Shown here: one piece after another, positions 1 through 64,000 of the stretch | Numbering within the stretch: the stretch's first letter is position 1 | Layout of the letters: each line of letters opens with the position of its first letter | From: an uncultured Alphaproteobacteria bacterium | GTDB taxonomy: Bacteria > Pseudomonadota > Alphaproteobacteria > RF32 > CAG-239 | Direction: 5' to 3' | Assembly (NCBI GenBank): GCA_944393665.1 | Contig: CALYAX010000003.1 | Location: 1-64,000, forward strand | DNA: 64,000 bases | Notes under the pieces: model-generated | Told to the model about the DNA's origin: nothing | Seen by the model: only the letters and a program-made list of their open reading frames with translations | The model's database searches: none | Position numbers and translations under genes: made by a program

Positions 1-369
1 CGCAGATACTGTTTCCGGCATAGCCGTTGGAACCATAGGTCCAGCTTGTGGTGTTGCTGCACTGGGTGACCCCGGCGGTATATCCGGCAGGGCAGGAGTT
101 GGCGGAACATTTGCCGCAGATGCTGTCTCCGGCATAGCTGTTAGAGGCATAAGTCCATCCGGAGGGCTGGGATTGTCCATTACAGTTGGCCAGTCCGGCA
201 GTATACCCCTGGGCACAGGACTTGGCGGTGCACTTGCCGCAAATGCTGTCACCGGCATAACCGTTGGAACTGTAGGACCACCCTTCCGGATGGGTTTTGC
301 CGTTACAGTTGGCAAGTCCGGCGGTATAGTCTGAAGGGCAGGTCTTGGCCACGCATCTGGCACAGTCCT
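1..369 (-). repeat. Coding tandem repeat, 123-bp period
   Basis: Within the Cys-rich gene the 7-mer ttgccgc, followed by the conserved stretch coding DSICGKC, recurs at 111 and 234, exactly 123 bp apart. The repeat runs off the window edge. Confidence 0.7.
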
Positions 370-862
370 GGGTCCCGGATTTGCCGTTTACCTCCCGGTC
401 ATAACCGGAGGTGCAGGTTTTTCCGGCCGTGTATCCTGACGGACAGGCCGAGGGATCGCACCGGAGAAATTTGCCGTTGCAGGAACCTCCGCTGGGCGTA
501 TATCCGTTTGAACAGTTGGAAGAAGATATATAGCCGGCAGGACAAGCACATTCATAACAAACATGAGTAACCATATTGTGTTCGCCAATCTGAGTCTGCG
601 GTGCGACACAGGGAGAAGAACTGTAACCGTTTTCTTCGCAGTCAAATTTAATATCGGTACCGCCTTTGTCGTCTTCTATGCGGTGGTTCGTATCAACGTT
701 TTCTTTAAGATAGTCGGGAAGCCAGTAAATTCCGGCAAGTTTGAAAGATTGTTCTGTATTGGCAACAGTTATATTATTGGCGCCGGAGCTTTCCAAAGGA
801 ACGGCTGAAGCAGAAAAAATGCTCGCAAAATATAAAGTGAAGGCGAAAAATACCGTTCTCAT
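1..862 (-). CDS. Secreted cysteine-rich tandem-repeat protein (C-terminus outside window)
   Basis: The frame is open from the ATG at 862-860 to the window edge (287 full codons), so the C-terminus is missing. TTGGAG lies just upstream as ribosome binding site. The N-terminus (MRTVFFAFTLYFASIFSASA) is a signal peptide with a likely cleavage after the Ala-rich end, so the protein is exported. After a non-repeated stretch of about 85 residues comes a Cys-rich region with imperfect tandem repeats. Two successive units are 41 residues (123 bp) each, with the pattern C-x4-YTAGL-x-NCNG, then GW-x-Y, then YAGDSICGKC; a third is slightly shorter. Even Cys spacing suggests a disulphide-bonded extracellular stalk or adhesin-like surface protein, which is inference. 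No catalytic motif is visible. I do not recognise a named family. Confidence 0.8.
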   Translation of the reverse strand, partial: MRTVFFAFTLYFASIFSASAVPLESSGANNITVANTEQSFKLAGIYWLPDYLKENVDTNHRIEDDKGGTDIKFDCEENGYSSSPCVAPQTQIGEHNMVTHVCYECACPAGYISSSNCSNGYTPSGGSCNGKFLRCDPSACPSGYTAGKTCTSGYDREVNGKSGTQDCARCVAKTCPSDYTAGLANCNGKTHPEGWSYSSNGYAGDSICGKCTAKSCAQGYTAGLANCNGQSQPSGWTYASNSYAGDSICGKCSANSCPAGYTAGVTQCSNTTSWTYGSNGYAGNSIC

Positions 863-954
863 GGCAATTCTCCAATAATTTACTGTTCCGGAACTTTTTT
901 CAGGATAACATTTATTTGATAAACAGTCAACAAATAGTTTGGCGGCGTAGACAT

Positions 955-990
955 AAAAAACTCCGCTGTTTATCAGCGGAGTTTTCTCTT
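955..990 (-). terminator. Rho-independent terminator of the yajC-secDF operon
   Basis: Perfect 10-bp stem (959-968 with 974-983) and a 5-nt loop. On the minus strand it is followed by a run of T (complement of 955-960). It lies just after the secF stop. Confidence 0.85.
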
Positions 991-1005
991 TTACATTAAC
1001 TTCTG

Positions 1006-1950
1006 TTAATCGACATTTCCAAAAGGATTAATCACTTTGTCTTTTTCTTCCATGGTTTTGCGGAGGTTAAACAGATTGAGGAACACGCCCGAAACATAAA
1101 TTGACGAGTACGTTCCGACAATAACGCCCCACACAATCGTGAAAGAAAAGCTGCGCAGCGTGTCGCCGCCCCAGATAAACAGGGCCAGGGCCGCCAGCAG
1201 CGTCGTGCATCCGGTCAAAATCGTACGTGAAAAAATATCGTTAATGCTCTTGTTTAACAATTCATACTGCGGCATCTTTTTATATTTTCTCAAGTTTTCG
1301 CGAATGCGGTCATAAGTAACAACCGTATCATTGACCGAATAGCCGGCCAGCGTCAAAACCGCGGCAACCGTTGTCAGGCTGAAATCAAATCCAAAGCAGG
1401 ACAGCAGCCCGACCGTGGTTATAATATCATGAATCAGGCCGATCATTGCTCCCAGGGCAAACTGCCATTCAAACCGGAACCAGATGTAAACCGTAATTGC
1501 CAGAACCGCGATAATAGATGCAATAACGCCGGCTTTTTTAAGCTCGCCGCCGACTTGCGGCCCGACCAGCTCTACCCGGCGGTATTCATAATCGCTGCCA
1601 AGAACCTGTTTGATCTCGTTGACAACTTTCATCTGTTCTTTTTCATTGAGTTCTTTGGCCTGTGCCCGGATCATAACTTCCTGGCCGCTGTCGCCGATCG
1701 TCTGCAGGTTGACGTCATCAACATTCAGGGTATTTATTTTCTGGCGCAGCTCATCCAGATTAATTTTCTGGCTGCTCTGCAGCTCCATCAAAATACCGCC
1801 GGAAAAATCAATGCCGTAATTAAACCCTTTTATGGCGATGCATGCGACTGAAAAGACCACCATTAAAATTGACAAGGCGTAAGTAAATTTGCGAGCCTTC
1901 ATAAAATCAATGGTCGTGTCTTTGGTTACCCAGCTAAAAATTTTCATCAT
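1006..1950 (-). CDS. secF: Protein translocase subunit SecF
   Basis: SecF works with SecD as an RND-type proton-driven motor that pulls exported proteins through SecYEG. The 314-residue product has the usual SecF length. A first membrane helix (around residues 24-45) is followed by the periplasmic P4-type domain starting GFNYGIDFSGGILMEL, then five C-terminal membrane helices with the RND signature around GYSVNDTVVTYDRIREN. The start at 1950 has AGGAAG seven bases upstream. The gene lies 16 bp downstream of secD in the order yajC-secD-secF and is the last gene before a strong terminator. No defect is visible. Confidence 0.96.
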   Translation of the reverse strand: MMKIFSWVTKDTTIDFMKARKFTYALSILMVVFSVACIAIKGFNYGIDFSGGILMELQSSQKINLDELRQKINTLNVDDVNLQTIGDSGQEVMIRAQAKELNEKEQMKVVNEIKQVLGSDYEYRRVELVGPQVGGELKKAGVIASIIAVLAITVYIWFRFEWQFALGAMIGLIHDIITTVGLLSCFGFDFSLTTVAAVLTLAGYSVNDTVVTYDRIRENLRKYKKMPQYELLNKSINDIFSRTILTGCTTLLAALALFIWGGDTLRSFSFTIVWGVIVGTYSSIYVSGVFLNLFNLRKTMEEKDKVINPFGNVD

Positions 1951-1966
1951 TTCAGGTCTTCCTTTA

Positions 1967-3511
1967 CTAAATCGGCAGTTTGGTCGGTTTATATTTCATC
2001 AGCCAGCTGGTAATGATTAAACGGGTGACCGTAACCGACGTAAACATTGAAGTGGCAATACCGATAGCCAGGGTAACGGCAAAACCGCGTACCGGCCCGG
2101 TGCCGAAGTAAAACAGTACCAAAGCGGCAACCAAGGTCGTCAGGTTTGAATCGACAATTGTGCCCCAGGCTTCGGTAAAACCGGCTTCGGCGGCGTCTTT
2201 GGTGGAGCGCCCGGCTTTAACCTCTTCGCGCATGCGTTCAAAAATCAGCACATTGGCATCAACCGCCATGCCGATAGTCAGAATAATACCGGCAATGCCC
2301 GGCAGCGTTAACGTTGCTCCCATAAAGCTCAGCGCGCCCAGCATTAAGAACAGGTTGATAAAAACGGTAACCGTTGTGAAAACGCCGAATAATCCGTAAG
2401 CGGCAACCATAAACACAACAACCGCAGCCAAGCCGATAATCGAAGCAATAATGCCCTCCTGGATTGAGTCTGCGCCCAGTCCGGCACCGACTGTCCGTTC
2501 CTCCAGCACTTCCAGCGGCGCCGGCAATGCGCCTGAACGGAGCAGAAGCGCCAGATCATTGGCCGATTTAACCGTGAAACTGCCGCTGATAATGCCCGAG
2601 CCGCCAAGAATGGCACTCTGAATCACCGGAGCGGAAATAACTTCATTATCCAAAACAATGGCCAAACGTTCACCGATGTTGTTTTTGGTGACTTCACCGA
2701 ATTTTTTGCCGCCCAGCGAGTTGAATTTGAAACTGACAACCGGCTCGCCTTCCTGGAAAGAAGGCTGGGCATCAACCAAATTTTCACCGCTGATAATCGG
2801 TTTGCGGCCGATAACATAATATTCGCCTTCCGATCCCTGAATCAGTTTCGAGGCAGCGTTCAATTTGCCGCGGCGCGCTTCGGCGGCGGACGAACGGCTG
2901 TCAACTAAATGGAAAGACATTTTGGCTGTTTTGCCGAGCAGTTTTTTGACTTCTTCAGGATTTTGCAGCCCCGGCAGCTGAACCACAATACGGTCCGAGC
3001 CCTGACTCTGAATGACCGGCTCTTTGGTTCCCAGTTCGTCAATCCGGCGGCGCACGATTTCAATAGATTGTTCAACCACCCGCATTTTTAATTTATTGAG
3101 TTCGACCTCGCTGTAAGTAACTTCCAGCGTGCCGTCTGCCTCTTCGGTAACGACAATGCCGGAATCTATCTTGCGAAACAGGTTGGCCGCTTTGCTGCGG
3201 GCGTTGTCATTATCGATTTTGACCTTGACCGAAGTATTGCCGGCAGCCAGATTTTGGTAGCGGATGCGGTTTTCACGCAGCAGCTGGCGTGCGGAATCTT
3301 CAATCGAAGACATTCTCTCTTTAATAACATCGTCAATCTTAACTTCCAGCAGGAGGTTGGAACCGCCCTGCAGATCCAGTCCGAGATTAACCGGTTGCCA
3401 CCATTTGGGCAGCTTGTCCGGGTTGCTGATTAGATTCGGGATGGCAAAGAAAATACCCAATGCACAGATCGCCAGAATGATAATCACGCGGGAGCGGGAT
3501 AGTTTGTACAT
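1967..3511 (-). CDS. secD: Protein translocase subunit SecD
   Basis: SecD is the partner of SecF in the inner-membrane accessory complex of the Sec translocon. The 514-residue product has an N-terminal membrane helix (about residues 8-26), then the periplasmic region opening with NLGLDLQGGSNLLLEV, a conserved SecD signature. The RIVVQLPGLQNPEEVKKLLG stretch follows. The C-terminal membrane half contains GMAVDANVLIFERMREE, the RND motif with the conserved Asp of the proton path. It starts 13 bp after yajC and ends 16 bp before secF, so the three are co-transcribed. Confidence 0.97.
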   Translation of the reverse strand: MYKLSRSRVIIILAICALGIFFAIPNLISNPDKLPKWWQPVNLGLDLQGGSNLLLEVKIDDVIKERMSSIEDSARQLLRENRIRYQNLAAGNTSVKVKIDNDNARSKAANLFRKIDSGIVVTEEADGTLEVTYSEVELNKLKMRVVEQSIEIVRRRIDELGTKEPVIQSQGSDRIVVQLPGLQNPEEVKKLLGKTAKMSFHLVDSRSSAAEARRGKLNAASKLIQGSEGEYYVIGRKPIISGENLVDAQPSFQEGEPVVSFKFNSLGGKKFGEVTKNNIGERLAIVLDNEVISAPVIQSAILGGSGIISGSFTVKSANDLALLLRSGALPAPLEVLEERTVGAGLGADSIQEGIIASIIGLAAVVVFMVAAYGLFGVFTTVTVFINLFLMLGALSFMGATLTLPGIAGIILTIGMAVDANVLIFERMREEVKAGRSTKDAAEAGFTEAWGTIVDSNLTTLVAALVLFYFGTGPVRGFAVTLAIGIATSMFTSVTVTRLIITSWLMKYKPTKLPI

Positions 3512-3524
3512 TCATTTAGCCTTA

Positions 3525-3911
3525 TTATTTTTTGGATTTATTGGTATTAGCCGGCTTTTTCTTTTTGGCATCGGCTTTAACCGCAGCCGCGGCAGGCATA
3601 TCGACAACGACATCGCGAACTGTGCCGCGGTTGATTTGAACGACGATTCCGTCGGCAATTTCAACCGTCAGGTCAACCGGGTCGTCAGCGTTCAGGACTT
3701 TGGCATAAATGCCGCCGCCGGTAATAATCCGGTCGCCTTTTTTGATCTGGCCGAGCATAGCTTCGTGCTGGCGGATTTTTTTCTGCTGCGGGCGGATCAA
3801 CAGCAGGTAAAAAATTACAAAGATCAAACCCAGCTGAAGCAGGGTGCCATAAATAGAGCCTTGTTGGGCTGCCGCATCGGCAGCCTGCGCAAAAGCAGGA
3901 CTAATCAACAT
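3525..3911 (-). CDS. yajC: Sec translocon accessory protein YajC
   Basis: YajC is a small single-pass membrane protein that co-purifies with SecDF. This 128-residue version has a short N-terminal periplasmic part, one membrane helix (TLLQLGLIFVIFYLLLIRPQ) ending in the RPQQKK motif, and the cytoplasmic YajC domain (GDRIITGGGIYAKV). The tail is longer than usual and Lys/Ala-rich (ADAKKKKPANTNKSKK). It is the first gene of the yajC-secD-secF operon. GAGGAGAATGAT just before the start provides the ribosome binding site. Confidence 0.95.
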   Translation of the reverse strand: MLISPAFAQAADAAAQQGSIYGTLLQLGLIFVIFYLLLIRPQQKKIRQHEAMLGQIKKGDRIITGGGIYAKVLNADDPVDLTVEIADGIVVQINRGTVRDVVVDMPAAAAVKADAKKKKPANTNKSKK

Positions 3912-4121
3912 ATCATTCTCCTCAAGTTGTACTCAAACGTCACTATAAACCAAGTTCTTTTGCTTATATAGGGCAAATTTAAGTATTTCACAAGTATTTT
4001 CTCAAGTAACCCCGAATGTTGGCTGCTCTTTGTCAAATCTATGGAATTAGACAAAATAATTGATTTTGTTTTTGAGCTGTGCTAATAAAAAACATTAAAC
4101 AAAATTTTTAACTTAATTAGT

Positions 4122-4565
4122 ATGGAAAATATTGAAAAAGAGTTTTGGAAAAAGAAAAAACTCAAAGATTTAAATGACGCCGAATGGGAGGCTTTGTGCG
4201 ATCATTGCGGCAAATGCTGTGTTCAAAAGTTTCAGCAGGGCAGCAAAACGGTTTTTACCAATATTATCTGCGACCATTTGTGTCTGAAAGATATAAGCTG
4301 TTCGATTTATCACCGGCGGCTTTTAACCGGATATTGCGTTAAAGTCGATTTGAATGTCGTCCGTGAAATGCCCTTTCTTCTTCCGGGCACCTGTGCCTAC
4401 AAGCTGCTGGACCAGGGTAAAGAACTTCCCGCCTGGCACCCTCTGATGACCGGAGATCCCGGCAGCGTAGTTGCAAGCGGCAATTCTCTGGCTGCTGTCA
4501 GTGTCATTACTGAAATGTCGGCCATGATTGACCCCGCGAGGATTGAAACGATAGAAATTATTTAA
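4122..4565 (+). CDS. YcgN/UPF0260 family Cys-cluster protein
   Basis: The 147-residue product matches the YcgN (UPF0260) family, a member of the YkgJ-type zinc/iron-chelating superfamily of unknown function. Visible hallmarks are an N-terminal FWKKKKLKDLNDAEWEALCDHCGKCC with the CxxCGxCC cluster, then CDHLCLKD, CSIYHRR, YCVKVD and GTCAYKLL, which give the set of Cys residues thought to bind metal. The C-terminal part (LPAWHPLMTGDPGSV) is also typical. The leader is A/T-rich (TTAATTAGT before the ATG) with no Shine-Dalgarno sequence, as for several other genes here. It is divergent from yajC and followed by a hairpin terminator. Confidence 0.9.
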   Translation: MENIEKEFWKKKKLKDLNDAEWEALCDHCGKCCVQKFQQGSKTVFTNIICDHLCLKDISCSIYHRRLLTGYCVKVDLNVVREMPFLLPGTCAYKLLDQGKELPAWHPLMTGDPGSVVASGNSLAAVSVITEMSAMIDPARIETIEII

Positions 4566-4566
4566 T

Positions 4567-4618
4567 CACCCCCTGCGTTGCTCTGCCGAAAGGCAGAATA
4601 ACCCGGGGGGATCTTTTT
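4567..4618. terminator. Terminator between convergent ycgN-like and nlpD-like genes
   Basis: Inner perfect stem TCTGCC/GGCAGA with a GAAA loop (4582-4597), an outer CCCCC/GGGGG pairing (about 4569-4610), then ATCTTTTTG on the plus strand. The internal bulge makes it less canonical than the others. Confidence 0.6.
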
Positions 4619-4657
4619 GTCTTGAAGCAAAAAACAATTCCTGTCTTTTGAGTATCT

Positions 4658-5584
4658 TCAGCGCAGATAGCTTTGCGGATTGACGGCTTTCTTTCCGGCA
4701 CGGATTTCAAAGTGCAGCTGCGGCGAGTTGACACTGCCGGTTGTTCCGACAGTGGCTATTTTTTCCCCGCGCCGTACTTTTTGCCCTTTTTTAACCAGCA
4801 GGCGGTCATTATGGGCGTAAGCGGTAATCCAGCCGTCGGTATGCTTGATCAGAATCAGGTTGCCAAACCCTTTCAGCTCGTTTCCGGCATAGGCAACCGT
4901 GCCGGCATCAGCGGCTTTAACCGCTGTTCCCAGCGGGGCTTTAATATTAATGCCGTCATTGGTGCGCCCTTTGCCGATGCTTCCGAACTTGGAAATCAGA
5001 GTTCCCCGGACCGGCCAGTCAAATTTGGATTTACGGGCTTTGGGCGGCGGTGTATAACCTGAAGAAGCGCTGCGGGTTGTTTTCTTTTTAGTCCAGGGTT
5101 TCCAGGAACTGGTTGTCTTTTTGGGCTGGCTGTTGGAAACATAATGCGTTGAAGCCGGCGCCGCCGAGGTGACAACAGAACCCGGAATAATCAGTTTTTG
5201 GCCGATTCTCAAACCCGACGGGTCGCTGATATTATTTTGGCGGCTTAATGTCCGCATGTCGACATTGTAGCGTTTGGAGATGTTGTAAATTGTGTCGCCT
5301 TTTTCCACAACATGAATTTTGGCATCAGGCATTTTCAGGCGTTGTCCGACATTGAGGGAGTAGGGCGGCCGCAGGTGGTTGGCCTCAATCATGTCTCTCA
5401 GCGGAACATTGTAGCGGCGTGACAGGCTGTAAAGCGTGTCCCCCTTACGCACCGTTACATAATCGGGCGTGCCTCCCCACCAGGTGCCGGAATTATAGTT
5501 CAACAGCTGTATCCGGTAAGGCGTACAGCCGTTAATAAAAAATAACAATGGCACCAGCCATATCCAGTTTCTGAATCGAAACAT
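4658..5584 (-). CDS. nlpD: NlpD-like lipoprotein, two LysM domains plus degenerate LytM/M23 domain
   Basis: The 308-residue product starts with a lipoprotein signal ending FFINGC (lipid on Cys20), so it should be anchored in the membrane facing the periplasm. Two LysM peptidoglycan-binding modules follow (VRKGDTLYSLSRRYNV and VEKGDTIYNISKRYNV), then a linker rich in K/T/S, then a LytM (peptidase M23) domain from about residue 188 to the end. The first zinc-ligand motif reads NDGIN instead of HxGxD, so the first His and the Asp are missing, as in NlpD and EnvC, which activate amidases rather than cutting peptidoglycan. AYAHND and QLHFEIR are kept. The role as an amidase activator in cell separation is inferred from that pattern. 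Confidence 0.85.
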   Translation of the reverse strand: MFRFRNWIWLVPLLFFINGCTPYRIQLLNYNSGTWWGGTPDYVTVRKGDTLYSLSRRYNVPLRDMIEANHLRPPYSLNVGQRLKMPDAKIHVVEKGDTIYNISKRYNVDMRTLSRQNNISDPSGLRIGQKLIIPGSVVTSAAPASTHYVSNSQPKKTTSSWKPWTKKKTTRSASSGYTPPPKARKSKFDWPVRGTLISKFGSIGKGRTNDGINIKAPLGTAVKAADAGTVAYAGNELKGFGNLILIKHTDGWITAYAHNDRLLVKKGQKVRRGEKIATVGTTGSVNSPQLHFEIRAGKKAVNPQSYLR

Positions 5585-5650
5585 TTCCGCCTGACGGTTA
5601 AGTTAAATTGACAGTTAACTTAAGGCTATCACCGACTGATTAATATTTTA

Positions 5651-6703
5651 TTACCTGCGTGCCGCGGCGCCGTCGCTGCCGCCGGGAACCGGGCGGTTGT
5701 CAGAACCGATTACCCCGTAAATCCGTTGTTTGAGCGCCGCTTTGATCCGCCGCCGGAACCTTGTCCACATCACGTCTTCGGTATCATTAAAACTGCGGCG
5801 TTCGCCATAAACCACCACCATCATCTGCGCATTATATTCGTCTATTCCCAAACGGCGGATGACCGGGGTTGAATCTTTCATGATTTTTTCGGCAATGGTC
5901 TTGGCTTTGTCCTGTGTGGTATTATTCAAAACCATGACAATCTTGGTCTTGTCCACCCGGCCGATATGGGCATTGGGGGTCAGATTGTTAAAGCAGACAT
6001 CACTCACCACTTTTAATAATTTGTCGGCGGTTTCAAAATCAATCCCGTGGGCAATGAATTCATAAACATCTTTGAGCTCGACCATAATCAGTGAAAAAGC
6101 TTTATTGTATCGTTTTGCCAGCTGAAAATCATGGTCAAAGCGTTCCAGCAGCGCCTGTTCGTTAAGCCCGCTGGTAAACAGGTCGCGGTTCTGAAACTGC
6201 GACAGGTTTTCCTGCCAGGCACGGGCTTCGGAGATATCCTGGCACAGAAGGCTGATTCCTTCACATTCCAAAATTTCGTTCAGCAAAGGCCGTGCCCGGC
6301 ATTGCATCAGCTGTTTCTGCCCGCTGCCCTTAATAATCACCATCTGGGTATTGATCGTCGACTGGTTGCGGCACATTTTGCTCAAAATGCCTTCCATCGC
6401 CTCCCGGGTTGCTTTTTTATCTTCCAGCAGAGTCCCGAAAACTGTTTTTCCGATGAGCTGCGCCGGAAGATGTCCGATAATATCAGCGCCCGATTCGTTA
6501 ATAAACGTGATGTTAAAATCCTTGTTAACCTTAAAATAAACATCTCCGTTGGTTTTGGCGGGGTTGCTCTGCTGCCCGTCATTTTCCTTAATCATTTCCT
6601 TAAGATTTTTACTGGTCTGTTTCAGCTTATTCCGCAGAATCAGGACATAAACCGCCAGTAAAACCGCTGTTAGTCCCAAAATGAGATTTAATGCAATATT
6701 CAT
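5651..6703 (-). CDS. Membrane PAS protein with degenerate GGDEF domain
   Basis: One N-terminal membrane helix (NIALNLILGLTAVLLAVYVL) is followed by a short coiled segment, a PAS domain (about residues 50-160, with FNITFINESGADIIGHLPAQL and a PAC-like end CEGISLLCQDIS) and a C-terminal domain whose spacing fits GGDEF (F-S-L-I-M-V-E-L-K-D, then HIGRVDKTKIVMVLNNT). The signature loop reads GRVDKT instead of GGDEF, and the metal-binding Asp in the first strand reads VELKD. It is therefore very unlikely to make cyclic di-GMP; it could be a sensor or a GTP/c-di-GMP-binding scaffold. I prefer the ATG at 6703; a TTG at 6718 in frame would add five residues. Confidence 0.75.
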   Translation of the reverse strand: MNIALNLILGLTAVLLAVYVLILRNKLKQTSKNLKEMIKENDGQQSNPAKTNGDVYFKVNKDFNITFINESGADIIGHLPAQLIGKTVFGTLLEDKKATREAMEGILSKMCRNQSTINTQMVIIKGSGQKQLMQCRARPLLNEILECEGISLLCQDISEARAWQENLSQFQNRDLFTSGLNEQALLERFDHDFQLAKRYNKAFSLIMVELKDVYEFIAHGIDFETADKLLKVVSDVCFNNLTPNAHIGRVDKTKIVMVLNNTTQDKAKTIAEKIMKDSTPVIRRLGIDEYNAQMMVVVYGERRSFNDTEDVMWTRFRRRIKAALKQRIYGVIGSDNRPVPGGSDGAAARR

Positions 6704-6773
6704 CGGCCCTGCTTTCAAACTTTTCTTTCTGCCAGTCTAGAGTCACAAAAGCTAAAAATCGGTTAAATAGAGG

Positions 6774-6802
6774 TTGCTTTTTCGATTAAAAAACACTAAT
6801 TT
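6774..6802 (+). promoter_or_regulatory. Possible sigma-70 promoter of the suf operon
   Basis: TTGCTT at 6774-6779, a 17-bp spacer, and TAATTT at 6797-6802, 22 bp before the sufB start. I saw no obvious IscR- or Fur-type box. Confidence 0.4.
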
Positions 6803-6824
6803 TAGGACAGGAAAAAGGAAAACA

Positions 6825-8282
6825 ATGAATAAGAGCAGTCACACTCAGCCGCAGGTTATTGACGAGAGCGGCGATAAATATAAATACGGTTTTGTAACCG
6901 CCATCGAGGCCGATACCGCTCCCAAAGGGCTGAATCCCGATATAATCCGCTTTATCTCTGCCAAAAAAGGCGAACCGGATTGGCTGTTGGAATGGCGGCT
7001 CAAAGCGCTGGAGTTTTGGCAGGGCATGACTGAACCCGCCTGGGCTAAGCTGTCTTATGATAAAATCGGCTATCAGGATTTATACTACTATTCTGCCCCC
7101 AGGCAGAAGGCAGCACCCAAAAGCCTTGACGAGGTTGATCCCGAACTGCTCTCCACTTATGAAAAACTCGGTATCCCGCTTAAAGAGCAGGAAATGCTTG
7201 CCGGCGTGGTCGCTGTTGATGCTGTTTTCGATTCGGTTTCGGTTGCCACGACTTATCGTGCCAGACTGGCTGAACAAGGGATCATTTTCTGTTCAATTTC
7301 AGAAGCGGTTAAGGAGCATCCCGATCTGGTGAAACAATATTTGGGCTCAGTCGTTCCATATACCGATAATTTCTTTGCCTGCCTGAATTCCGCTGTTTTC
7401 ACCGACGGTTCGTTTGTCTATATCCCCAAGGGCGTTCGCTGCCCGATGGAATTGTCAACTTATTTCCGGATTAATGCCAAAAACACCGGACAATTCGAGC
7501 GCACCCTGATTATTGCCGATGAGGGCAGTTATGTTTCTTATCTGGAAGGCTGCACCGCGCCGCAGCGCGATGAAAACCAGCTTCATGCCGCAATTGTTGA
7601 AATTGTGGTTTTAAAAGATGCCGAGGTCAAATATTCCACGGTGCAGAACTGGTATCCCGGTGATAAAGACGGCAAGGGCGGCGTCTATAATTTTGTAACC
7701 AAGCGGGCGGCCTGCCGCGGCGCAAACGCCAAAATCTCGTGGACGCAGGTTGAAACCGGCTCGGCCGTCACCTGGAAATATCCTTCCTGCGTGCTGCAGG
7801 GCGATAATTCTTCCGGCGAATTTTATTCTGTTGCCATCACCAACAACCGCCAGCAGGCCGATACCGGAACCAAGATGATCCACATCGGCAAAAACACCAC
7901 GTCGAAAATCATTTCCAAGGGGATATCCGCCGGTTTTTCCAACCAGACTTACCGCGGATTGGTTAAAGTAGCGCCCGGAGCCTGCGGCGTGCGCAACTAT
8001 TCCCAGTGCGACAGTCTGCTGATTGGTGAAAACTGCGGCTCACATACGGTGCCTTATATTGAAAACCGTAATAAAACCGCCCGTATCGAACATGAGGCAA
8101 CCACTTCCAAAATCAGCGACGAGCAGTTGTTTTACTGTTTGCAGCGCGGTATTTCCGAAGAGGAGGCGGTCAGCCTGATTGTCAATGGTTTTTGCAAAGA
8201 GGTAATGCAGCACCTGCCGCTTGAGTTTGCCATCGAGGCGGCGAAACTGATAAATATTTCACTTGAAGGGAGTGTCGGCTGA
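6825..8282 (+). CDS. sufB: Fe-S cluster assembly scaffold subunit SufB
   Basis: SufB forms the SufBC2D complex on which Fe-S clusters are built. The 485-residue product has the family's usual length and motifs: [60 protein letters not shown] and [13 protein letters not shown] near the C-terminus, with the conserved Cys residues. The frame is open further upstream, but ATG at 6825 has AAAGGAAAA just before it and starts at the conserved region. The stop TGA overlaps the ATG of the next gene by one base, so translation is probably coupled. Confidence 0.97.
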
Positions 8283-8566
8283 TGATTGATCCGATTTTAA
8301 AACGCGCGCTGGAAACCTGGGGCGAAAAGGCACAAATGCTTATGGTTGTTGAAGAAATGTCCGAACTGATGAAAGAAATACTGAAAAATATTTCGCGCGG
8401 CAAAGATAATCTTGCAGAAATTATTGAAGAAACCGCCGACGTGGAAATTATGCTTGAACAGCTGAAAGCCAATTATGATATTGAAGAAAAAGTGGCGGTT
8501 TACAAAGCCGGTAAAATAAAAATGATTGAACAAAGATTAAACGACTGGGATAAGAAAAGCGCTTAG
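8282..8566 (+). CDS. Small MazG-like nucleotide pyrophosphohydrolase
   Basis: This 94-residue all-alpha protein shows the MazG/phage-NTPase pattern: EEMSELMKEILK (ExxE first half of the metal site) and EEIIEETADVEIMLEQL-like spacing with EETAD (second half, ExxD). MazG-type enzymes cut NTPs to NMP and pyrophosphate. It begins at the last base of the sufB stop and ends 9 bp before sufC, so it is embedded in the suf operon. That is not a standard place for this family, and its link to Fe-S assembly is unknown. Substrate cannot be told from sequence. Confidence 0.8.
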   Translation: MIDPILKRALETWGEKAQMLMVVEEMSELMKEILKNISRGKDNLAEIIEETADVEIMLEQLKANYDIEEKVAVYKAGKIKMIEQRLNDWDKKSA

Positions 8567-8575
8567 GAAAAAAAG

Positions 8576-9334
8576 ATGACGATACCGCTGTTAGAAATTG
8601 AAGATTTGTCCGCCCGGGTTTGCGATAAGGAAATTATCAAAGGCTTTAACCTCACCATCAATGAAGGCGAGGTTCATGCCGTTATGGGACCAAACGGAGC
8701 CGGAAAATCGACCCTGTCTTATGTCCTTTGCGGCAAGCCCGGTTATGAAGTGACCGGCGGTTCCGTCTGGTTTAAGGGAAAAAATCTGCTGGCAATGAGC
8801 CCGGAAGAACGCGCCCGCGAAGGCATTTTTTTATGTATGCAGTATCCGGTGGAAATCCCCGGCGTTCCGGTAACCACCTTTTTAAAACATGCCGTTAATG
8901 CCGTCCGGGCCCATCAAAACCTGCCGGAGCTGGATACGATGAATTTTATTAAACTGGTGCGTGAAGAAGGCAAGAAACTGGGGCTTGATGCTGAGATGAT
9001 AAAACGTCCGGTTAACGTTGGTTTTTCCGGCGGCGAAAAGAAACGGCTCGAAACGCTCCAGATGTCCGTTTTGAAACCAATGCTGTCTATTCTCGACGAA
9101 GCCGATTCGGGATTGGACATTGATGCGCTCAAAGTTGTAGCCGACGGGGTAAACGCCCTCCGCGACGGCCGGCGTTCCATGTTGGTCATCACCCATTATC
9201 AGCGGCTGCTCAATTATATTGTGCCGGACTATGTTCATGTTTTTGCCGACGGGCATATTGTTAAATCCGGAGATAAAAGTCTGGCGCTGGAGCTGGAAGA
9301 AACCGGCTATGCCGGGTTTATAAAGGAAAAATAG
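8576..9334 (+). CDS. sufC: Fe-S cluster assembly ATPase SufC
   Basis: SufC is the ABC-type ATPase of the SufBCD scaffold. The 252-residue product has Walker A GPNGAGKST (about residues 37-45), the Q loop around FLCMQYPVEIPGVP, the ABC signature FSGGEKKR, Walker B LSILDEADSGLD and the switch His in VITHYQRLL. The YPVEIPGV motif is specific to SufC. It lies between the MazG-like gene and sufD, two bases before sufD. Confidence 0.98.
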   Translation: MTIPLLEIEDLSARVCDKEIIKGFNLTINEGEVHAVMGPNGAGKSTLSYVLCGKPGYEVTGGSVWFKGKNLLAMSPEERAREGIFLCMQYPVEIPGVPVTTFLKHAVNAVRAHQNLPELDTMNFIKLVREEGKKLGLDAEMIKRPVNVGFSGGEKKRLETLQMSVLKPMLSILDEADSGLDIDALKVVADGVNALRDGRRSMLVITHYQRLLNYIVPDYVHVFADGHIVKSGDKSLALELEETGYAGFIKEK

Positions 9335-9336
9335 CC

Positions 9337-10581
9337 ATGGCCGGACTGGTTCAAAACATTCCCCTTATCGGGGCGGAAATTCCCTGGTTGCGCCAGCTGC
9401 GCGAAGCCGGAATCCGCGCCTTTGAAAACAGCGGGATTCCCACAGCCAAAACCGAGGCCTGGAAATATACCAAACCGCGCGATTTAAATGCAAATGATTA
9501 TATCATGGACAGTCGCGGGGAAACAGTGACCCCCGGGCATTTTTCACTTCCTTTCGACGGTTATCGGATTCATTTTGAGAACGGTATTTTTGATCCGGAA
9601 CAGACGGAACTGCCGCAGGGGGTTGAGGTTTTGCCGCTGGCCGAGGCGCTTTTGCTTCGCGGCGAAACCCGCGGTTATCTGGGCCGGCTGGTGGATTTGA
9701 AACGTCATCCTTTTGCCGCCCTCAACACCGGTTATCTTAATGAGGGGGTGTTTATCCGCGTTGAAAAAAACGTTGATCTCAAAAAGCCCCTGATTCTGAT
9801 TAACCATACCGACAGCTGCGGCCGCAATCTCTTTTTCAATCTGCGTCATCTGCTGATTTTGGAAGAGGGGGCATCGGCTGAATTTGTGGAAATTTACCAT
9901 TACGGCGGCGAGGTTAAATCACGCTATTTTGCCAATATTGTGACTGAAGCTTTCTTGGCGCCGAAAGCGCGCCTGCAGCACTATAAATATCAGGCCGAGG
10001 CTTTTAAGGCCAATCATATTGCTCTTACTGCAGTTGATATTGAGACCGCCGCGGAATATCAGGCTTTTACCCTGCAAAAAGGCGCCAATATCGCCCGTAA
10101 TGAAACCCGGGTGAGCCTGCGCCGCGAACAGGCCCGCGCTGAGGTCAATGCCGCTTATTTGATGAACGGCTGGGCAACGATTGATACCACCACGGATATT
10201 GAACATCTGGCTCCCTGTACCTTCTCAGATCAGCTGGTCAAAGGTGTGGTCGGCGGAGATGCCAAAGGCGTTTTTCAGGGTAAAATCCATATTGCCCCCC
10301 ATGCTGTTAAAACCGGGGGGCGCCAGCTGCATAAAGCCTTGCTGTTGTCTGACACCGCAGAAATTGACGTCAAACCCGAACTGGAAATTTTTGCCGACGA
10401 TGTCAAATGTTCTCACGGGGCTGCCAGCGGAGAATTGGACGAAGAGGCTTTGTTTTATATGCGCTCGCGGGGGATTGGCGGGGAGGAAGCACGCCGCCTG
10501 CTGATTGACGCCTATCTTGAAGATGTTATTGCCAAAGTGCCGGATCCCCGGATTCGCGCCTGGTTTGAGGAACTGAAATAA
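9337..10581 (+). CDS. sufD: Fe-S cluster assembly subunit SufD
   Basis: SufD pairs with SufB in the SufBC2D complex. The 414-residue product begins with the helical region containing PTAKTEAWKYTKPRDL, a SufD N-terminal signature, then the beta-helix core. It ends with FADDVKCSHGAASGELDEEALFYMRSRGI, the conserved SufD C-terminal stretch with the His thought to help bind the nascent cluster. The gene starts 2 bp after sufC. An 81-bp gap containing a short GTTGA/TCAAC hairpin separates it from sufS. Confidence 0.97.
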   Translation: MAGLVQNIPLIGAEIPWLRQLREAGIRAFENSGIPTAKTEAWKYTKPRDLNANDYIMDSRGETVTPGHFSLPFDGYRIHFENGIFDPEQTELPQGVEVLPLAEALLLRGETRGYLGRLVDLKRHPFAALNTGYLNEGVFIRVEKNVDLKKPLILINHTDSCGRNLFFNLRHLLILEEGASAEFVEIYHYGGEVKSRYFANIVTEAFLAPKARLQHYKYQAEAFKANHIALTAVDIETAAEYQAFTLQKGANIARNETRVSLRREQARAEVNAAYLMNGWATIDTTTDIEHLAPCTFSDQLVKGVVGGDAKGVFQGKIHIAPHAVKTGGRQLHKALLLSDTAEIDVKPELEIFADDVKCSHGAASGELDEEALFYMRSRGIGGEEARRLLIDAYLEDVIAKVPDPRIRAWFEELK

Positions 10582-10662
10582 CCAAGAGTATAGTTGAAGG
10601 TCAACCTCCGGCAGAATAGATAAATAGATAGGCAGAAAAGGCGTCAGAGAAAGAGTGAAAAG

Positions 10663-11880
10663 ATGTATGATGTAGAACAAATACGCAAAGATTTTCCGGT
10701 GCTGGGTGTCGAGATTAACGGCAAACCCAATACTTTTTTAGACTCCGGCGCTTCGGCTCAAAAGCCGCAGGCGGTAATTGACCGTATTGTTCAGGCTTAC
10801 AGCAGGGAGTATTCCAATGTCCACCGCGGTTCTTATCAGCTTTCTGAGGAAATGACTTCCGATTATGAACGCGCCCGCGGCACTGTCGCCCGGTTTTTGA
10901 ATGCTAAAAGTGCCAAGGAAATTGTTTTCACCCGCAATGCGACAGAAGCAATCAATCTGGTTGCTTCCACCTGGGGACGCAAGTTTTTAACCAGGATTGA
11001 CGAGGTTTTGATTTCCGAAGCGGAACATCATGCCAATCTGGTTCCCTGGCAGGTGCTGCGCGATGAAATCGGTTTTGAACTGAAGATTTTTAAAATTAAT
11101 GATGACGGCAGTTTTAATTGGGATGAATACTGCAAAAATTTAAGCGGCAAAACCAAATTAGTGGCCGTCACCGGAATGTCTAATGTTTTGGGAACGGTTT
11201 TTCCGCTCAAAAAAATGATTCAGTCAGCTCATGAGGTCGGCGCCAAGGTTTTGGTAGACGGCTGCCAGTATGTCGTGCATCAAAAAACTGACGTTCAGGA
11301 GTGTGACTGTGACTTTTTGGCTTTTTCCGGGCATAAAACTTATGGCCCGACCGGAATCGGTGTCCTGTACGGCAAAGCTGAACTGCTTGATGCCATGCCG
11401 CCGTATCAGTTTGGCGGTGATATGGTGAATGTCGTCACTTATCAGACCACCACGTTTGATGTTCCCCCGGCACGTTTTGAGGCCGGAACCCCGGCGATTG
11501 TTCAGGCCGTCGGCTTAGGCGCCGCGCTGGACTATATGATGAATTTGGGAATGGACGATATTAATGCCCATGAAAACGAGCTGGTAGATTATATGCACGC
11601 GCGCCTGCCGGAAATTCAGGGGCTCCGCGAAGTCGGGACCGCGCCCGGCAAAGGCGGTGTTTTTTCTTTTGCCATTGACGGTATACATCCGCAGGACCTG
11701 GCTTTTGTGCTGGATAAAGAGGGCATTGCCGTCCGTGTCGGTCATCATTGCGCCGCGCCGCTGGTTCGCCGGATGGGGTATGAGTCTTTGGCCCGCGCCA
11801 GTTTCGGGCTTTATACCAATCATGCCGATATAGACCGTTTTATCGAGGCTCTCCACAAAGCCCAGAGCTTTTTCAGTTAA
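10663..11880 (+). CDS. sufS: Cysteine desulfurase SufS
   Basis: SufS is a PLP enzyme that takes sulfur from cysteine and hands it to SufE or a scaffold as a persulfide. The 405-residue product is a group II desulfurase. It shows SNVHRGSYQLSEEMT near the N-terminus, EHHANLVPWQ, the PLP lysine in FSGHKTYGPTGIGVLYGK, and the catalytic Cys in VRVGHHCAAPLVRRMG. A Shine-Dalgarno-like GAGAAAGAGTG precedes the ATG. Its persulfide acceptor SufE is encoded about 2 kb downstream in a separate operon. Confidence 0.97.
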   Translation: MYDVEQIRKDFPVLGVEINGKPNTFLDSGASAQKPQAVIDRIVQAYSREYSNVHRGSYQLSEEMTSDYERARGTVARFLNAKSAKEIVFTRNATEAINLVASTWGRKFLTRIDEVLISEAEHHANLVPWQVLRDEIGFELKIFKINDDGSFNWDEYCKNLSGKTKLVAVTGMSNVLGTVFPLKKMIQSAHEVGAKVLVDGCQYVVHQKTDVQECDCDFLAFSGHKTYGPTGIGVLYGKAELLDAMPPYQFGGDMVNVVTYQTTTFDVPPARFEAGTPAIVQAVGLGAALDYMMNLGMDDINAHENELVDYMHARLPEIQGLREVGTAPGKGGVFSFAIDGIHPQDLAFVLDKEGIAVRVGHHCAAPLVRRMGYESLARASFGLYTNHADIDRFIEALHKAQSFFS

Positions 11881-11894
11881 AGGAACTATTCATA

Positions 11895-12341
11895 ATGACC
11901 GCAGATTCGAAAGACGATATTTTAACCCCTTCCGAGGCGCAGCTTTTGGGAGCCATGGGGCTGGTGGATAATCCCAATCCTTTGCCGGCGGATTTTACCG
12001 CCTATGCCGGGACAAAATTAGACCCTGCCGAAAAAAAACGGGCAACCCGCGAGCAGATTATAGAAGCGCTGAAAACCGTTTCTGACCCGGAGATTATGAT
12101 TAATATCTGGGATTTGGGGCTGATTTATAAAATAGTTCAGGAAGATGACGGCAGTGTCAAAATTGAAATGACCGTCACCGCGCCGACTTGCCCGGTAGCG
12201 GGGATCTTACCGCAGCAGGCAGCCGATGCTGTTTCCAAATTGGACGGCGTGGGTGTCGTGGAAGTAAAAATTGTCTGGGAACCGGCGTGGACGATTGAAA
12301 ACCTCTCCGATGAAGCCCGGGAAATGATTGAACTTTTCTAG
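11895..12341 (+). CDS. sufT: MIP18/DUF59-family Fe-S assembly protein SufT
   Basis: The 148-residue product has a variable N-terminus and a C-terminal MIP18 (DUF59) domain: TVSDPEIMINIWDLGLIYKI, then MTVTAPTCPVAGILPQQ with the conserved Cys of the family, and VEVKIVWEPAWTIENLSDEAR. In suf operons this protein is called SufT and supports maturation of certain Fe-S proteins. It starts 14 bp after sufS with AAAGGAAC upstream, and is the last gene of the suf operon. Confidence 0.9.
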   Translation: MTADSKDDILTPSEAQLLGAMGLVDNPNPLPADFTAYAGTKLDPAEKKRATREQIIEALKTVSDPEIMINIWDLGLIYKIVQEDDGSVKIEMTVTAPTCPVAGILPQQAADAVSKLDGVGVVEVKIVWEPAWTIENLSDEAREMIELF

Positions 12342-12376
12342 ATTCTGCCGGAATTTTCAGGACAGGTTTGGATTTG

Positions 12377-13066
12377 CTAAATTTTGCCGCTCAGGGTGGC
12401 CAGGAGCGCAGGACGGACTTCCTCCCAGATCCGGGCCAGATCTTCATCGCTCCGGGCACCGGGAGTTTCCAGGGTTACCAGCGGAATTTGCCGTTCAACG
12501 CCCGCCCAGGTTCCAAAAGAGCCGGTGCAGGGATAACCCACATTTTCCACTAATTTATAGCCGGTCAGTTTGGCAATTTCAGCCGCCCAGTCATGAGCCG
12601 GGCCGTCATAATCCACCAGATGCAGGTCTGAGTGAATGCTTAATATCCGCGCCGGTTCATAAAGCGCCGTCAGCGCCATCATCAATTGGGTTTCAATTTC
12701 CGATCCCGGTTTTCCCGCAGAGGCTTTACCGCTGTGCGGATTAACGCTTTCCGGACTGAAATTGGCCGTGGGATAATTGCGGTTAAGATCAATTTTGTTG
12801 GCATTTTCCCGGGTATTCAGCTCTTTGCCGTCGGGATTCAAACAGGGAACCAGCAAAAGGTTGTAAAGGATTTCTCCGGCTGTTCCGGCCCGGAGTTCTT
12901 CCATCAGCCGCCTGATAAGATATTCGCCTTCCGGTTCATCGCCGTGAAATCGTCCCAGGAGAAACAGCCAGGCGTTTTCTTCTCCGGCAAGATACTCCCA
13001 AACGGCAATTTCGTGTCCGCGCGGGCTGTTCAGGCTTTTGACCTTATTGAGAACGTTGGGCAGCAT
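12377..13066 (-). CDS. M14 zinc carboxypeptidase, murein peptide amidase (MpaA) type
   Basis: The protein carries the M14 metallopeptidase set: GRFHGDEPEGE (zinc ligands His and Glu), CLNPDGKELNTREN, KIDLNRNYPTANF, the third zinc ligand in LSIHSDLH, and the catalytic Glu in LVTLETPGA. NPHSGKASAGKPGSEIETQ and GYPCTGSFGTWAG resemble MpaA, which removes meso-diaminopimelate from the tripeptide L-Ala-D-Glu-mDAP during cell-wall recycling; that specificity is inferred. The frame is open to 13273, but the upstream part overlaps the acetyltransferase gene, so I place the start at the ATG at 13066. That gives 229 residues and a 23-bp overlap with the upstream gene. The local ribosome binding site is weak, which suggests translational coupling. 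Confidence 0.82.
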   Translation of the reverse strand: MLPNVLNKVKSLNSPRGHEIAVWEYLAGEENAWLFLLGRFHGDEPEGEYLIRRLMEELRAGTAGEILYNLLLVPCLNPDGKELNTRENANKIDLNRNYPTANFSPESVNPHSGKASAGKPGSEIETQLMMALTALYEPARILSIHSDLHLVDYDGPAHDWAAEIAKLTGYKLVENVGYPCTGSFGTWAGVERQIPLVTLETPGARSDEDLARIWEEVRPALLATLSGKI

Positions 13067-13781
13067 GGGCCAGCAGGGCTCCGGTAATTTTTGAAACAGC
13101 GCGGTTTTTAACCTTTTCAGCCTGTTTAAGGGCATTATCGACAGTGGTATGTGCAATTTTAACATCACTGAGGCAGAATTCAGCCCGTCCTTTCGGCGAG
13201 GTGACCACATGGTCAAAATCTTTGGTGCGGGCAAAAGCCTTAAATCCCAGGGTCTGGTAAAATTTTTCGGCATTGTGGTTATGAGCGTTATATTCCAGAA
13301 TCAGACTGTCAAATCCGCGCTTTTTCAGCTGTGGCAGCGTGTGTTCCAGCAAATAGGTTCCGACATTTTGGCGCTGAATTTGCGGATCCAGATACAGCTG
13401 GTTGATAATCAGGGTTTTATCATTCAGCCGGATATCTTTGTCAAAAGTAACTTTGCGTTCCCAGGCAAAGGTATAACCGTCCATTTCTCCGCTTTCGCGT
13501 TCTGAGGTCTGGCCGTTTACCGGGTGTTTATAATATTCGGGAATAGGGCTCAGCCGCATAAAGCCCATCGGCACGCCGTCAGCCAGAACCACAACAGTTC
13601 GGGAGTTTTTATCTGCGGCAAACCGCTGCAATTTGCTAACAAACACATCGCGGGTGTACAAAGCCATTTCTGCCGGGCTTTTATAACCGCGTGACAATTC
13701 GTTGTAGGAACGCTGATAAGCCCGGGCCAGCGGCACAATCATTTCATTTGTATTTTCTAACGGAACAATCTTCAATTTCAT
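13044..13781 (-). CDS. GNAT-family N-acetyltransferase
   Basis: The 245-residue product has a GNAT core: strand 4 and motif A in LIINQLYLDPQIQRQNVGTYLLEHTL with the acetyl-CoA loop QRQNVG, followed by LILEYNAHNHNAEKFYQTLGFKAF, the motif B N-A-xx-F-Y-xx-x-GF pattern. The C-terminal 60 residues are Ala/Lys-rich and not conserved in the family. The substrate is unknown. It overlaps the start of the MpaA-like gene downstream. The divergent neighbour is sufE. Confidence 0.85.
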   Translation of the reverse strand: MKLKIVPLENTNEMIVPLARAYQRSYNELSRGYKSPAEMALYTRDVFVSKLQRFAADKNSRTVVVLADGVPMGFMRLSPIPEYYKHPVNGQTSERESGEMDGYTFAWERKVTFDKDIRLNDKTLIINQLYLDPQIQRQNVGTYLLEHTLPQLKKRGFDSLILEYNAHNHNAEKFYQTLGFKAFARTKDFDHVVTSPKGRAEFCLSDVKIAHTTVDNALKQAEKVKNRAVSKITGALLAHAAQRSQ

Positions 13782-13928
13782 TTTTATTCAAACCCTTTAT
13801 AAAATCGCTTTAATCTAGCATTTTGTTCGTTTTTTGTCAAATTTTAAAATCCACCAGCTTTCAAAAAAATGATGGACGTTTCCCGATATAAATGCTAGAT
13901 AATCTAAAAGGTTTGTGAGGCATAAAAA

Positions 13929-14330
13929 ATGATGGATATTGAAGAATTAACCGAAAATTTTGAGCTGCTGGACAATTGGGAAGATCGCTACCGCTATATA
14001 ATTGAGCTGGGCGAACAGCTGGAACCGCTTCCTGAAGAATTCCGTGCCGGGGAATGGAAGGTTAAAGGCTGCCAGTCGCAGGTCTGGCTGGTGCCGCAAA
14101 AACGGGACGGAAAAATTTATTTCAGCGGTGACAGCGATGCCATGATTGTCAAAGGCCTGATTGCCATTACTTTAATGATTTATTCCGGCAAAACGGCGGC
14201 AGAAATAAAAGCTGTCGATGTCGAAACGGTTTTCGGGCGCCTCAAACTGCAGGAACATCTTAGTCCCAGCCGCCGCAACGGGCTGCTGGCCATGACCGAT
14301 AAAATCAAATTTTATGCCGGCATTCTCTGA
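13929..14330 (+). CDS. sufE: Sulfur acceptor protein SufE
   Basis: SufE takes persulfide sulfur from SufS and carries it to SufB. The 133-residue product has the full family pattern: ENFELLDNWEDRYRYIIELG, then LPEEFR, VKGCQSQVWLVP with the acceptor Cys, GDSDAMIVKGLIAIT, and FGRLKLQEHLSPSRRNGLLAM. TGAGGC lies upstream. The adjacent ATG at 13932 is an alternative start. It is the first gene of an operon with the SucC/SucD-like pair and comF rather than part of the main suf operon. Confidence 0.96.
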   Translation: MMDIEELTENFELLDNWEDRYRYIIELGEQLEPLPEEFRAGEWKVKGCQSQVWLVPQKRDGKIYFSGDSDAMIVKGLIAITLMIYSGKTAAEIKAVDVETVFGRLKLQEHLSPSRRNGLLAMTDKIKFYAGIL

Positions 14331-14343
14331 GAAGGAAACAGGA

Positions 14344-15549
14344 ATGAATATTCACGAGTACCAGGCCAAAAAAATCCTCAGCCAGTACGGAATCAAAATT
14401 CCCAGGGGCGGCGTTGCCTATACCCCGATGGAAGCCAAGCGGGTGGCTGCCCGCTGTTCTTTGCGCGGTCCCTGGGTATTGAAGGCTCAGATTCAGTCCG
14501 GCGCCCGCAATCAGGGATATTTTTTAGAGAAGAAAGCCGGTAAAAAAGGCGGTATCCGGCTGATTAAAAGCCGTCGTGAGATAGTCAGGCAGGCAGAGCA
14601 AATGCTGGGGTCAACGTTGGTGACCGTTCAGACCGGCCCCAAGGGCAAGCTTGTCAGCCGTTTGTATGTTGAAGCTTTTACCAAGGTGGAAAGCCTGTTT
14701 TATACCGGCCTGGCCATTGACCGTGTTAATTCGGCGCTTACGCTGCTGGTGGCTCCTATCGGGGCTGATGAAGAAATTACCCAGCTTGCGGTGACCGCCC
14801 CGGATAAAATTTTGAAAATCCGCCTTGATCTGGAAGGCGAGGTATCTCCTCAACAGGTTCAAGAAGCTATGGAGTTTTTAAAACTGCCTCCCAAAAGTGC
14901 CAAAAGCCTGGAAACCTTTATCAATGGCCTGCACCGCGTCTTTATAGACTATGATGCCACCATGATAGAAACGAACCCCGTCGGGGTTATGAAAAACGGC
15001 GAAGTCGTGGCGCTGGATGCTAAAATTTCTTTTGATGATAATGCTTTGTACCGCCATCAGGATATTCAGCGTCTGCAAGATGAATATGAGGAGAGCGACC
15101 GCGAACTTCAGGCCTCCAAATTCAAATTTAATTACTCGGAGTTTGACGGTTCCATCGGCTGCATCGTCAACGGGGACGGTTTGGCGCTGGCGGCTTTGGA
15201 CCTTCTAAATGCCAAAAATACCGGTATGGCTTGTTTCTTAAACGTTAAAGGCGGTGTGGATAAAGATAAAATCGCCTCCGGTATCAAGATTATCATGACC
15301 AACCCGCGGGTTGAGGGGATTTTAATCAACATTCTTGGTGGTTTTCTGCGCTGTAATTTGATTGCGGACGGTATTATTGCCGCCGCTTCGGAGGTGGGGC
15401 TTAATGTTCCGCTGGTGGTCCGGTTTGAGGGAACCAACAAAGATGAAGCCCGGGAGATTTTGGAAAACTCCCATTTGCCGATTATTCTGGCTGATACCAT
15501 GCAGGACGCGGTCGATAAGCTGGTCACCGCAGTAGAGGAGAGCGACTGA
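14344..15549 (+). CDS. Divergent succinyl-CoA ligase beta-subunit homologue (SucC-like)
   Basis: The 401-residue product is clearly related to SucC: MNIHEYQAKKILSQYGI, an ATP-grasp domain, then IETNPVGVMKNGEVVALDAK with the conserved metal-site Glu/Asn/Asp, and a C-terminal CoA-ligase domain with LINILGGFLRCNLIADGI. The insertion after the first nucleotide loop (YFLEKKAGKKGGIRL) is the longer form seen in alphaproteobacterial SucC. Several signature positions differ: HAGGRGK reads QSGARNQ, and FLDVGGGA reads FLNVKGGV. Together with its altered partner this suggests it is not the housekeeping enzyme. The ATG at 14344 with GAGAAGGAAAC upstream is chosen over an earlier one inside sufE. Its stop overlaps the next ATG by one base. 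Confidence 0.85.
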   Translation: MNIHEYQAKKILSQYGIKIPRGGVAYTPMEAKRVAARCSLRGPWVLKAQIQSGARNQGYFLEKKAGKKGGIRLIKSRREIVRQAEQMLGSTLVTVQTGPKGKLVSRLYVEAFTKVESLFYTGLAIDRVNSALTLLVAPIGADEEITQLAVTAPDKILKIRLDLEGEVSPQQVQEAMEFLKLPPKSAKSLETFINGLHRVFIDYDATMIETNPVGVMKNGEVVALDAKISFDDNALYRHQDIQRLQDEYEESDRELQASKFKFNYSEFDGSIGCIVNGDGLALAALDLLNAKNTGMACFLNVKGGVDKDKIASGIKIIMTNPRVEGILINILGGFLRCNLIADGIIAAASEVGLNVPLVVRFEGTNKDEAREILENSHLPIILADTMQDAVDKLVTAVEESD

Positions 15550-16421
15550 TGTCTATTTTTGTGAATAAGGAAACCCGCGTTGTCTGTCAGGGAATTACCG
15601 GTACTCAGGCCACGTTTCATGTCCGCCGCTCCATAGATTACGGCACCAAATTTGTCAGCGGCGTCACTCCGGGCAAAGGCGGGGAAATGCATCTCGGTCT
15701 GCCGGTGTTTAATACGGTTAAAGAAGCTAAAGAAGCCACCGCGGCCAATGCCAGCGTAATGTATGTGCCGGCACCTTATGTTAAAAATGCCGTCCGCGAA
15801 GCTGTCGAGGCCGAGCTGGATCTTGCCGTTTGCATCGCCGACAGCGTACCGATAAAGGATATGCTGGAGATTAAGGCCATTTTAGCGGGAGCAAAAACCC
15901 GCCTGATCGGGCCCAATACCCCCGGAATTATTACGCCGGGACAGGCGCGGCTGGGCATTTTTCCTGAAAATATCCATACGCCGGGGCATGTCGGGATTAT
16001 TTCCCGCTCATCAACCCTGACCTATGAGGCTGTGCTTGAAACCCGTCTGGCCGGGCAGGGGCAGTCTACCGTCATCGGGTTGGGCGATGATATGCTGATA
16101 GGCATTGACTTTGTCGAGGCGCTGGAACGTTTTCAAAATGATGATGAAACCAGGGCGATTGTGCTGATCGGACAAGTCGGCGGAACCTTTGAAGAAGTTG
16201 CCGCCCGTTATTATAAAAACTGCGCCAATAAAAAGCCTGTTATCGGTTTTATTGCCGGCAATGCGGTGCCTTTCGGACATAAAATGGGATATGCCGGCGA
16301 TATCATAACCAATGGTCATATCACCGCGCAGGATAAAAAAGATGCCTTTGCCGATGCCGGTATCATTGTTGTTGATAAAATTAACGATATTCACGCCAAA
16401 TTGGCCGAAGTTATGGGGTAG
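15549..16421 (+). CDS. Divergent succinyl-CoA ligase alpha-subunit homologue (SucD-like), phosphohistidine replaced
   Basis: The 290-residue product aligns over its whole length with SucD: VVCQGITGTQATFH, YGTKFVSGVTPGKGGEMHLGLPVFNTV, MYVPAPYVKNAV and GIISRSSTLTYEAVLET are all in place. Three key positions are not. GPNCPG (Cys123 of E. coli, at the CoA site) is GPNTPG (Thr124). GEIGG (Glu208, which contacts the phosphohistidine) is GQVGG (Gln209). MGHAG (His246, the phosphorylated residue) is MGYAG (Tyr248, codon 16290-16292). A His at residue 244 is nearby. Normal succinyl-CoA ligase chemistry is therefore doubtful; a changed reaction, a regulatory role or a binding role are possible. Translation is coupled to the beta homologue by a one-base overlap. 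Confidence 0.87.
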   Translation: MSIFVNKETRVVCQGITGTQATFHVRRSIDYGTKFVSGVTPGKGGEMHLGLPVFNTVKEAKEATAANASVMYVPAPYVKNAVREAVEAELDLAVCIADSVPIKDMLEIKAILAGAKTRLIGPNTPGIITPGQARLGIFPENIHTPGHVGIISRSSTLTYEAVLETRLAGQGQSTVIGLGDDMLIGIDFVEALERFQNDDETRAIVLIGQVGGTFEEVAARYYKNCANKKPVIGFIAGNAVPFGHKMGYAGDIITNGHITAQDKKDAFADAGIIVVDKINDIHAKLAEVMG

Positions 16422-16422
16422 A

Positions 16423-17139
16423 ATGTCCGTTTGGTCGGAAATCATTAACTGGATTTTGCCGCCGCGTTGTTTAAAATGCGGTAAAGTTCTCTCCGAAGAT
16501 ACCGGTTTGTGCCAAAGTTGTCTGGACAGTTTCAATTTTATCTCCGGAGCTTATTGCAAAAAATGCGGCTTTCCGCTGGAAAATGTTGAAAATAATCACC
16601 GCCTGCTCTGCGCCGGCTGCCTGCGTGCAAAACGCTCGCCTTTCCGGCTCAGCCGCTCGGCCTGTGTTTATGACGAAGCTTCCAAATCCCTGATCCTTGA
16701 TTTCAAATTTCGGGATAAAACCGATAATGCCGGGATTTTGGCCCGCATGATGCTGGTGGCCGGCCGCGATATTTGGGAAAAGGGTGTTGATGTTATGATT
16801 CCGGTGCCGCTTCATTACACCCGCATATTGAAAAGGCGGTTTAACCAGTCGGCGCTTCTTGCCAAAGAAATTAATAAACTTAATGGAATCCCGGTTGATT
16901 TCGGCTCTCTCGGGCGCCGTCGCAAAACCCGCCCGCAGGTGGAGTTTTCCGGCCATGAACGGATAAACAACGTTAAAGGCGCTTTTATCGTTAAAAATCC
17001 GGCCCGGATCAAAGGAAAACGGATTTTATTGCTTGATGATGTCATGACAACCGGATCAACATTGAAAGAATGTGCCCTGGCTCTTAAACGTGCCGGCGCT
17101 AAATCAGTTGATACCTTAACCATTGCCAGGGTTGTTTAA
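16423..17139 (+). CDS. comF: ComF-family phosphoribosyltransferase-like protein
   Basis: The 238-residue product has the ComF layout: an N-terminal zinc-finger part with paired Cys (CLKCGKVL, CQSC, CKKCGFPL, CAGC) and a C-terminal phosphoribosyltransferase fold with RFNQSALLAKEI, RRKTRPQVEFSGHER and the PRPP-binding loop ILLLDDVMTTGSTLKE. ComF is needed for natural DNA uptake in several bacteria, but homologues (GntX) occur widely and the role here is open. I use the ATG at 16423, 2 bp after the SucD-like stop, rather than the longer frame that starts inside that gene. Confidence 0.92.
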   Translation: MSVWSEIINWILPPRCLKCGKVLSEDTGLCQSCLDSFNFISGAYCKKCGFPLENVENNHRLLCAGCLRAKRSPFRLSRSACVYDEASKSLILDFKFRDKTDNAGILARMMLVAGRDIWEKGVDVMIPVPLHYTRILKRRFNQSALLAKEINKLNGIPVDFGSLGRRRKTRPQVEFSGHERINNVKGAFIVKNPARIKGKRILLLDDVMTTGSTLKECALALKRAGAKSVDTLTIARVV

Positions 17140-17183
17140 TTGTATGATAATTTTTGTCCAGAGGTATTTACTAATAATTAATA

Positions 17184-17229
17184 TTGTGATAATATAAATA
17201 CACAATATACACTCACTGGAGGAAAAGCA
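17184..17229 (+). promoter_or_regulatory. Possible promoter with inverted repeat
   Basis: TTGTGA (17184-17189), then TATACA (17106-register box at 17206-17211) after 16 bp. ATTGTG and CACAAT form an inverted repeat spaced by 12 bp over the same stretch, which could be an operator. GGAGGAAAA at 17218-17226 is the ribosome binding site of the next gene. Confidence 0.35.
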
Positions 17230-18321
17230 ATGTCGTTAGAAAATGAATTAAAAGAAATGGGATTCGATCGGGACAGCTTTATGGTTTTTCGCCAAGATAC
17301 TTCTGTCATACAAGGTTCTGAAAAAAGAGAAGTTTTTGAAAAGGGGAGTCTTGAAGAGTTTATAAAGAGTCGTGAAGAGTTTATAAAAGAGATGCGCGAT
17401 GACAAAGGAAACAAACGTCTCGGTGTTTTAGGGGCGAATAATGGTTATTATGCGGCTTATGACGGTATAGATTACATTGTGACCGCTGACAAAGAGATTT
17501 ATGAAAAACTTAAATCTTCAAAAGGGTTTGCAGATAAGGGTATTAGCGTCATTGGTTCTAACCATGAACAGTTTGGGTCTGATTATGATAATAAAACCTT
17601 TAACAAAATGGTTGCCACTTGTAAGGAAGTCGAAAAGCAACGCGGGAAACAAAAACAAAGCGGGATAATTCTGGAAAATCAGAAAGATCTTAAAGACGCT
17701 AAAGTTGATCTGTCCTATTTGGAGAGCGTTAAAAGCAGGATAGAAGAAAAAATAAAAGGGAATGAAGCATTCGGTGAAAGCTGGACAGGTTTCCTTAAGG
17801 CTAATGCTGAATATGTTGAATACTGCCATAAGCAGGGTAAGAAGCCTAAAGATGTTCTGCCTTATGTAACAAACCTTTTGGAAAATGCGGCAAGGAGAGA
17901 TAAAAGCGGCCTCCCCAATCCTCTGGAGCAAAAACCAGGATTTTTTAAACGTATGTTTTCTAAAAAAGATAAAGAGGAAGAAAAAAAGTTAGAAACATTG
18001 CGGCAGGAATTGCAGAAAGTGCAATCCGTTGCTTTGAAAAATCCAGACATAGTCAAAGATTGTCTGAGTGCTGTAGAAAAAGGAAAATCCATACCGGCAG
18101 AGATGGCAAAATCAGTTTTTGCCAAGGCAAAGGAATATGCTTCTGATAAAGAAAATGCTGCCAATGATATTAAACGAAAAAAAGCTTATCTGGGAGAGCA
18201 GGTCCACAAACTTATTGAACTTCGAAAAACGGGACACGAGCAGTCTTCGCAAAAAAGCGCCGGCAAACCGCGTCAGATGTCGCTGTCAGTCGCGATGACT
18301 CATAAAAATCTCAGTCGTTAA
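17230..18321 (+). CDS. Orphan Lys/Glu-rich coiled-coil protein
   Basis: I do not recognise this 363-residue protein. It has no signal peptide or membrane helix. Residues 1-115 may be a small globular domain (GVLGANNGYYAAYDGIDYIVTADKEIYEKL). Residues 130-180 and 240-330 are highly charged and helical, with a basic patch FFKRMFSKKDKEEEKK around residue 240. The C-terminus ends with a Ser/Gln-rich tail. It has its own strong ribosome binding site (GGAGGAAAA), a likely promoter and a terminator, so it is a single-gene unit. Its composition is more A/T-rich than its neighbours, which may point to recent acquisition. Confidence 0.75.
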   Translation: MSLENELKEMGFDRDSFMVFRQDTSVIQGSEKREVFEKGSLEEFIKSREEFIKEMRDDKGNKRLGVLGANNGYYAAYDGIDYIVTADKEIYEKLKSSKGFADKGISVIGSNHEQFGSDYDNKTFNKMVATCKEVEKQRGKQKQSGIILENQKDLKDAKVDLSYLESVKSRIEEKIKGNEAFGESWTGFLKANAEYVEYCHKQGKKPKDVLPYVTNLLENAARRDKSGLPNPLEQKPGFFKRMFSKKDKEEEKKLETLRQELQKVQSVALKNPDIVKDCLSAVEKGKSIPAEMAKSVFAKAKEYASDKENAANDIKRKKAYLGEQVHKLIELRKTGHEQSSQKSAGKPRQMSLSVAMTHKNLSR

Positions 18322-18322
18322 A

Positions 18323-18358
18323 AATGAATAAAGCGCCGGGTCCGGCGCTTTATTCATT
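18323..18358. terminator. Bidirectional terminator, 17-bp perfect stem
   Basis: Positions 18323-18339 pair perfectly with 18342-18358. The stem is GC-rich at the tip with A/T flanks, so it can stop transcription from both sides. It contains the stop codon of the convergent minus-strand gene (18350-18352). Confidence 0.85.
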
Positions 18359-18706
18359 AATCTTATTATACCACTCAATGCTTGCCATTTTCTGGAGCAT
18401 TTTCAGCTTTTCCCTGAAAAGAGAGTGATTTTCTTGTTCCAACCGCCTTTCTGTCGTTTGGCCGATGTCACGCAGGCTGTCTTTTGTCAGCCCTTCCATC
18501 AGTTCGGAAAAAACTTTCTCACTGATATAAAGTTCGTGATTTTTTTTGTTGAGCTCATCGTTTAACCAACAGACTTTAAAATAAAGAAAGAGGATAATCA
18601 GTCCGGCGATAACTAAAATTGACAACAAAGCGTAATCGTCAACATTTGCCAGGGTCACAAAACAAAAAACAATGAAAATCCCTGTCGCAAGATAATATTT
18701 TTTCAT
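18350..18706 (-). CDS. Orphan small membrane protein with coiled coil
   Basis: The 118-residue product has two predicted membrane helices (residues about 5-20 and 27-46), then a charged helical part starting LNDELNKKNHELYISEKVFSELMEG, with the pattern of a short coiled coil. No family is recognised. The leader is A/T-rich (AACTAAAAGTT before the ATG) with no Shine-Dalgarno sequence. It lies 18 bp downstream of another small membrane gene on the same strand, and its stop codon is inside the shared terminator. Confidence 0.65.
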   Translation of the reverse strand: MKKYYLATGIFIVFCFVTLANVDDYALLSILVIAGLIILFLYFKVCWLNDELNKKNHELYISEKVFSELMEGLTKDSLRDIGQTTERRLEQENHSLFREKLKMLQKMASIEWYNKINE

Positions 18707-18724
18707 AACTTTTAGTTTTTTTAA

Positions 18725-18940
18725 TTAAGAAAAATGGACCTTGTTTTCATACTTCCGGCTCTTTTTTTGACGCGGATTTCTCATCCGGTACAGTAGCGCA
18801 ACATATCCCGTTAAAATTCCGAATATCAGAAAAATTTCAAACGGGGAAGCCGGCTTATGGGCATACAGGCATAACACGCCGATAACAATCATCGTGTAGG
18901 CCAAAACAAAAAAAGCTTTTCTACTGGGTTTTTTTTTCAT
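18725..18940 (-). CDS. Orphan small two-helix membrane protein
   Basis: From the ATG at 18940 the product is 71 residues: a basic start MKKKPSRKAF, a first membrane helix (FVLAYTMIVIGVLCLYAH), a short loop, a second helix (EIFLIFGILTGYVALLY) and a basic tail RMRNPRQKKSRKYENK. An in-frame TTG at 18979 would add 13 residues but is less likely. No family is recognised. The leader is A/T-only with no Shine-Dalgarno sequence. It is probably co-transcribed with the next small membrane gene. Confidence 0.6.
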   Translation of the reverse strand: MKKKPSRKAFFVLAYTMIVIGVLCLYAHKPASPFEIFLIFGILTGYVALLYRMRNPRQKKSRKYENKVHFS

Positions 18941-19042
18941 AAAATTTAATTTTAAAATTATACTTAACCAACTGCACAAAATAATCTCGTTTCAACCGCA
19001 AACTAACATACAAAACAACACTTGTCTAGACAAAAAGATACG

Positions 19043-19064
19043 AAAAAAGCCCCCGCAGGGGCTT
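19043..19064 (-). terminator. Terminator of the murA operon
   Basis: Stem AAGCCCC/GGGGCTT (19047-19053 with 19058-19064) and a CGCA loop. It is followed on the minus strand by six T. It sits 22 bp after the murA stop. Confidence 0.85.
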
Positions 19065-19085
19065 GGACAATGATAAAAGTCTGGT

Positions 19086-20384
19086 CTATTCTTCATCGCT
19101 TTCATGCAGGCGCTCAATATCGGCTCCCACCGACCGGAGCTTTTCTTCCAGCCTTTCATAACCGCGGTCCAGATGATAAACACGGTTGACAATGGTTTCT
19201 CCTTCGGCCACCAGCCCCGCCAGGATAAGAGCAAATGAGGCGCGCAGATCGGTCGCCATGACCGGAGCACCGGAAAGCTTTTCCACCCCGCGCACAATGG
19301 CTGAAGCATGGCCGTGAACATTAATATTGGCCCCCATGCGCAGCAGCTCCGGAACATGCATAAAACGGTTTTCAAAAATAGTTTCCGTCACCATTGAAGC
19401 ACCTTCCGCCGTCAGCATCAAAGCCAGAAACTGCGCCTGCAAATCTGTCGGAAACCCCGGAAAAGGTTCTGTCATAATGTCTTTTCCGGTCAGCCGGCAG
19501 CCTTCGGCGTCAACCAGAATACCATTGTCTGTTTCGCTGACTCTGACACCCATATCGCGCAGAACCTGCATCGGACGGCGCAAAGTTTCGGGAACAGCAT
19601 TCAGCAGCTCGATTTTTCCGCGGGTAATCGCCGCCGCCACAGCATAAGACCCTGCTTCAATCCGGTCGGCAATAACTTTATGAACGGCGCCGTACAGCTC
19701 TTTAACACCTTCAATCTTCAAAACAGCCGTGCCGATTCCTTCGATTTTTGCGCCCATGTCATTAAGAAGTTGCGCCAAATCGCCGATTTCCGGTTCCCGC
19801 GCCGCATTTTCCAAAATAGTGTTGCCCTCGGCTAAAACGGCGGCCATCAGGGCATTACAGGTTGCGCCGACCGAAACCATCGGAAAAATAATATGCGCGC
19901 CTTTCAGCCGTCCCTCCGCCGTCGCGTAGATGTAGCCATTTTTGATTTCGATTTTGGCACCCAGCTGTTCCATTGCCGACAAATGGATATCCATCGGGCG
20001 CGCACCGATAGCGCAGCCGCCCGGTAAAGACAGCTCGCATCTGCCGTAGCGGGCCAGCAGCGGTCCCAAAACATAATAGGAAGCCCTCATCTTGCGCACC
20101 AAATCATATGGCGCTGTCAGACTGACAGCCTGCGGCGTGCGGTAGCTGTAAGTCTGGGTGGGATGTCCGTCAACAAAGTCGTCAAAAACGTCAATCTGGG
20201 TTCCCAGCTGGGTCATCAGGGCGTTCATCGCTTTAATATCTGCCAGCCGGGGCATGTTGGTCAGCGTTACGGTGTCCTTTGTCAGCAGGCTGGCGCAAAT
20301 CAATGGCAAAGCCGCATTTTTGGCTCCGCTGATAAAAATTTTGCCTTCCAGCTTTTTTCCGCCTCTGATTTTAATCTTGTCCAT
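19086..20384 (-). CDS. murA: UDP-N-acetylglucosamine 1-carboxyvinyltransferase MurA
   Basis: MurA adds enolpyruvate from PEP to UDP-GlcNAc, the first committed step of peptidoglycan synthesis in the cytoplasm. The 432-residue product has K22-N23 in [11 protein letters not shown], the active-site loop [15 protein letters not shown] with the catalytic Cys (fosfomycin target) and Arg, and the C-terminal signature [18 protein letters not shown] and [19 protein letters not shown]. Length and motifs are normal. It lies 12 bp downstream of a 49-residue charged protein and ends before a strong terminator. Confidence 0.97.
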
Positions 20385-20396
20385 TCTTAAAAGTCC

Positions 20397-20546
20397 TTAT
20401 TTGCTTTGGTTCTGCTCTTTGTCCGCACGTTTTATTTCTTCACGCTTTTTTTGTTGAAGTTTGCGCTTTTCCAAATTCTTCTGTAAGGCTTTAGCCTCGC
20501 GTTCAAAACGGAGATCTGCCCGGGTTTTAGTTTTTTTCTCTTCCAT
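20397..20546 (-). CDS. Short charged helical protein upstream of murA
   Basis: The frame is open from 20723, but the part before 20546 is not protein-like and overlaps the divergent gene. From ATG 20546 the product is 49 residues, almost all K, E, R and Q (MEEKKTKTRADLRFEREA onward), so probably one long helix. GAGGGAAAA lies just before this ATG. It ends 12 bp before murA and should be in the same transcript. No function can be given. Confidence 0.6.
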   Translation of the reverse strand: MEEKKTKTRADLRFEREAKALQKNLEKRKLQQKKREEIKRADKEQNQSK

Positions 20547-20721
20547 TTTTCCCTCGTCAATAATCCCTCTACCTTTAGCATAAATTATAAAAAAAACAAT
20601 AAAAGATTCACTCAGAGCAAAACCCGGCCTGTGACTTTCGCCGGGCCGCACGGAAGATAATTTTTTCTGTACTGGTTTCCGGCCCGTTAAGAGGTTATAT
20701 CCTCTGAAGGAGGAGGCAGCC

Positions 20722-21222
20722 ATGGTTACAATTTTTGTAAATGATAAAATGCAGCAAAATTATAATTATGAATTGACGGCAGGGGAAGGAAAAGATTTTT
20801 CTCCTGATTTTAAGCCGGAACTCACGCCGCCGCAAATGCTGGAGTTAGGAGTGTTTGAAGGAAAATACCTCAATGACTGCCAGAATGAATTTCCTGAGCA
20901 CTGGTTTCGTAAAGCCAAGATTTCCCCACAGCAAAGCGACCCCGAGCTTAATTATTTTCATCTTAAATCACGTTTGTCTTTAGCAGAATGGCAAAAACGG
21001 GGCTGGATCTTTTATCCTGATGTGCGCGGCTGGTTTCAGTGGTACTGCCGTTATTATTACGGGCGCCGCCTTCCTGAGATAGACACTATCCAAATCCGCC
21101 GCTGGAAAAGTTTTCGCCGTCATGCTGCTCAAGTTCGTAAAAACTGTTTCAGCCATGATCTTGAATGCCGTCCCCGGCAGCGTCAAGCCTTGTTGCAGTG
21201 GGCTTACGATCCGTTTATCTAA
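20722..21222 (+). CDS. Conserved-looking Trp/Arg/Tyr-rich protein of unknown function
   Basis: The 166-residue product has a short divergent N-terminus, then LTPPQMLELGVFEGKYLNDCQNEFPEHWF, followed by GWIFYPDVRGWFQWYCRYYYGRRLPEIDTIQIRRW-type aromatic/basic sequence and a C-terminal RPRQRQALLQWAYDPF. The many Trp, Tyr and Arg residues suggest a nucleic-acid or membrane-surface binding role, which is inference. I believe similar proteins occur in other bacteria and possibly eukaryotes, but I cannot name the family. The ribosome binding site is strong (GAAGGAGGAGGC before the ATG). It is divergent from murA. Confidence 0.75.
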   Translation: MVTIFVNDKMQQNYNYELTAGEGKDFSPDFKPELTPPQMLELGVFEGKYLNDCQNEFPEHWFRKAKISPQQSDPELNYFHLKSRLSLAEWQKRGWIFYPDVRGWFQWYCRYYYGRRLPEIDTIQIRRWKSFRRHAAQVRKNCFSHDLECRPRQRQALLQWAYDPFI

Positions 21223-21234
21223 ATATTAACAATA

Positions 21235-21286
21235 CCTTGATGTTGAGAATATCTTGGGGGCTAGTCAACATCAAACCAGTTCAAGG
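21235..21286. repeat. Nested inverted repeats (possible recombination or regulatory site)
   Basis: TTGATGTTGA (21237-21246) and TCAACATCAA (21265-21274) are perfect 10-bp inverted repeats with an 18-nt loop. CCTTGA (21235-21240) also matches TCAAGG (21281-21286) as an alternative outer pairing. There is no T-run, so it is not a normal terminator. Confidence 0.5.
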
Positions 21287-21330
21287 CGTTTAATGCTGAA
21301 AAGCGAAATTTTATTTTTTTTTTATGTGTC

Positions 21331-21360
21331 GGCATTTTTTTTAGAAGATGCCTCTTTTTT
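21331..21360 (+). terminator. Weak terminator candidate after the 20722-21222 gene
   Basis: GGCAT (21331-21335) pairs with ATGCC (21348-21352) and is followed by TCTTTTTT. The stem is only 5 bp. Confidence 0.4.
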
Positions 21361-21427
21361 ATAAAAATACTTACTGCATGAAGTATAATTCATCTGACAA
21401 GGGGCTGGTATTTATGGATAAGATCGC

Positions 21428-21451
21428 AAAAACGCCCTCGGAGGGGCGATT
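21428..21451 (-). terminator. Second terminator downstream of tRNA-Thr
   Basis: CGCCC (21433-21437) pairs with GGGCG (21444-21448), extended to 7 bp with one bulge. On the minus strand it is followed by five T. Confidence 0.55.
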
Positions 21452-21457
21452 TCAATA

Positions 21458-21475
21458 AATGGTGCCGCTGGCAAG
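21458..21475. repeat. Copy of the tRNA-Thr 3' end (direct repeat 1)
   Basis: Eighteen bases identical to 21630-21647, which spans the CCA end, acceptor stem and start of the T arm of tRNA-Thr. Only this fragment is repeated; the rest of the tRNA is absent. The copy lies 172 bp away in the same orientation, also preceded by a terminator-like hairpin. The 155 bp between the copies holds no gene that I can see. Confidence 0.7.
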
Positions 21476-21598
21476 CTTGTGCGCCGGCAGGGACACGGCG
21501 CAGCCGAAAGGCCTCGTTTCGCTCGCTTTCCCTCGCCGAACTTCGGCCGGCTCGGTCACCGCACTTGCTTCGCAATTCCGTCCTCTCCAAAGTTACCA

Positions 21599-21631
21599 TT
21601 AAAAAACCCTCCGTAAAGGAGGGCTTTTTAA
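21599..21631. terminator. Terminator directly downstream of tRNA-Thr
   Basis: CCCTCC (21607-21612) pairs with GGAGGG (21618-21623), loop GTAAA, flanked by A-run and T-run so that it can act in both directions. The minus-strand tRNA-Thr transcript would end here. Confidence 0.8.
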
Positions 21632-21706
21632 TGGTGCCGCTGGCAAGAATCGGACTTGCGACCCCGTCATTACCAATGACGTGCTCTACCACTGAGCTAC
21701 AGCGGC
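21632..21706 (-). tRNA. tRNA-Thr (anticodon GGT)
   Basis: Read on the minus strand, the 75-nt sequence folds as a tRNA. The acceptor GCCGCTG pairs with CAGCGGC, with discriminator A and an encoded CCA. The D arm is AGCTCAGTGGTAGAGC, the anticodon stem CGTCA/TGACG encloses the loop TTGGTAA, and the T arm has TTCGA-type loop bases. The anticodon GGT decodes threonine codons ACC and ACU. Confidence 0.95.
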
Positions 21707-21882
21707 AAAATATTCGGCTTTGCCGTTCGAGAGGTAACATACAGAATCATTTTTCAAAATGCAAGCATATTTTTTTAATTTATAAACTTTTTTTGTAAAT
21801 GCTTTGCAACAAAATTTTATTTTAAATTCTGCTTTCCGGAGATTACATTGTGAAAGATGACATTTCTCAAAGGAGAAGAAAA

Positions 21883-22827
21883 ATGAAAGTTGGAATTATC
21901 GGAGCCGGACTGGTCGGATCCACCACGGCATATACACTGGCTATCGAGGGAACTGCAAATGAAATAATTTTGGTAGATGTTAACAAACAGCGTGCCGAGG
22001 CCGAAGCTGATGACATCACCCATGCAACGGCTTTTAAACAGGATTGCACCATTATGAACGGCGATTATCCGGATCTTTCCGGCGCCCATATCGTGATTAT
22101 AACGGCTGACGGCGCGCCGAATTTCAATAACTCGCGGCTTGAACTGGTTGATAACAATACCAAGATGTTTGAAAGTATTATTCCCAATTTGGTCAGATAT
22201 GCGCCTGAGGCGATTATAATTGTCACCACCAATCCTGTTGATGTCATGACAATGGTTGCTTTGCATTTGTCCGGTTTTCCCAGGTCACGGGTTATCGGTT
22301 CCGGAACCGTTTTGGATACCGCGCGTTTTCGTTCTCTGCTTGGCCAGTATCTGGGGATTTCTCCCAAATCTCTTCATGGTGTTGTCGTGGGCGAACATGG
22401 AGATTCGGCGGTAGTTTCCTGGTCGACTGCCTGTGTCGGGGCAATGTGCATTGATGAGTTTGCCGGAGTGATGGACCGCCCGCTTACCCCGGAGATTAAA
22501 TCCCAAATTGCTGCCGATGTCGTCCAGATTGCTTATCGGATATATCATGGCAAAAAAGCCACTTACTATGGAATTGCCGGGGCTTTGAGCACAATCTGCA
22601 AAGCCATCGCTAAAGATGAAAAACGCGTGTTGACGGTCAGCTCTTTTCACCAGAATGTAGAAGGGCTGCAAGATGTCTGCCTTTCTCTTCCCGCGGTCAT
22701 CGGCCGTCAGGGCGTTCTCAAAACCATGCTCCCGCACTTATCAACCCCGGAAATGCAGCAATTACAAAAGAGTGCCGAAGTTCTTTGCGAGGTTCAGAAA
22801 AAAGCTTGCGGAATTCTGAAGAACTGA
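21883..22827 (+). CDS. L-lactate/malate dehydrogenase family protein with atypical substrate loop
   Basis: The 314-residue product is an LDH/MDH-type NAD enzyme: Rossmann motif GIIGAGLVGSTTAY, NAD-binding Asp in ILVDVN, Asn117 in VTTNPVD, the Asp145-xx-Arg148 pair in LDTARFR, the proton-relay His172 in GEHGDSAVVSWS, and ATYYGIAGALSTICKAI as in LDH. The mobile specificity loop is unusual. Where LDH has AGxxQKPGETR and MDH has Arg, this protein reads ADGAPNFNNSR, with Pro79 at the discriminating position; the following Arg85 is kept. Its substrate may be another 2-oxo acid. The ATG at 21883 follows AAAGGAGAAG; an ATG at 21850 upstream is less likely. Confidence 0.85.
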   Translation: MKVGIIGAGLVGSTTAYTLAIEGTANEIILVDVNKQRAEAEADDITHATAFKQDCTIMNGDYPDLSGAHIVIITADGAPNFNNSRLELVDNNTKMFESIIPNLVRYAPEAIIIVTTNPVDVMTMVALHLSGFPRSRVIGSGTVLDTARFRSLLGQYLGISPKSLHGVVVGEHGDSAVVSWSTACVGAMCIDEFAGVMDRPLTPEIKSQIAADVVQIAYRIYHGKKATYYGIAGALSTICKAIAKDEKRVLTVSSFHQNVEGLQDVCLSLPAVIGRQGVLKTMLPHLSTPEMQQLQKSAEVLCEVQKKACGILKN

Positions 22828-22862
22828 TTTAATAGAAGCATATTTTTATAAGGAGAAGTTTA

Positions 22863-23255
22863 ATGCGCAAATTATCTTATGTCTTGGCTGCTTTGCTGTG
22901 TATTGCCGGCTGTTCCAAATCCGCCGGGGATTTTAAGGGCAAAGAATATTCGATGATTAATCCTCAGAACGGGGTTGAAATCACCTTGGGTTTTGACCAG
23001 ACGGAACCGCGTTTCTTTGGAAAAGTGGTTAATAATTACTTTGGATCCTATGAGCTTGACGGCAACAAAATCAAGTTTGGCCCCGCCGCTTCAACGATGA
23101 TGATGGGCCCGGAGAAAGAAATGGAAGCCGAACAAAACTACCTGCAGATTTTGCCGCGGGTCGTCAGCTGGCATATGTCGGGAAGCAACTTGGTTCTGGT
23201 AACCAATAACGGCCAGGAAATCGGGTTCAAATATCTTGGCGATGTCAAAAAATAA
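22863..23255 (+). CDS. Lipoprotein with META/HslJ-like domain
   Basis: The 130-residue product starts with a lipoprotein signal ending CIAGC (lipid Cys17). The rest resembles the META (DUF306, HslJ) fold: GKVVNNYFGSYELDGNKIKFGPAASTMMMGPEKEMEAEQNYLQILPRV-type order, i.e. N-N-xx-G-x-Y, AST-MM-GP, M-x-x-E, then SGSNLVLVTNNGQEI. The usual Cys of META domains is absent. It lies 35 bp after the dehydrogenase with AAGGAGAAG as ribosome binding site and may be co-transcribed. Function in the family is poorly known. Confidence 0.75.
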   Translation: MRKLSYVLAALLCIAGCSKSAGDFKGKEYSMINPQNGVEITLGFDQTEPRFFGKVVNNYFGSYELDGNKIKFGPAASTMMMGPEKEMEAEQNYLQILPRVVSWHMSGSNLVLVTNNGQEIGFKYLGDVKK

Positions 23256-23272
23256 AAGTTTTTTGCACTAAA

Positions 23273-23300
23273 AAGCCCCGGAATTCCGGGGCTTGATTTT
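23273..23300. terminator. Bidirectional terminator
   Basis: A perfect 22-bp palindrome AAGCCCCGGAA/TTCCGGGGCTT (23273-23294) lies between convergent genes and is flanked by A and T runs. Confidence 0.85.
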
Positions 23301-23926
23301 TATTGATAAAACTGCATGTTTTTAATAATCATGCCGGCGGGTTTGTTTTCTTTACCCTTCATACCCACGGCGGGTTTTCCGCCCGGTAGCGGGTCGGTAT
23401 CCACCACATGAATCACCTCGGAGCCGTCCATATTTACGCTGAACGACGCGCCGATTTTTTCCAGGCTGAACTGATAAAACAAATCGGGCTCCAACGGAGT
23501 CAAAACGGCCTCGCCGAACAAAACGCCGCTGCGGTAAAATTCCATCTTGGTGCCCCGCTCGCGCGGCTTCATGAGCGTCAGATAATTTTCGGCGCCGCTG
23601 CGTCCGAGAATTTTAATCATAAATTCCGCATCGCCGGACATACTCTGAAAATCAAAACGGATAATATAATCGCTGGGCAGTTCCTCCCGGCCGGTCAAAT
23701 CACCGCCGTACCCGCTCAAATCTTCCTGAATGTAGAGCTGGTTATTGTTTTTCTCCAGCAGCAGGTTGGCAGATTTGGTCCACTTTTGCAAGGTGCTGGT
23801 GCTGACTTTGCGGCATTTGAAACCTTTATAATCCGGACAAATAACAACATCGGCATATTTTTGTATTCCGAAAATACCCAAAGCAATCACAATCACCGCT
23901 ATAACAAGCTTTATAAAAGTTCTCAT
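23300..23926 (-). CDS. Membrane-anchored paralogue A (tandem pair), concanavalin-like
   Basis: From ATG 23926 the product is 208 residues, exactly the length of its neighbour at 24007-24633. An N-terminal membrane anchor (FIKLVIAVIVIALGIFGI) leads to an exported domain. Both paralogues share the order Cys-rich entry, S-AL-WT or TLQKWTKSAN, NELYLQE/NQLYIQED, a strand-rich body with Y-L-T-L, and the same ending I-x-N-M-x-x-Y-Q. The strand pattern resembles laminin-G/concanavalin-like carbohydrate-binding domains; that fold assignment is tentative. An in-frame start at 23950 would add 8 residues. The tandem arrangement suggests a recent duplication. Confidence 0.7.
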   Translation of the reverse strand: MRTFIKLVIAVIVIALGIFGIQKYADVVICPDYKGFKCRKVSTSTLQKWTKSANLLLEKNNNQLYIQEDLSGYGGDLTGREELPSDYIIRFDFQSMSGDAEFMIKILGRSGAENYLTLMKPRERGTKMEFYRSGVLFGEAVLTPLEPDLFYQFSLEKIGASFSVNMDGSEVIHVVDTDPLPGGKPAVGMKGKENKPAGMIIKNMQFYQ

Positions 23927-24006
23927 TTGATTTATCCCCGAATTACACACTATTTAATTTCAGTATAAAATTGTTTCGGGTTTTATTCAACAAATTTTAT
24001 CAGCTT

Positions 24007-24633
24007 CTATTGATAAAGACGCATGTTGCGGATTGTAATTCCGGCAGGATGATCGGGCTGGCCCTGCAGGGCGATAACGATTTTGCCGCCGGCGGCAGAA
24101 GGCTCGGTTTCGGAAAAAACCGTCACGCCGCCGATGTCAACGGTCAGGCGCGCCCCGGTTTTCCTGAGGCGGATTTCATAAAATTTTCCGGCTTCCATCG
24201 CTGCCAGATCGGCTTTTTTGATGAGCTTCAGCCCATAGCGGAGCTCGGCAACGGTTTTGAGCGGATTCTGCCTGATTGTCAGCACATAATTGGCGCTGCC
24301 GTTGTCATTGACAGTTTTGAACGACACCACTGCCGAACGGGTCTGGCTCATCACTTCCATCGAAAGGATAAAGTTGTTCCTGACCAGCCGGGGACTGGTC
24401 AGGCTGACCATATTGGAACCGATGGCCTCCTGCAGATAGAGTTCGTTGTCGCGGGTTTCGATAATGATGTCGGAGCGGTTGGCGGTCCATTTGGCCAGGG
24501 CTCCGGCACTGATACGCTGCCCCGGCAGGCCGTCGGTCTTTCCGCAGCTGACGGCGGAATGCGCACGCCAGATCAGGGCGCCGCACACGCCCAACACAAC
24601 AATAACCACCCCCAGCCACCAGTATTTTTTCAT
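24007..24633 (-). CDS. Membrane-anchored paralogue B (tandem pair), concanavalin-like
   Basis: The 208-residue product begins MKKYWWLGVVIVVLGVCGALIW, a signal anchor, then an exported domain with RISAGALAKWTANRS, NELYLQEAIGSN, SANYVLTIRQNP, and ends GITIRNMRLYQ. It matches the downstream gene in length, order and C-terminal motif but the sequences have diverged strongly. No catalytic residues are visible. AGGGAT precedes the ATG. It is the first gene of the pair, with about 80 bp between the two. Confidence 0.7.
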   Translation of the reverse strand: MKKYWWLGVVIVVLGVCGALIWRAHSAVSCGKTDGLPGQRISAGALAKWTANRSDIIIETRDNELYLQEAIGSNMVSLTSPRLVRNNFILSMEVMSQTRSAVVSFKTVNDNGSANYVLTIRQNPLKTVAELRYGLKLIKKADLAAMEAGKFYEIRLRKTGARLTVDIGGVTVFSETEPSAAGGKIVIALQGQPDHPAGITIRNMRLYQ

Positions 24634-24797
24634 TTATCCCTCCGCTGACGGATAAAATGTAAGCGCCGCCCCGGGGATTTTCAATCAAAATATCTTTTCA
24701 TAATTTTGTCTATTGTCAGGCGTTGATTTTTATGCTACTTTCCACGGCAATAATAAAAATTAGTGTGTATGTATTGTCGAATTTAATAAAAAAAGTT

Positions 24798-25436
24798 ATG
24801 GAAATTTTCAATTTAATTGAGCGCCTGGAATTGGCAAACGATTCAGAAGGCAGGGAAAGGGAATTTTATATTCTGGTAGGCGAAAAAAATATCGATATGA
24901 GAATATTTTCCAGCATAACCGGAATCATGGAGGCCGCCCAAATTTTGCGTGATAATGTTTATCCCGGCCTGCGTATCCGGATTGACCTGCATGATTTTAC
25001 CCAAAAAGGCGGATTTAAACGCCTGGTCCTGAATGACTGGCAGGCTTATCTGAACTTTCTGCAGTTTCGGATTATGGACTGCGCGGTGCTGAACTGCCGT
25101 GATTACAGCGCTTTTATGCTTCGGCAGGCCGCTCTCCTCGACCGCGGAATGCCCGGTTTGACGGAACTTTCGGTGTATGACCTGCTCTGCGCCAGTTTTA
25201 AATTTCCGATGTTTGAGGTCAAAGACGCCGGGGATAAGAGAGTCACCCTCTGGCTTTATGACGAGGAAAAGGACCGGGCGATCCGCGGCAGTTTTTATGC
25301 CCCGCAGCTTCGCAGCGATGATGACCTGACAAAGGTTTTGAAACTCCGGAAGATTGACACCCCCGAGCTGTTCGACTTTGCGGAACAGTTAAAGGTGTCG
25401 CAGCCCGAAAATAAATTCTTCCAGAAGTTATGTTAA
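24798..25436 (+). CDS. Orphan soluble protein, unknown function
   Basis: From ATG 24798 the product is 212 residues (MEIFNLIERLELANDSEGRE onward). It has no signal peptide or membrane helix if this start is right; an in-frame TTG at 24723 would add a hydrophobic stretch. It appears to be a mixed alpha/beta protein with LRIRIDLHDFTQKGGFKRLVLNDW, two Cys in DCAVLNCRD, and a charged C-terminus. No family is recognised. The leader is A/T-rich with no Shine-Dalgarno sequence. A terminator shared with the convergent trpS follows. Confidence 0.6.
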   Translation: MEIFNLIERLELANDSEGREREFYILVGEKNIDMRIFSSITGIMEAAQILRDNVYPGLRIRIDLHDFTQKGGFKRLVLNDWQAYLNFLQFRIMDCAVLNCRDYSAFMLRQAALLDRGMPGLTELSVYDLLCASFKFPMFEVKDAGDKRVTLWLYDEEKDRAIRGSFYAPQLRSDDDLTKVLKLRKIDTPELFDFAEQLKVSQPENKFFQKLC

Positions 25437-25441
25437 AAAAC

Positions 25442-25477
25442 AAAAACCGGCAGCCTTTCACGGCCAGCCGGTTTTTT
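25442..25477. terminator. Bidirectional terminator between orphan and trpS
   Basis: AAAAACCGGC (25442-25451) pairs with GCCGGTTTTT (25467-25476), with T-rich and A-rich flanks. It is followed by a second, related CCGG-rich stretch before the trpS stop. Confidence 0.75.
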
Positions 25478-25540
25478 ATGGTGCTTGGCTTTCTGGCCGC
25501 CGGTTTCCCGTCCAGCCGGTTTTTTACGCCCTGCGTTTTT

Positions 25541-26557
25541 TTAGTTGCCGAACACCGCGTCTTTCAGGCGCTTGAGGGTCGCCCGGGCAACAGGGCGGGC
25601 TTTGGCGGCGCCGTCTTCCAGCATGCCCTCAACCTCGTCAAAATGCGCCAAATAATAATTGTATTTGTCCCGCGCCTCGCTGACTTCGGCAATCACCGCG
25701 TCCAGCAGCATGTTTTTAATATGCCCGTAACCAAGCTTGCCCTGACGGAGCCCGTCGCCCATCTCCTGCAGCTGCGCCGGCGTGGCAATGGCTTTGTAAA
25801 TCTCATAAACCAGAATTTCCTCCGGGTCTTTGGGCTCTTCCATCGGGCGGCTGTCGGTCTTGATGGAGAAAATCGCCTTTTTGATGGCCTTGTCATCTTC
25901 AAACAGCGGAATCACGTTGCCGTAGGACTTGCTCATCTTGCGGCCGTCCACGCCGGGAACCACCGCCACGTTGTTGTCCACAAAATATTCCGGCAGGTGC
26001 AGCAGCTCTTTGCCGTAATGGGCGTTAATCGCCCCGGCAATGTCGCGGGCAATCTCCACATGCTGAACCTGGTCTTTGCCCACCGGCACAATGTCGGTAT
26101 CATAGGTCAGAATATCTGCCGCCATCAGCGTCGGATAGGTATAAAGCCCCATGTTGATGCCGTCGTCGTCGGGCTTTCCGGCCTCGCGGTTCTTGTCCAC
26201 CGCCGCTTTGTAGGCATGGGCCTTGTTCATAAAGCCTTTGGGCGTGTAGGCATAGAGAATGGTGGTAATCTCGGGGATTTCGGCAATGTCCGACTGCCGG
26301 TAGAAAATGGATTTGGCCGGATCCAGTCCGCCCGCCAGATAAATGCAGGCAATTTCGCGCAGCTTCTGGTTAAGGACGGCGGGGTCTTTTTCGGCATTGA
26401 TGGCGTGATAATCGGCAATAAACATATAGTGCCTGCCCCCGGCGGCCAGAGCCTCATGCCCCAGGCGGATGGCCGGCCTGATAGCGCCGAGATAATTGCC
26501 CAGATGCGGGGTTCCGGTCGGTTTCACGCCGGTTAAAATGGTTTTTTTCTCAAACAT
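25541..26557 (-). CDS. trpS: Tryptophan--tRNA ligase
   Basis: TrpRS charges tRNA-Trp. The 338-residue product is a class I synthetase with the HIGH-type motif TGTPHLGNYLGAI (residues about 14-26), YHAINAEKDP in the Rossmann fold, PVGKDQVQHVEIARDIA, and the KMSKS loop GRKMSKSYGNVIPLF. Length is normal for the bacterial enzyme. It is divergent from serS, with a 92-bp gap that must hold both promoters. Confidence 0.97.
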   Translation of the reverse strand: MFEKKTILTGVKPTGTPHLGNYLGAIRPAIRLGHEALAAGGRHYMFIADYHAINAEKDPAVLNQKLREIACIYLAGGLDPAKSIFYRQSDIAEIPEITTILYAYTPKGFMNKAHAYKAAVDKNREAGKPDDDGINMGLYTYPTLMAADILTYDTDIVPVGKDQVQHVEIARDIAGAINAHYGKELLHLPEYFVDNNVAVVPGVDGRKMSKSYGNVIPLFEDDKAIKKAIFSIKTDSRPMEEPKDPEEILVYEIYKAIATPAQLQEMGDGLRQGKLGYGHIKNMLLDAVIAEVSEARDKYNYYLAHFDEVEGMLEDGAAKARPVARATLKRLKDAVFGN

Positions 26558-26649
26558 TCGGTGCTTTTCCTCATTTTTCTATTGAATTTAATTGTAAAAT
26601 AGTTACTCTAATTCCCTGGTTAAATCAATCACTTTTTAGGAAAAATAAG

Positions 26650-27930
26650 ATGTTGGATATCAAATATATTGTCGAAAATCAGGATACGGTTAAAAAATGC
26701 CTTGCTAAAAAAGGTTTTGCTTCTGAAAATGTCGACAGCCTGGTCTCATCTTATTTGTCCATGAACAAACTCAAAACCTCCTCCCAGGCGCTGGCGGAGG
26801 AAAAAAACCGCCTCAGCAACTCGATTAAAACCGCCGCGGCGGAAGATCGCCCCGCGATTATCGCCAAAAGCAAACAGCTGGGCGAGGAGCTGAAAAAACA
26901 GCAGGAACAGCTGGCCGTGGTGGAAGCGGCGTTTGAGGAACAAATGCTCCGCATGCCCAACTTCCCCAGCGAGGACTGCCCGGTTGCCCCCGATGAATCC
27001 GGCAACGTGGTTGTCCGCAAGGTCGGCAGCCTGCCGGAATTCGGCTTTGCCCCGCGCGACCATATCGAGCTGATGGAACTCAACGACTGGGCGGAGATGG
27101 AGCGCATTGCCAAAGTTTCCGGCTCGCGCACTTATGCGATTAAAAACGACCTCGCCCAGCTGGAGCTCGCCATGCACATGATGGTGCTCGACAAACTGCG
27201 CAGCCATGGCTTTACGGTCATCACCGTACCGTCGATTTCCAAGGAAAAGCCGCTTTACGGCCAGGGCTACCTGCCGTTTTCGCGCGATGAAATTTATTAT
27301 ATGCCCGCAGATGACATTTATCTGTCCGGCACCGCGGAGCTGATTTTGAACTCCCTGCGCGCCGACGAGATTTTGCCCGAGGCCGAACTGCCGATTTTAT
27401 ATGCCGGCTTTTCACCCTGTTTCCGGCGCGAGGCCGGCGCGGCGGGCAAAGACACCCGCGGCCTGGTCCGTGTCCACCAGTTTATGAAAACCGAACAGTT
27501 TGTCATTTGCAAAAATGACCTCGCCGAGAGCGAAAAATGGCACCAGAAACTGCTGGCGATTTCTGAGGAGGTTTTGCAGGATTTGGAATTGCCCTATCAG
27601 GTGCTGGATATCTGCACCGGCGACATGGGCGCGCCCAAATACCGCCAGTATGACCTCGAGGCCTGGGTGCCGAGCCAGAATTGCTACCGCGAAACCCATT
27701 CTTGTTCTAATATTACCGACTGGCAGGCCCGCCGCACCAATTTGCGCTACCGCGACAATGCCGACGGCAAGGTGAAATATGCCCACACTTTGAATAATAC
27801 CGGAATTGCCACCCCGCGCGCGCTGGTGCCGTTCATCGAATGCCACCAGAATGCCGACGGCACCGTGAACATTCCCGCCAAACTGCGCCCCTACCTCGGC
27901 GGCAAAACCAAAATCGGCAAAAATGCTTAA
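26650..27930 (+). CDS. serS: Serine--tRNA ligase
   Basis: SerRS charges tRNA-Ser. The 426-residue product has the N-terminal tRNA-binding coiled coil (residues about 30-105, with IAKSKQLGEELKKQQEQLA), class II motif 2 in FSPCFRREAGAAGKDTRGLVRVHQF, the TGDMG-type serine site in LDICTGDMGAPKYRQYDLEAW, and motif 3 in HTLNNTGIATPRALVPFIE. The motif 3 variant NNTGIATPR replaces the more common NGSGLAVGR. AGGAAAAATAAG precedes the ATG, and a strong terminator follows. Confidence 0.97.
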   Translation: MLDIKYIVENQDTVKKCLAKKGFASENVDSLVSSYLSMNKLKTSSQALAEEKNRLSNSIKTAAAEDRPAIIAKSKQLGEELKKQQEQLAVVEAAFEEQMLRMPNFPSEDCPVAPDESGNVVVRKVGSLPEFGFAPRDHIELMELNDWAEMERIAKVSGSRTYAIKNDLAQLELAMHMMVLDKLRSHGFTVITVPSISKEKPLYGQGYLPFSRDEIYYMPADDIYLSGTAELILNSLRADEILPEAELPILYAGFSPCFRREAGAAGKDTRGLVRVHQFMKTEQFVICKNDLAESEKWHQKLLAISEEVLQDLELPYQVLDICTGDMGAPKYRQYDLEAWVPSQNCYRETHSCSNITDWQARRTNLRYRDNADGKVKYAHTLNNTGIATPRALVPFIECHQNADGTVNIPAKLRPYLGGKTKIGKNA

Positions 27931-27935
27931 AGCTT

Positions 27936-27966
27936 AAAGCCCCGGACGGAACCGGGGCTTTTTTTC
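27936..27966 (+). terminator. Terminator of serS
   Basis: AAGCCCCGG (27937-27945) pairs with CCGGGGCTT (27952-27960), followed by TTTTTTT, a few bases after the serS stop. Confidence 0.88.
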
Positions 27967-28147
27967 AGGATTCCGCCCCGGGTTTCTGGAATTTCCGCCC
28001 GGGGCTTTTTTAGGATTCCGTCCGGGCTCTCTTCAGGGCGCTCTGCGCGGAATAATCTTCCGCTCCCGGCGTTGCCGGAACCCCCGGCGATGACATCGCC
28101 GCGGCGCAGGGCGCGGCAAATCGTATCACTTTTTTTATGGAAAAAAC

Positions 28148-28190
28148 CGGAATCGTATCATTATCGTATCATTTTGGTGATACGATTCCG
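28148..28190 (-). terminator. Hairpin with repeated CGTATCA, likely terminator of the 28198-28422 gene
   Basis: A 13-bp perfect stem (28148-28160 with 28178-28190). The loop carries a second CGTATCA, and a third copy lies upstream at about 28122. On the minus strand the stem is followed by GGTTTTTTCC. It begins 8 bp after the stop of the small minus-strand gene. Confidence 0.6.
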
Positions 28191-28197
28191 CCCCGGG

Positions 28198-28422
28198 TTA
28201 TTTCTTTTTTTCGCGGAGGAAATGGGAAACCGCGCTCGGGTCATAATTGAGAATTTTGGAAATGTGTTCCAGCTCATCGAGCGGACAGGGCAGCAGAGCC
28301 AGATCCGGCTCCGGACGGTTTGGGGTAAATTTGTCAGCGAGATAAGATTTGTCGGATTTGAAATGTTCTTTGCGTAAATGATTATGCAAATGGGGAGAAT
28401 TGGGCGCAAACTTGGACAACAT
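28198..28422 (-). CDS. Small orphan protein
   Basis: The 74-residue product begins MLSKFAPNSPHLHNHLRKE and ends with LDELEHISKILNYDPSAVSHFLREKKK, which may be a short helical domain. No family is recognised. The case for a real gene is the ribosome binding site AAGAGGAAT placed 4-5 bases before the ATG, and a hairpin plus T-run just after the stop. Overlapping frames on both strands are less convincing. Confidence 0.5.
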   Translation of the reverse strand: MLSKFAPNSPHLHNHLRKEHFKSDKSYLADKFTPNRPEPDLALLPCPLDELEHISKILNYDPSAVSHFLREKKK

Positions 28423-28872
28423 TTTATTCCTCTTAACGTTTATTAATTAACTCATAGTCGCAGCAGCATTCAGCGAAAATTTTTAAAATATGCCCGGCCT
28501 ACGGCTTTTCCCCACACCTGGAAAATTTGGCAACACTTTGCAAATTTTAATAATCCGGTCTTTTGTAGCAGCTATTAATATTTGCACCTTGATTTTTATC
28601 ATAGTCAACTGCTTTTTTTTACATAACGGAGAAAAGGTTAAAAATTTTTTCCCCAGAAAACCGGATTTAACAAAAATAATTCTTCAAAATTCGTCTGCGG
28701 CGGTATAATTTTTGAATAACACGGGTTACAAGAATTTTTTCCTAAATACCAACCCGGTAAAGGGAACGGCCACGCTGATTTATCCCAAAATTTGGTCACA
28801 TCCTTATAACGAATTGTTACTAATTGTGAGGTAAAAAATACCTCAAGTTCATTTTGTTAAAATTTTATAGTC
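28423..28872. other. 450-bp stretch without a confident gene
   Basis: A/T-rich sequence with one weak plus-strand frame (28490-28708) that lacks a ribosome binding site and has no recognisable product. The only clear structure is a hairpin GAGGTA-AAAAA-TACCTC at 28828-28844 behind the XRE gene. It could be decayed coding sequence. Confidence 0.5.
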
Positions 28873-29109
28873 TTAGTTTTTCATCACTTTGGAGATGATC
28901 GCGCCGAGGTCAGCCCCGAGATAATCGGCAATGATTATCAATAGATACATTGTCGGTTTCAGCTTGTGTCTTTCCAGATATGAGATTGTACTATGTGACA
29001 AGCCCGTATCTTTTGCCAGCCGATAAGGAGTAACTTTTTTTTCCCTGCGTATTTCCGCCAGAACGTCAACGATATTATCGCTTATTTGTTGAGCTTCTAT
29101 CTTTTTCAT
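28873..29109 (-). CDS. XRE-type helix-turn-helix regulator (first of tandem pair)
   Basis: The 78-residue product is a stand-alone HTH_3 domain: LAEIRREKKVTPYRLAKDTGLSHSTISYLERHKLKPTMYLL shows helix 2 (TPYRLAKDTG) and the recognition helix (SHSTISYLE). Such small Cro/C1-type proteins regulate phage, plasmid or toxin-antitoxin genes, and often themselves. It lies 9 bp downstream of a second XRE gene on the same strand, so the two are co-transcribed. Confidence 0.88.
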   Translation of the reverse strand: MKKIEAQQISDNIVDVLAEIRREKKVTPYRLAKDTGLSHSTISYLERHKLKPTMYLLIIIADYLGADLGAIISKVMKN

Positions 29110-29118
29110 AATAATTGC

Positions 29119-29355
29119 TTACATTTTCATTACTTTATCAACTAACTTATGTATATCAATTTTAAGTATTTTAGCAATAGAAATAACCTCACCAAAATCA
29201 AGACGGCGATTACCATTCTCATATTTACCCACAAAGGAAGGTGTGCGTCCCAATATTTCTGATAACTTACGTTGAGATAAACCAATGTTTTCTCTGGCAG
29301 AAGTTAAGATTCCCAAAACATATTGATATTTTGAATCGTAAAGGGACTTCGTCAT
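29119..29355 (-). CDS. XRE-type helix-turn-helix regulator (second of tandem pair)
   Basis: Also 78 residues: ILTSARENIGLSQRKLSEILGRTPSFVGKYENGNRRLDFGEVISIAKIL is a canonical Cro/C1 HTH with recognition helix RTPSFVGKYENG. It is the upstream gene of the tandem pair. Its start region faces the promoter of the structured RNA candidate at 29476, so it may control that promoter; this is inference from position. Confidence 0.9.
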   Translation of the reverse strand: MTKSLYDSKYQYVLGILTSARENIGLSQRKLSEILGRTPSFVGKYENGNRRLDFGEVISIAKILKIDIHKLVDKVMKM

Positions 29356-29442
29356 ATCCTATTCCTCTATATTAATTTACTTAATTTTAGTAACCCTAAA
29401 ATGGAGTTAACCCCAAACCGGATATGGATGATGAAAAAAGAC

Positions 29443-29469
29443 TAGACAAAGCTTTACTTTTTATATAAT
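29443..29469 (+). promoter_or_regulatory. Promoter candidate for the first structured RNA
   Basis: TAGACA at 29443-29448 and a perfect TATAAT at 29464-29469, with a short 15-bp spacer. Transcription would start near 29476, just before a perfect TAGATT/AATCTA hairpin (29482-29497). Confidence 0.5.
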
Positions 29470-29475
29470 ATGAAT

Positions 29476-29760
29476 CCAAAATAGATTCATTAATCTATAA
29501 GTATTATTAATAAAACTGCGCAAGCAGTACTTACGGGCTTAATTTATGGTCCGGGTGCAATGACAGGCACTTATGTATCACAGCAGAGTTTGGATATGAC
29601 TCTGTAACTTAGTTATTGACTCTTGAAGCAAAAACTGAGACCATATCCCCGGTACCTGACACGGCCGGGGGCCCACCTTAACTTTTCAAAGTGCAGTGGG
29701 CAGGTACTGTGATGCCTGACTGTCACCCCCGGCCGCCTTTTTCAAAAATGGCGGTTTTTG
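29476..29760 (+). ncRNA. Candidate structured RNA, copy 1
   Basis: No coding frame fits here, yet the sequence is rich in perfect stems. 5' hairpins are TAGATT/AATCTA, ACTGC-GCAA-GCAGT and CAGAGT/ACTCTG, with a long-range TATGGTC/GACCATA pairing (29545-29551 with 29639-29645). The core has P1 GGCCGGGG/CCCCGGCC (29663-29670 with 29727-29734), P2 GCCCAC/GTGGGC (29671-29676 with 29696-29701) and P3 AGG/CCT (29702-29717). It ends in a terminator, CCGCC/GGCGG (29733-29754) with TTTTT. The second copy shares the core with a compensatory change in P2. I do not recognise the class. Confidence 0.65.
29733..29760 (+). terminator. Terminator of structured RNA copy 1
   Basis: CCGCC (29733-29737) pairs with GGCGG (29750-29754), followed by TTTTTG. 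The 5' arm overlaps the 3' arm of P1, so the two pairings compete at the edge. Confidence 0.75.
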
Positions 29761-29779
29761 TATGCCCGAGTCGCATTAT

Positions 29780-30010
29780 TAACGCAGCTGGTCTGCAAAG
29801 TTTCGGCTAAAGAATGCCGGGTGAAAATCGTCAGGAAACAACCCCTCAATCATGGTGCTTGTAATTGTCCGGTTGTTTGTTTTTGGAATACTGGTACCGG
29901 CTTTTAACGGCCGGGGGCCCGCCTAAAATCTCAGAATGCAGCGGGCGCAGGTTTCTAAGGTTCCCTGATGACTAGCCCCGGCCGCCTTTTTTCAAATCGG
30001 CGGTTTTCTT
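29780..30010 (+). ncRNA. Candidate structured RNA, copy 2
   Basis: The core repeats that of copy 1 at a 246-bp offset: P1 GGCCGGGG/CCCCGGCC (29909-29916 with 29976-29983), P2 GCCCGC/GCGGGC (29917-29922 with 29941-29946), P3 CAGG/CCTG (29948-29951 with 29964-29967), preceded in both by GGTACC 12-16 bp upstream. The P2 loop shares TGCAG at its 3' end with copy 1. The 5' part differs from copy 1 but has its own stem, AAACAACC/GGTTGTTT (29836-29843 with 29871-29878). The 5' boundary is a guess; it may be made by processing of a longer transcript. Confidence 0.6.
29982..30010 (+). terminator. Terminator of structured RNA copy 2
   Basis: CCGCC (29982-29986) pairs with GGCGG (29999-30003), followed by TTTTCTTT. 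Confidence 0.7.
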
Positions 30011-30802
30011 TAGCTTCACTTCTCAACATCAGCCGCCGGAAAAGGAATTTTATTACCGCACTAATCCTAGGGAAACTCAGAAATTCTTTTTAATTTGGAC
30101 GTCCGGCGGCGCCTTGTTGACATAACATCGTTACACCGCGTTTGTCCGGTTTTTTCCGCCGGGTCAGTCGTTCGATTCCCCCTGCGTTGTTTCCTAGTCC
30201 GTTTCAACGCCAGGGCCCGGCGATTTGCCCCGGCGCCTCTTTTCGTCACCCCTCGAGAACGTCAGTTCTCGTCAAGGGGTCTATGGCAGATGCCTTGACG
30301 GGCTTCGCCCGAGGCATGACAGAGGAAGGAACGCGCAACCCCTTTCGTCACCGCTCCGGGTCCGGGTCAAAGCCAACCGCAAAACGTGAAAAACTTCTGC
30401 GTGTGGGATAAAAAATTTAAAATAGGAATAAAATCACAACTAAGGAGAAGAAAAATTTTGAAATAACAGCTTATGATAATATTTGTCCACTATATACAAC
30501 CTCGGGTAATACTTTTAAAATAAGAATTTTAAGAGCAAATAAAACTTATGGTCGCATATGCCGGCTTGTGGATAAGTTTGCGAAAAAACGCTGATTTTGC
30601 CGTCAAATGACCGCTTTAGGCAAAAGTGGCGCCGGGGTTTTCGATTCGTTTTTAAACGACTCGGACGAGTCGGTGCTGCCGATTCGCTGCCCGGACGCGA
30701 GAAAAATGTTTCCTCTTTTATGTGACAAAAAATGTCTAATACACGCCTAAATCAAATTAAATGTGCCCTTCGGGCCTGAGAAATAACCATTTGGAGATAA
30801 CA
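30011..30802. other. 790-bp gene-poor stretch with palindromes
   Basis: No convincing coding frame. It holds CCGGCGG/CCGCCGG inverted copies (30103-30109 with 30156-30162), the palindromic element at 30243-30330, an A/T-rich segment (30410-30550), and a single perfect DnaA-box-like TGTGGATAA (30568-30576). AAGGAGAAG at about 30443 is followed only by a frame of two codons, which looks like a remnant. Confidence 0.5.
30243..30330. repeat. REP-like palindromic element
   Basis: Two adjacent hairpins: ACCCCT-CGAGAAC-GTCA-GTTCTCG-TCA-AGGGGT (30248-30280) and CGGGC-TTCG-CCCG within GCC...GGC (about 30292-30317). The form resembles short palindromic repeats that are scattered between genes in many Proteobacteria. 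Only one copy is in the window. Confidence 0.5.
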
Positions 30803-31513
30803 ATGCACGATTCTGACACCGCCCCAACCCTTGCTGACCCGATTCGCGCCGGGCAGAAGACCGCTCCCCTTGCAGCCGCCCAGGGTCGGGCAGGGCGGAA
30901 AAACCCCGCGCGGAGCACCGCCGGGGAAAACCTCCGGGGCGAAACCCGGGGTGTCAGAAACCATGCCATTCAGGAGAGTTACGGCGCCAAACCAGCCGTA
31001 AAAAGGGCCAAACCTAGAGGGAATGCCGCCGGAACAGAGGCCCGGGAAAAAGACACTGCCGCAAACAGCGCCCGGGACGTCGCTGCTGCAAACAGTGTCC
31101 AAAACGACGCTGCCGCAAACAGCGCCGCCCGCAAAAAAGCCGGAGCCTCTGTAACCGGTGGCAGCAGCCGGGCCCGAAAAAGAGCGGCGGATAATATCAC
31201 CGCCGCTCGCTTTGCCGCTGTCATTGCCGACAAAAACCGTATTTATGACCCGGTTTTGCAGAAATACTGCGAAACCCACGGCATGGGGCTGCTGCGCTAT
31301 ACCGATGCCGAAAACTGCCATTTTGCCCTGATCGATAAACCGGCCTTATTTGTGGTTTACCCGGGCTGCGATTCCCTGTTGTGCTGTGACACCGATAGCG
31401 CGTCGGAGGCCGCAGACCTGCTTGCCGCCTATTTCCGGATTCCCGACCGTGAAGCTGCCCGCGCCCTCTTTGAACAGATTCAGTCCATGGCGCCGGCCCG
31501 CCCCGCCAAATGA
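30803..31513 (+). CDS. Low-complexity Ala/Arg-rich protein with small C-terminal domain
   Basis: From ATG 30803 (TTGGAGAT upstream) the product is 236 residues. Residues 1-130 are low-complexity, rich in A, R, K, G and N, with a tandem motif AANSARD / AANSVQND / AANSAARK encoded by 24-29-bp DNA repeats near 31052-31125. The last 100 residues look globular: FAAVIADKNRIYDPVLQKYCETHGMGLLRYTDAENCHFALIDKPALFVVYPGCDSLLCC-type sequence, then ADLLAAYFRIPDREAARALFEQ. No family is recognised. A basic disordered tail joined to a small domain suggests nucleic-acid binding, which is inference. It is G/C-rich compared with flanking DNA. Confidence 0.6.
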   Translation: MHDSDTAPTLADPIRAGQKTAPLAAAQGRAGRKNPARSTAGENLRGETRGVRNHAIQESYGAKPAVKRAKPRGNAAGTEAREKDTAANSARDVAAANSVQNDAAANSAARKKAGASVTGGSSRARKRAADNITAARFAAVIADKNRIYDPVLQKYCETHGMGLLRYTDAENCHFALIDKPALFVVYPGCDSLLCCDTDSASEAADLLAAYFRIPDREAARALFEQIQSMAPARPAK

Positions 31514-31556
31514 CGGCTGGGCCCGCTCAGGCTTTTCACGTTTTTTTTCTGTCATT

Positions 31557-31844
31557 TTACTCGTCCGTGCCGGCCGGCAGGGTTGAAAAGTCTTCAATAC
31601 TGACCTTAAAGAACTCGCACACCCTGTAAAAAACATCATACGGAATAGTATGCCTGCCGAGTTCGTACCGCCGCAGCCTGAATACCGAAATTCCCAGCTG
31701 GCTGGCCAAAGCTTCCTGCGATAGTTTTTGGGTTATCCTGAAATTTCTCAAGTTATCCCCGATTGTCTTATTAATAATCAGGCTGGATTTCATTTCTGCA
31801 TTACTTGCGTTATCCTTACTCACAGATTTGTTTGCATCATTCAT
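31557..31844 (-). CDS. XRE-type helix-turn-helix regulator
   Basis: The 95-residue product has an N-terminal extension of about 28 residues, then a Cro/C1 HTH: GDNLRNFRITQKLSQEALASQLGISVFRLRRYELGRHTIPYDVFYRVCEFFKVSIEDF. The recognition helix is VFRLRRYELG. It is convergent with the low-complexity gene and the third XRE protein in 3 kb. Target unknown. Confidence 0.9.
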   Translation of the reverse strand: MNDANKSVSKDNASNAEMKSSLIINKTIGDNLRNFRITQKLSQEALASQLGISVFRLRRYELGRHTIPYDVFYRVCEFFKVSIEDFSTLPAGTDE

Positions 31845-32004
31845 AATATAGTTCCTTGTAATAAATTATTTTCAAGATAATTTGTCAGATACAAATTAGA
31901 ATTAAAGGCTAACTCAAAATAAAATATTGTACAGTGTAAAAATTTAATTATGATTACTTTTCGTACGTAATAAATTAAGTATCGGAGGTTAAAAATAAAG
32001 TTAA

Positions 32005-32670
32005 ATGCTTGATATTTCAAAATTAAAATATGCTGTTTTTGATTGGGACAATACTTTGGCCGACACCAAGCCGCATTTGATTGAAACGATCAGCATTGTC
32101 CTCAAGGAGTACAACCTCCCGGGGTGGGATATTGTTAAGCGCCGCCGCGACCCCCGCTTATCTTTTCGGGATAACTTTGTTCATATCTTCGGCCCGGATT
32201 TGGCGGCTGAAGCTTATGAGCGCTATGTTGGGTTGTATCAGAACGGCAAAGATTCAAGTCTTATAACTTTTCCGGGTGTTAAATCAGTTCTTGATAATCT
32301 TTACGGGCATGGGGTCAGGCTTTTTATCATGACAAACAAAGACCGGAGGCTGTTTGACCTTGAGCTGCCGCTGTTGTTTGACCCGCGCCTGTTTACCCGC
32401 ACCGTTGCCGGGCATGAGGCCCCGCGCGACAAACCCTCGCCGGAGCAGGTTTATTTTCTGCTCGAGGGGCTGCTCAAACCCGGGGAAATCACCCCGGAGA
32501 ATGTCTGGATTATCGGCGACAGCCCCCAGGACAGCAGCTGCGCCTTGGCCGCCGGGGCGCGTCCCGTGCGTATCGGGCGGCCGATTTGGGACGATGACGC
32601 CGGAATTGACAACCGGGTTGTCTGGTTTCGCGATTTTATGGACTTTGCTGCCGCCCTCAAAGCCGGATAA
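32005..32670 (+). CDS. HAD-superfamily phosphatase, phosphoglycolate phosphatase-like
   Basis: The 221-residue product has the four HAD motifs: FDWDNTLADTK (nucleophile and acid Asp; the second residue is Trp, unlike the usual DxDGT), IMTNK (motif II Thr), DKPSPEQV (motif III Lys) and WIIGDSPQDSSCALAAGA (motif IV Asp). A helical cap lies between motifs I and II, as in subfamily IA enzymes such as Gph. The substrate is not predictable. GGAGG lies about 17 bases before the ATG, which is rather far. Confidence 0.85.
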   Translation: MLDISKLKYAVFDWDNTLADTKPHLIETISIVLKEYNLPGWDIVKRRRDPRLSFRDNFVHIFGPDLAAEAYERYVGLYQNGKDSSLITFPGVKSVLDNLYGHGVRLFIMTNKDRRLFDLELPLLFDPRLFTRTVAGHEAPRDKPSPEQVYFLLEGLLKPGEITPENVWIIGDSPQDSSCALAAGARPVRIGRPIWDDDAGIDNRVVWFRDFMDFAAALKAG

Positions 32671-32697
32671 ACGTTTTTCGTTAGCAAAATCTTAAAT

Positions 32698-32724
32698 TAA
32701 ACCTGCTTTACTGGAGGGCAGGTT
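32698..32724. repeat. Hairpin between HAD phosphatase and MEMO-AMMECR1 genes
   Basis: AACCTGC pairs with GCAGGTT over an 11-nt loop. There is no T-run after it, so it may be an RNA stability or regulatory element rather than a terminator. Confidence 0.35.
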
Positions 32725-32745
32725 AAACGATGCAGGAAATCCGCC

Positions 32746-34314
32746 ATGCGAAAATCCGATGATATTGATTACAGCCGGCTGCCCCATTATATCTTTATTG
32801 CGGCGGCGGGCATTGCCCTGCTGGTGCTGAACTGGTTTTATTTTGACGACCATGCCTCGTCAAACTCCGAGGTTATTAACACTTATTCGCTGCGGGATGA
32901 AGATATGAACAAAACGCGCATACCGGCGGTGGCCGGGCTGTTTTATCCGGCTGACATTTATCAGCTGTCCAATGTGGTGGACGGCTATTTGTCGCAGGCT
33001 TCCTCGGCGCTGACGCCGCGCCCGCACATGATGGTGGTGCCCCACGCCGGCTATCAGTATTCTGCCGCGGTTGCCGCCTCGGCGTATAAAAAGCTGCTGC
33101 CGTTTCAGAAAGAGATTAAAAAAGTGATTCTCATCGGGCCGTCGCACCGGGTGGCGCTCCGCGGGGTTGCGCTGTCTTCCGCCGCCTCGTTTGCCACGCC
33201 GCTGGGGACGGTTCCCACCGATTCGGCGCTCACTGCCGGGTTTGCCGCCCTGCCGGGGTTTAATTATAACGACCTTGCCCATGCCGACGAACACTCGCTG
33301 GAGGTGCAGCTGCCGTTTTTGCAAAAAGTTCTCGGCAAAAAATTTACCATTGTGCCGCTGGTTTACGGCCAGGCCGATCCGGCGGATCTGGCTGCCGCGC
33401 TGGCGCCCGCACTGGCCCGCAACGACACGCTGCTGGTTTTTTCCGCCGATTTGTCGCACTATCTTGATTACGGCACCGCCAAAGCCGTTGACAGCCTCAC
33501 CGCCGAGATGGTTGACCGCAAGCAGGCTCTGGAAAGCCACCAGTCCTGCGGCGCCACCGGGATTAATACCGCCCTGCTGCTGGCTAAAAAATTCGCCTTT
33601 CAGCCGCGCCTGCTCGACATGGCCAATTCCGGCGATGTGACCGGGGAGCGCGACAGCGTGGTCGGTTACGCCTCGTGGATTTTTGACAAGAAAGACCAGC
33701 CCGAAAAGCCGCTGTCGCCGCTGGAGCAGGAAGTGGAAAATCTCCATTATTTTGCCAAACATTATGGCACCAAACTGATGCAGATTGCCGAAACCGCCCT
33801 CAGTCTTGCGGTTAAGGACGGGCGGCGTTTTGAGCCCTCGCGCCGCGATTTTGACGATATTCTTTTCAACAAGGGCGCGGCCTTTGTCACCCTGACCGAA
33901 AACGGCAACCTCCGCGGCTGTATCGGCACGCTGCTTCCCAAAGAGGCGGTTGCCCTGGATATTGCCGCCAATACCTATGCCGCCGCCGTTGAGGATTCGC
34001 GTTTTGACCCGGTGACGGCAGACGAGCTGCCCAACCTTAAAATCAGCATTTCGCTGCTGACCGGCTATGAGCCCGTGACCTATGCCAGCGAGGAAGATTT
34101 GCTCAACCAGCTGCAGCCCGGGGTTGACGGTTTGGTGATTCGCGACGGTGACCGCCAGGCGCTGTTTCTGCCCTCGGTTTGGGCGCAGCTGCCGGACAAA
34201 CAGGAATTTTTAAATAACCTTAAATTAAAGGCCGGATTCAGTCCCAGCTTCTGGAGCAACCAGATTAAGGCTTACCGTTTCCGGACTGTGGAGATTAAAC
34301 AGCATGAAGATTAA
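32746..34314 (+). CDS. MEMO1-AMMECR1 fusion protein (AmmeMemoRadiSam proteins B and A)
   Basis: The 522-residue product joins two domains behind an N-terminal membrane helix (YIFIAAAGIALLVLNWFYF). Residues about 55-310 are MEMO1-like: RIPAVAGLFYPAD, VVPHAGYQYSAAVA, GPSHRVALRGVAL, EHSLEVQLPFLQ, FSADLSHYLDY and CGATGINTALL, with the His/Asp/Cys cluster of this dioxygenase-like fold. Residues about 335-520 are AMMECR1-like: AFVTLTENGNLRGCIGTL with the conserved LRGCIG. In many bacteria these two are separate genes next to a radical SAM gene (AmmeMemoRadiSam); here they are fused and no radical SAM gene is in view. AGGAAATCC precedes the ATG. It overlaps the next gene by 11 bp. Confidence 0.9.
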   Translation: MRKSDDIDYSRLPHYIFIAAAGIALLVLNWFYFDDHASSNSEVINTYSLRDEDMNKTRIPAVAGLFYPADIYQLSNVVDGYLSQASSALTPRPHMMVVPHAGYQYSAAVAASAYKKLLPFQKEIKKVILIGPSHRVALRGVALSSAASFATPLGTVPTDSALTAGFAALPGFNYNDLAHADEHSLEVQLPFLQKVLGKKFTIVPLVYGQADPADLAAALAPALARNDTLLVFSADLSHYLDYGTAKAVDSLTAEMVDRKQALESHQSCGATGINTALLLAKKFAFQPRLLDMANSGDVTGERDSVVGYASWIFDKKDQPEKPLSPLEQEVENLHYFAKHYGTKLMQIAETALSLAVKDGRRFEPSRRDFDDILFNKGAAFVTLTENGNLRGCIGTLLPKEAVALDIAANTYAAAVEDSRFDPVTADELPNLKISISLLTGYEPVTYASEEDLLNQLQPGVDGLVIRDGDRQALFLPSVWAQLPDKQEFLNNLKLKAGFSPSFWSNQIKAYRFRTVEIKQHED

Positions 34315-36025
34315 CGGATATGAAATTGCCCTCAGCGAAGAGGAGCTTGACCGCAAATTAAACGAGCAGACCATTGCCGTCGAATTGATTGGCGAAGATT
34401 TTCCGGGGTATCAGGCGCTTTCTGACGGCGATAAAAAAGCCTTGCACCATCTGGCCAACGCCGCCCGGCTGATGAACGATGTTTTTCTGGAGATGGACCA
34501 TCCGCTGAATCTGCCTCAGAAGGCCGCCCTCGAAGAGGCCGCCAAAACCAGCAGCCATGCTGCCAAAGCCCTGCGCTTTTTTAATAACTACAACGGCGTG
34601 GAAGGCTTAAACGGCGTTGATAAAAAGCCGGTTGAGCTGTTTGAGGGCATTCACGGCACCCCGGGGCGCAATTTTTATCCCGCGGACCTGTCGGCGGAAG
34701 AGTTTCACCGTATTTTGATTGAAATGATTAAAGCCGGGGAGATTGACGAAGTCCGCCGCATTTTGAGCGTCCGCACCATGGTCCGCCGTGACGGGAACAA
34801 GCTCAGGGCGATTGATTATACCGAGTATTTTGCACCGCGTTTTTCCGAAATTGCCAACCAGCTCGAACTGGCCGCCCATTATACCACCGATACCGCGATG
34901 AAAGATTTTCTCGGCTGGCAGGCGCAGGCGCTGATTCAAAATAATGAGGACATGGACATGCTCGCCGACAAGCATTGGGCGGTCATGCAGGACACCCCGC
35001 TGGAGTTTACCATTGCCCGCGAAAATTATGATGACGAGCTGACCACCACCGTTTTTGACAATCCGGAGCTGGCTGCCCTACTCAAACAGCATAAAATCGA
35101 TGTCAACGCCAAGGATTCCCTGGGTGTTCGCGCCGGTATCGTGAACAAGGAAGGCACGGATTTGATTCTCAAATTCAAATCCCATATTCCCGAACTCGCT
35201 AAGCTGATGCCTTATCAGGACCAATACCACCAGCATATCTGCTGCGAGCATACCAGCGAGCTCAAACAAACCATGGTCGATGTGGATTTGGCCGCTTTTG
35301 GGGGCGATTTTAAAGCCGCCCGCGGCGGGATGACCGTGGCCGAAAACCTGCCCAATAATGACAAGCTTTCCGTCAAAACCGGCGGCGGCCGCCGCAATGT
35401 CTATCACCGCCAGGTGCGCCAGACGGTTGACAAAGCCAAGAACCAGAAAATTTTGGACCTTTTGGTGGCGCCGGAGCTGCACGCCCTCTTTGACCCCGAG
35501 GCGGAACATCTGTTTGTCATCGGCCACGAAAACGGCCACTCTCTGGGGCCTGATGACAGCTATCAGTCTGCCCTCGGCTCTTTTGCCCACACTATTGAGG
35601 AGCACAAGGCCGATGTCATTTCTCTGGCCTTTATGCCCGAATATGTCAAAATGGGCGTGATTGACGACGAAACCCTGCGCAAAATTTATCTGACCCACAC
35701 CGTCGGCGGCCTGTTTTTGCGTGCCGAACCCAACCCGTCGCTGCCGCACCGCGTTGCCGATTTGATCCAGTTTAACTATCTGCTGGAGCACGGGGCGATT
35801 TCTTTTGATGATAACCTTAAACTAAACCTTGATTTTAATAAATATCCTGCTGTAATGCGCAGGTTATTGGATGAAACGATTCAGGTTCAGCTCTCCAAAT
35901 CGCCGGAAACCGCCAAAGCCTTCATCGACCGCTATGCCGTCTGGGGGGATCACTCCGCCCGCATTGCCAAGGTTCATGAAGAACTCGGAATCAAGCCCTA
36001 CAAAGAGCTGAAAACCCATTTTTAA
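34304..36025 (+). CDS. M49-like (dipeptidyl peptidase III family) zinc metallopeptidase
   Basis: The 573-residue product has a zinc site HENGH at residues 408-412 and EEHKAD at 432-437, 20 residues later, giving the third ligand Glu. This order matches bacterial relatives of dipeptidyl peptidase III (M49), which have a shorter gap than eukaryotic DPP III; I am less sure of the family than of the metal site. No signal peptide is seen, so it is cytoplasmic. It overlaps the end of the MEMO-AMMECR1 gene by 11 bp and lies 8 bp before L-serine dehydratase, so the three may form an operon concerned with peptide and amino-acid use. Confidence 0.8.
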   Translation: MKINGYEIALSEEELDRKLNEQTIAVELIGEDFPGYQALSDGDKKALHHLANAARLMNDVFLEMDHPLNLPQKAALEEAAKTSSHAAKALRFFNNYNGVEGLNGVDKKPVELFEGIHGTPGRNFYPADLSAEEFHRILIEMIKAGEIDEVRRILSVRTMVRRDGNKLRAIDYTEYFAPRFSEIANQLELAAHYTTDTAMKDFLGWQAQALIQNNEDMDMLADKHWAVMQDTPLEFTIARENYDDELTTTVFDNPELAALLKQHKIDVNAKDSLGVRAGIVNKEGTDLILKFKSHIPELAKLMPYQDQYHQHICCEHTSELKQTMVDVDLAAFGGDFKAARGGMTVAENLPNNDKLSVKTGGGRRNVYHRQVRQTVDKAKNQKILDLLVAPELHALFDPEAEHLFVIGHENGHSLGPDDSYQSALGSFAHTIEEHKADVISLAFMPEYVKMGVIDDETLRKIYLTHTVGGLFLRAEPNPSLPHRVADLIQFNYLLEHGAISFDDNLKLNLDFNKYPAVMRRLLDETIQVQLSKSPETAKAFIDRYAVWGDHSARIAKVHEELGIKPYKELKTHF

Positions 36026-36033
36026 GGTGAGAA

Positions 36034-37422
36034 ATGTACTATAGTCTGTTTGAGATTTTTTCAATCGGTGTCGGCCCGTCAAGCTCTCATACCGTCGGTC
36101 CGATGCGCGCGGCAAAACGTTTTTTGGATAATTTGCGCAGCGAAGGCAAATTTAACCAGGTTGCCAAAATCCAGACCTATTTGTATGGTTCGCTGGCGTT
36201 GACCGGTTTTGGCCACGGCACCGTTAAGGCGGTGGTTTACGGCCTGATGGGGCTGGAGGCCGAGGCTATCGACCCTGAAAAGCCTTATGTGAACGCCGTC
36301 GCCCGTGATAAAATTCTTCACCTCGGGCAGGAACGGCCGATTCCTTTTGACCTGGACCAAAATGTGCTTTTTGAGAAGGAAACTTTTCTCCCCGAACATT
36401 CCAACGGCATGAAATTTATTGCCTATGACCAGGACAATAAAATTTTGCTCGAGGAAATTTATTTTTCAGTCGGCGGCGGTACCATTGCCCGTCAGGACGA
36501 AATTGCCCGCCGGGTGCAGCGCGAGCCTTTTAACGTGCCTTATCAGTTTGATTCCTTTGCCGAGCTTGAGGCTGCCTGCCGTAATAACAACCTCACCATC
36601 TCGCAGCTGGTGCTGGCCAATGAATATGCCCTGCACACCCCGGAAGAAGTTCAGGAATATATTGATAAAATCAACCGGATTATGCAAAATGCCATTGACC
36701 GCGGCATGCACGCCCGCGGCATTCTTCCCGGCGGCCTGCAGCTCAAACGCCGCGCTCCCGAGATTTACGAACGGCTGGAGGAAAAATTCCGCAACAACGA
36801 TGTTGAACCGCTGATGATGATTGACTGGATCAATCTCTGGGGATTTGCCGTTGCGGAAGAAAACGCTTCCGGCGGCCAGATTGTGACCGCCCCGACAATG
36901 GGTTCGGCAGGAATTATTCCTTCGGTCATGCGCTATTATGAGCGTTTTGCAGTAGCCAAGTCGCCTTACTCGGTGGAAGAAGGAATCATCATTTTCCTGA
37001 CCACGGCTTCGGCCATTTGCAGCTTGTACCGCACCAATGCCTCAATCTCCGGCGCTGAAGTCGGCTGCCAGGGAGAAGTCGGCGTAGCCTGCTCAATGGC
37101 AGCGGCCGGATTGGCGGCGGCAATGGGCGGAACCATCAGCCAGATTGAAAATGCCGCGGAAATTGCCATGGAACACAATCTCGGCCTGACCTGCGATCCG
37201 ATCAACGGCCTGGTTCAGGTTCCCTGCATTGAGCGCAATGCCATGGGGGCGGTTAAGGCTGTCAATTCGGCGCGCCTGGCCCTGCGCGGTACCGGCGAGC
37301 ATATTGTTTCTTTAGACAGCGTAATCCGCACCATGTATGAAACCGGCTGCGAAATGAACTGCAAATATAAGGAAACCTCTCTCGGCGGCCTGGCTAAAAA
37401 CTGCTTGTGCTCCGTCTGTTAG
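36034..37422 (+). CDS. sdaA: L-serine dehydratase (single-chain, iron-sulfur)
   Basis: This enzyme deaminates L-serine to pyruvate and ammonia using an oxygen-sensitive 4Fe-4S cluster. The 462-residue product has the beta-domain start SIGVGPSSSHTVGPMRAAKRF and the alpha-domain with APTMGSAGIIPSVMRYY and the cluster Cys pattern GCQGEVGVACSM, GLTCDPINGLVQVPC. The C-terminus CLCSVC is typical. TTAAGGTGAG provides the ribosome binding site. It lies 8 bp after the M49-like peptidase. The cluster would depend on the SUF genes in this window. Confidence 0.95.
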   Translation: MYYSLFEIFSIGVGPSSSHTVGPMRAAKRFLDNLRSEGKFNQVAKIQTYLYGSLALTGFGHGTVKAVVYGLMGLEAEAIDPEKPYVNAVARDKILHLGQERPIPFDLDQNVLFEKETFLPEHSNGMKFIAYDQDNKILLEEIYFSVGGGTIARQDEIARRVQREPFNVPYQFDSFAELEAACRNNNLTISQLVLANEYALHTPEEVQEYIDKINRIMQNAIDRGMHARGILPGGLQLKRRAPEIYERLEEKFRNNDVEPLMMIDWINLWGFAVAEENASGGQIVTAPTMGSAGIIPSVMRYYERFAVAKSPYSVEEGIIIFLTTASAICSLYRTNASISGAEVGCQGEVGVACSMAAAGLAAAMGGTISQIENAAEIAMEHNLGLTCDPINGLVQVPCIERNAMGAVKAVNSARLALRGTGEHIVSLDSVIRTMYETGCEMNCKYKETSLGGLAKNCLCSVC

Positions 37423-37505
37423 AAATTTGCATTATTTGCTTGTCAGCAAGCCTAAAAAAGGCCACAATCTCTGTTGTTGGTGTAACCTTGTAACGAGAAA
37501 AATTC

Positions 37506-37889
37506 ATGTTGTCTAAACTTTTTAAAGGCGAGCTCCCCCTCGGGGCAACTTTTTGGAAATTTGGTATTCTGGGTTTAATCATTCTCAAACTGGCTGTCGG
37601 TTTGTTTGGAAAACTGCTGCTCGGTTATCTGAAAGGCGGCAGCATCCTGGTTTTCTTTACCCGCTATTTTCACCCAATTTATTCTTCCAAACTCAGCATA
37701 TTGTGGACGCTGTGTTATATCTCCAGCCTGTTGCTGCTGGTCTTTTATTCCTGGAAGATTATCGGCGCTGTCTGGAAAAGTTCGGCCGAGTATGACAAAA
37801 GTATCTGGCTGCGCCAGCTTTCGCGCCTGTTTATTGTCCTCTTTGTGGTGCTGATCTGGGGCTCGCTCGATTTCCGCAATTTCTTTTAA
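37506..37889 (+). CDS. Orphan three-helix membrane protein
   Basis: The 127-residue product starts MLSKLFKGELPLGATFWKFGIL and has three membrane helices (about residues 18-40, 62-82 and 105-122) with a basic loop (KSIWLRQLSRL). The LPLGATFWKF motif at the front seems characteristic, but I cannot name the family. It ends 9 bp before a small lipoprotein gene and is probably co-transcribed with it. Confidence 0.65.
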   Translation: MLSKLFKGELPLGATFWKFGILGLIILKLAVGLFGKLLLGYLKGGSILVFFTRYFHPIYSSKLSILWTLCYISSLLLLVFYSWKIIGAVWKSSAEYDKSIWLRQLSRLFIVLFVVLIWGSLDFRNFF

Positions 37890-37898
37890 GGAACGAAT

Positions 37899-38048
37899 AT
37901 GAAAAAATATTTACTGCTTGTTCTGCTGTTGGTCTTGGGCGCCTGCAAAGTTGGTGAATTTTCGCCCGGACGACATGAAATTTATGATATGGGCCGCCCC
38001 GATTGCGAAAAACAGCCCGAACGCTGCATTAATGGCGTGCCGTGGTAA
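37899..38048 (+). CDS. Small lipoprotein (49 residues)
   Basis: Translates as a lipoprotein signal MKKYLLLVLLLVLGAC (lipid Cys16) followed by a 33-residue mature part with two more Cys (PDCEKQPERCINGVPW). AGGAAC lies 5-6 bases before the ATG, and a terminator begins 7 bp after the stop. Several such tiny lipoproteins are known as envelope spacers or entericidin-like peptides, but no match is evident. Confidence 0.75.
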   Translation: MKKYLLLVLLLVLGACKVGEFSPGRHEIYDMGRPDCEKQPERCINGVPW

Positions 38049-38054
38049 TTGCTC

Positions 38055-38085
38055 AAAAAAAATCCTGCATTTTGCAGGATTTTTT
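38055..38085. terminator. Bidirectional terminator
   Basis: AAAATCCTGC (38059-38068) pairs with GCAGGATTTT (38074-38083), with A-run before and T-run after. It separates convergent genes. Confidence 0.85.
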
Positions 38086-38098
38086 AAAGGGAAAATTC

Positions 38099-38905
38099 TT
38101 ATTTTTCTTCACCCTCGACAATAATCCCTTTGACCAGGATAAATTCCGGCGTCCGGCCGTTGAAAGAGTTACATTTTTTGGACAGCTCAACCGCTTCCGG
38201 ATCCAGAACACAGCTGATTTTGGCCGTTGTGCCGCGGCTGCTTTTCTTAACGGGCTTTTCTGCCGGTTTGATGCCCTGGGCGGTAAGCTCGGCTTCCTGC
38301 TCTTTTGTCTTGTCTACTTTGATTTCCTGCGGCGCCTTCAGAATTTTTTCCAGCACTTCCTGCGTTTCTTTGGAGCGGCGGTTGGTATAGACAATATTCT
38401 GTTTTTCTGACGGCAGCATGGCGAGAATTTTATCCAGATTATCCAGCTGCTTGTTTTTCTTAATCAGGTTAATATCGTCCACGACCAGGATATTGGTTTT
38501 GGACAGGTCGATTTTGTTGTTTTCCACAATATCCACCAGCAGATCCGGCGACCCGATGATAACATTGGCTTCATTATCGACATCTTCTTCTTTGTCTTTA
38601 ATTGTGGCCTCGTTAATATCGTGATACTTGTTAAAAATAGCCAGCCGGTCGGAAGTGACCACCGATTGCTCGGAGTTAGGGGTAATAATCAAAATATTTT
38701 GCGCGCCTTTGGTGGCAATAATGTCAACCAGCGGAAAAACATAGGACATTGTTTTGCCGCAGCCGGCAGGGGCAATAGTGAAAACATCTTTACCTTCCAA
38801 AATCGAGGGAATAACATCCGACTGGACGGTGGTCGGCTCTTTGATGCCAAATTCGTCAATGGCTCTAACGGTTTGTTCACTCAGGCCTAAATCTGCAAAA
38901 TTCAT
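38099..38905 (-). CDS. DEAD-box helicase-like protein, one domain, lacking DEAD and SAT motifs
   Basis: The 268-residue product has the start of a DEAD-box RNA helicase: Q-motif region (FADLGLSEQTVRAIDEFGIK and TVQ at 26-28), Walker A APAGCGKT (residues 45-52), motif Ia TPNSEQ and motif Ib GSPDLL. Motif II reads VVDDIN (141-146) instead of DEAD, motif III reads YTNR instead of SAT, and the whole RecA-like domain 2 is missing. Instead it has about 70 charged residues with TTAKISCVLDPEAVELS. ATP binding may remain but unwinding is not expected. I think it is a full-length gene, not a truncated one, because the tail continues smoothly to a stop before a terminator. Confidence 0.8.
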   Translation of the reverse strand: MNFADLGLSEQTVRAIDEFGIKEPTTVQSDVIPSILEGKDVFTIAPAGCGKTMSYVFPLVDIIATKGAQNILIITPNSEQSVVTSDRLAIFNKYHDINEATIKDKEEDVDNEANVIIGSPDLLVDIVENNKIDLSKTNILVVDDINLIKKNKQLDNLDKILAMLPSEKQNIVYTNRRSKETQEVLEKILKAPQEIKVDKTKEQEAELTAQGIKPAEKPVKKSSRGTTAKISCVLDPEAVELSKKCNSFNGRTPEFILVKGIIVEGEEK

Positions 38906-38999
38906 GATATTTCTTCTGTTTTAATGGTTAATTTAATTTTTCTAGATATTATGTATTTTAAGTAAGTTAGTCAACTCCCTAAATATAAAGGCTGTCAAA

Positions 39000-39548
39000 A
39001 TGTTAATGAAACGTCCCGATTCCCTGTTGCTGATTATTGATGTTCAGGAAAGGCTCGCCCCGGCAATGGACAGCCCCCGCGAGGTGATTACCGGCTGCAG
39101 CAGGCTGATTGGCACCGCCAGAGAACTGGGGGTCCCGTTTGTGATTGCCGAGCAAAATCCCTCCGCTCTGGGGGCAACGATGGTGGATCTGCGCCAGGCA
39201 GCGGGAGAAGAAACGGTTTATTATTCCAAGATGGAATTTTCCTGCGCGGCTAACCCGGAGATTATGGCAGCCATCAAAAATTCCGGCAAAAAACAGATTA
39301 TCATTGCCGGGGTTGAAGCTCATATCTGTGTCCTTCAGACGGCTTTGGAGCTGCGCGGGCAGGGGTATGAAGTTTCTGTTGTTTCCGATGCCTCATCCTC
39401 GCGCCAGCCTTTGCAAACGGTTATCGCCTGGCAGCGGCTCAGCCGCGGCGGAATAGATGTGGTTTCGTCAGAAATGGTGCTTTATGAATGGCTGCAGACC
39501 GCCGCTGACCCTCAGTATAAAAGCATCAGTAAAAAATACATTGTCTGA
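39000..39548 (+). CDS. Isochorismatase-family cysteine hydrolase
   Basis: The 182-residue product has the catalytic triad pattern of the family: Asp in LLLIIDVQERL, Lys in YYSKMEFSC, and the nucleophilic Cys in IIAGVEAHICVLQTALEL (with the preceding cis-peptide V-E). Members hydrolyse isochorismate, nicotinamide or ureides; the substrate here is unknown. The downstream helix (VVSDASSSRQPLQTVIAWQRL) is family-typical. A second ATG at 39006 is an alternative start. Confidence 0.9.
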   Translation: MLMKRPDSLLLIIDVQERLAPAMDSPREVITGCSRLIGTARELGVPFVIAEQNPSALGATMVDLRQAAGEETVYYSKMEFSCAANPEIMAAIKNSGKKQIIIAGVEAHICVLQTALELRGQGYEVSVVSDASSSRQPLQTVIAWQRLSRGGIDVVSSEMVLYEWLQTAADPQYKSISKKYIV

Positions 39549-39645
39549 TTTTGTATTTTGTAAATTTTGTCTATTGCCAAAGTCAAAAAATTATGTTAGA
39601 GCATTAAACGATAAACTAAGTATAACAAATTAAAAATTTCTTATT

Positions 39646-39897
39646 ATGGACACAAAGGAAAATACCCAGGGAAAAGTGGAAGTGTTTGAAACAGTTTTGA
39701 AACCCCTTACCGACCAAAAAGACGGCAAAATTTATTGCGCGTTTTGCGGGTGCTTTTTAGGGACAAAAGAGGGATATCACCCTTGCACCTGCGAAGAATA
39801 TGAAGAAGGACGCGCGGCAAACAATATTGCCGGACGCGAGCTTCTTCATAAGAGGGGGCAGGCAAAGCTTTCCCCCGTTCCGCATCCCGGGGATTAA
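39646..39897 (+). CDS. Small Cys-rich (zinc-ribbon-like) protein
   Basis: The 83-residue product has four Cys in two pairs, IYCAFCGCFLG and HPCTCEEYEEG, with spacing that could bind one zinc ion. The N-terminus is acidic and the C-terminus basic. No family is recognised. The leader is A/T-only (AATTTCTTATT before the ATG) with no Shine-Dalgarno sequence. A bidirectional terminator follows. Confidence 0.65.
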   Translation: MDTKENTQGKVEVFETVLKPLTDQKDGKIYCAFCGCFLGTKEGYHPCTCEEYEEGRAANNIAGRELLHKRGQAKLSPVPHPGD

Positions 39898-39910
39898 TTA
39901 AAAACAACAA

Positions 39911-39938
39911 AAAAGCTCCTCAATTGAGGAGCTTTTTT
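39911..39938. terminator. Bidirectional terminator
   Basis: AAAAGCTCCTC (39911-39921) pairs with GAGGAGCTTTT (39926-39936), loop AATT, between convergent genes. Confidence 0.88.
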
Positions 39939-39951
39939 AATTTTTTTACAT

Positions 39952-40329
39952 TTATGCCCGGCCGTAATTGTCTTCATAACGGACAATATCGTTTTCATCC
40001 AGGTTATCACCGGCCTGTATCTCAATAAAGACAACATTCTGCTCGGTATCATTCTGGATCCGGTGTTTGGTTTCAACCGGAATAAACACATGCTCATTCT
40101 GGCTGACGGTGATTTTTTCTTCACCCAGGGTAACTACCGCGGTTCCCTGAACAATTGTCCAGTGCTCGGAACGGAAGTGATGTAACTGTAAAGATAAAAT
40201 CCCGCCGGGTTTTACGGTGATTTTCTTAACGCAAAACCCGTCTCCGGCGTCCAAAACTTCCCAGGTTCCCCAAGGGCGGGTGTCATGGTCGCCGCGTTTA
40301 TAATTATTTTTAATATTCGTCGTGTTCAT
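39952..40329 (-). CDS. Stand-alone cupin, mannose-6-phosphate isomerase type II-like
   Basis: The 125-residue product corresponds to the C-terminal cupin of ManC/PMI type II proteins: HDTRPWGTWEVLDAGDGFCVKKITVKPG, then LSLQLHHFRSEHWTIVQGTA with the metal-binding HHxxxSEHW, NEHVFIPVETKHRIQN, and EIQAGDNLDENDIVRYEDNYGR. The guanylyltransferase domain normally in front is absent. It could interconvert mannose-6-phosphate and fructose-6-phosphate on its own, as some free cupins do. It is divergent from ptsP. Confidence 0.87.
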   Translation of the reverse strand: MNTTNIKNNYKRGDHDTRPWGTWEVLDAGDGFCVKKITVKPGGILSLQLHHFRSEHWTIVQGTAVVTLGEEKITVSQNEHVFIPVETKHRIQNDTEQNVVFIEIQAGDNLDENDIVRYEDNYGRA

Positions 40330-40362
40330 ATTTTTTTATTTTTTAAAAGGTTAATAAATATC

Positions 40363-40391
40363 TTGTCGAAACGGAATATACATTATATAAC
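40363..40391 (+). promoter_or_regulatory. Sigma-70 promoter candidate for ptsP
   Basis: TTGTCG (40363-40368), 17-bp spacer, TATAAC (40386-40391), 35 bp before the ptsP start. Confidence 0.55.
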
Positions 40392-40426
40392 AAGAGAAAA
40401 CAAGTATAAATTTTGAGTAACAGGTT

Positions 40427-42691
40427 ATGCAGTCACCAGCCGTAAATCAGGCCATGGATATTCTCAAACTCCTGCGCCAGATTACCGAGGGCCAGGATAC
40501 CATCCCGGTCAAACTCGACAAGATTATGACCATGATTGTCCGCGAAATGCAGGCAGATGCCGGAGCGGTCTATCTGGTGGTGGACGATAATTATCTGGAA
40601 TTGTTTGCGGCAGCCGGCTTTAATGCTGATATTGCCCATAAGATAACCCTCCGCATTAATGAGGGGCTGGTCGGCGAGGTGGCGGCAGGGCGGCGGTCGC
40701 TTGCGGTGGTTGATGCCTGGAAGCACCCCAAGTTTGCCTATAAACCGGAAATGGGCGAGGAAAAATATAAGTCATTTATCGGCGTGCCGCTGATTCGCTG
40801 GAACCGTGCGATCGGGGTGATTACCCTGCAAAATGAAAAGCCCCATGAATATTCCCGGCTGGAAACCGAAATTCTTGAAACGGTTGCCATGGTTTTAAGC
40901 GAGATCGTTTCTTCCGAGGAGATGACCGATTATAAAAATACCCTGATTAAAGACCGCGGCCAGTCTGAGCGCGATAAGTTTAAAGGGTTGAGTTTAAGTA
41001 AGGGCTATGGTCTCGGCAACGCCGTGGTTCACCGCCGCCGCCAGTCGGTAACCAAAATTTTTGCAGAAGACAAGGAAAAGGAGCTCAAGCGGCTTGAGGT
41101 TGCTCATACCCGCATGAACAACGACCTTGACGAGAAATTTAATTCCACCCAGCTCGGGATCGGCGAACATACCGATATTCTTGATGCCTATCGCATGTTT
41201 GCCAAAGATAAAGGCTGGTACAAAAAAATTGCCGACAACGTCGGCAGCGGCCTGACTGCCGAGGCAGCCGTCGAACGCGCTTATGAAGACATGTGGAACC
41301 GCCTTTCCGCCACGTCCGACAACTATCTGAAAGAACGCCTCCATGATCTCCGTGATGTGGCTGACCGTCTGTTAAGCTATTTGAGCGGTGATATTGCCGC
41401 CTTGTCACCGGTGGAAAGCGATAATATTGTGGTCGTTGCCCAGACGATGGGGCCGGCCGATTTAATGGATTATGATTATAACAAAATCCGCGGCCTGATT
41501 ATTGAGGACGGCACGCCGACCATGCATGTGGCAATTGTTGCCAAAGCATTGGGAATACCTGTTGTTGCCAAAATCAAAGGAATTTTTGATGAAATCAAAA
41601 CCGGCGAGCTGCTGGCGGTTGACGGCAATTCCGGTTATGTTTACATCCGGCCGAGTCTTCCGGTTCAGGAAAAAATCAAGGCTAAAATTGCCGAGAAGGC
41701 CAAACTGGCGGCCAAACTGGCGGAACTTAAAAACCTGCCGTCCAAAACCAAAGACGGCACAAAAATTAATCTTTACCTGAACGTTGGCCTGTCCTTTGAC
41801 CTGGATTATATTGAATCTACCAACGCCGACGGCATTGGCCTCTATCGTACCGAGATTCCCTTTATGGCGTCTGAAGTAATGCCCGATGTTGAACGCCAGA
41901 TGAGTTATTATAAAGAATTGATGGACCGTGCCGGCCATAAAAAAGTGGTTTTCCGCAGTTTGGACGTAGGCTCGGATAAACTGCTGCCTTACTGGAGTAA
42001 TGTCGGCGAAGAGAACCCCGCCATCGGCTGGCGCTCAATCCGGATCACGCTTGACCGCCGGGCTATCCTGCGCAAGCAGATGCGGGCTTTTTTGCGTGCG
42101 GCGGCCGGAAAAGAACTGAATGTCATGTTTCCGATGATTTCAAATCTGGCCGAGTTTGAAGAGGCCAAGGAAACCCTTATGATTGAGCTCGATAAGGAAA
42201 AACGCCGCGGGTCGGATATTCCTGCCAGGGTCAATGTCGGGCTGATGATTGAAGTTCCCTCGGTAGTCTTTCAGCTGGAAGCAATTCTCAAACAGGCGGA
42301 TTTTATCTCTATCGGAACCAATGACCTGGCCCAGTTTATTTTTGCCTGTGACCGCGGCAATCCCCGCCTGACGGAACGTTATGATGTTTTGTCGGCGCCG
42401 TTTTTGAAGATGATGCAGCAAATTGTTGCCGCTGCCAATGAGGCCGGTGTCTTTTGCTCGGTCTGCGGCGAGATGGCCAGCAATCCGATTGAGGCGATGG
42501 CTCTCATCGGCCTTGGTTATCGCAATCTGTCAATGTCCGGCTCTGCTTTCGGGCGTGTAAAAAGCATGGTCCGGACCTTAAAGCTGGAAGATATTGAGGA
42601 CTATGTCAAAATCTTGTTGAAATCAAACAAGCGGACTCTGCGCCCGCAATTAATTGCTTATGCTTATGACCATGGTATTGAAATTTATTAA
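40427..42691 (+). CDS. ptsP: PTS-Ntr enzyme I (phosphoenolpyruvate phosphotransferase PtsP)
   Basis: PtsP is the PEP-dependent first enzyme of the nitrogen-related PTS. The 754-residue product has an N-terminal GAF domain (about residues 15-155, with AGAVYLVVDDNYLELFAAAGFN), a phosphohistidine domain with the active His367 in GTPTMHVAIVAKALGIP, and a C-terminal PEP-binding barrel with GLYRTEIPFMAS, FRSLDVGSDKLLPY and SIGTNDLAQFIFACDRGNP, and the catalytic Cys in VCGEMASNP. The usual TSH before the active residue is TMH. The downstream NPr and EIIA-Ntr proteins are not in this window. Confidence 0.95.
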   Translation: MQSPAVNQAMDILKLLRQITEGQDTIPVKLDKIMTMIVREMQADAGAVYLVVDDNYLELFAAAGFNADIAHKITLRINEGLVGEVAAGRRSLAVVDAWKHPKFAYKPEMGEEKYKSFIGVPLIRWNRAIGVITLQNEKPHEYSRLETEILETVAMVLSEIVSSEEMTDYKNTLIKDRGQSERDKFKGLSLSKGYGLGNAVVHRRRQSVTKIFAEDKEKELKRLEVAHTRMNNDLDEKFNSTQLGIGEHTDILDAYRMFAKDKGWYKKIADNVGSGLTAEAAVERAYEDMWNRLSATSDNYLKERLHDLRDVADRLLSYLSGDIAALSPVESDNIVVVAQTMGPADLMDYDYNKIRGLIIEDGTPTMHVAIVAKALGIPVVAKIKGIFDEIKTGELLAVDGNSGYVYIRPSLPVQEKIKAKIAEKAKLAAKLAELKNLPSKTKDGTKINLYLNVGLSFDLDYIESTNADGIGLYRTEIPFMASEVMPDVERQMSYYKELMDRAGHKKVVFRSLDVGSDKLLPYWSNVGEENPAIGWRSIRITLDRRAILRKQMRAFLRAAAGKELNVMFPMISNLAEFEEAKETLMIELDKEKRRGSDIPARVNVGLMIEVPSVVFQLEAILKQADFISIGTNDLAQFIFACDRGNPRLTERYDVLSAPFLKMMQQIVAAANEAGVFCSVCGEMASNPIEAMALIGLGYRNLSMSGSAFGRVKSMVRTLKLEDIEDYVKILLKSNKRTLRPQLIAYAYDHGIEIY

Positions 42692-42741
42692 ATTTTGTGC
42701 AACAATCGGTACAATTTATGTTTAGTGCAAAGGAAACTGAC

Positions 42742-43794
42742 GTGAAAAAAGAAAAAGCAACTCCGGTAAAAAAGACTAAAGCTGAAGATAAAATTGAAAA
42801 TCCGGCTCCTGAAACCGCCGTTGCGGTTGAAGAACCGGTTGCCGCACCGGCCCCGGCACCAACCGTCAATAAAGTAGGAGCACTTTTGAAGGAAATGCGT
42901 CTGCGCAAAAATCTGAAGCTTACCGATATTTCCAAAAAGCTGTGTATCCGCAAATTTTATCTGGAGGCAATTGAAGAAAGCCGCTATCAGGATATTCCAG
43001 AATTTCCGTACGGAATTGGGTTTATCCGTTCTTATGCGGATTTTCTGGGGTTGAACAGCAGCAACATTATCGAGTTGTACAAGGAGGAAACCGAAAGCAA
43101 GCCCGATAAAGATATTTTTGTCCTTGAGCCTCAGGCAGAAGCGACGGTTCCCAATAAAAAATATCTGCTTGTCAGCCTGCTGGCTTTGATTCTGATTTAT
43201 GTTTTATGGTCGGTTTATAACAACCGGATAAATGCCGTTTCGGAAGAAGCGCCGGAAGAGATTCTGCCTGCGGCCGCGATTGAAGAAACCGGTGCCTCCC
43301 AGCCGCTGGTGGTTGAAGATTATTCGGTAGATACCGATGTTATTGAACCCAAAACCGGAGCTGAGCCGCTCGCTTTCGTTGATACCACGGTTGCCCCGCA
43401 GCAAAGCGCCAATGTCGTGGTAACCGATCAGGCCTTTACCGGAGAGGCGGTTGTTCCGTCTCCTGAACCGGCAGCTGTTCCGGTTGTTGAAACGCCCCGG
43501 GCGGAACCCGCAGCCGTTCCGGCTGCTGTTGAACCGGTGGCTTCAAAAGGCGTTGTTGTTAAAGTTACCGGGGAAACCTGGGTTGAAGTCAAAGACGCCG
43601 ATCACCTCTATCTTTCCAAAGTTTTGAAAGAAGGGGATATTTATACGGTGCCTGAAGACGGCCGCGGCATGATTCTTTCCATCGGCCGCCCCTCTGCCGC
43701 CGAGGTCTATATTAACGGCAAACTGACCACCGTTGCCACAACGGCTAAAAAGACCAATATCGCGCTGGATAAATTTTTGAACGCCAACCATTAG
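42742..43794 (+). CDS. rodZ: RodZ-like membrane cytoskeletal protein
   Basis: RodZ links MreB filaments to the cell-wall machinery and keeps rod shape. The product has a Lys/Pro/Ala-rich N-terminal stretch, an HTH_25 domain (VGALLKEMRLRKNLKLTDISKKLCIRKFYLEAIEESRY), one membrane helix (KYLLVSLLALILIYVLWSVY), a long Pro/Ala/Val/Glu periplasmic linker, and a C-terminal DUF4115 domain (VVVKVTGETWVEVKDADHLYLSK). I choose the GTG at 42742, because AAAGGA lies seven bases before it; this gives 350 residues. In-frame starts at 42697 (GTG) and 42718 (ATG) are alternatives. A long terminator follows. Confidence 0.9.
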   Translation: MKKEKATPVKKTKAEDKIENPAPETAVAVEEPVAAPAPAPTVNKVGALLKEMRLRKNLKLTDISKKLCIRKFYLEAIEESRYQDIPEFPYGIGFIRSYADFLGLNSSNIIELYKEETESKPDKDIFVLEPQAEATVPNKKYLLVSLLALILIYVLWSVYNNRINAVSEEAPEEILPAAAIEETGASQPLVVEDYSVDTDVIEPKTGAEPLAFVDTTVAPQQSANVVVTDQAFTGEAVVPSPEPAAVPVVETPRAEPAAVPAAVEPVASKGVVVKVTGETWVEVKDADHLYLSKVLKEGDIYTVPEDGRGMILSIGRPSAAEVYINGKLTTVATTAKKTNIALDKFLNANH

Positions 43795-43804
43795 CGTTTG
43801 AATG

Positions 43805-43851
43805 ACAGATCAGGCAAACACGCGGCTGTCGTGCTTGCCTGATCTGTTTTT
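43805..43851 (+). terminator. Strong terminator of rodZ
   Basis: ACAGATCAGGCAA (43805-43817) pairs with TTGCCTGATCTGT (43835-43847), with an inner CACG/CGTG extension, followed by TTTTT. Confidence 0.9.
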
Positions 43852-43887
43852 ATGCTGAAATAAAAAAGAAAAGACAAAGGAATAAAA

Positions 43888-44961
43888 ATGAATTTTGCAG
43901 AAAAACTTGCCAATGTTGTCAACCGTCATGATGAGGTTCAGGCACTCTTGTCCGATCCGGGGCTGAATTCGGATGAATTGGTAAAACTCAATAAAGAGCT
44001 GGCTGCTCTTACGCCGGTAGTTGAGGCGATTAAGAATTATCAGAAAGCCGAACAGAATATGACCGACGCCAAAGCCATGATGGATGATTCTTCCCTGGAT
44101 AAAGAAATGCGCGACCTTGCCGAGGCTGAATTTTTTGAGCTTAAAGACCAGTTGCCGGTTTTGGAAAAAGAAATAAAAATCCAGCTGCTGCCCAAAGAGG
44201 AAGATGATGAAAAAAATGCTATTCTTGAAGTGCGGGCCGGCACCGGCGGCGATGAGGCGGCTTTGTTCGCAGGCGTGCTGCTGGAGATGTATCAGCGCTA
44301 TGCCCAGCTTCAGGGCTGGAAGTTTGAAATTATGGATGCCAGTGAAAATGAAATCGGCGGCTATAAAGAGGTTTCGGCCTCAATTAGCGGAAAAGACGTG
44401 TTCTCCAAGCTGAAATTTGAATCCGGCGCTCACCGGGTGCAGCGGGTGCCCGTTACTGAGTCTCAGGGGCGCGTTCATACGTCGGCCGCCACGGTAGCGG
44501 TTCTTCCCGAGGCGGAAGAGGTTGATATCCAGATTAATCCTGCGGATCTTAAATTGGAAACTTTCCGGTCTTCCGGTGCCGGCGGCCAAAAGGTTAATAA
44601 GACCGATTCGGCGGTGCGGATTATCCATATTCCCAGCGGGGTCGTGGTTGAGTCGCAGGAAGAGCGGTCGCAGTTCAAAAACCGTGAAACGGCCATGCGC
44701 AAACTTCGTGCCAAATTGTACGATGCCCAAAAACAGGCTAAAGATGCCGCTTATGCCGAAAACCGCAAGTTGCAGGTGGGCAGCGGCGACCGCTCCGAAC
44801 GGATTCGCACTTATAATTACCCTCAGGGGCGCGTGACCGACCACCGGATTAATCTGACCTTGTATAAATTGGACGAGATAGTTGCCGGAGATGCCTTGCA
44901 TGAAATTATCGATGCCCTGATTGCTGAAGATCAGGCCCAGAAATTGGCAGAGCTGAATTAA
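43888..44961 (+). CDS. prfA: Peptide chain release factor 1
   Basis: RF1 ends translation at UAA and UAG. The 357-residue product has the acidic coiled N-terminal domain, [22 protein letters not shown], domain 2 with the PVTESQGR stretch where the PxT stop-codon motif lies, and the catalytic GGQ in [32 protein letters not shown] precedes the ATG. In many genomes prmC, which methylates the GGQ glutamine, follows prfA; here it does not. Confidence 0.97.
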
Positions 44962-44964
44962 ACT

Positions 44965-45004
44965 TTGCCGGTTTTGCTCTCCTGACATCATGTCAGGCCG
45001 GTTC
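44965..45004. repeat. Inverted repeat between prfA and dnaE
   Basis: CCTGAC-ATCAT-GTCAGG inside flanking CCGG/CCGG copies (about 44968-45001). No T-run follows, so it may act as an RNA hairpin rather than a strong terminator. Confidence 0.4.
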
Positions 45005-45096
45005 GGAAATCTCTAAAGGATGATTAATAACCTGCAAATTTTCATTGTCTGGCAAAAGGAATCCGGCTAAGATAAGCGGCAAAGGAGATTGCCGTT

Positions 45097-48000
45097 TTGG
45101 AACCTAAGTTTGTACATTTGAGAGTTCACACCGCCTATTCACTGTCCGAAGGGGCGATGAAGGTACCTGCGCTGGTTCATAAACTGCATGAACAGGGTAT
45201 TCCGGCCGTTGCCGTGACGGATACTGCCAATATGTTCGGTGGCAAAGCTTTTTCAAAATATGCTTCCGATGAAGGAATTAAACCGATTCTCGGCTGCCAG
45301 TTCTATCTGCGTAACCCGGATGCCGATGACCTGCTGAAATCCAAAGGCCGTTTGGTCGAACCGGATAAAATCATTTTGTTGGTGATGAACGGGCAGGGGT
45401 ACGACAACATCATGCATTTGATGAAATTGTCTTATCTGGACAATCCCCAGCCCAATGAAAAACCCCAGCTCAAAATTTGCGATCTGGAAAAATTTTCAGA
45501 AGGCCTGATCGCGCTGACCGGGGGTGTTGAGGGAATTGTCGGCCGTTTGCTGCTGGAAGGGCGCCGGGCCGAAGCCGAGGAAATGACGCAAAAATTGCAG
45601 GCTGTTTTCGGCAGCCGCCTGTATATGGAAATTTCCCGTATCGGGCTGGAAACAGAGCGCCAGACGGAAGATACTTTTATCGAACTGGCTTATAAATATA
45701 ATATCCCGCTGGTGGCAACCAATGAGGCCTTCTTCTTTGACGCCGACATGTATGAAGCGCACGATGCTTTAGTTTGCATTGCTGCCGGCGAATATGTTGC
45801 CAATGACAACCGTAAAAAATTTTCGCCCAATAACCGCCTGCGCTCTCCGGAAGAAATGGTCGAGCTGTTTAAAGATCTTCCTGAGGCGGTTGAAAGCACC
45901 ATTGCCATTGCCAAACGCTGTAATTATCTGTCGGAAAAAGTTCAGCCGCTGTTGCCTATTTTTGAATGTCCCGAAGGTAAAACCCAGGATGAGTATATTG
46001 ATGAACAGGCTCGAAACGGTTTGCACAAGCGCCTTGAAGACCATGTTTATTTTGAGGGGATGACCGCGGAGCAAAAAGCCGAAATCGACCAGCGTTATTT
46101 TGAGCGGCTGGATTATGAACTGAGCGTCATTAAAAAAATGGGATTCCCCGGTTACTTCCTCATCGTTGCCGACTTCATCCAGTGGTCAAAAACCCATGGC
46201 GTTCCTGTCGGGCCCGGCCGTGGTTCCGGTGCCGGCTCGATTGTCGCCTGGTCATTGCGCATTACCGATCTTGACCCTCTGAAGCTGGATCTGCTGTTTG
46301 AGCGTTTCCTCAACCCCGAACGTGTTAATATGCCGGACTTTGACGTTGACTTTTGCCAGGAAAACCGCGGCAAGACGATTGAGTACGTGCAGGAAAAATA
46401 CGGTTTTGATCATGTTGCCCAAATTATTACTTATGGTAAACTGCAGTCCAAAGCGGTTATCCGCGACGTCGCCCGCGTGCTGCAAATGCCTTATTCCCAG
46501 GCTGATAAAATTTCCAAAATGATCCCCGCCGGTGCGCAGGGCAAAAACCCCACACTGCAGGAAGCATTGGATCAGGTGCCGGAACTTGAAGAAATGCGCC
46601 GCGATGACCCTCAGGTCAATAAATTATTTGATATCGCCATGAAATTGGAAGGGCTTTACCGTCATTCCGGTGTTCATGCCGCCGGTGTTGTTATCGGCGA
46701 CCGCCCGTTAGACCAGCTGGTGCCGCTGTATAAAGATCCCCGCGCCGATATGCCGGTAACCCAGTATGATATGAAATTCGTGGAAGAGACCGGCCTGATT
46801 AAGTTTGACTTTTTGGGACTGAAAACCCTTACCGTTATCAAACGTGCCGTCGACTGGGTCAAATCGCAGCACGGTATTGACCTTGATATGGATAAAGTGC
46901 CGCTAGATGACCGCGAAACTTATGATATGCTTTCGCGCGGCGATACGACGGCGGTGTTCCAGTTTGAATCTCCGGGAATGAAAGATGTTCATAAACAGAT
47001 TAAGCCCGACCGTTTTGAAGACCTGATCGCTATCGTGTCACTCTACCGTCCCGGGCCGATGGATAATATTCCCAGCTACATCAAACGGAAACACGGCGAG
47101 GAAGAAATCACCTATCTTCATCCCCAGCTGGAGCCGATTTTAAAAGAAACCTACGGTATCATGATCTATCAGGAGCAGGTCATGAACATTGCCCGCGCGC
47201 TTGGCGGTTATACCATGGGCGGAGCAGATAAACTGCGTAAGGTCATGGGTAAAAAAATGCGCGACGAGATTCCCAAACAGCGCAAAATGTTTATGGAAGG
47301 TGCCGTTAAAAACGGAATTGACGAGGCGGTTGCCGGCGCAATTTTTGACCAGATGGAAAAATTTGCTTCTTACGGTTTTAACAAGTCGCATGCCGCGGCT
47401 TATTCTCTGATTTCGTATCAGACGGCTTATTTGAAAGCTCATTTTCCGGTTGAGTTTATGTGCGCGGTTATGTCTTTGGATATTACCAACGTTGACAAAC
47501 TGCTCTTTTATAAAGAAGAGTGCAAAAAAATGGGCTTTAAAGTTCTGCCGCCGGATATTAATAAATCTGATGCCGATTTTTCGGTTGAAAACGGTAATAT
47601 CCGTTACGGACTGGCTGCCGTAAAAAGCGTCGGGGCCGCTAATATGGAAGCTATCGAAAAAGAGCGCAAAGCCCGTGGCCCTTATAAAGATATTTCCGAT
47701 TTTATTCATCGTATTGATGCCAAACAGATTAACCGCCGCCAGCTGGAACAGCTGATAAAGGCCGGCGCATTTGACGGGATTGATAAAAACCGCGGCAAAC
47801 TGTTTGCCAATATTGATACCATTGTTTCACACATTGGCGCCGCGACAGAATTAAAAACCAGCTCGCAGTCGTCGCTGTTTGGTGTTGAAGAACTTCAGTC
47901 AACGGTCAAGCTGGCTGACAAGCCTGACTGGCCTGAACTGGAAAAACTCAAATTGGAGGCGGAGGCCATCGGCTTTTATCTTTCTGCTCATCCTTTAGAC

Positions 48001-48564
48001 AGCTATACCCGCGGCATGGAAAGGCTCGGTGTTAAAAAATGCACCGAAGTTTTGCAGGGGATCCGCACCGGCGATACGATCCGCGCCAAATTGGCCGGCT
48101 GCGTTAACTCTTTCCAAAAGCGCATTTCCAAAAACGGTAATAAATATGCGTTTCTGGAAATTTCGGACGGAACCAGCAATTTTGAAGGTCTGCTTTTTTC
48201 TGAAGGGTTGGTCCGTTATGAAGAAACTATTCGCTCCGGGCTGCCTCTTCTGGTCAGCGTAACCATTGACAAACAAAATGAAGACGGCACTCCCCGGATG
48301 ATGATTAACAGCGTCGAAACGCTTGACAAAGCGATTGCCGATGTGGCCAACGGTTTGGAAATCAGCCTGACGGACATCAGTGCCGTGAGCCGCCTTAAAG
48401 AAATTCTCAAAAACGATAGAAACGGTAAAAATAAAATATATATCAGACCTGATAATGACAACTGGGATATCCGCATAGAACTCAGCGGCGGTTATGCTTT
48501 GTTTGGCGATGTTTTAAGCCAGATTCGCGCCGTTTCCGGTATTTCTTCGGTGAAGGAAATTTAA
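45097..48564 (+). CDS. dnaE: DNA polymerase III alpha subunit DnaE
   Basis: DnaE is the replicative polymerase catalytic subunit. The 1155-residue product has an N-terminal PHP domain (FVHLRVHTAYSLSEGAMKV), which lacks several metal ligands, as in E. coli. The palm follows with GPGRGSGAGSIVAW and the catalytic aspartates in PDFDVDF (residues 413-419), then the thumb/fingers, a tandem HhH region and an OB-fold (IRAKLAGCVNSFQKRISKNG). The start is a TTG at 45097; AAAGGAG sits 9 bases upstream and no better ATG exists before the conserved region. It is followed after one base by a membrane protein gene. Confidence 0.96.
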   Translation: MEPKFVHLRVHTAYSLSEGAMKVPALVHKLHEQGIPAVAVTDTANMFGGKAFSKYASDEGIKPILGCQFYLRNPDADDLLKSKGRLVEPDKIILLVMNGQGYDNIMHLMKLSYLDNPQPNEKPQLKICDLEKFSEGLIALTGGVEGIVGRLLLEGRRAEAEEMTQKLQAVFGSRLYMEISRIGLETERQTEDTFIELAYKYNIPLVATNEAFFFDADMYEAHDALVCIAAGEYVANDNRKKFSPNNRLRSPEEMVELFKDLPEAVESTIAIAKRCNYLSEKVQPLLPIFECPEGKTQDEYIDEQARNGLHKRLEDHVYFEGMTAEQKAEIDQRYFERLDYELSVIKKMGFPGYFLIVADFIQWSKTHGVPVGPGRGSGAGSIVAWSLRITDLDPLKLDLLFERFLNPERVNMPDFDVDFCQENRGKTIEYVQEKYGFDHVAQIITYGKLQSKAVIRDVARVLQMPYSQADKISKMIPAGAQGKNPTLQEALDQVPELEEMRRDDPQVNKLFDIAMKLEGLYRHSGVHAAGVVIGDRPLDQLVPLYKDPRADMPVTQYDMKFVEETGLIKFDFLGLKTLTVIKRAVDWVKSQHGIDLDMDKVPLDDRETYDMLSRGDTTAVFQFESPGMKDVHKQIKPDRFEDLIAIVSLYRPGPMDNIPSYIKRKHGEEEITYLHPQLEPILKETYGIMIYQEQVMNIARALGGYTMGGADKLRKVMGKKMRDEIPKQRKMFMEGAVKNGIDEAVAGAIFDQMEKFASYGFNKSHAAAYSLISYQTAYLKAHFPVEFMCAVMSLDITNVDKLLFYKEECKKMGFKVLPPDINKSDADFSVENGNIRYGLAAVKSVGAANMEAIEKERKARGPYKDISDFIHRIDAKQINRRQLEQLIKAGAFDGIDKNRGKLFANIDTIVSHIGAATELKTSSQSSLFGVEELQSTVKLADKPDWPELEKLKLEAEAIGFYLSAHPLDSYTRGMERLGVKKCTEVLQGIRTGDTIRAKLAGCVNSFQKRISKNGNKYAFLEISDGTSNFEGLLFSEGLVRYEETIRSGLPLLVSVTIDKQNEDGTPRMMINSVETLDKAIADVANGLEISLTDISAVSRLKEILKNDRNGKNKIYIRPDNDNWDIRIELSGGYALFGDVLSQIRAVSGISSVKEI

Positions 48565-48565
48565 G

Positions 48566-49429
48566 ATGAATAAACTTTACGTCCTGCTTAATAAACTTTT
48601 CAGCGATCCTGCTCCGGCAGCCGAAACGCCTTCCGTTGCGGTAAAGATTCCTTTTTTAAGAATAATACTTGATCCGTATAGTTTGTTTATTGACCAGGTT
48701 GGAAAATTTTTGGCCGTTGGCTCTTTCATTGCCCTGGTTATGACCATCTTGAGCCTGAGCGCCGGGCAGGGCTTTATGTGTGTTTACCAGGATTACCGCG
48801 CGCATGGTTACTGCGTTGATAATATCTGGATTTATGGTCTGGTCCGGATGATAAATTTGTTTCTATTTGCGGTGTTTATGACCAAATGGTATCAGGTCTG
48901 CTATCAAAACCGCCCGCTTAATTGTGACACTCTTTGCCGGATTGACCGGACTGATTTCAAAACTTTTGGAACCTTGCTGGCCTTTATCCTGCTCAGCCTG
49001 GTTTCAGCCTTGTCGTTGTATCTGCTCATTGTCCGGGTTCCCAATCCCGACTGGCGGATTGAACTGCTTTATTTTGCGGTTGTTTCGCTGGGATTTTGGG
49101 TTCCGTTTTTGCTGATTCGTTTTTATTCCGTCTTCGGATTTATTATGGATGGCGAAAAAATTCCTTCGCTGCGCCTGATTTGGAATAAAAGTTCCGGCAA
49201 TATGCTGCGCCTGCTGTGCAGTATCTCGCTGTTGTTTGTTATTTCGGTATTTATGATATTTGGCTTTATGAACAATTTCAGGCTTGCTGCAGCCCGGAAT
49301 GCGGTTTATATCAGCTGGATTGTCGAATATTTGTATAACCTCATGCTGCTTATGCTGCTGGCGTTTTTTGTTAACCATTGCCGCTTGCAGCAGATTTATC
49401 TTTTTGGAAGGAAAGATCATGGACAATAA
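48566..49429 (+). CDS. Orphan multi-pass membrane protein
   Basis: The 287-residue product has about six membrane helices and starts 1 bp after the dnaE stop, so it is co-transcribed with dnaE. The layout (long N-terminal tail, helix, Cys-containing loop, then helices with R-F-Y/R-x-L) is similar to that of the next gene, though sequence identity is low. It may be a distant paralogue. I do not recognise a family or a function; a role beside dnaE is not implied. Confidence 0.7.
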   Translation: MNKLYVLLNKLFSDPAPAAETPSVAVKIPFLRIILDPYSLFIDQVGKFLAVGSFIALVMTILSLSAGQGFMCVYQDYRAHGYCVDNIWIYGLVRMINLFLFAVFMTKWYQVCYQNRPLNCDTLCRIDRTDFKTFGTLLAFILLSLVSALSLYLLIVRVPNPDWRIELLYFAVVSLGFWVPFLLIRFYSVFGFIMDGEKIPSLRLIWNKSSGNMLRLLCSISLLFVISVFMIFGFMNNFRLAAARNAVYISWIVEYLYNLMLLMLLAFFVNHCRLQQIYLFGRKDHGQ

Positions 49430-50207
49430 ACCGGAAATCGTTAATTTGCCTTTTTGGGAAACATTGCGCCGCAGTTTTATGTATGTTTTGGCGCGGCCGG
49501 GGCTGTTTTTTCAGGTATCGGCCATCTGGTTTGCATTTCTGATTTATGAAATACTCTGCGGTTTTCCCTCCGCCTGCAATTTTAGTCCTGAAAACTGCAG
49601 CGGAACCTGGCAGCAAAATGTTGCCGTTATTATGCTGAGCATTGCTTCGATTGGAATTGTCATTTCCTACTGCCGGGAAATAATTTTGAAGACGCCGCTC
49701 AATTATTTCAGCCTGAATTTTGTTAAACTCGGATTGATCTATCTGTTTTATAATCTGGTCTTTGTTTTGATTGTTGCCATTCCGAGCATTGCCGCCATTT
49801 TTGTTTTTGCTTTTGCCGGGCAGATGCTCAATATTCCGGAATCGGTTTATCTGCTTGCTTTAATCTTTCCGTTGATTGTTATCATTTATTTCTCCCGCGT
49901 ATTATTGGTTTTTCCGGCGGTATCGGTCGGCAATCTGCGGCTCGGGTTTAAACAGTCTTTTAAAATGACAGCCGGAAATGCCAATAAAATTTTCTGGGGT
50001 CAGCTGATAATGATGGTGCCGGTGATTGTGGCCCTGTTTGCCCTGACCCTGGCTTATCGGGCAGTGCCGCAGCCCGGGATGGTGACTAATTTGATTTTTG
50101 TCGGCCTGTTGTATGTTTTTTCATTTTTGAACTCTTGCCTCAAGGCTTCGTTCCTGGGTCATATCTACCAGTATTTTACATTTTACATTAAAGATTATAA
50201 TCAATAA
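49419..50207 (+). CDS. Orphan multi-pass membrane protein
   Basis: From ATG 49419 (GGAAGGAAAG upstream) the product is 262 residues with about six membrane helices, including SAIWFAFLIYEILCG, VAVIMLSIASIGIVISY and LVFVLIVAIPSIAAIFVFAFAG, and ends with a short tail. The order of helices and loops (RSFMYVLARPGLFFQV, LKTPLNYFSLNFVKLGLIY, FPAVSVGNLRLGFKQSFKMTAGN) suggests a conserved bacterial membrane family of unknown role. The frame open from 49284 is an overlap with the previous gene. It overlaps the end of that gene by 11 bp, so the two are translationally coupled. A terminator follows. Confidence 0.75.
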   Translation: MDNKPEIVNLPFWETLRRSFMYVLARPGLFFQVSAIWFAFLIYEILCGFPSACNFSPENCSGTWQQNVAVIMLSIASIGIVISYCREIILKTPLNYFSLNFVKLGLIYLFYNLVFVLIVAIPSIAAIFVFAFAGQMLNIPESVYLLALIFPLIVIIYFSRVLLVFPAVSVGNLRLGFKQSFKMTAGNANKIFWGQLIMMVPVIVALFALTLAYRAVPQPGMVTNLIFVGLLYVFSFLNSCLKASFLGHIYQYFTFYIKDYNQ

Positions 50208-50212
50208 ACAAT

Positions 50213-50243
50213 AAAAATCCCCGGATACTTTCCGGGGATTTTT
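50213..50243. terminator. Bidirectional terminator
   Basis: AAAAATCCCCGG (50213-50224) pairs with CCGGGGATTTTT (50232-50243), a 12-bp perfect stem between convergent genes. Confidence 0.9.
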
Positions 50244-50252
50244 GCAAGATGA

Positions 50253-51689
50253 TTAATCCGCATACGGATTTTTGGTCTTGCGGACTGTCATACGGATGGG
50301 AATACCGCCTAAATCAAAACAGTCGCGCAGCTGATTGGTCAGATAACGCAAATAAGCGTCAGGAAGCCCTTCCGGATTGCTGGAAAAAATATAAAATGCC
50401 GGTGGCCGGGTTTTTGCCTGTGTTATATATCGCAGTTTAATCCGCCGCTTGTTTTTGCCCAGCGGCGGCGGGTATTTATCTATCATGTCGGCAAACCACT
50501 GGTTCAGCGGCGCTGTCGGAATACGTTTGTTCCAGCGGTCGTAAACTTTTAAAACCGCCCGCATCAGCTTGTCAAGATTTTCGCCTTTAAGAGCTGAAAT
50601 AGTTACAGTCGGAACACCTTCAGCCTGAGTCAGCGAGGTTTGCAGCTTGTCGTTCAAACGCTGAATGGCTTCTTTGCGGTTGGCAATATCCCATTTGTTT
50701 ACCGCAATCACCAGAGCACGCCCTTCATCCAAAACCTGTCGGGCAATCGTTAAATCCTGCTTGTCCAAAACCGCATCGGCATCTAACACCAAAACCACGA
50801 CCTGAGCCATAAATGCGGCGTGTTTAGTGCTTGCCGCGGCCATTTTTTCCAGCGAGTTTTCTATTTTGGCCTGCCGCCGCAAGCCGGCGGTATCAACCAG
50901 ATTAATTTGTCGGCCCTGATAAGTCCATTCGCTGGTAATGGCGTCTCGGGTAACGCCTGCCTCCGGACCGGTCAGCATTCTTTCGTCTTTCAACAGAGCA
51001 TTGACCAGTGTCGATTTTCCCACATTGGGACGCCCGACAATCGCCAGCTGAATCGGCCGTTTTTTATAAGCTTCGTCTTCCGCGCTGTTGTCTTCTCCGG
51101 CAATCTCTGCCGCATCTTCTTCGCTGAGAGTAATTTCATCTGTCTGCCCGCTGTTCGCCGGGGACGTCTTGCTCTGCGAAGCCTTTTCGGCTTTCAGGTT
51201 GGCAAGTTCTTTTAAGGCATCATATAAATCCAGCAGCCCCAGGCCGTGTTCTGCTGAAAAAGGAATTGGCTCTCCCAGACCCAGTTTATAGGCTTCATGA
51301 ATGCTGTCTTCCTGCAGTTTGCCCTCGCATTTGTTGGCCAGCAGAATAACTGGTTTGCCTGATTGGCGCAGCAGGCTGGCAAAATGCTCGTCATATGGCT
51401 GCAAGCCGTCGCGGGCATCAAACAAAAACAGGCAGGCGTCAGCTTCGGCAATAGCACGCTGGGTCTGCTCCCACATTCTTTTTTCCAGGGAATCTTCTTT
51501 GGAATATTCATATCCGGCGGTATCAATAACCCGCAGTTTGAGATCCTGCAGTTTGGCAGGGGCCTCGCGGCGGTCGCGGGTGACGCCGGGCTGGTCATGA
51601 ACAATTGCAACTTTGCGCCCGACCAGCCGGTTAAACAAGGTCGATTTTCCTACATTGGGGCGTCCGATAATCGCAACTTTGAGTTCCAT
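50253..51689 (-). CDS. der: Ribosome assembly GTPase Der (EngA)
   Basis: Der is an essential GTPase with two G domains that helps mature the 50S subunit. The 478-residue product has two complete G domains with P-loops GRPNVGKSTLFNRL and GRPNVGKSTLVNAL, DTAGY and DTAGL switch II motifs, NKCE and NKWD specificity motifs, and a C-terminal KH-like domain ending RMTVRKTKNPYAD. An acidic linker between the domains (EITLSEEDAAEIAGEDNSAEDE) is somewhat long. It lies 12 bp downstream of bamB. Confidence 0.97.
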   Translation of the reverse strand: MELKVAIIGRPNVGKSTLFNRLVGRKVAIVHDQPGVTRDRREAPAKLQDLKLRVIDTAGYEYSKEDSLEKRMWEQTQRAIAEADACLFLFDARDGLQPYDEHFASLLRQSGKPVILLANKCEGKLQEDSIHEAYKLGLGEPIPFSAEHGLGLLDLYDALKELANLKAEKASQSKTSPANSGQTDEITLSEEDAAEIAGEDNSAEDEAYKKRPIQLAIVGRPNVGKSTLVNALLKDERMLTGPEAGVTRDAITSEWTYQGRQINLVDTAGLRRQAKIENSLEKMAAASTKHAAFMAQVVVLVLDADAVLDKQDLTIARQVLDEGRALVIAVNKWDIANRKEAIQRLNDKLQTSLTQAEGVPTVTISALKGENLDKLMRAVLKVYDRWNKRIPTAPLNQWFADMIDKYPPPLGKNKRRIKLRYITQAKTRPPAFYIFSSNPEGLPDAYLRYLTNQLRDCFDLGGIPIRMTVRKTKNPYAD

Positions 51690-51701
51690 GGTGTTTTCCT
51701 G

Positions 51702-53030
51702 TTATTGATAAGCCAGCAGATCGGCGTCGCTGGTGGTTAAAATAGTCAGCTTGCCGGCCATCACCGGAGACAAATCCACACCGTCGCTGGTGCTGATATA
51801 GCTGATAATTTCTCCGGTATAAGGCGAAATCGAAAAGATATAGCCGTTAGACGTGGCGACAATCAGGCGGTTTGACGCCAGCAGCGGGCCGCTGCCAAAA
51901 ACCCCGGTTTTTTCGCTGATGTCGTTTCCGGTCGGAATATTGGTGTTCCAGACAATTTTGCCGCTGCTTTTCTGAATGCACAACAAATCAAAATTATTGG
52001 TCAGCACATACAGGTATTCTCCGGCAATCCAGGGCTGGTTGTTGCTGCCCATTTCGCGTTCCCAGATTCTTGCGCCGCTGCGCAAATCAATTGCCGTCAG
52101 CACGCTGTTGTAACCTACTGCATAAACCCGGTCGCCGTCAATAACCGGATTGGCTTTGATTGCCGCAATATTGGCCAGGGAATTGGTGCGCTGGCGTGAA
52201 ACCAGCAAATCACGCCACAGCGGCGTTCCCGTGCTGGCTTTGAAAGCCTGCAGCTCGCCATTGGAAAAAGCCGCAATAACAACGTCAAGATCCGGATTAT
52301 ATGCCGGGCTGGCACCGCCGACCAGCGTTGTATTTTCAAAGTCGGTGACATTTTTCCATAACTCCTCGCCGCTGTCAGCATTGAGGGCTATCAGCGTGTT
52401 GTCAATCTGTTGGACAAACAGCTTATTGTTGGCAACTGTCGGCGCAATCCGGAAAGGTGTTTCATAATCGCGGCGCCACACTTCTTTTCCGGTCAGCATA
52501 TCCAGGGCAAACACGCTGCCAAATCCCGTCGTGGCATATATCCGTTTGTTAAATTCCGCCAACCCGGCCCCTTTCATGGCAACCGTTTTATCATCGCGGT
52601 TCACAGGCTTGAGCCGCCGTTTCCAGATTCTCTCGCCGTTATCCTGACGGAAAGCGCTGACAACGCCTTCGGCATCAATAACAAAAACGGCATTATAAGC
52701 CATAACCGGTGCGGCAATCAGAAAATCGCGTTTGGAGCTGCCTTCGCCAAATCCGGCGGTCCAGATTTCTTTCAGTTTGCTGTCTGCTTCCAGGTGCCCC
52801 ATCAAATGCATGGAATTACCGCCGTTCTGCGTCCATTTCGGATTCGTATAGGGGGCCGGCAGGCGCACCTGAATGGTTCCCGGCGCAAAATCCGGGGCCA
52901 AGTTTACCGTATCTTTCAAAACATTAATGCGCTCGCCGTCAATCTGCAGTTTTTCTTTGCCAAACAGGCCGCAGCCGGCAAGTAAGAAAAGTCCGGCCAG
53001 GGCCAAAGGTTTAATCAGCTTGTTTACCAT
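51702..53030 (-). CDS. bamB: Outer-membrane assembly lipoprotein BamB
   Basis: BamB is the beta-propeller lipoprotein of the BAM complex that inserts outer-membrane proteins. The 442-residue product begins with MVNKLIKPLALAGLFLLAGC (lipid Cys20) and has repeated PQQ-type blades, e.g. GVVSAFRQDNGERIWKRRL, VFALDMLTGKEVWRRDY, LIALNADSGEELWKN and LLCIQKSSGKIVWN. It lies between the YfgM-like gene and der, the same order as in E. coli. Confidence 0.93.
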   Translation of the reverse strand: MVNKLIKPLALAGLFLLAGCGLFGKEKLQIDGERINVLKDTVNLAPDFAPGTIQVRLPAPYTNPKWTQNGGNSMHLMGHLEADSKLKEIWTAGFGEGSSKRDFLIAAPVMAYNAVFVIDAEGVVSAFRQDNGERIWKRRLKPVNRDDKTVAMKGAGLAEFNKRIYATTGFGSVFALDMLTGKEVWRRDYETPFRIAPTVANNKLFVQQIDNTLIALNADSGEELWKNVTDFENTTLVGGASPAYNPDLDVVIAAFSNGELQAFKASTGTPLWRDLLVSRQRTNSLANIAAIKANPVIDGDRVYAVGYNSVLTAIDLRSGARIWEREMGSNNQPWIAGEYLYVLTNNFDLLCIQKSSGKIVWNTNIPTGNDISEKTGVFGSGPLLASNRLIVATSNGYIFSISPYTGEIISYISTSDGVDLSPVMAGKLTILTTSDADLLAYQ

Positions 53031-53042
53031 GCCGTTTCTCCG

Positions 53043-53735
53043 TTATTTTTTACTGGCGTCGTTAAGGATTGTCAGCATATCCTGTGCCCGGGCTTTCAGG
53101 GTATCCTGAACATTGCCGGAATTAATGACGGCTTCATATTCGGCTTTGGCCTGGTTAATATCTCCGTCGCGGATAGCCAGCATTGCCAGAAGTTCATGGG
53201 CGATATTGCCCCAGCTGCTGCCGTCTTTGGTTAAAGGTGTCAGCATATCGGCAATTTCCTGCGACGGGGCGTCGGTGTCCAGTTTGTAAGAAGCCAGTTT
53301 GATTGTTGCGATGTCGCGCATTTGCGGATTGACGTCATCATCTGCGGCCAGTTGTTGCAGCATATCTGTTGCTTCAAGGGTTTTGCCCTGCTCAAAATAA
53401 ATATTGGCCATCTGCAGGCGGGCAATATCGCCGTAAATGCCGCGGTTGCTTTGAGCCAGGTTTTGCAAAATCGACATACTTTCATCAAGGCGTCCCTGAT
53501 TTTGCAGGGAAACCGCAACGGCATACGCGTTGGAGAGTTCCTGATTGCGGCGGGCGCGCCAGCTTTTAAAGGTTTCAAAGCTCACTGCCGCGGTAAGGGC
53601 CGCCGCCACCAGCAGAATAATAACCAGCCCGTATTGATTCCACAGGCTTTTCAGCTGGTCATTTTTGCAATCCTCGGCAATTTCGCGCAAAAAGGCATCT
53701 TGTTTCAGGGTATCGTTTACATTCTTTTTCATCAA
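53043..53735 (-). CDS. YfgM-like TPR membrane protein
   Basis: The 230-residue product has a short cytoplasmic head, one membrane helix (YGLVIILLVAAALTAAVSF) and periplasmic TPR-like repeats (QNQGRLDESMSILQNLAQS, FEQGKTLEATDMLQQLAAD). This is the layout of YfgM, an inner-membrane factor linked to SecYEG and periplasmic chaperones. It is the first gene of the yfgM-bamB-der cluster, which supports the call. The sequence similarity is low, so the assignment rests on architecture and context. AAGGAGAGTTTG precedes the ATG. Confidence 0.8.
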   Translation of the reverse strand: MMKKNVNDTLKQDAFLREIAEDCKNDQLKSLWNQYGLVIILLVAAALTAAVSFETFKSWRARRNQELSNAYAVAVSLQNQGRLDESMSILQNLAQSNRGIYGDIARLQMANIYFEQGKTLEATDMLQQLAADDDVNPQMRDIATIKLASYKLDTDAPSQEIADMLTPLTKDGSSWGNIAHELLAMLAIRDGDINQAKAEYEAVINSGNVQDTLKARAQDMLTILNDASKK

Positions 53736-53813
53736 ACTCTCCTTGGTTTGCTATCAGTTATCTCAATATATAATCAATATTGGAACTGATAGCAAAGAAT
53801 TTTTTAGCAAATG

Positions 53814-54998
53814 TTAGCGGATTATCATATGAATTAAAAACTTTTTGACCCAGCGTAAATCTTCTTTGGGCAGCTTGCGGCCAAAAGTAATGGTTTTGTC
53901 ATCAGAAATCAGGGACACAAAATATCGTCCGGTGACCGGGTTTTCGGTGACATCGACCATTTCAATCTTATCTTTGGGAATTTCGTCATGCTTGGTGGAA
54001 AACAGCATGTATTTATGCGTGTGGACAATTTTGTGTTTTTTTATCACCAGCTTTTCTTTGCGGAAAAGAACAAAAACCGCGGCGATGATAATGCCCAGGG
54101 CAGCCAGCTGCAAGGCCATAAAGCCCGGGGTAACCAGTTTGGGCCTCATCTGTTCAAAATTAAATGCCCCGATGAGAACAGCGGTGCCGATAATAAAAAT
54201 AGCAATCCAGGCCAGGATATTATAGGCATCCCAAATCACTTTGCGGACTTTGAGAACAATCTTGTCTTTTTTGCGGGCATAGGCAATATTGTCAGGCAGC
54301 GGCTCGAAAGAGTCGTAATTGTCAATCACATAGCCGAGTTCCGCCAGGATTTTGACGGACTTGTTAAGGTTTTTGACATCGCGGCTGACTAAGCCCTCAT
54401 CGGTGTTGATCAGGGCCGGAAGTTTAAACGCGCGGGCATATTCTTCCCATATCCGGCGGACATTGCTGCCCGAGAGTGAAATGTACAGCGGAATAATTTT
54501 AGCAGGGTCTTTGTGATAAAGCTCGACAATATAACGGTTGCTCGTCATCAGCCCCAGCTGCACCATATCAATCCGCAGCCGCACGCCCTGATAGTTTTTG
54601 ATATTTTCAACAAGGGTGTTTTTGTTTCCCCAGCCCGAGCGGTTGACAATCGTAATATTTTTGCCGTCATAGCCGATTTTGCGGTAGCGCAGATAACTCA
54701 GGATAGCTGCCGCAACCATTCCCAGTCCGATGAGGATAAACACCACGTCAAAAAAGACCGGACTGACCAGCGGCTGATATTCGACAATGTCGCCCTCGGC
54801 AATCAGCGTGTCAAAATCGGTTTTAACATGGCGAAAACCGTTAAATAACTCAAAAGCGCCGATAAACATCAGCAAAACGCCAAAAACCAAACCCGGAAGC
54901 ACAAACCGCAGGCTGGTCCGGTCCGACGAGCGGGTCGGCTGGCGGTTCATGTCAAGTTTAAACTTATTGCTAAAGTGGTGCGGTTGGTTATGGCTCAT
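53814..54998 (-). CDS. Orphan membrane protein with four helices
   Basis: The 394-residue product has a His/Asn-rich start, two membrane helices (about residues 30-50 and 83-105), a soluble domain of about 150 residues, two more helices (about residues 262-285 and 297-315) and a C-terminal soluble part (KKHKIVHTHKYMLFSTKHDEIPKDKIEMVDV). The two soluble parts after helix pairs resemble PH-like domains of bacterial membrane proteins, tentatively. I do not recognise the family. AAAGAGGAAAACCA precedes the ATG. Confidence 0.7.
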   Translation of the reverse strand: MSHNQPHHFSNKFKLDMNRQPTRSSDRTSLRFVLPGLVFGVLLMFIGAFELFNGFRHVKTDFDTLIAEGDIVEYQPLVSPVFFDVVFILIGLGMVAAAILSYLRYRKIGYDGKNITIVNRSGWGNKNTLVENIKNYQGVRLRIDMVQLGLMTSNRYIVELYHKDPAKIIPLYISLSGSNVRRIWEEYARAFKLPALINTDEGLVSRDVKNLNKSVKILAELGYVIDNYDSFEPLPDNIAYARKKDKIVLKVRKVIWDAYNILAWIAIFIIGTAVLIGAFNFEQMRPKLVTPGFMALQLAALGIIIAAVFVLFRKEKLVIKKHKIVHTHKYMLFSTKHDEIPKDKIEMVDVTENPVTGRYFVSLISDDKTITFGRKLPKEDLRWVKKFLIHMIIR

Positions 54999-55153
54999 TG
55001 GTTTTCCTCTTTGCAGATTTCTTAAACAATGCTATCCTAACTGAAAACTTTTAAATAATCATCAATTTTTTCTAAAATAGTCATTAATTTTAGCTTATTT
55101 TAATAATCTTCGGATAAGCTGTCTCAAAAGTTGATAAAAACCGGGGAGTAATC

Positions 55154-56878
55154 ATGGGAAGTATCGATATCTTTAACCAGAACACCAATTTTATGATCAG
55201 CCTTTTTTCGCTGGCGCTGTTGTTTTTTGCCACGGTTTATACCGGGCGCAGCAGGCGTCTGGCAGCGCCTTTGTGGCTGTTGTTCGTCGGCTTGCTGATT
55301 GACTTTCTGGCCAGCGGCGAAGCAGCCTATACCGCCGAAATATACAGCCGCGGCGGGGGCATTGCCGCCTTTGTCTTCATTGAGTTGATGCTGCTGCTGA
55401 TTTCCATGATCTTTATGGCCATGGCCGCTTCGCAGATGTTAATTAACATGCTGCCCAATAACTGGATTATCACAACGGTCACGATTCTCGGATTGGTAAC
55501 GATTGCTGCTTTTGTTCTTATCATTCCCGACGGCAATATGGTCAGCTCCATGCGCCAGATCTTTCCGTTGGCCGGCTTTGCTTATCTGGCGGTCAGCTTC
55601 TGGTCCAAAATCCGCCAGCCTTATAACGGTGGCTGGATTCTCAGTGCCATCGTTACCTCCGCGGTTACTTTGTTTTTGGCGCTGCGCCTGATGAATATTG
55701 AGTTTGTCTTCGCCTCCAGTTTCTGGTTTGTCCCTGCGCTGACCTACATTCTGCTGAGTATTGCTTTCATCATGCTCCGTGGTGATGAAATGGCGTTTAA
55801 ATTAAGCAAAACCGAAGCTGAAGTTGAAAAATACAACCGCCGTATTGAAGAAATTATCAAATCTTCGCCTTTTCCGATTATTATTTCGCGGCTGAGCGAT
55901 GACCGTTTGATTTTGGCCAACAACAATGCGGTTAAATTATTCGGCATTAACCCCGCCGAGCTGGAGCGCTATCACCTGAAAGATTTTTTTGCCGACGCCG
56001 ATAACCGCCAGCTGCTGACCGAACGCCTGGAGTCGGAACGCGAGGTTCAGGATTTTGAGGTCCTGGTCAAAACCCCGCTGTCGGAGACGCCTTTCTGGCT
56101 GCTGGCGTCCGCTAATGTCATTGATTATAATTATGACGTGGTGCTTTATTCCGCATATCAGGATATTACCTCCCGCAAAAATCGCGAGGCTCTGCTTAAA
56201 AATCAGGCCACGCGCGACCCGCTGACATCTTTATACAACCGCCGTTATTTCGAGGATGAAGTATCCAAACAGATTCTGAAAGCCAAAACCGACGGCACGC
56301 CGTTCAGCGTCCTGATGATTGATGCCGACAAATTCAAAAACGTCAATGATACTTACGGCCATAAAGTAGGTGACAAAGTTCTTATTGAATTAGCATCAAC
56401 CTCGGAGCGGGCGCTGCGCGACAAAGACATTGTCGCCCGTTACGGCGGAGAGGAATTTGTGGTCTTTCTTCCCGGGATCAGCGCTGAGCAGGCCCGCTGC
56501 GTTGCTGACCGTCTCCGCGAAAGCATTGCTTCCGTGGTGGTCTATTCCGATGAAAACCATCCCGTTAGCTTTACCGTCAGCATCGGTGTTTCTTCTTTTG
56601 AAATTTCCGATAATATTGATACGCTGATTAAAACTGCCGATGAGGCTTTATACCGCGCCAAACAAAACGGGCGCAACCGGGTAGAAGTCTTCACCAAAGA
56701 CGACCTCGAGAATTTTATAAGCCAGGGACAGGTGGAGCGCAAAGATGAAAGCCAAAATCACCACCCGGTCTTTGATAAGGAAAATACCAAAGAGATTTCT
56801 CTGCTTGACGGGATAGAAACCAGTAAAATTGATGCCGGAACCGCCCCTGCGGAAACACCCGGCAAAGAGGAAGAATAG
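55154..56878 (+). CDS. Membrane-bound PAS-GGDEF diguanylate cyclase
   Basis: The 574-residue product has about seven membrane helices in the first 210 residues, a PAS domain (about 228-345, with FPIIISRLSDDRLILANNNAVKLFG), and a GGDEF domain. The signature is intact as GGEEF (residues 431-435), with the substrate-site DADKFKNVNDTYGHKVGD, so it should make cyclic di-GMP. An inhibitory-site motif RDKD (422-425) sits five residues before it, implying feedback inhibition. The C-terminal tail is acidic and disordered. It contrasts with the degenerate GGDEF protein at 5651-6703. GGGGAG is the ribosome binding site. Confidence 0.9.
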   Translation: MGSIDIFNQNTNFMISLFSLALLFFATVYTGRSRRLAAPLWLLFVGLLIDFLASGEAAYTAEIYSRGGGIAAFVFIELMLLLISMIFMAMAASQMLINMLPNNWIITTVTILGLVTIAAFVLIIPDGNMVSSMRQIFPLAGFAYLAVSFWSKIRQPYNGGWILSAIVTSAVTLFLALRLMNIEFVFASSFWFVPALTYILLSIAFIMLRGDEMAFKLSKTEAEVEKYNRRIEEIIKSSPFPIIISRLSDDRLILANNNAVKLFGINPAELERYHLKDFFADADNRQLLTERLESEREVQDFEVLVKTPLSETPFWLLASANVIDYNYDVVLYSAYQDITSRKNREALLKNQATRDPLTSLYNRRYFEDEVSKQILKAKTDGTPFSVLMIDADKFKNVNDTYGHKVGDKVLIELASTSERALRDKDIVARYGGEEFVVFLPGISAEQARCVADRLRESIASVVVYSDENHPVSFTVSIGVSSFEISDNIDTLIKTADEALYRAKQNGRNRVEVFTKDDLENFISQGQVERKDESQNHHPVFDKENTKEISLLDGIETSKIDAGTAPAETPGKEEE

Positions 56879-56879
56879 C

Positions 56880-58016
56880 ATGAGCTGTGCGGCGGCTGAG
56901 ATTTGCGGCGGCTGTTTATACCGCGGTGAGGCGGAAGAGGATTATCACCGCCGCAAACAGCAGGCGCTGGCTGGTTTGCTTCCGCGGATAAATCAGTCGG
57001 GTATTCACCTGGGGACGCCGGTTTTTATTCCTGACGGAACGCGCCGCCGGGCCAGTCTGGCTTTCCGTTTTAAAAAAGGCTGCCTGACGCTGGGTTTTAA
57101 CCGCCGTCAGAGTTCGGAACTGGTCGATCTGCCTTGCTGCCCGCTGCTGACACCCGGCCTGAATGCGGTTTTGCTGCCGCTGCGCCGGCTTTTGCAGGAT
57201 ATTTGCGCCGCGCCTTATACTTTTAAGCAGGGTAAAAAACTGTTATCCCAAAAAATTACCGCCGGCGATGTCTGGCTTACTGAAACCGCTGCCGGCGTGG
57301 ATGTGGTGCTGGAGTATGACGCGCCGCTGGGGCTTGAACACCGGATGATTATTTTTGAACGGGCATCTGCCGCTCCGGAAATCGTGCGGGTTTCTCACCG
57401 CCGCAAGGCAGACGCTCCGTCTGAACCGGTTATTGAAAAGACCCGGCCGTATATTGCCATCGGAAATTATCCGGTCTACATTCCGGCGGGAACTTTTTTG
57501 CAGCCCTCAAAAGAAGGAGAACAGGCGCTGACTGCGCTGGTGCAGAAATATTTGGGAAACACCCGCGGCAAAATAGCAGATTTATTTTGCGGTGTGGGAA
57601 CATTTTCATATGTTTTAGCCGCTGACAGGACAAATAAAATCACCGCGGTTGATTCTTCGGTCCCGCTGCTGGAAGGGTTCAAAGAGTCGGTTAACCGCAA
57701 TCAAATTTCCAATATCCGGATTTTAACCCGTAATTTGTTCAAATATCCTCTGGATATAAAAGAGCTGGCAGGGTTTGATGCCGTTGTATTTGATCCGCCG
57801 CGCGCCGGGGCTTCGGCTCAGGCAGCTCAGCTGGCGGCAATGGATAATGCGGATAAGCCGTCGAAAATTATTGCTGTTTCCTGCAATCCTCACAGCTTTG
57901 TGACTGATGCCAATATTTTAATCGGCGGCGGTTATCATCTGGAAGAAATGACCCTTGTTGACCAGTTTGTTTATTCTGATCACAGCGAGCTGGTTGCCTT
58001 ATTTACAAAAGGCTAG
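56880..58016 (+). CDS. RlmD/TrmA-type RNA (uracil-5) methyltransferase
   Basis: The 378-residue product has the Cys set of an iron-sulfur cluster as in RlmD (MSCAAAEICGGCLYRG and LPCCPL), the SAM-binding site IADLFCGVGTFSYVLA, FDPPRAGAS, and the catalytic Cys in IAVSCNPHSF. The N-terminal TRAM domain usual in RlmD is absent, as the start at 56880 puts the Cys cluster at residue 3. The target base is probably a uridine of 23S rRNA but this is not certain. AGAGGAAGAA precedes the ATG, which lies 1 bp after the cyclase stop. The frame open from 56829 runs into the cyclase gene. Confidence 0.87.
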   Translation: MSCAAAEICGGCLYRGEAEEDYHRRKQQALAGLLPRINQSGIHLGTPVFIPDGTRRRASLAFRFKKGCLTLGFNRRQSSELVDLPCCPLLTPGLNAVLLPLRRLLQDICAAPYTFKQGKKLLSQKITAGDVWLTETAAGVDVVLEYDAPLGLEHRMIIFERASAAPEIVRVSHRRKADAPSEPVIEKTRPYIAIGNYPVYIPAGTFLQPSKEGEQALTALVQKYLGNTRGKIADLFCGVGTFSYVLAADRTNKITAVDSSVPLLEGFKESVNRNQISNIRILTRNLFKYPLDIKELAGFDAVVFDPPRAGASAQAAQLAAMDNADKPSKIIAVSCNPHSFVTDANILIGGGYHLEEMTLVDQFVYSDHSELVALFTKG

Positions 58017-58050
58017 TCTTTGATTATAGTAGGCCCAAAGGATAATAAAT

Positions 58051-58665
58051 ATGTTAAAAAAACTTTTATCGCTTGCTTTATTGTTTATGACCGTTTCCTG
58101 CGCCAGCCGGCTTCCTGCAGATTCGCGCTGCCCGCTGGTCGAAATTCCGCGTGACCGGGCATATCTGGTCCAAAAAATCAACTATAGCGACGAGTTCCAG
58201 ATCGAATTGACAGGTTATGAAGGGTTTTGCGGCTATGATGAAAAACTTGACCGTCACACCGCTTATATCACGCCGCGGTTTCGCCTCTATCGCCTGAAAG
58301 ACAGTGATGAAACCCGCGTTGATTTTGAATTTTATACCGAAACCCTGCAGGGGCCGCCGGAGTTTCTTGGCAAACGCATCTACTCCGCCGGCGTCAATAT
58401 CGGCGCTGACCGTCTGGAAAAAGATTTCAACGGACCCCAGGTTAAGGTGCTGGTTCCCCGCGATGCTGAAGATTTCCCGATTATTCTGGCTTTGAATATT
58501 TCTTCCGCCCAATATCTTTATAATCAGCGGACATTTGATATGCGTTACCAGTATAACCTGCCGGAGGTGCAGATGATAGAACGGACGGTCTATATTGAGC
58601 CAGCAGCGGCTCCCGCCAATCAGCCGGCACCGGAATCTTCCGGCTGCAACAGCTGCGGTTTGTAA
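58051..58665 (+). CDS. Orphan lipoprotein
   Basis: The 204-residue product has a lipoprotein signal (MLKKLLSLALLFMTVSC, lipid Cys17) and a strand-rich mature domain: ELTGYEGFCGYDEKLDRHTAYITPRFRLYRL, then VKVLVPRDAEDFPIILALN and YLYNQRTFDMRYQYNL. The C-terminus is Ala/Pro-rich with CNSCGL. It is likely periplasmic or attached to the outer membrane. No family is recognised. AAAGGATAAT is the ribosome binding site. Confidence 0.7.
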   Translation: MLKKLLSLALLFMTVSCASRLPADSRCPLVEIPRDRAYLVQKINYSDEFQIELTGYEGFCGYDEKLDRHTAYITPRFRLYRLKDSDETRVDFEFYTETLQGPPEFLGKRIYSAGVNIGADRLEKDFNGPQVKVLVPRDAEDFPIILALNISSAQYLYNQRTFDMRYQYNLPEVQMIERTVYIEPAAAPANQPAPESSGCNSCGL

Positions 58666-58681
58666 TTTTTTTAAGGAGAAA

Positions 58682-60646
58682 ATGATGAATTCAGAACTTG
58701 CCCAGATGGCTAATTCTATCCGCTTTTTGGCTGCCGATGCCATTGAAAAATCTAAGTCTGGCCACCCCGGAATGCCCCTCGGCATGGCAGATGTTGCCAC
58801 AGTTTTGTTTTCAAAATATATCCGGCTTGACCCCATGCATCCGCACTGGTTTGACCGCGACCGTTTTGTCCTTTCCGCAGGACACGGGTCTATGCTGTTA
58901 TATTCTCTGCTTTATCTGCTTGGTTATCCCGACATAGAGCTGGACGATCTTAAAAACTTCCGCCAGCTCGGCGCCAAAACGGCTGGTCACCCCGAATACG
59001 GCCATCTGGCCGGAATTGATATGACAACCGGCCCGCTGGGACAGGGAATTACTTCGGCCGCCGGAATGGCTTTGGCCGAACGTATTGTTGCCGCCCGCTG
59101 GGGAGAAAAGGTCTGCAGCCACTATACATATGTTTTTGCCGGAGACGGCTGCCTGATGGAAGGAATTTCCGAAGAGGCAATTTCTTTGGCCGGAACTCTC
59201 GGGCTGAATAAATTGATTGTTTTCTGGGATAACAACAATATCACCATCGACGGCACGGTTGACCTGGCTAATGCTACCGACCAGCTGAAACGGTTTGAGG
59301 CTGCGGGGTGGAACACGATTGACATTGACGGCCATAATTACGGGCAAATTGCCGCTGCCATTGAACAGGCGCAAAAATCAGACCGCCCGACCCTCATTGC
59401 CTGTAAAACCACAATCGGCTGGGGAGCGCCCACCAAATGCGGAACTTCCAAATGCCACGGAGCGCCCCTCGGCGCCGAGGAAGTGGCGGCCATGCGTCAA
59501 AATCTTAACTGGGACTATGCGCCTTTTGAGGTTCCTGACGAAATTCTTGCCCTGTGGCGTAACGCCGGACGGCGTTGTGCCGATGCTTATGCAGCCTGGT
59601 CAGCCCGGGCAGCTGCAAAGGGCAAAGCTTTTGCTGACGCGATAGCCGGCAAACTTCCCTGCGGCTGGGATAAGGAGCTGAACCGCCTTAAAGAAACGGC
59701 CATTGCCGAACAGACAAAAGTTGCCACCCGCAAAGCCTCGCAGATGTGTCTGGAAACCATTGTCCCCAATATCCCTGAAATTGTCGGCGGTTCTGCGGAC
59801 CTGGCAGCGTCTAATCTGACTTTGACAGCCGTTTCCAAAACCGTTTCCAAAGGCGATTATAACGGCAATAATGTCATGTATGGTATTCGCGAGCATGCCA
59901 TGGCGGCGATGATGAACGGCATGGCGCTGCATGGCGGCATCATTCCTTTCGGCGGCACGTTCTTTGTCTTTTCGGATTATATGCGCCCGGCCATGCGCCT
60001 CGCCGCTTTGATGGGAATAAGGGTTATTTATGTGCTCACCCATGATTCAATCGGTGTCGGCGAGGACGGTCCCACCCATCAGCCGGTGGAACATCTGGCC
60101 TCTTACCGCTGTATGCCGAATTTGCTGACTTTCCGCCCCTGCGATGTCGTCGAAACCGCTGAGGCCTGGCAGCTGGCGCTTGAAAACGCGCAAACGCCGA
60201 GCCTGTTGGCTCTCAGCCGCCAGAATCTGCCGCTGCTGCGCCAGAGTTCAGCGCAAAATCTTTCGGCAAAAGGCGGCTATATTATCCGGGGTGACGCTCA
60301 AAACCGCCGTGCAACTTTGATTGCGACCGGTTCGGAGGTTTCTCTGGCCGTTGAAGCCCGTGACCGCCTCCGGGAAGAGGGGATAGAAGTTGCGGTGGTT
60401 TCCATGCCCTGTACGGAACTGTTTGATGCCCAGCCGGCTGACTATCAGGAAGAGGTTCTCGGTGCCGCGCCGCGGATTGCCGTTGAAGCGGCCTCAAAAT
60501 ATGGTTGGGAAAAATATGTCGGCCTCAGCGGCGATATTATCGGGATGGACGGTTTTGGCGCGTCCGGCCCGGCTGACCAGCTGTATGATTACTTTGGAAT
60601 TACGGTTGATGAAGTGGTTGAGGCTGTCAAAAACTGCCTGAAGTAA
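58682..60646 (+). CDS. tkt: Transketolase
   Basis: Transketolase moves two-carbon units in the pentose phosphate pathway using thiamine diphosphate. The 654-residue product shows SGHPGMPLGMADVATVLF, the TPP-binding GDGCLMEGISEEAISLAGTLGLNKLIVFWDNNNI, the pyrimidine-domain HDSIGVGEDGPTHQPVEHLAS, and REHAMAAMMNGMALHGG. Length is normal. The start at 58682 follows TTAAGGAGAAA; an in-frame ATG at 58595 lies inside the lipoprotein gene. With aldolase downstream it forms a carbon-metabolism group. Confidence 0.97.
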   Translation: MMNSELAQMANSIRFLAADAIEKSKSGHPGMPLGMADVATVLFSKYIRLDPMHPHWFDRDRFVLSAGHGSMLLYSLLYLLGYPDIELDDLKNFRQLGAKTAGHPEYGHLAGIDMTTGPLGQGITSAAGMALAERIVAARWGEKVCSHYTYVFAGDGCLMEGISEEAISLAGTLGLNKLIVFWDNNNITIDGTVDLANATDQLKRFEAAGWNTIDIDGHNYGQIAAAIEQAQKSDRPTLIACKTTIGWGAPTKCGTSKCHGAPLGAEEVAAMRQNLNWDYAPFEVPDEILALWRNAGRRCADAYAAWSARAAAKGKAFADAIAGKLPCGWDKELNRLKETAIAEQTKVATRKASQMCLETIVPNIPEIVGGSADLAASNLTLTAVSKTVSKGDYNGNNVMYGIREHAMAAMMNGMALHGGIIPFGGTFFVFSDYMRPAMRLAALMGIRVIYVLTHDSIGVGEDGPTHQPVEHLASYRCMPNLLTFRPCDVVETAEAWQLALENAQTPSLLALSRQNLPLLRQSSAQNLSAKGGYIIRGDAQNRRATLIATGSEVSLAVEARDRLREEGIEVAVVSMPCTELFDAQPADYQEEVLGAAPRIAVEAASKYGWEKYVGLSGDIIGMDGFGASGPADQLYDYFGITVDEVVEAVKNCLK

Positions 60647-60677
60647 CCGTCTTGTAATCAGCGCAGACAGGCAATAT

Positions 60678-60711
60678 ATACCTCCCAACAGTTTATTTGG
60701 GAGGTATTTTC
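60678..60711 (+). promoter_or_regulatory. Hairpin enclosing the ribosome binding site of the SemiSWEET gene
   Basis: An 11-bp perfect stem (60678-60688 with 60697-60707, 8-nt loop) whose 3' arm contains GGGAGG, the Shine-Dalgarno sequence of the gene at 60713. TATTTTCT follows, so it could also act as the terminator of transketolase. Either way translation of the next gene depends on its folding. Confidence 0.6.
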
Positions 60712-60712
60712 T

Positions 60713-60997
60713 ATGACAGATGCAGATTTAATCAGTATGATCGGTTATGTATCGGGCGTAATGACCGTAGCGTCATTTATCCCTCAGGCTTTAAAAACTT
60801 ATGCAACCAAAGACGTCAGCGGTTTGTCTTTTTTGATGTACAGTTTTTTCAATCTCGGTACCATCGGCTGGATTACTTACGGTTATCTCCGCGCCTCTTA
60901 TCCGCTGATGATTTTTAATTCGATTACTTTTTTGTTTGCTTTTCCTGTCTGGTTTATGATCATAAAATATCACAATAAGGAAACACCGCTTTTATGA
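60713..60997 (+). CDS. SemiSWEET-type sugar transporter
   Basis: The 94-residue product has three membrane helices and the PQ-loop repeat of SemiSWEETs: SGVMTVASFIPQALKTYATKDVSGLSFLMYSFFNLGTIGWITYG, with the PQ motif at the helix 1 end. These proteins work as homodimers that carry sugars. The substrate is unknown. It lies after transketolase and a hairpin that covers its ribosome binding site. Confidence 0.85.
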   Translation: MTDADLISMIGYVSGVMTVASFIPQALKTYATKDVSGLSFLMYSFFNLGTIGWITYGYLRASYPLMIFNSITFLFAFPVWFMIIKYHNKETPLL

Positions 60998-61101
60998 ATT
61001 AGAAGTATCCAGGTTTTTGATTTAAGGAAAAATTTTATAAATTTGTTAAATAAACGTAAATTCCGGCATAAATTTTTTTTCATTCCCGAAAAAACTCCCT
61101 C

Positions 61102-61130
61102 TTGACAAACGAGTCGTTCCTGATTAGGTT
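61102..61130 (+). promoter_or_regulatory. Promoter candidate for the 61171 gene
   Basis: Perfect TTGACA (61102-61107), 17-bp spacer, weak TAGGTT (61125-61130). Confidence 0.45.
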
Positions 61131-61170
61131 TAGCTCATAATTTTAATTATGAATTTAAATATTTATTAGT

Positions 61171-61554
61171 ATGAAAAGAAAAATGATTAACCTTGCGAGC
61201 GAGGCTCAGGAAAGGTTTTTAGAAATCGGTGTGAAAGTTGAAATCTCCCAGATCAAAGCTGCTTTCTTTGAAGGCCAGATTCACTTTGTTGCCGATAAGG
61301 CCCAAAATTCTGACCGGAATTTGTATCCCTGTATCCCGGCATTGAGCGAAGTAGAAGTCTTCCCTCAAATCCGCCAGGTTCCAACAATGAAGATGTTTGT
61401 CCTTAATGAACAGCATCATGTATATCTTTCCCGTACCGAATGGGTCTATGTTGAAGTTGAGGGTGGCAAGGATTTTGCTTTGGTCACCGATGTCACGTAT
61501 CGTGATATGTTAAAACAAAAGCGCGGGGAAAAGCAGCCCTGTGCTAAAGTCTGA
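61171..61554 (+). CDS. Orphan protein, unknown function
   Basis: The 127-residue product has no signal or membrane helix and looks like a mostly beta fold (KVEISQIKAAFFEGQIHFVAD, FVLNEQHHVYLSRTEWVYVEVEGGKDFALVTDVTY). No family is recognised. It is preceded by an A/T-only leader (AAATATTTATTAGT) without a Shine-Dalgarno sequence, and by a good -35 box. It is probably a single-gene unit. Confidence 0.6.
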   Translation: MKRKMINLASEAQERFLEIGVKVEISQIKAAFFEGQIHFVADKAQNSDRNLYPCIPALSEVEVFPQIRQVPTMKMFVLNEQHHVYLSRTEWVYVEVEGGKDFALVTDVTYRDMLKQKRGEKQPCAKV

Positions 61555-61742
61555 CCGGAAAGATTCCGGAAATATTATTGTTTTGTCTGCGCACCGGGAT
61601 TTCTGGATAGCCTGGTTTTTTGCGGACTTAATTTTGTTGTCATGAAAACAAAATCAAACAGTTAAGCTCTTTACCTTAAACAGGTGACGGGCTTTTCTGC
61701 GTTTAAATTCCGGGCAGCTTATGTATATTCGCTAAAAATTGC

Positions 61743-61770
61743 TTGCAAATCCGGCTCATCGTAATATATT
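61743..61770 (+). promoter_or_regulatory. Promoter candidate for fba
   Basis: TTGCAA (61743-61748), 16-bp spacer, TATATT (61765-61770), 32 bp before the start. The 188 bp upstream of it (61555-61742) holds no gene. Confidence 0.5.
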
Positions 61771-61802
61771 TGCCTGAGTTAATTTATTGTAAGGAGAAAA
61801 CT

Positions 61803-62852
61803 ATGCCTTTAGTTACGATGCGTCAGATTCTTGACCATGCCGCCGAAAACAATTATGGTGTTCCGGCTTTTAATATCAATGATATGGAACAGGTTCTGGC
61901 GGTTTTGAATGCGGCCAAAAAAGTTAATGCCCCGGTTATTATGCAGACTTCGACCGGTGCCCGCAAATTTGCCGGCGATCCGATGATCCGTCACATGGTT
62001 AAAGCCGGAATTGAAATGTTTCCGGAATTGCCGATTTGTATCCATCAGGATCACGGCGCCTCGGTCAATATCTGCCAGTCAGCCATTGTCAACGGCTATT
62101 CTTCGGTCATGATGGACGGTTCTCTTGAGGCAGACGGCAAAACGCCCGCTTCTTATGATTATAATGTTAAAGTGACTCAGGAAGTTGTTGCCCGTGCTCA
62201 TGCTGTCGGCGCTTCGGTTGAAGGCGAGCTTGGCGTTATCGGTTCTCTGGAAACCGGAAAAGCCGATAAGGAAGACGGCCACGGTGCTGAAGGCCACCTT
62301 GACCGGTCGCGTCTGGTAACCAACCCGGAAGAGGCCAAACGCTTTGTTGAAGCGACTCACGTTGATGCTTTGGCGGTTGCTGTGGGAACTTCCCATGGTG
62401 CTTATAAATTCACCCGCAAACCCGATGGCGACATTCTGGCGATTGACGTGATTGAAAAAATCCATCAGGTTTTGCCCAATACGCATATGGTCATGCACGG
62501 TTCTTCTTCGGTTCCGCAAGAGCTGCAGGATCTGATTAATGCTTACGGCGGTGCCATTCCGCAGACCTATGGTGTTCCGGTGGAAGAGATTGTCCGCGGC
62601 ATTAAATCCGGTGTTCGCAAGGTTAACGTCGACACTGACTGCCGCATGGCAATTACCGGAGCAATCCGCAAAGTCTTTGCCGAGAATCCCAAAGAGTTTG
62701 ATCCCCGCAAATATCTTAAACCGGCTATTGAGGAAATGCAGAAAGTCTGCGAGGCCCGCTATATTGCCTTTGGGGCAGCCGGTCATGCAGACGGGATTAA
62801 AGCTATTCCGATGTCGGTTATGGCCAAACGTTATGCTGACGGCGAAATTTAA
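61803..62852 (+). CDS. fba: Fructose-bisphosphate aldolase class II
   Basis: Class II aldolase splits fructose-1,6-bisphosphate using zinc. The 349-residue product has LPICIHQDHGASVNIC with the zinc-binding His and catalytic Asp, SYDYNVKVTQEVVARAHAVGASVEGELG, the second zinc ligands in VGTSHGAYKF and MHGSSSVPQ, and the phosphate-binding RKVNVDTDCRMA. The ATG at 61803 follows TAAGGAGAAAA; the longer frame from 61743 lies in the promoter. A terminator is 18 bp after the stop. Confidence 0.96.
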   Translation: MPLVTMRQILDHAAENNYGVPAFNINDMEQVLAVLNAAKKVNAPVIMQTSTGARKFAGDPMIRHMVKAGIEMFPELPICIHQDHGASVNICQSAIVNGYSSVMMDGSLEADGKTPASYDYNVKVTQEVVARAHAVGASVEGELGVIGSLETGKADKEDGHGAEGHLDRSRLVTNPEEAKRFVEATHVDALAVAVGTSHGAYKFTRKPDGDILAIDVIEKIHQVLPNTHMVMHGSSSVPQELQDLINAYGGAIPQTYGVPVEEIVRGIKSGVRKVNVDTDCRMAITGAIRKVFAENPKEFDPRKYLKPAIEEMQKVCEARYIAFGAAGHADGIKAIPMSVMAKRYADGEI

Positions 62853-62869
62853 TCATTTTGGCCTGCTTA

Positions 62870-62898
62870 AAAAAAGTCCTCTTCCGAGGACTTTTTTT
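62870..62898 (+). terminator. Terminator of fba
   Basis: AAAAAGTCCTC (62871-62881) pairs with GAGGACTTTTT (62886-62896), loop TTCC, followed by T. Confidence 0.9.
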
Positions 62899-62961
62899 GT
62901 TGAAATTTATTAATCCTCTGTTATCTTTGGACAGAAATGTATAATTTTAAAATAATTTAAT

Positions 62962-63282
62962 ATGAAAAAGAGAGTAGTTGCTGCCGGTATGAAATATACC
63001 ATAAGCGAGTTTTCAGAGTTGCAGGAGGTGCGCGGAAATGTAGTGTATAAATACACCAGTTGCGCGCCTGAATTAAAGATTTCCCGGACTGAGAAAAATG
63101 GATTAACCAAAATTGTCTGGAAGTATGAAAGTCCTGATAAAAGGGTTTCTGAAAGTTTTACTCTTATTGCCCCGCTGGATGCTGAAAATCCTGAGCCAAC
63201 GCAGCAGGGAGGAGTATTTAAGACTGGAAAATATACGATTTCAGTCCTCTTCACCAAAGAAGAACTGGTGATAGAAAATTAA
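62962..63282 (+). CDS. Small orphan protein
   Basis: The 106-residue product (MKKRVVAAGMKYTISEFSEL onward) is charged and probably beta-rich with KTGKYTISVLFTKEELVIEN at the end. It has one Cys and no membrane helix. No family is recognised. The leader is A/T-only (TAAAATAATTTAAT) with no Shine-Dalgarno sequence, and a terminator follows closely, which supports a real gene. Confidence 0.6.
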   Translation: MKKRVVAAGMKYTISEFSELQEVRGNVVYKYTSCAPELKISRTEKNGLTKIVWKYESPDKRVSESFTLIAPLDAENPEPTQQGGVFKTGKYTISVLFTKEELVIEN

Positions 63283-63286
63283 AGAA

Positions 63287-63320
63287 AAAGCCCGCCGTTT
63301 CAAACTGCGGGCTTTCCTTT
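63287..63320 (+). terminator. Terminator of the 62962 gene
   Basis: AAAGCCCGC (63287-63295) pairs with GCGGGCTTT (63307-63315), followed by CCTTTT. Confidence 0.8.
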
Positions 63321-63601
63321 TAGACTGTCAATGTCTACCGCCGGGTTATTATTTGGAGTTGTTATCAGGCTTAGTGAACATTATAGGTCTAAAACTCGTA
63401 TATTAGTTGTTTGCGAATCTCCATTTACTGACATTTTGGAATATTTGGACAAATATGTCAATAATAAATATTGCTTAATTCTTTCAGCAGTCATCTAACC
63501 TGTGGAATATAAACACTTAGCACTTTATTTAAAAGTTCAAAAAGATTATTACTTTAATCAGCAAGTTGTAATCTTCCATTAGCCGGGCGGGGACAAAACT
63601 T
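63321..63601. other. Intergenic stretch upstream of flagellin
   Basis: A/T-rich, no coding frame that I trust. A GACAT/ATGTC inverted copy lies around 63429-63459. I did not see a clear sigma-28 or sigma-54 promoter. Confidence 0.4.
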
Positions 63602-64000
63602 TTGAGCGGAATCAGTTTGACATCATCTATGCGCAACAATCTGCTGTCATTACAGCAGACGGCTAAGCTGCAGGACCTGACCCAGAACCGCCTCGCCACC
63701 GGGCTGAAAGTCAATTCCGCAATTGATAATCCGTCTTCCTATTACACTGCCCAGTCTTTGAACAACCGCGCCGAGGATTTGAACATTCTGCTGGACGCCA
63801 TGAGCCAGGGGATACAGACCTTAAAAGCGGTGAATGAAAGTATTGAGGCCGGAACCAAATTTCTGGAACAGGCCAAATCAGTTGCTAACCAGGCTTTTGA
63901 AGCCTCAGCTGCCGAATTGATTTCTCTGCCGCCGGTTGTTGCCGAAGTATCGACAGAGGCTGAACTTTTGGCAGCCATCGACAGTGGCAAAAAGGGGACT
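63602..64000 (+). CDS. Flagellin, N-terminal part (runs off window)
   Basis: The frame is open to the window end (133 codons). It begins SGISLTSSMRNNLLSLQQTAKL, then LTQNRLATGLKVNSAIDNPSSYYTAQSLNNRAEDL, ILLDAMSQGIQTLKAVNESIEAG, the conserved D0-D1 flagellin helices. I prefer the TTG at 63602, because GGGGAC lies just upstream and SGISLTSSMRNN matches alphaproteobacterial flagellin starts; an ATG at 63629 is the alternative. The region after about residue 105 (LPPVVAEVSTEAELLAAIDS) begins to diverge. The rest and its C-terminal D0 are outside the window. Confidence 0.9.
   Translation, partial: MSGISLTSSMRNNLLSLQQTAKLQDLTQNRLATGLKVNSAIDNPSSYYTAQSLNNRAEDLNILLDAMSQGIQTLKAVNESIEAGTKFLEQAKSVANQAFEASAAELISLPPVVAEVSTEAELLAAIDSGKKGT

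Follow-up and report, generated by a model that had tools for sequence, protein, structure and literature searches.

A SucC/SucD-like gene pair without the phosphohistidine, conserved beside sufE across an order of Alphaproteobacteria

The stretch of alphaproteobacterial DNA considered here, 64,000 nucleotides in all and called the window below, carries two overlapping genes whose products resemble SucC and SucD, the beta and alpha subunits of succinyl-CoA ligase (SCS), with tyrosine at the site of the alpha phosphohistidine. Judged from its residues, the pair almost certainly does not act as a succinyl-CoA ligase through the known mechanism, and a conserved new function can be assigned to it nearly as firmly. 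The best single guess is that this function belongs to SufE and sulfur transfer in the SUF system, a reading that draws on gene order and on the presence of a single SufE. The original prediction of a changed reaction or a non-catalytic role is supported by the family-wide loss of the histidine, by selection on both genes, by a single origin and by the absence of a second sucCD from the genome.

The locus and its genes

The sucC-like gene (14344-15549, plus strand) encodes a beta subunit of 401 amino acids with an ATP-grasp domain and a flavodoxin-like CoA-ligase domain, assigned by PRK00696 and by its SCS-beta fold, and the sucD-like gene (15549-16421, plus strand), which overlaps it at tgATG, encodes an alpha subunit of 290 amino acids without the phosphohistidine, assigned by TIGR01019 and by comparison of its fold with the alpha chain of 1JKJ. 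Upstream of the pair, across a gap of 13 bases, lies sufE (13929-14330, plus strand; PF02657, 155.8 bits), whose product of 133 amino acids, the sulfur acceptor of SufS, keeps the cysteine motif CQSQVW. Further upstream, on the same strand, a SUF operon recognised by NCBIfam matches extends over 6774-12341, with sufB (6774-8282), sufC, sufD, sufS and a sufT-like gene (11895-12341) in an order that is kept in most relatives. The pair is followed in the same direction by a comFC-like gene (16423-17139, plus strand; PF18912 and PF00156), with 16423 as its likely start and the longest frame running from 16312; it is regarded as a neighbour, and no membership of a complex is claimed for it. A scan of the locus for promoters and terminators gave matches at chance level.

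Some features of the region are peculiar to the window or to part of its relatives. The stretch between sufE and the sufT-like gene holds, on the minus strand (12377-13781), a gene resembling M14-type carboxypeptidases and a GNAT gene, both of which occur at this place in some relatives only (for example loci L045, L046, L054, L065, L078 and L082). A Pat-type acetyltransferase formed with the GNAT gene (13044-13781) was considered and rejected, since that gene is missing from most relatives' loci and is thus no fixed partner. Directly after comFC, an open frame of 363 amino acids (17230-18321) has no Pfam match and is absent at that place from the relatives' loci compared.

Lost and retained residues

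The alpha subunit was predicted to carry Thr, Gln and Tyr at the sites of Cys123, Glu208 and His246, and both coordinates and codons agree: Thr124 (15918-15920), Gln209 (16173-16175) and Tyr248 (TAT, 16290-16292), all on the plus strand. Among 148 sucD homologues, read in 147 genomes that belong to the same order as the window and span at least 17 genera, none has His246; the position is Tyr in 130, Leu in 14, Ile in 3 and Phe in 1, with Leu, Ile or Phe in genus g3. Glu208, which we take to be the residue that pairs with the phosphohistidine in SCS, is present in 2 of the 148, and at the third site Thr is found in 145 of the 147 genes with a residue there and Cys in one, from the sister family. 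All three residues are kept in 50 of 50 distinct outgroup alphas, a set skewed by 27 loci from a genome-contig scan, mostly Pelagibacteraceae, as well as in three more (L184-L186); the distinct loci among the best 28 non-family loci of a 58-genome class sample (49 genomes matched at E <= 1e-10) all have Cys, Glu and His. Given a histidine count of 0 in 148 in the family and the full set in 50 of 50 outgroup sequences, the substitutions reflect neither chance nor sequencing error.

In locus L134 (genome G079) the swinging loop is mostly deleted, and in a monomer model of the window's alpha subunit pLDDT falls below 50 exactly at 239-255, the loop holding position 248. SCS superfamily chemistry passes through this swinging-loop histidine, and in the known SCS mechanism the His loop bridges two sites about 30 A apart (PMC11494057); in DddX, a member of the superfamily, the H292A change is reported to abolish activity (PMC8163506). 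On these grounds the known mechanism is almost certainly excluded for the pair. The replacement of Cys123 by Thr is the least telling of the three changes, because it arose last and because a structure of the C123T mutant of the E. coli enzyme has been solved (2NU8).

The predicted change of the beta nucleotide loop from HAGGRGK to QSGARNQ (from 14494, with GARN at 14500) is present, and so are the metal-site Glu and Asn that had been called retained: Glu209, Asn211 and Asp225 of the window's beta subunit are E197, N199 and D213 of E. coli, and the Mg and phosphate residues of the ATP-grasp core are all kept. Across the family K46 and R54 are found in 142 of 142 genes each, E197 and D213 in 144 of 144, N199 in 140 of 144, and E99 is the same in every gene that covers the position (142 to 144 genes). 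In four related genes (L059, L068, L072 and L074) Asn199, presumably a Mg ligand in SCS, is Thr, and the other ATP-grasp core residues stay. E107 (kept in 1 of 143) and G53 (2 of 142) have gone, and H50 and the GGRG loop are lost as well; E107, H50 and the loop help to hold the nucleotide, the roles of E107 and E197 being our assignment from E. coli SCS. With K46, R54, E99, E197, N199 and D213 kept, the beta subunit probably retains Mg-nucleotide binding. Compared with E. coli, the nucleotide loop and its surroundings have about 10 extra residues, and this length was discarded as a mark of the family when some canonical outgroups (L154, L172) proved to share it.

On the alpha side, K42 and E97, which we assume to be the CoA contacts of E. 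coli SCS, have drifted: K42 is kept in 107 of 146 genes, among them the window's gene and its nearest relatives, and E97 in 2 of the 146 with a residue. Given this drift, CoA may no longer be an obligatory ligand. The residues that we take to form the SCS substrate site are kept, alpha Y158 in 146 of 147 and beta N264 in 144 of 144.

New fixed residues and selection

The family has also acquired residues of its own. In the alpha subunit, Asp180 (16086-16088; Gly179 in E. coli) is Asp in all 148 family genes and Gly in 50 of 50 outgroup sequences; Ser155 (16011-16013; Gly154), within SRSGTLTYE, is Ser in 146 of the 147 with a residue and Gly in 50 of 50; and Asp251 (16299-16301; Ala249), three places after the lost histidine, is Asp or Glu in 144 of 147 with a residue and Ala in 50 of 50, while Gly20, invariant in the outgroup, is Ala in 146 of 146. 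In the beta subunit, sequence comparison places CFLNVK (15232-15249) at NFLDVG of E. coli (285-290), which brings in Cys297, Asn300 and Lys302; across the family N285 is Cys in 143 of 144, D288 is Asn in 143 of 144 and G290 is Lys or Arg in 144 of 144, against N, D and G in 54 of 54 outgroup sequences. GGFLRCN (15337-15357) stands for GGIVRCD (320-326), with Phe334 for Ile322 (all 143 family genes with a residue there have Phe, all 54 outgroup sequences Ile), and position 266 is Asp or Glu in most family genes. All of these codons lie on the plus strand. By motif the new residues belong to the CoA loop (G20), SRSGTLTYE, the loops GIGGDP and LDVGGGA, NIFGGI and the stretch directly past the lost histidine. 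Going by E. coli motif positions and SCS structures, they would surround the pocket at the subunit interface that once received the phosphohistidine. New polar residues fixed in every genome point to a new function and not to decay.

The genes had been described as selected and not decayed, and the median dN/dS values, about 0.03 for the pair, agree: 0.033 for sucC and 0.031 for sucD, below the 0.056 of both sufE and sufS, with 0.055 for comFC and 0.040 for sufT (27-75 pairs per gene, which are non-independent, loci L001-L030 and L031-L083 being partly from the same genomes). Both genes are under strong purifying selection with no decay. A partial rate correlation of 0.78 between sucC and sucD over 68 loci demonstrates that alpha and beta are still partners. 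Over the same loci the correlation of sufE with sucC (0.08) and with sucD (0.10) is weak, permutations reaching it in 47 and 28 of 500 cases, and that of the known pair sufE-sufS is 0.33.

Distribution and order of events

A sucD-like match is present in 146 of 152 genomes of the window's family and in one sister-family genome of the order. SufE was looked for in two of the six family genomes that lack a match: G031 is without both genes and G145 has a SufE at a contig edge, and in either case the absence can plausibly be put down to a gap in the assembly. Genome G085 has two of the 148 genes, as two complete clusters of sufE and the pair (L124, L125) in one bin; the contigs of L124 and of L058, in another bin, both measure 35,510, and one of the copies may be contamination.

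In a tree of 64 rows, with bootstrap not fully settled, the family forms one clade (100/100) on a stem of 0.57 changes per site. The sister-family locus L131 (G152, the only genome of that family) keeps Cys123 and already has Gln208, Tyr246, Ala20, Ser154, Asp179 and Lys290, so that the families parted after the histidine and glutamate had been lost and the new residues gained, and Cys gave way to Thr afterwards. At this locus the beta gene is interrupted by a run of N, and its FGGI motif reads LAGY, which makes the F322 position Tyr. A search of 385 genomes of the class was run at E <= 1e-102, stricter than the 1e-86 to 1e-99 at which divergent true members of the family score, and it thus leaves room for relatives without the histidine elsewhere.

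Metabolic setting and the sufE neighbourhood

The window's genome (1.74 Mb, 42 contigs, scored 100% complete) was searched for a second, canonical sucCD; there is none, nor another SucD-like gene or SCS-like domain, and the pair is its sole sucCD. The match to the E1 dehydrogenases covers 65 residues of a 585-residue frame, so that no PDH or OGDH E1 of this kind was found there, and no DapD scores above the cut-off. Citrate synthase is found in 0 of 8 genomes of the order and in 13 of 14 control genomes, the C-terminal domain of SDH/FRD in 0 of 8 and 11 of 14, and a pyruvate:ferredoxin-type oxidoreductase in 8 of 8 and 10 of 14. With citrate synthase, SDH, OGDH and DapD not found, there is no visible TCA need for a succinyl-CoA ligase. 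An L-lactate dehydrogenase gene in the window (21850-22827; TIGR01771, 338.5 against 303.55 bits) fits a fermentative life style. The family includes Azospirillum sp. CAG:239 (locus L047), which one study describes as devoid of every terminal oxidase and hence as a strict anaerobe (PMC6431628).

The association with sufE is close to universal. Of 148 loci, 142 have sufE, sucC and sucD side by side, and the remaining six are cut off by a contig end. The three genes are closely spaced in 141 of these 142; in L131, the exception, the distance measures larger because of an N-filled gap within the beta gene. sufE is near the genes in 0 of 55 outgroup loci, of which 28 class loci span only about 1.5 kb per side. 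Exactly one SufE was found in 11 of 12 genomes searched, the window's SufE being the sole one found in its genome, and of 86 SufE sequences from the family at least 98% have Cys48. In 10 of 93 loci, two of which seem to be one contig, sufS and the genes around it lie downstream in inverted orientation, and sufE remains with the pair. The sufE adjacency alone is no proof of a link, since comFC, for which we know of no tie to Fe-S assembly, directly follows sucD in 91 of 93 loci.

Comparison with known systems

Both subunits pass the NCBIfam cut-offs for SucCD, the alpha with TIGR01019 (371.9 against 353.2 bits) and PRK05678 (371.7 against 336) and the beta with PRK00696 (405.4 against 370) and TIGR01016 (382.5 against 375.55). 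With E. coli SCS (1JKJ/2SCU) the pair shares the two-subunit operon, the ATP-grasp Mg and phosphate residues and the folds: as monomer models, the alpha matches 1JKJ alpha at Z 43.1 (rmsd 1.5, 282 aligned residues) and the beta gives Z 38-40 over 385-393 residues, with an rmsd of about 13 that reflects domain orientation. Unlike SucCD, it has no phosphohistidine, has nearly lost Glu208, has Thr for Cys123, drifting CoA contacts and new fixed residues, and sits in an operon with sufE, with TCA partners not found.

Loss of the catalytic histidine from a retained SCS-superfamily domain is known from Pat (PMC8556138); Pat/PatZ-type acetyltransferases carry a GNAT domain on the same chain, whereas here there are two separate SucC/SucD-type subunits, in neither of which Pfam finds a GNAT domain. 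FdrA/AllF, of the oxamic transcarbamylase AllFGH, is reported to be SCS-like with no SCS activity and a different reaction (PMC8550087, PMC11326118), but the pair differs from it in score (PRK06091, 33.7 against a cut-off of 433 bits) and in operon. Malate-CoA ligase (MtkAB) is likewise a SucCD-type two-subunit ligase, from which the beta subunit is set apart by PRK14046 (364.4 against 604 bits), as the alpha subunit is from that of ADP-forming acetyl-CoA synthetase (ACD) by TIGR02717 (69.2 against 567.15 bits).

Possible functions

We tentatively favour, at somewhat less than an even chance, a repurposed SCS-like alpha/beta complex that has lost the phosphohistidine relay and taken on a new role with SufE in the SUF system. 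The relay would have been lost on the stem of the order, in anaerobes without use for the TCA step, and the complex then fixed in its new role in SUF sulfur transfer and Fe-S assembly, where the nucleotide-binding pair would bind or regulate SufE, or the SufS-SufE step, with no covalent phosphoryl transfer by a swinging loop. A far more specific form of this reading, which we consider improbable, is a hitherto unrecognised, nucleotide-driven factor for Fe-S and sulfur trafficking, with Mg-ATP at beta and SufE at the remodelled alpha/beta pocket (D179, K290, C285 and D/E249), in which the mobile persulfide loop of SufE would replace the swinging loop and ATP would gate or activate sulfur transfer.

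One plausible rival, itself rather unlikely, is a non-catalytic sensor or scaffold resembling Pat, whose loss of the histidine together with a sensing role offers a precedent (PMC8556138); the loss of His246 and near loss of Glu208 would suit it, and the former phosphate site could be permanently occupied by the new acidic residues and the Lys close to it, but invariant K46, R54, E99, E197 and D213 exceed the needs of a pure scaffold, the CoA contacts drift (K42 in 107 of 146, E97 in 2 of 146) and a GNAT domain is lacking in both subunits. Unlikely too, and a little more so, is an ATP-grasp ligase, kinase or transferase whose substrate is an unrelated metabolite and whose direct chemistry needs no phosphohistidine, sufE being an operon hitch-hiker. 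The retained ATP-grasp core, alpha Y158 and beta N264, the retention of comFC as well and the weak covariation with sufE are all compatible with such an enzyme, for which FdrA/AllF as part of oxamic transcarbamylase is a precedent (PMC8550087, PMC11326118); it accounts poorly for sufE remaining with the pair where sufBCDS leaves, and the conserved neighbourhood holds no pathway gene for such a metabolite.

That the pair is still a succinyl-CoA or other acyl-CoA ligase, forming the acyl phosphate without recourse to the histidine, seems a slim prospect. The SucC and SucD cut-offs are passed, the substrate-site residues are kept and K42 is present in the window's gene and nearest relatives; yet in the known mechanism the His loop bridges sites some 30 A apart (PMC11494057), E97 is lost nearly everywhere and K42 in about a quarter, and neither OGDH and DapD in the window's genome nor citrate synthase and SDH in the sampled genomes were found. 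Decay, assembly error or a strain-specific mutation might be suspected where most named relatives are metagenome-assembled genomes, but the same state in 147 genomes and 17 genera, with dN/dS of about 0.03, makes this hardly credible.

Significance

Superfamily proteins without the histidine (Pat) and an SCS-like protein with another reaction (FdrA/AllF) are already on record (PMC8556138, PMC8550087, PMC11326118). In the open-licence literature searched, no description was found of a SucC/SucD pair that is linked to SufE or lacks the histidine, nor of a stand-alone pair of this kind across a whole order linked to sufE. As the NCBIfam cut-offs are passed, automatic pipelines would label the pair a succinate-CoA ligase, and this mislabelling would credit a large group of gut bacteria with a TCA step for which they lack the known mechanism. 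The family offers a clean natural case in which an enzyme of central metabolism lost its catalytic residue once and was re-fixed with a new set of residues across at least 17 genera, and an intermediate stage is preserved in the sister family, where the Cys is still present. If the link to SufE is functional, the pair would be a new component of the SUF pathway.

Follow-up and report, generated by a model that had tools for sequence, protein, structure and literature searches.

The catalogued family nearest to the RNA described here, by sequence and shape, is the C4 antisense RNA (RF01695), a three-way junction made of a closing stem and two hairpins with a loop complementary to a related RNA segment, as known from phages P1 and P7. 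C4 and its c4-a1b1 target motif have been catalogued (PMC2864571), and the 1990 study of C4 by Citron and Schuster is used here as far as PMC8201110 recounts it. Closest by logic are the IncI/IncB repZ leader pseudoknot with its Inc RNA, and attenuators in general. In the IncI/IncB repZ leader, a long-range loop pairing in cis switches expression on and an Inc RNA with the same address switches it off in trans, and the addresses diverge between incompatible replicons. Classical attenuators and transcriptional riboswitches place mutually exclusive helices upstream of an intrinsic terminator and a gene, an arrangement that recurs here in helices F and P1. T-box leaders, whose address reads an external tRNA, are numerous in a genome, fold alike and differ from copy to copy in the sequence used for recognition; the leaders described below resemble them in their number, common fold and copy-specific recognition sequence.

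The locus lies in a window of 64,000 nucleotides, the whole stretch of DNA that was analysed. Judged by its sequence and predicted structure, one element in the window (unit 1, or copy 1) is a member of a previously uncatalogued family of ~250-nt RNA leaders found mostly in gut Alphaproteobacteria. The reading that we favour, and to which we give slightly better than even chances, is that unit 1 belongs to a family of 5' UTR leaders that act by transcription attenuation, are addressed copy by copy through a long-range helix, K, and are subject to competition in trans by terminated leaders. The parts of the locus are as follows.

28873-29109, minus strand: second XRE/HTH_3 gene (Pfam HTH_3, 1.8e-8); similar genes are divergent to the RNA in genomes G009 and G024
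29119-29355, minus strand: XRE/HTH_3 gene divergent from the RNA (Pfam HTH_3, 6.4e-10); genome G089 has a small XRE gene of this kind upstream of the RNA
29464-29469, plus strand: TATAAT, a -10-like promoter candidate located in the sequence, as proposed in the preliminary description
about 29515-29754, plus strand: unit 1, a full member of the RNA family, with no Rfam match
29515-29528, plus strand: P0 hairpin ACTGC/GCAGT, the 5' end of the element; homologues start with a hairpin too
29535-29552, plus strand: helix A, GGGCTT (29535-29540) with TGGTCC (29547-29552); compensatory changes at 6/6 pairs in 72 homologues
29553-29572, plus strand: helix B, GGGTGC (29553-29558) with GCACTT (29567-29572); compensatory changes at 4/5 pairs
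29577-29583, plus strand: 5' strand of K (the private address), ATCACAG, immediately 5' of helix C; pairs with 29707-29713
29584-29604, plus strand: helix C, CAGAGT (29584-29589) with ACTCTG (29599-29604); compensatory changes at 5/6 pairs
29592-29597, plus strand: 5' strand of E, GGATAT, within the loop of helix C (a pseudoknot); mostly invariant GGATATA/TATATCC
29608-29639, plus strand: helix D, CTTAGTT (29608-29614) with AACTGAG (29633-29639); compensatory changes at 6/6 pairs
29643-29648, plus strand: 3' strand of E, ATATCC, located in the sequence and overlapping the 5' strand of F
29647-29670, plus strand: helix F, CCCCGG (29647-29652) with CCGGGG (29665-29670), one strand in common with P1; 99% of cells paired
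29663-29734, plus strand: P1, GGCCGGGG (29663-29670) with CCCCGGCC (29727-29734), the proposed antiterminator; mean 9.7 bp in 90 elements
29671-29701, plus strand: P2 of unit 1, GCCCAC (29671-29676) with GTGGGC (29696-29701), containing the compensatory pair A29675-T29697; P2 covaries in the set from genome G017
29702-29717, plus strand: P3 hairpin AGG/CCT, the loop of which is the site of the 3' strand of K
29707-29713, plus strand: 3' strand of K, CTGTGAT, in the P3 loop
29733-29760, plus strand: intrinsic terminator, CCGCC (29733-29737)/GGCGG (29750-29754) and T-run; its 5' arm overlaps the 3' strand of P1
29763-29905, plus strand: 5' half of unit 2, non-homologous to the family core
29909-30007, plus strand: unit 2, 3' domain only: P1 29909-29916/29976-29983, P2 29917-29922/29941-29946, P3 about 29948-29967, terminator 29982-30003

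The preliminary description had seen here two tandem copies of a structured plus-strand RNA with a three-stem core. P1, P2, the TATAAT promoter candidate and the direct repeats, spaced 246-249, lie where it had placed them, and each of the two copies has GGTACC and the T-run terminator. The compensatory change in P2 is real, A29675-T29697 in copy 1 corresponding to G29921-C29942 in copy 2, where GCCCGC (29917-29922) pairs with GCGGGC (29941-29946). One such pair across two copies is weak evidence alone, and it is the alignment of homologues that settles the structure. The three stems P1-P3 are there, but they account for no more than the 3' part of copy 1; conservation across the family is highest in the 5' half. 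Similarly, copy 1 is complete, but copy 2 is not its equal, having the 3' domain only and no match to the core. A structured RNA on the plus strand also stands, although not as a free-standing RNA: in homologues it is a 5' leader just before a gene. Helix K, the most unusual feature of the family, was absent from that description.

Unit 1 (29476-29762) folds with a z score of -4.94 relative to 200 dinucleotide shuffles. A second AT-rich stretch, closer to P0, is an equally possible promoter candidate for it. The element is intact, has no ORF with a Shine-Dalgarno sequence and ATG (SD+ATG) directly 3', and is followed by the partial copy, unit 2. A scan of the window against Rfam gave a single match at threshold, a tRNA, and sub-threshold matches only in the 29476-30010 region; that no known RNA class is recognisable here, as had been thought, is borne out in that no Rfam family reaches its threshold in the region. 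The L17-Actino-Proteobacteria leader (RF03132) scored 32.0 bits, over 24 nt of the F hairpin alone, its gathering score being 34.9 bits, and was rejected, as were the other weak matches, all below threshold. RNase P RNA and tmRNA were also rejected at the locus; the RNase P RNA is on contig C36, and ARAGORN called only a tRNA-Thr in the window. A group I intron on the minus strand, where GATATAGTCC resembles an S element, was rejected because the G-U pairs, the terminator and the gene starts fit the plus strand.

The homology of unit 2 to the family is restricted to the F/P1-P2-P3-terminator part. With filters off, no match to the family core was found in its 5' half, the core model recovering the F hairpin alone (4.6 bits), and the best internal candidate for K has p=0.12; a full second copy is thus rejected. 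Unit 2 alone folds no better than shuffles (z = -0.40). Its 5' half contains a segment (29849-29861) complementary over 13 bp, several of them G-U, to the P3 region of unit 1 (29701-29713), with p=0.005 against dinucleotide shuffles as the best of three comparisons. Unit 2 may be either a remnant or a partner of unit 1. Further 3', window positions 30095-30400 are GC-rich with short inverted repeats and a stretch resembling a tRNA T-arm, gttcgattcccc, near 30171; tRNA calling there returned none.

The family was delimited by sequence and by structure. A DNA search with unit 1 across 126 genomes of the same bacterial family found its 5' half in three others, each with a small divergent XRE gene nearby. 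A covariance model of four sequences (R1) matched 47/107 genomes of that family, in 14/16 genera, and a refined model of 72 sequences (R2) matched 121/153 genomes of the order and, at class level, also families f74, f33, f4 and f23. Copies are often numerous: at E <= 0.1 there are 9 in the window's genome, 63 in G028, 58 in G017, 52 in G044 and 40 in G083. In an independent DNA pattern scan of named genomes, one per species, the matches listed are almost only from Alphaproteobacteria and unclassified proteobacteria, and many of those listed, Azospirillum sp. CAG:239 among them, come from animal guts. The family was not described in the literature searched, which is not proof that no description exists.

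Some copies occur in unusual settings. Three tandem copies lie within about 730 bases at positions 201-931 of L248 (G028:C3:57335-59722), at least one of them without most of P2/P3 and hence without the 3' strand of K. In G024, the end of contig C18 (L011) and the start of contig C14 (L020) stop at one and the same position within the RNA, which is what two copies with identical 5' halves should produce. A contig of a Candidatus Zixiibacteriota MAG, outside the Alphaproteobacteria, gives a weak match to the family model (L144, 4642-4764, 24.9 bits), which may reflect genuine relatedness, contamination by a foreign contig, or chance. A phage or plasmid origin was rejected, there being no plasmid match and one unverified faecal 'phage' scaffold only. 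This scaffold, a 'Bacteriophage sp.' from human faeces (L322; MT837687.1, 1444-1593), has a copy of the RNA that scores 100.3 bits with R2, together with two XRE genes and, downstream, an ORF resembling that of G089, and may be a bacterial contig or an integrated element. A viral contig with the DNA pattern reached a marginal 15.3 bits with the core model, over the F hairpin.

Covarying homologues, the check called for when the RNA was first proposed, do exist. Over 72 homologues, helices A, B, C, D and F are paired in 96% of cells, with double changes at 24/29 pairs; double-change cells in these helices number 431, compared with 116 in shuffles and at most 62 when the pairing is slid. Helix F is present in all 90 annotated elements, with a mean of 8.7 bp. 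Pseudoknot E shows a few double changes, but some members of the family have it only weakly or lack it. In unit 1 and its homologues the 3' domain is a three-way junction of P1, P2 and P3, followed by the terminator. When the annotated structure with K was checked in 15 paralogues from a single genome, 99.2% of cells were paired. An internal loop in P2 is conserved, its AUGUNCA and UAAAG motifs being found together in 100/179 elements, and is possibly a tertiary contact or a binding site. Elements of the majority type, such as L064 (3167-3250), have it as GCGUAUGUUCAG ... UUUAAAGGC; it is absent from the window's copy.

The order of helices suggests a switch. F and P1 use one strand in 90/90 annotated elements, and E overlaps F. 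A terminator was found in 85/90 elements, and in 81 of these 85 the 3' strand of P1 runs 3-4 nt into its 5' arm. This degree of sharing would weaken the terminator, without necessarily abolishing it. Successive helices with shared bases (E/F, F/P1, P1/terminator) are well supported by the sequences as the layout of a transcription attenuator, and attenuation of the downstream gene is strongly suggested by the mutually exclusive helices together with an intrinsic terminator directly before a gene (unit 1 itself has no such ORF). In folding energies that leave out pseudoknots and kinetics, the mean advantage of F with the terminator over P1 is 5.4 kcal/mol, and the contribution of K would be about -9.4, so that K is big enough to tip the balance toward P1. 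In unit 1 itself the two states are about equal in energy.

Helix K is a long-range helix of 7-9 bp between a segment just 5' of helix C and the P3 loop. The pairing threshold is reached with an element's own 3' domain in 94% of 94 elements, compared with 13% for mismatched pairs, and the result is the same in G028, G083, G017 and other families of the class. Among the 15 paralogues mentioned above, every cell of K is paired (100%), with double changes at 8/8 pairs. For unit 1, where the longest run with the P3 loop is 9 pairs, K alone is marginal (p=0.046), and its support therefore comes from the family.

What sets K apart is how it changes. It is unique in 15/15 copies in one genome and 40/40 in another, and 19 distinct forms exist among 20 in a third. 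Only four within-genome pairs exceed 90% identity; their mismatch is 0.37-0.43 in K compared with 0.04-0.08 in P2, loops and the rest, and K is shared in 0/4 of these pairs but in 10/34 between-genome pairs above the same identity. For two copies on one contig, mismatches number 10/16 in K and 12/269 elsewhere (p=5e-9). Change on both strands of K thus outpaces that in all other parts of the element, even the unpaired ones; P2 diversifies too in older paralogues, later than K. A simple structural helix is not expected to diverge so, and the rapid change suggests selection for private addresses. Since K cross-complementarity within genomes shows no clear deficit relative to that between genomes, avoidance of cross-pairing is judged from the speed of K change. 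The idea that K acts as an antisense against the downstream gene's ribosome-binding site was rejected, as an element's own start-codon region gave no signal and behaved the same as those of other genes.

The position of the RNA relative to genes is regular. An SD+ATG ORF of at least 40 codons lies in a fixed interval 3' of the element in 151/189 cases, compared with 11% of random positions, and starts at a median of 131 nt after the core. The genes are mostly for pilin-like proteins, autotransporters, lipoproteins or glycans, and the products include pilin-like prepilins, autotransporters (PF03797), lipoproteins, OMP barrels (PF13505) and BspA-type LRR proteins, as well as exported PLD and SNase nucleases, glycosyltransferases, RgpF and an acyltransferase. 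At three G017 loci (L311, L312, L316), the downstream prepilin ORFs appear to contain an inserted repeat (such as LLPESGADAP) between the start and a GRSMIEMLG motif. A smaller subfamily, which includes the window's copy, is linked to small XRE/HTH proteins up- and downstream, and suggests a module of XRE gene, RNA and small ORF. In the window, two small adjoining XRE genes (28873-29355) are divergent to the RNA, with similar ones upstream in G089, G009, G024 and L322.

A mechanism that would join these features is as follows. A 5' domain of hairpins A, B, C and D and pseudoknot E would precede a switch of helices competing for bases. The OFF state would consist of F and the terminator, and the ON state of E with a P1/P2/P3 junction locked by K, in which P1 would act as antiterminator and permit read-through. 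K would favour P1 in cis and at the same time serve as the address of each copy. Leader RNAs that have terminated would compete, by address, for the K strand of the nascent transcript of their own gene, so that an address-matched leader in trans would cause termination at that gene and not at other copies. Since K is scrambled in paralogues shortly after they duplicate, yet stays self-complementary in each, pairing between different leaders is probably what selection avoids. We infer the trans step, the input signal and the direction of the switch, and the trans action by address is a tentative proposal, more likely to fail than to hold. That tens of surface and secretion genes per genome carry the same attenuator, each switched by leader RNAs with its own K, through addressing by RNA only, is possible but doubtful. 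A regulatory or antisense-like role, raised in the preliminary description, is supported as one option.

The strongest competitor, though a rather unlikely one, is a riboswitch, in which the 5' pseudoknot domain or the P2 internal loop would bind a small molecule shared across the regulon, such as a second messenger linked to surface behaviour, and set F against P1, with K a structural closing helix free of sequence constraint. The leader position, the overlap with the terminator, the common theme of surface, secreted and glycan genes and the conserved AUGUNCA and UAAAG motifs of P2 would all follow naturally from it. It does not explain why K differs by about 40% in paralogues otherwise more than 90% identical when P2 and the unpaired regions do not; moreover, the P2 motif is missing from the window's copy and no Rfam riboswitch matches. 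The same divergence of private addresses is left unexplained if an antiterminator or other RNA-binding protein acts on the conserved 5' domain and lets transcription continue into surface operons, much as RfaH or LoaP systems do. Specialised antiterminators serve gene classes such as glycan synthesis, pili and autotransporters, which the genes here resemble, but we consider this reading quite improbable.

A C4-type antisense RNA, in which the released 3' three-way junction would use its loops to silence a target, like the C4 RNAs of phages P1 and P7, would make sense of a P3-like loop privately complementary to a segment of the same transcript, and one homologue (L057) matches RF01695 over the whole model with 38.2 bits (E 5.9e-6 in a 351-nt scan). 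That best score is nevertheless under the gathering score of 45 bits, the best in the element's own genome is 15.6 bits and 27 other loci gave none; K strands are not complementary to the downstream start-codon region, and almost no copies are in phages or plasmids. Such an RNA is therefore very unlikely. Finally, a DNA-level repeat or mobile element with inverted repeats that merely resemble RNA helices, an idea invited by the high copy number and by near-identical, tandem and truncated copies, is scarcely credible given paired columns that covary and contain many G-U pairs on one strand only, the fixed distance on that strand to a terminator and a gene start, and private, compensated K helices.

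The favoured reading, an attenuator addressed by K, can now be set against the described systems. By score and by target position the RNA falls outside the C4 family: the partner of the loop lies in the 5' domain of the same leader, and a C4-type target at the start codon was not seen. The new family is also chromosomal and of high copy number, stands before surface genes, and has its own terminator and a pseudoknotted 5' domain. Unlike the IncI/IncB repZ system, it consists of chromosomal leaders in tens of copies that are linked to a terminator, whereas repZ control concerns how a replication gene is translated; a separate antisense gene was not seen here. It differs from classical attenuators and riboswitches in that each copy has a private self-complementary address, with no known ligand or leader peptide, and from T-box leaders in that the partner recognised lies in the same RNA; no Rfam T-box model matches. 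We know of no catalogued leader RNA with a private self-complementary address. Thus, the building blocks (attenuation, pseudoknots, antisense loops) are known, and what is new is the way they are combined and addressed; with all attenuators taken as a single kind, this is a strongly deviating variant.

The family would be a new structured bacterial RNA class, abundant in gut Alphaproteobacteria and placed before many adhesin, pilin, autotransporter and glycan genes of these bacteria, and is probably important to the management of the cell surface in this mostly uncultured group. With K, nature offers tens of different long-range pairings built on a single scaffold, and this address makes the avoidance of cross-talk among near-identical regulatory RNAs directly testable. 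If addressing by RNA only is true, the surface repertoire would be silenced and expressed one gene at a time, in a manner like antigenic variation, with neither DNA rearrangement nor dedicated regulators.
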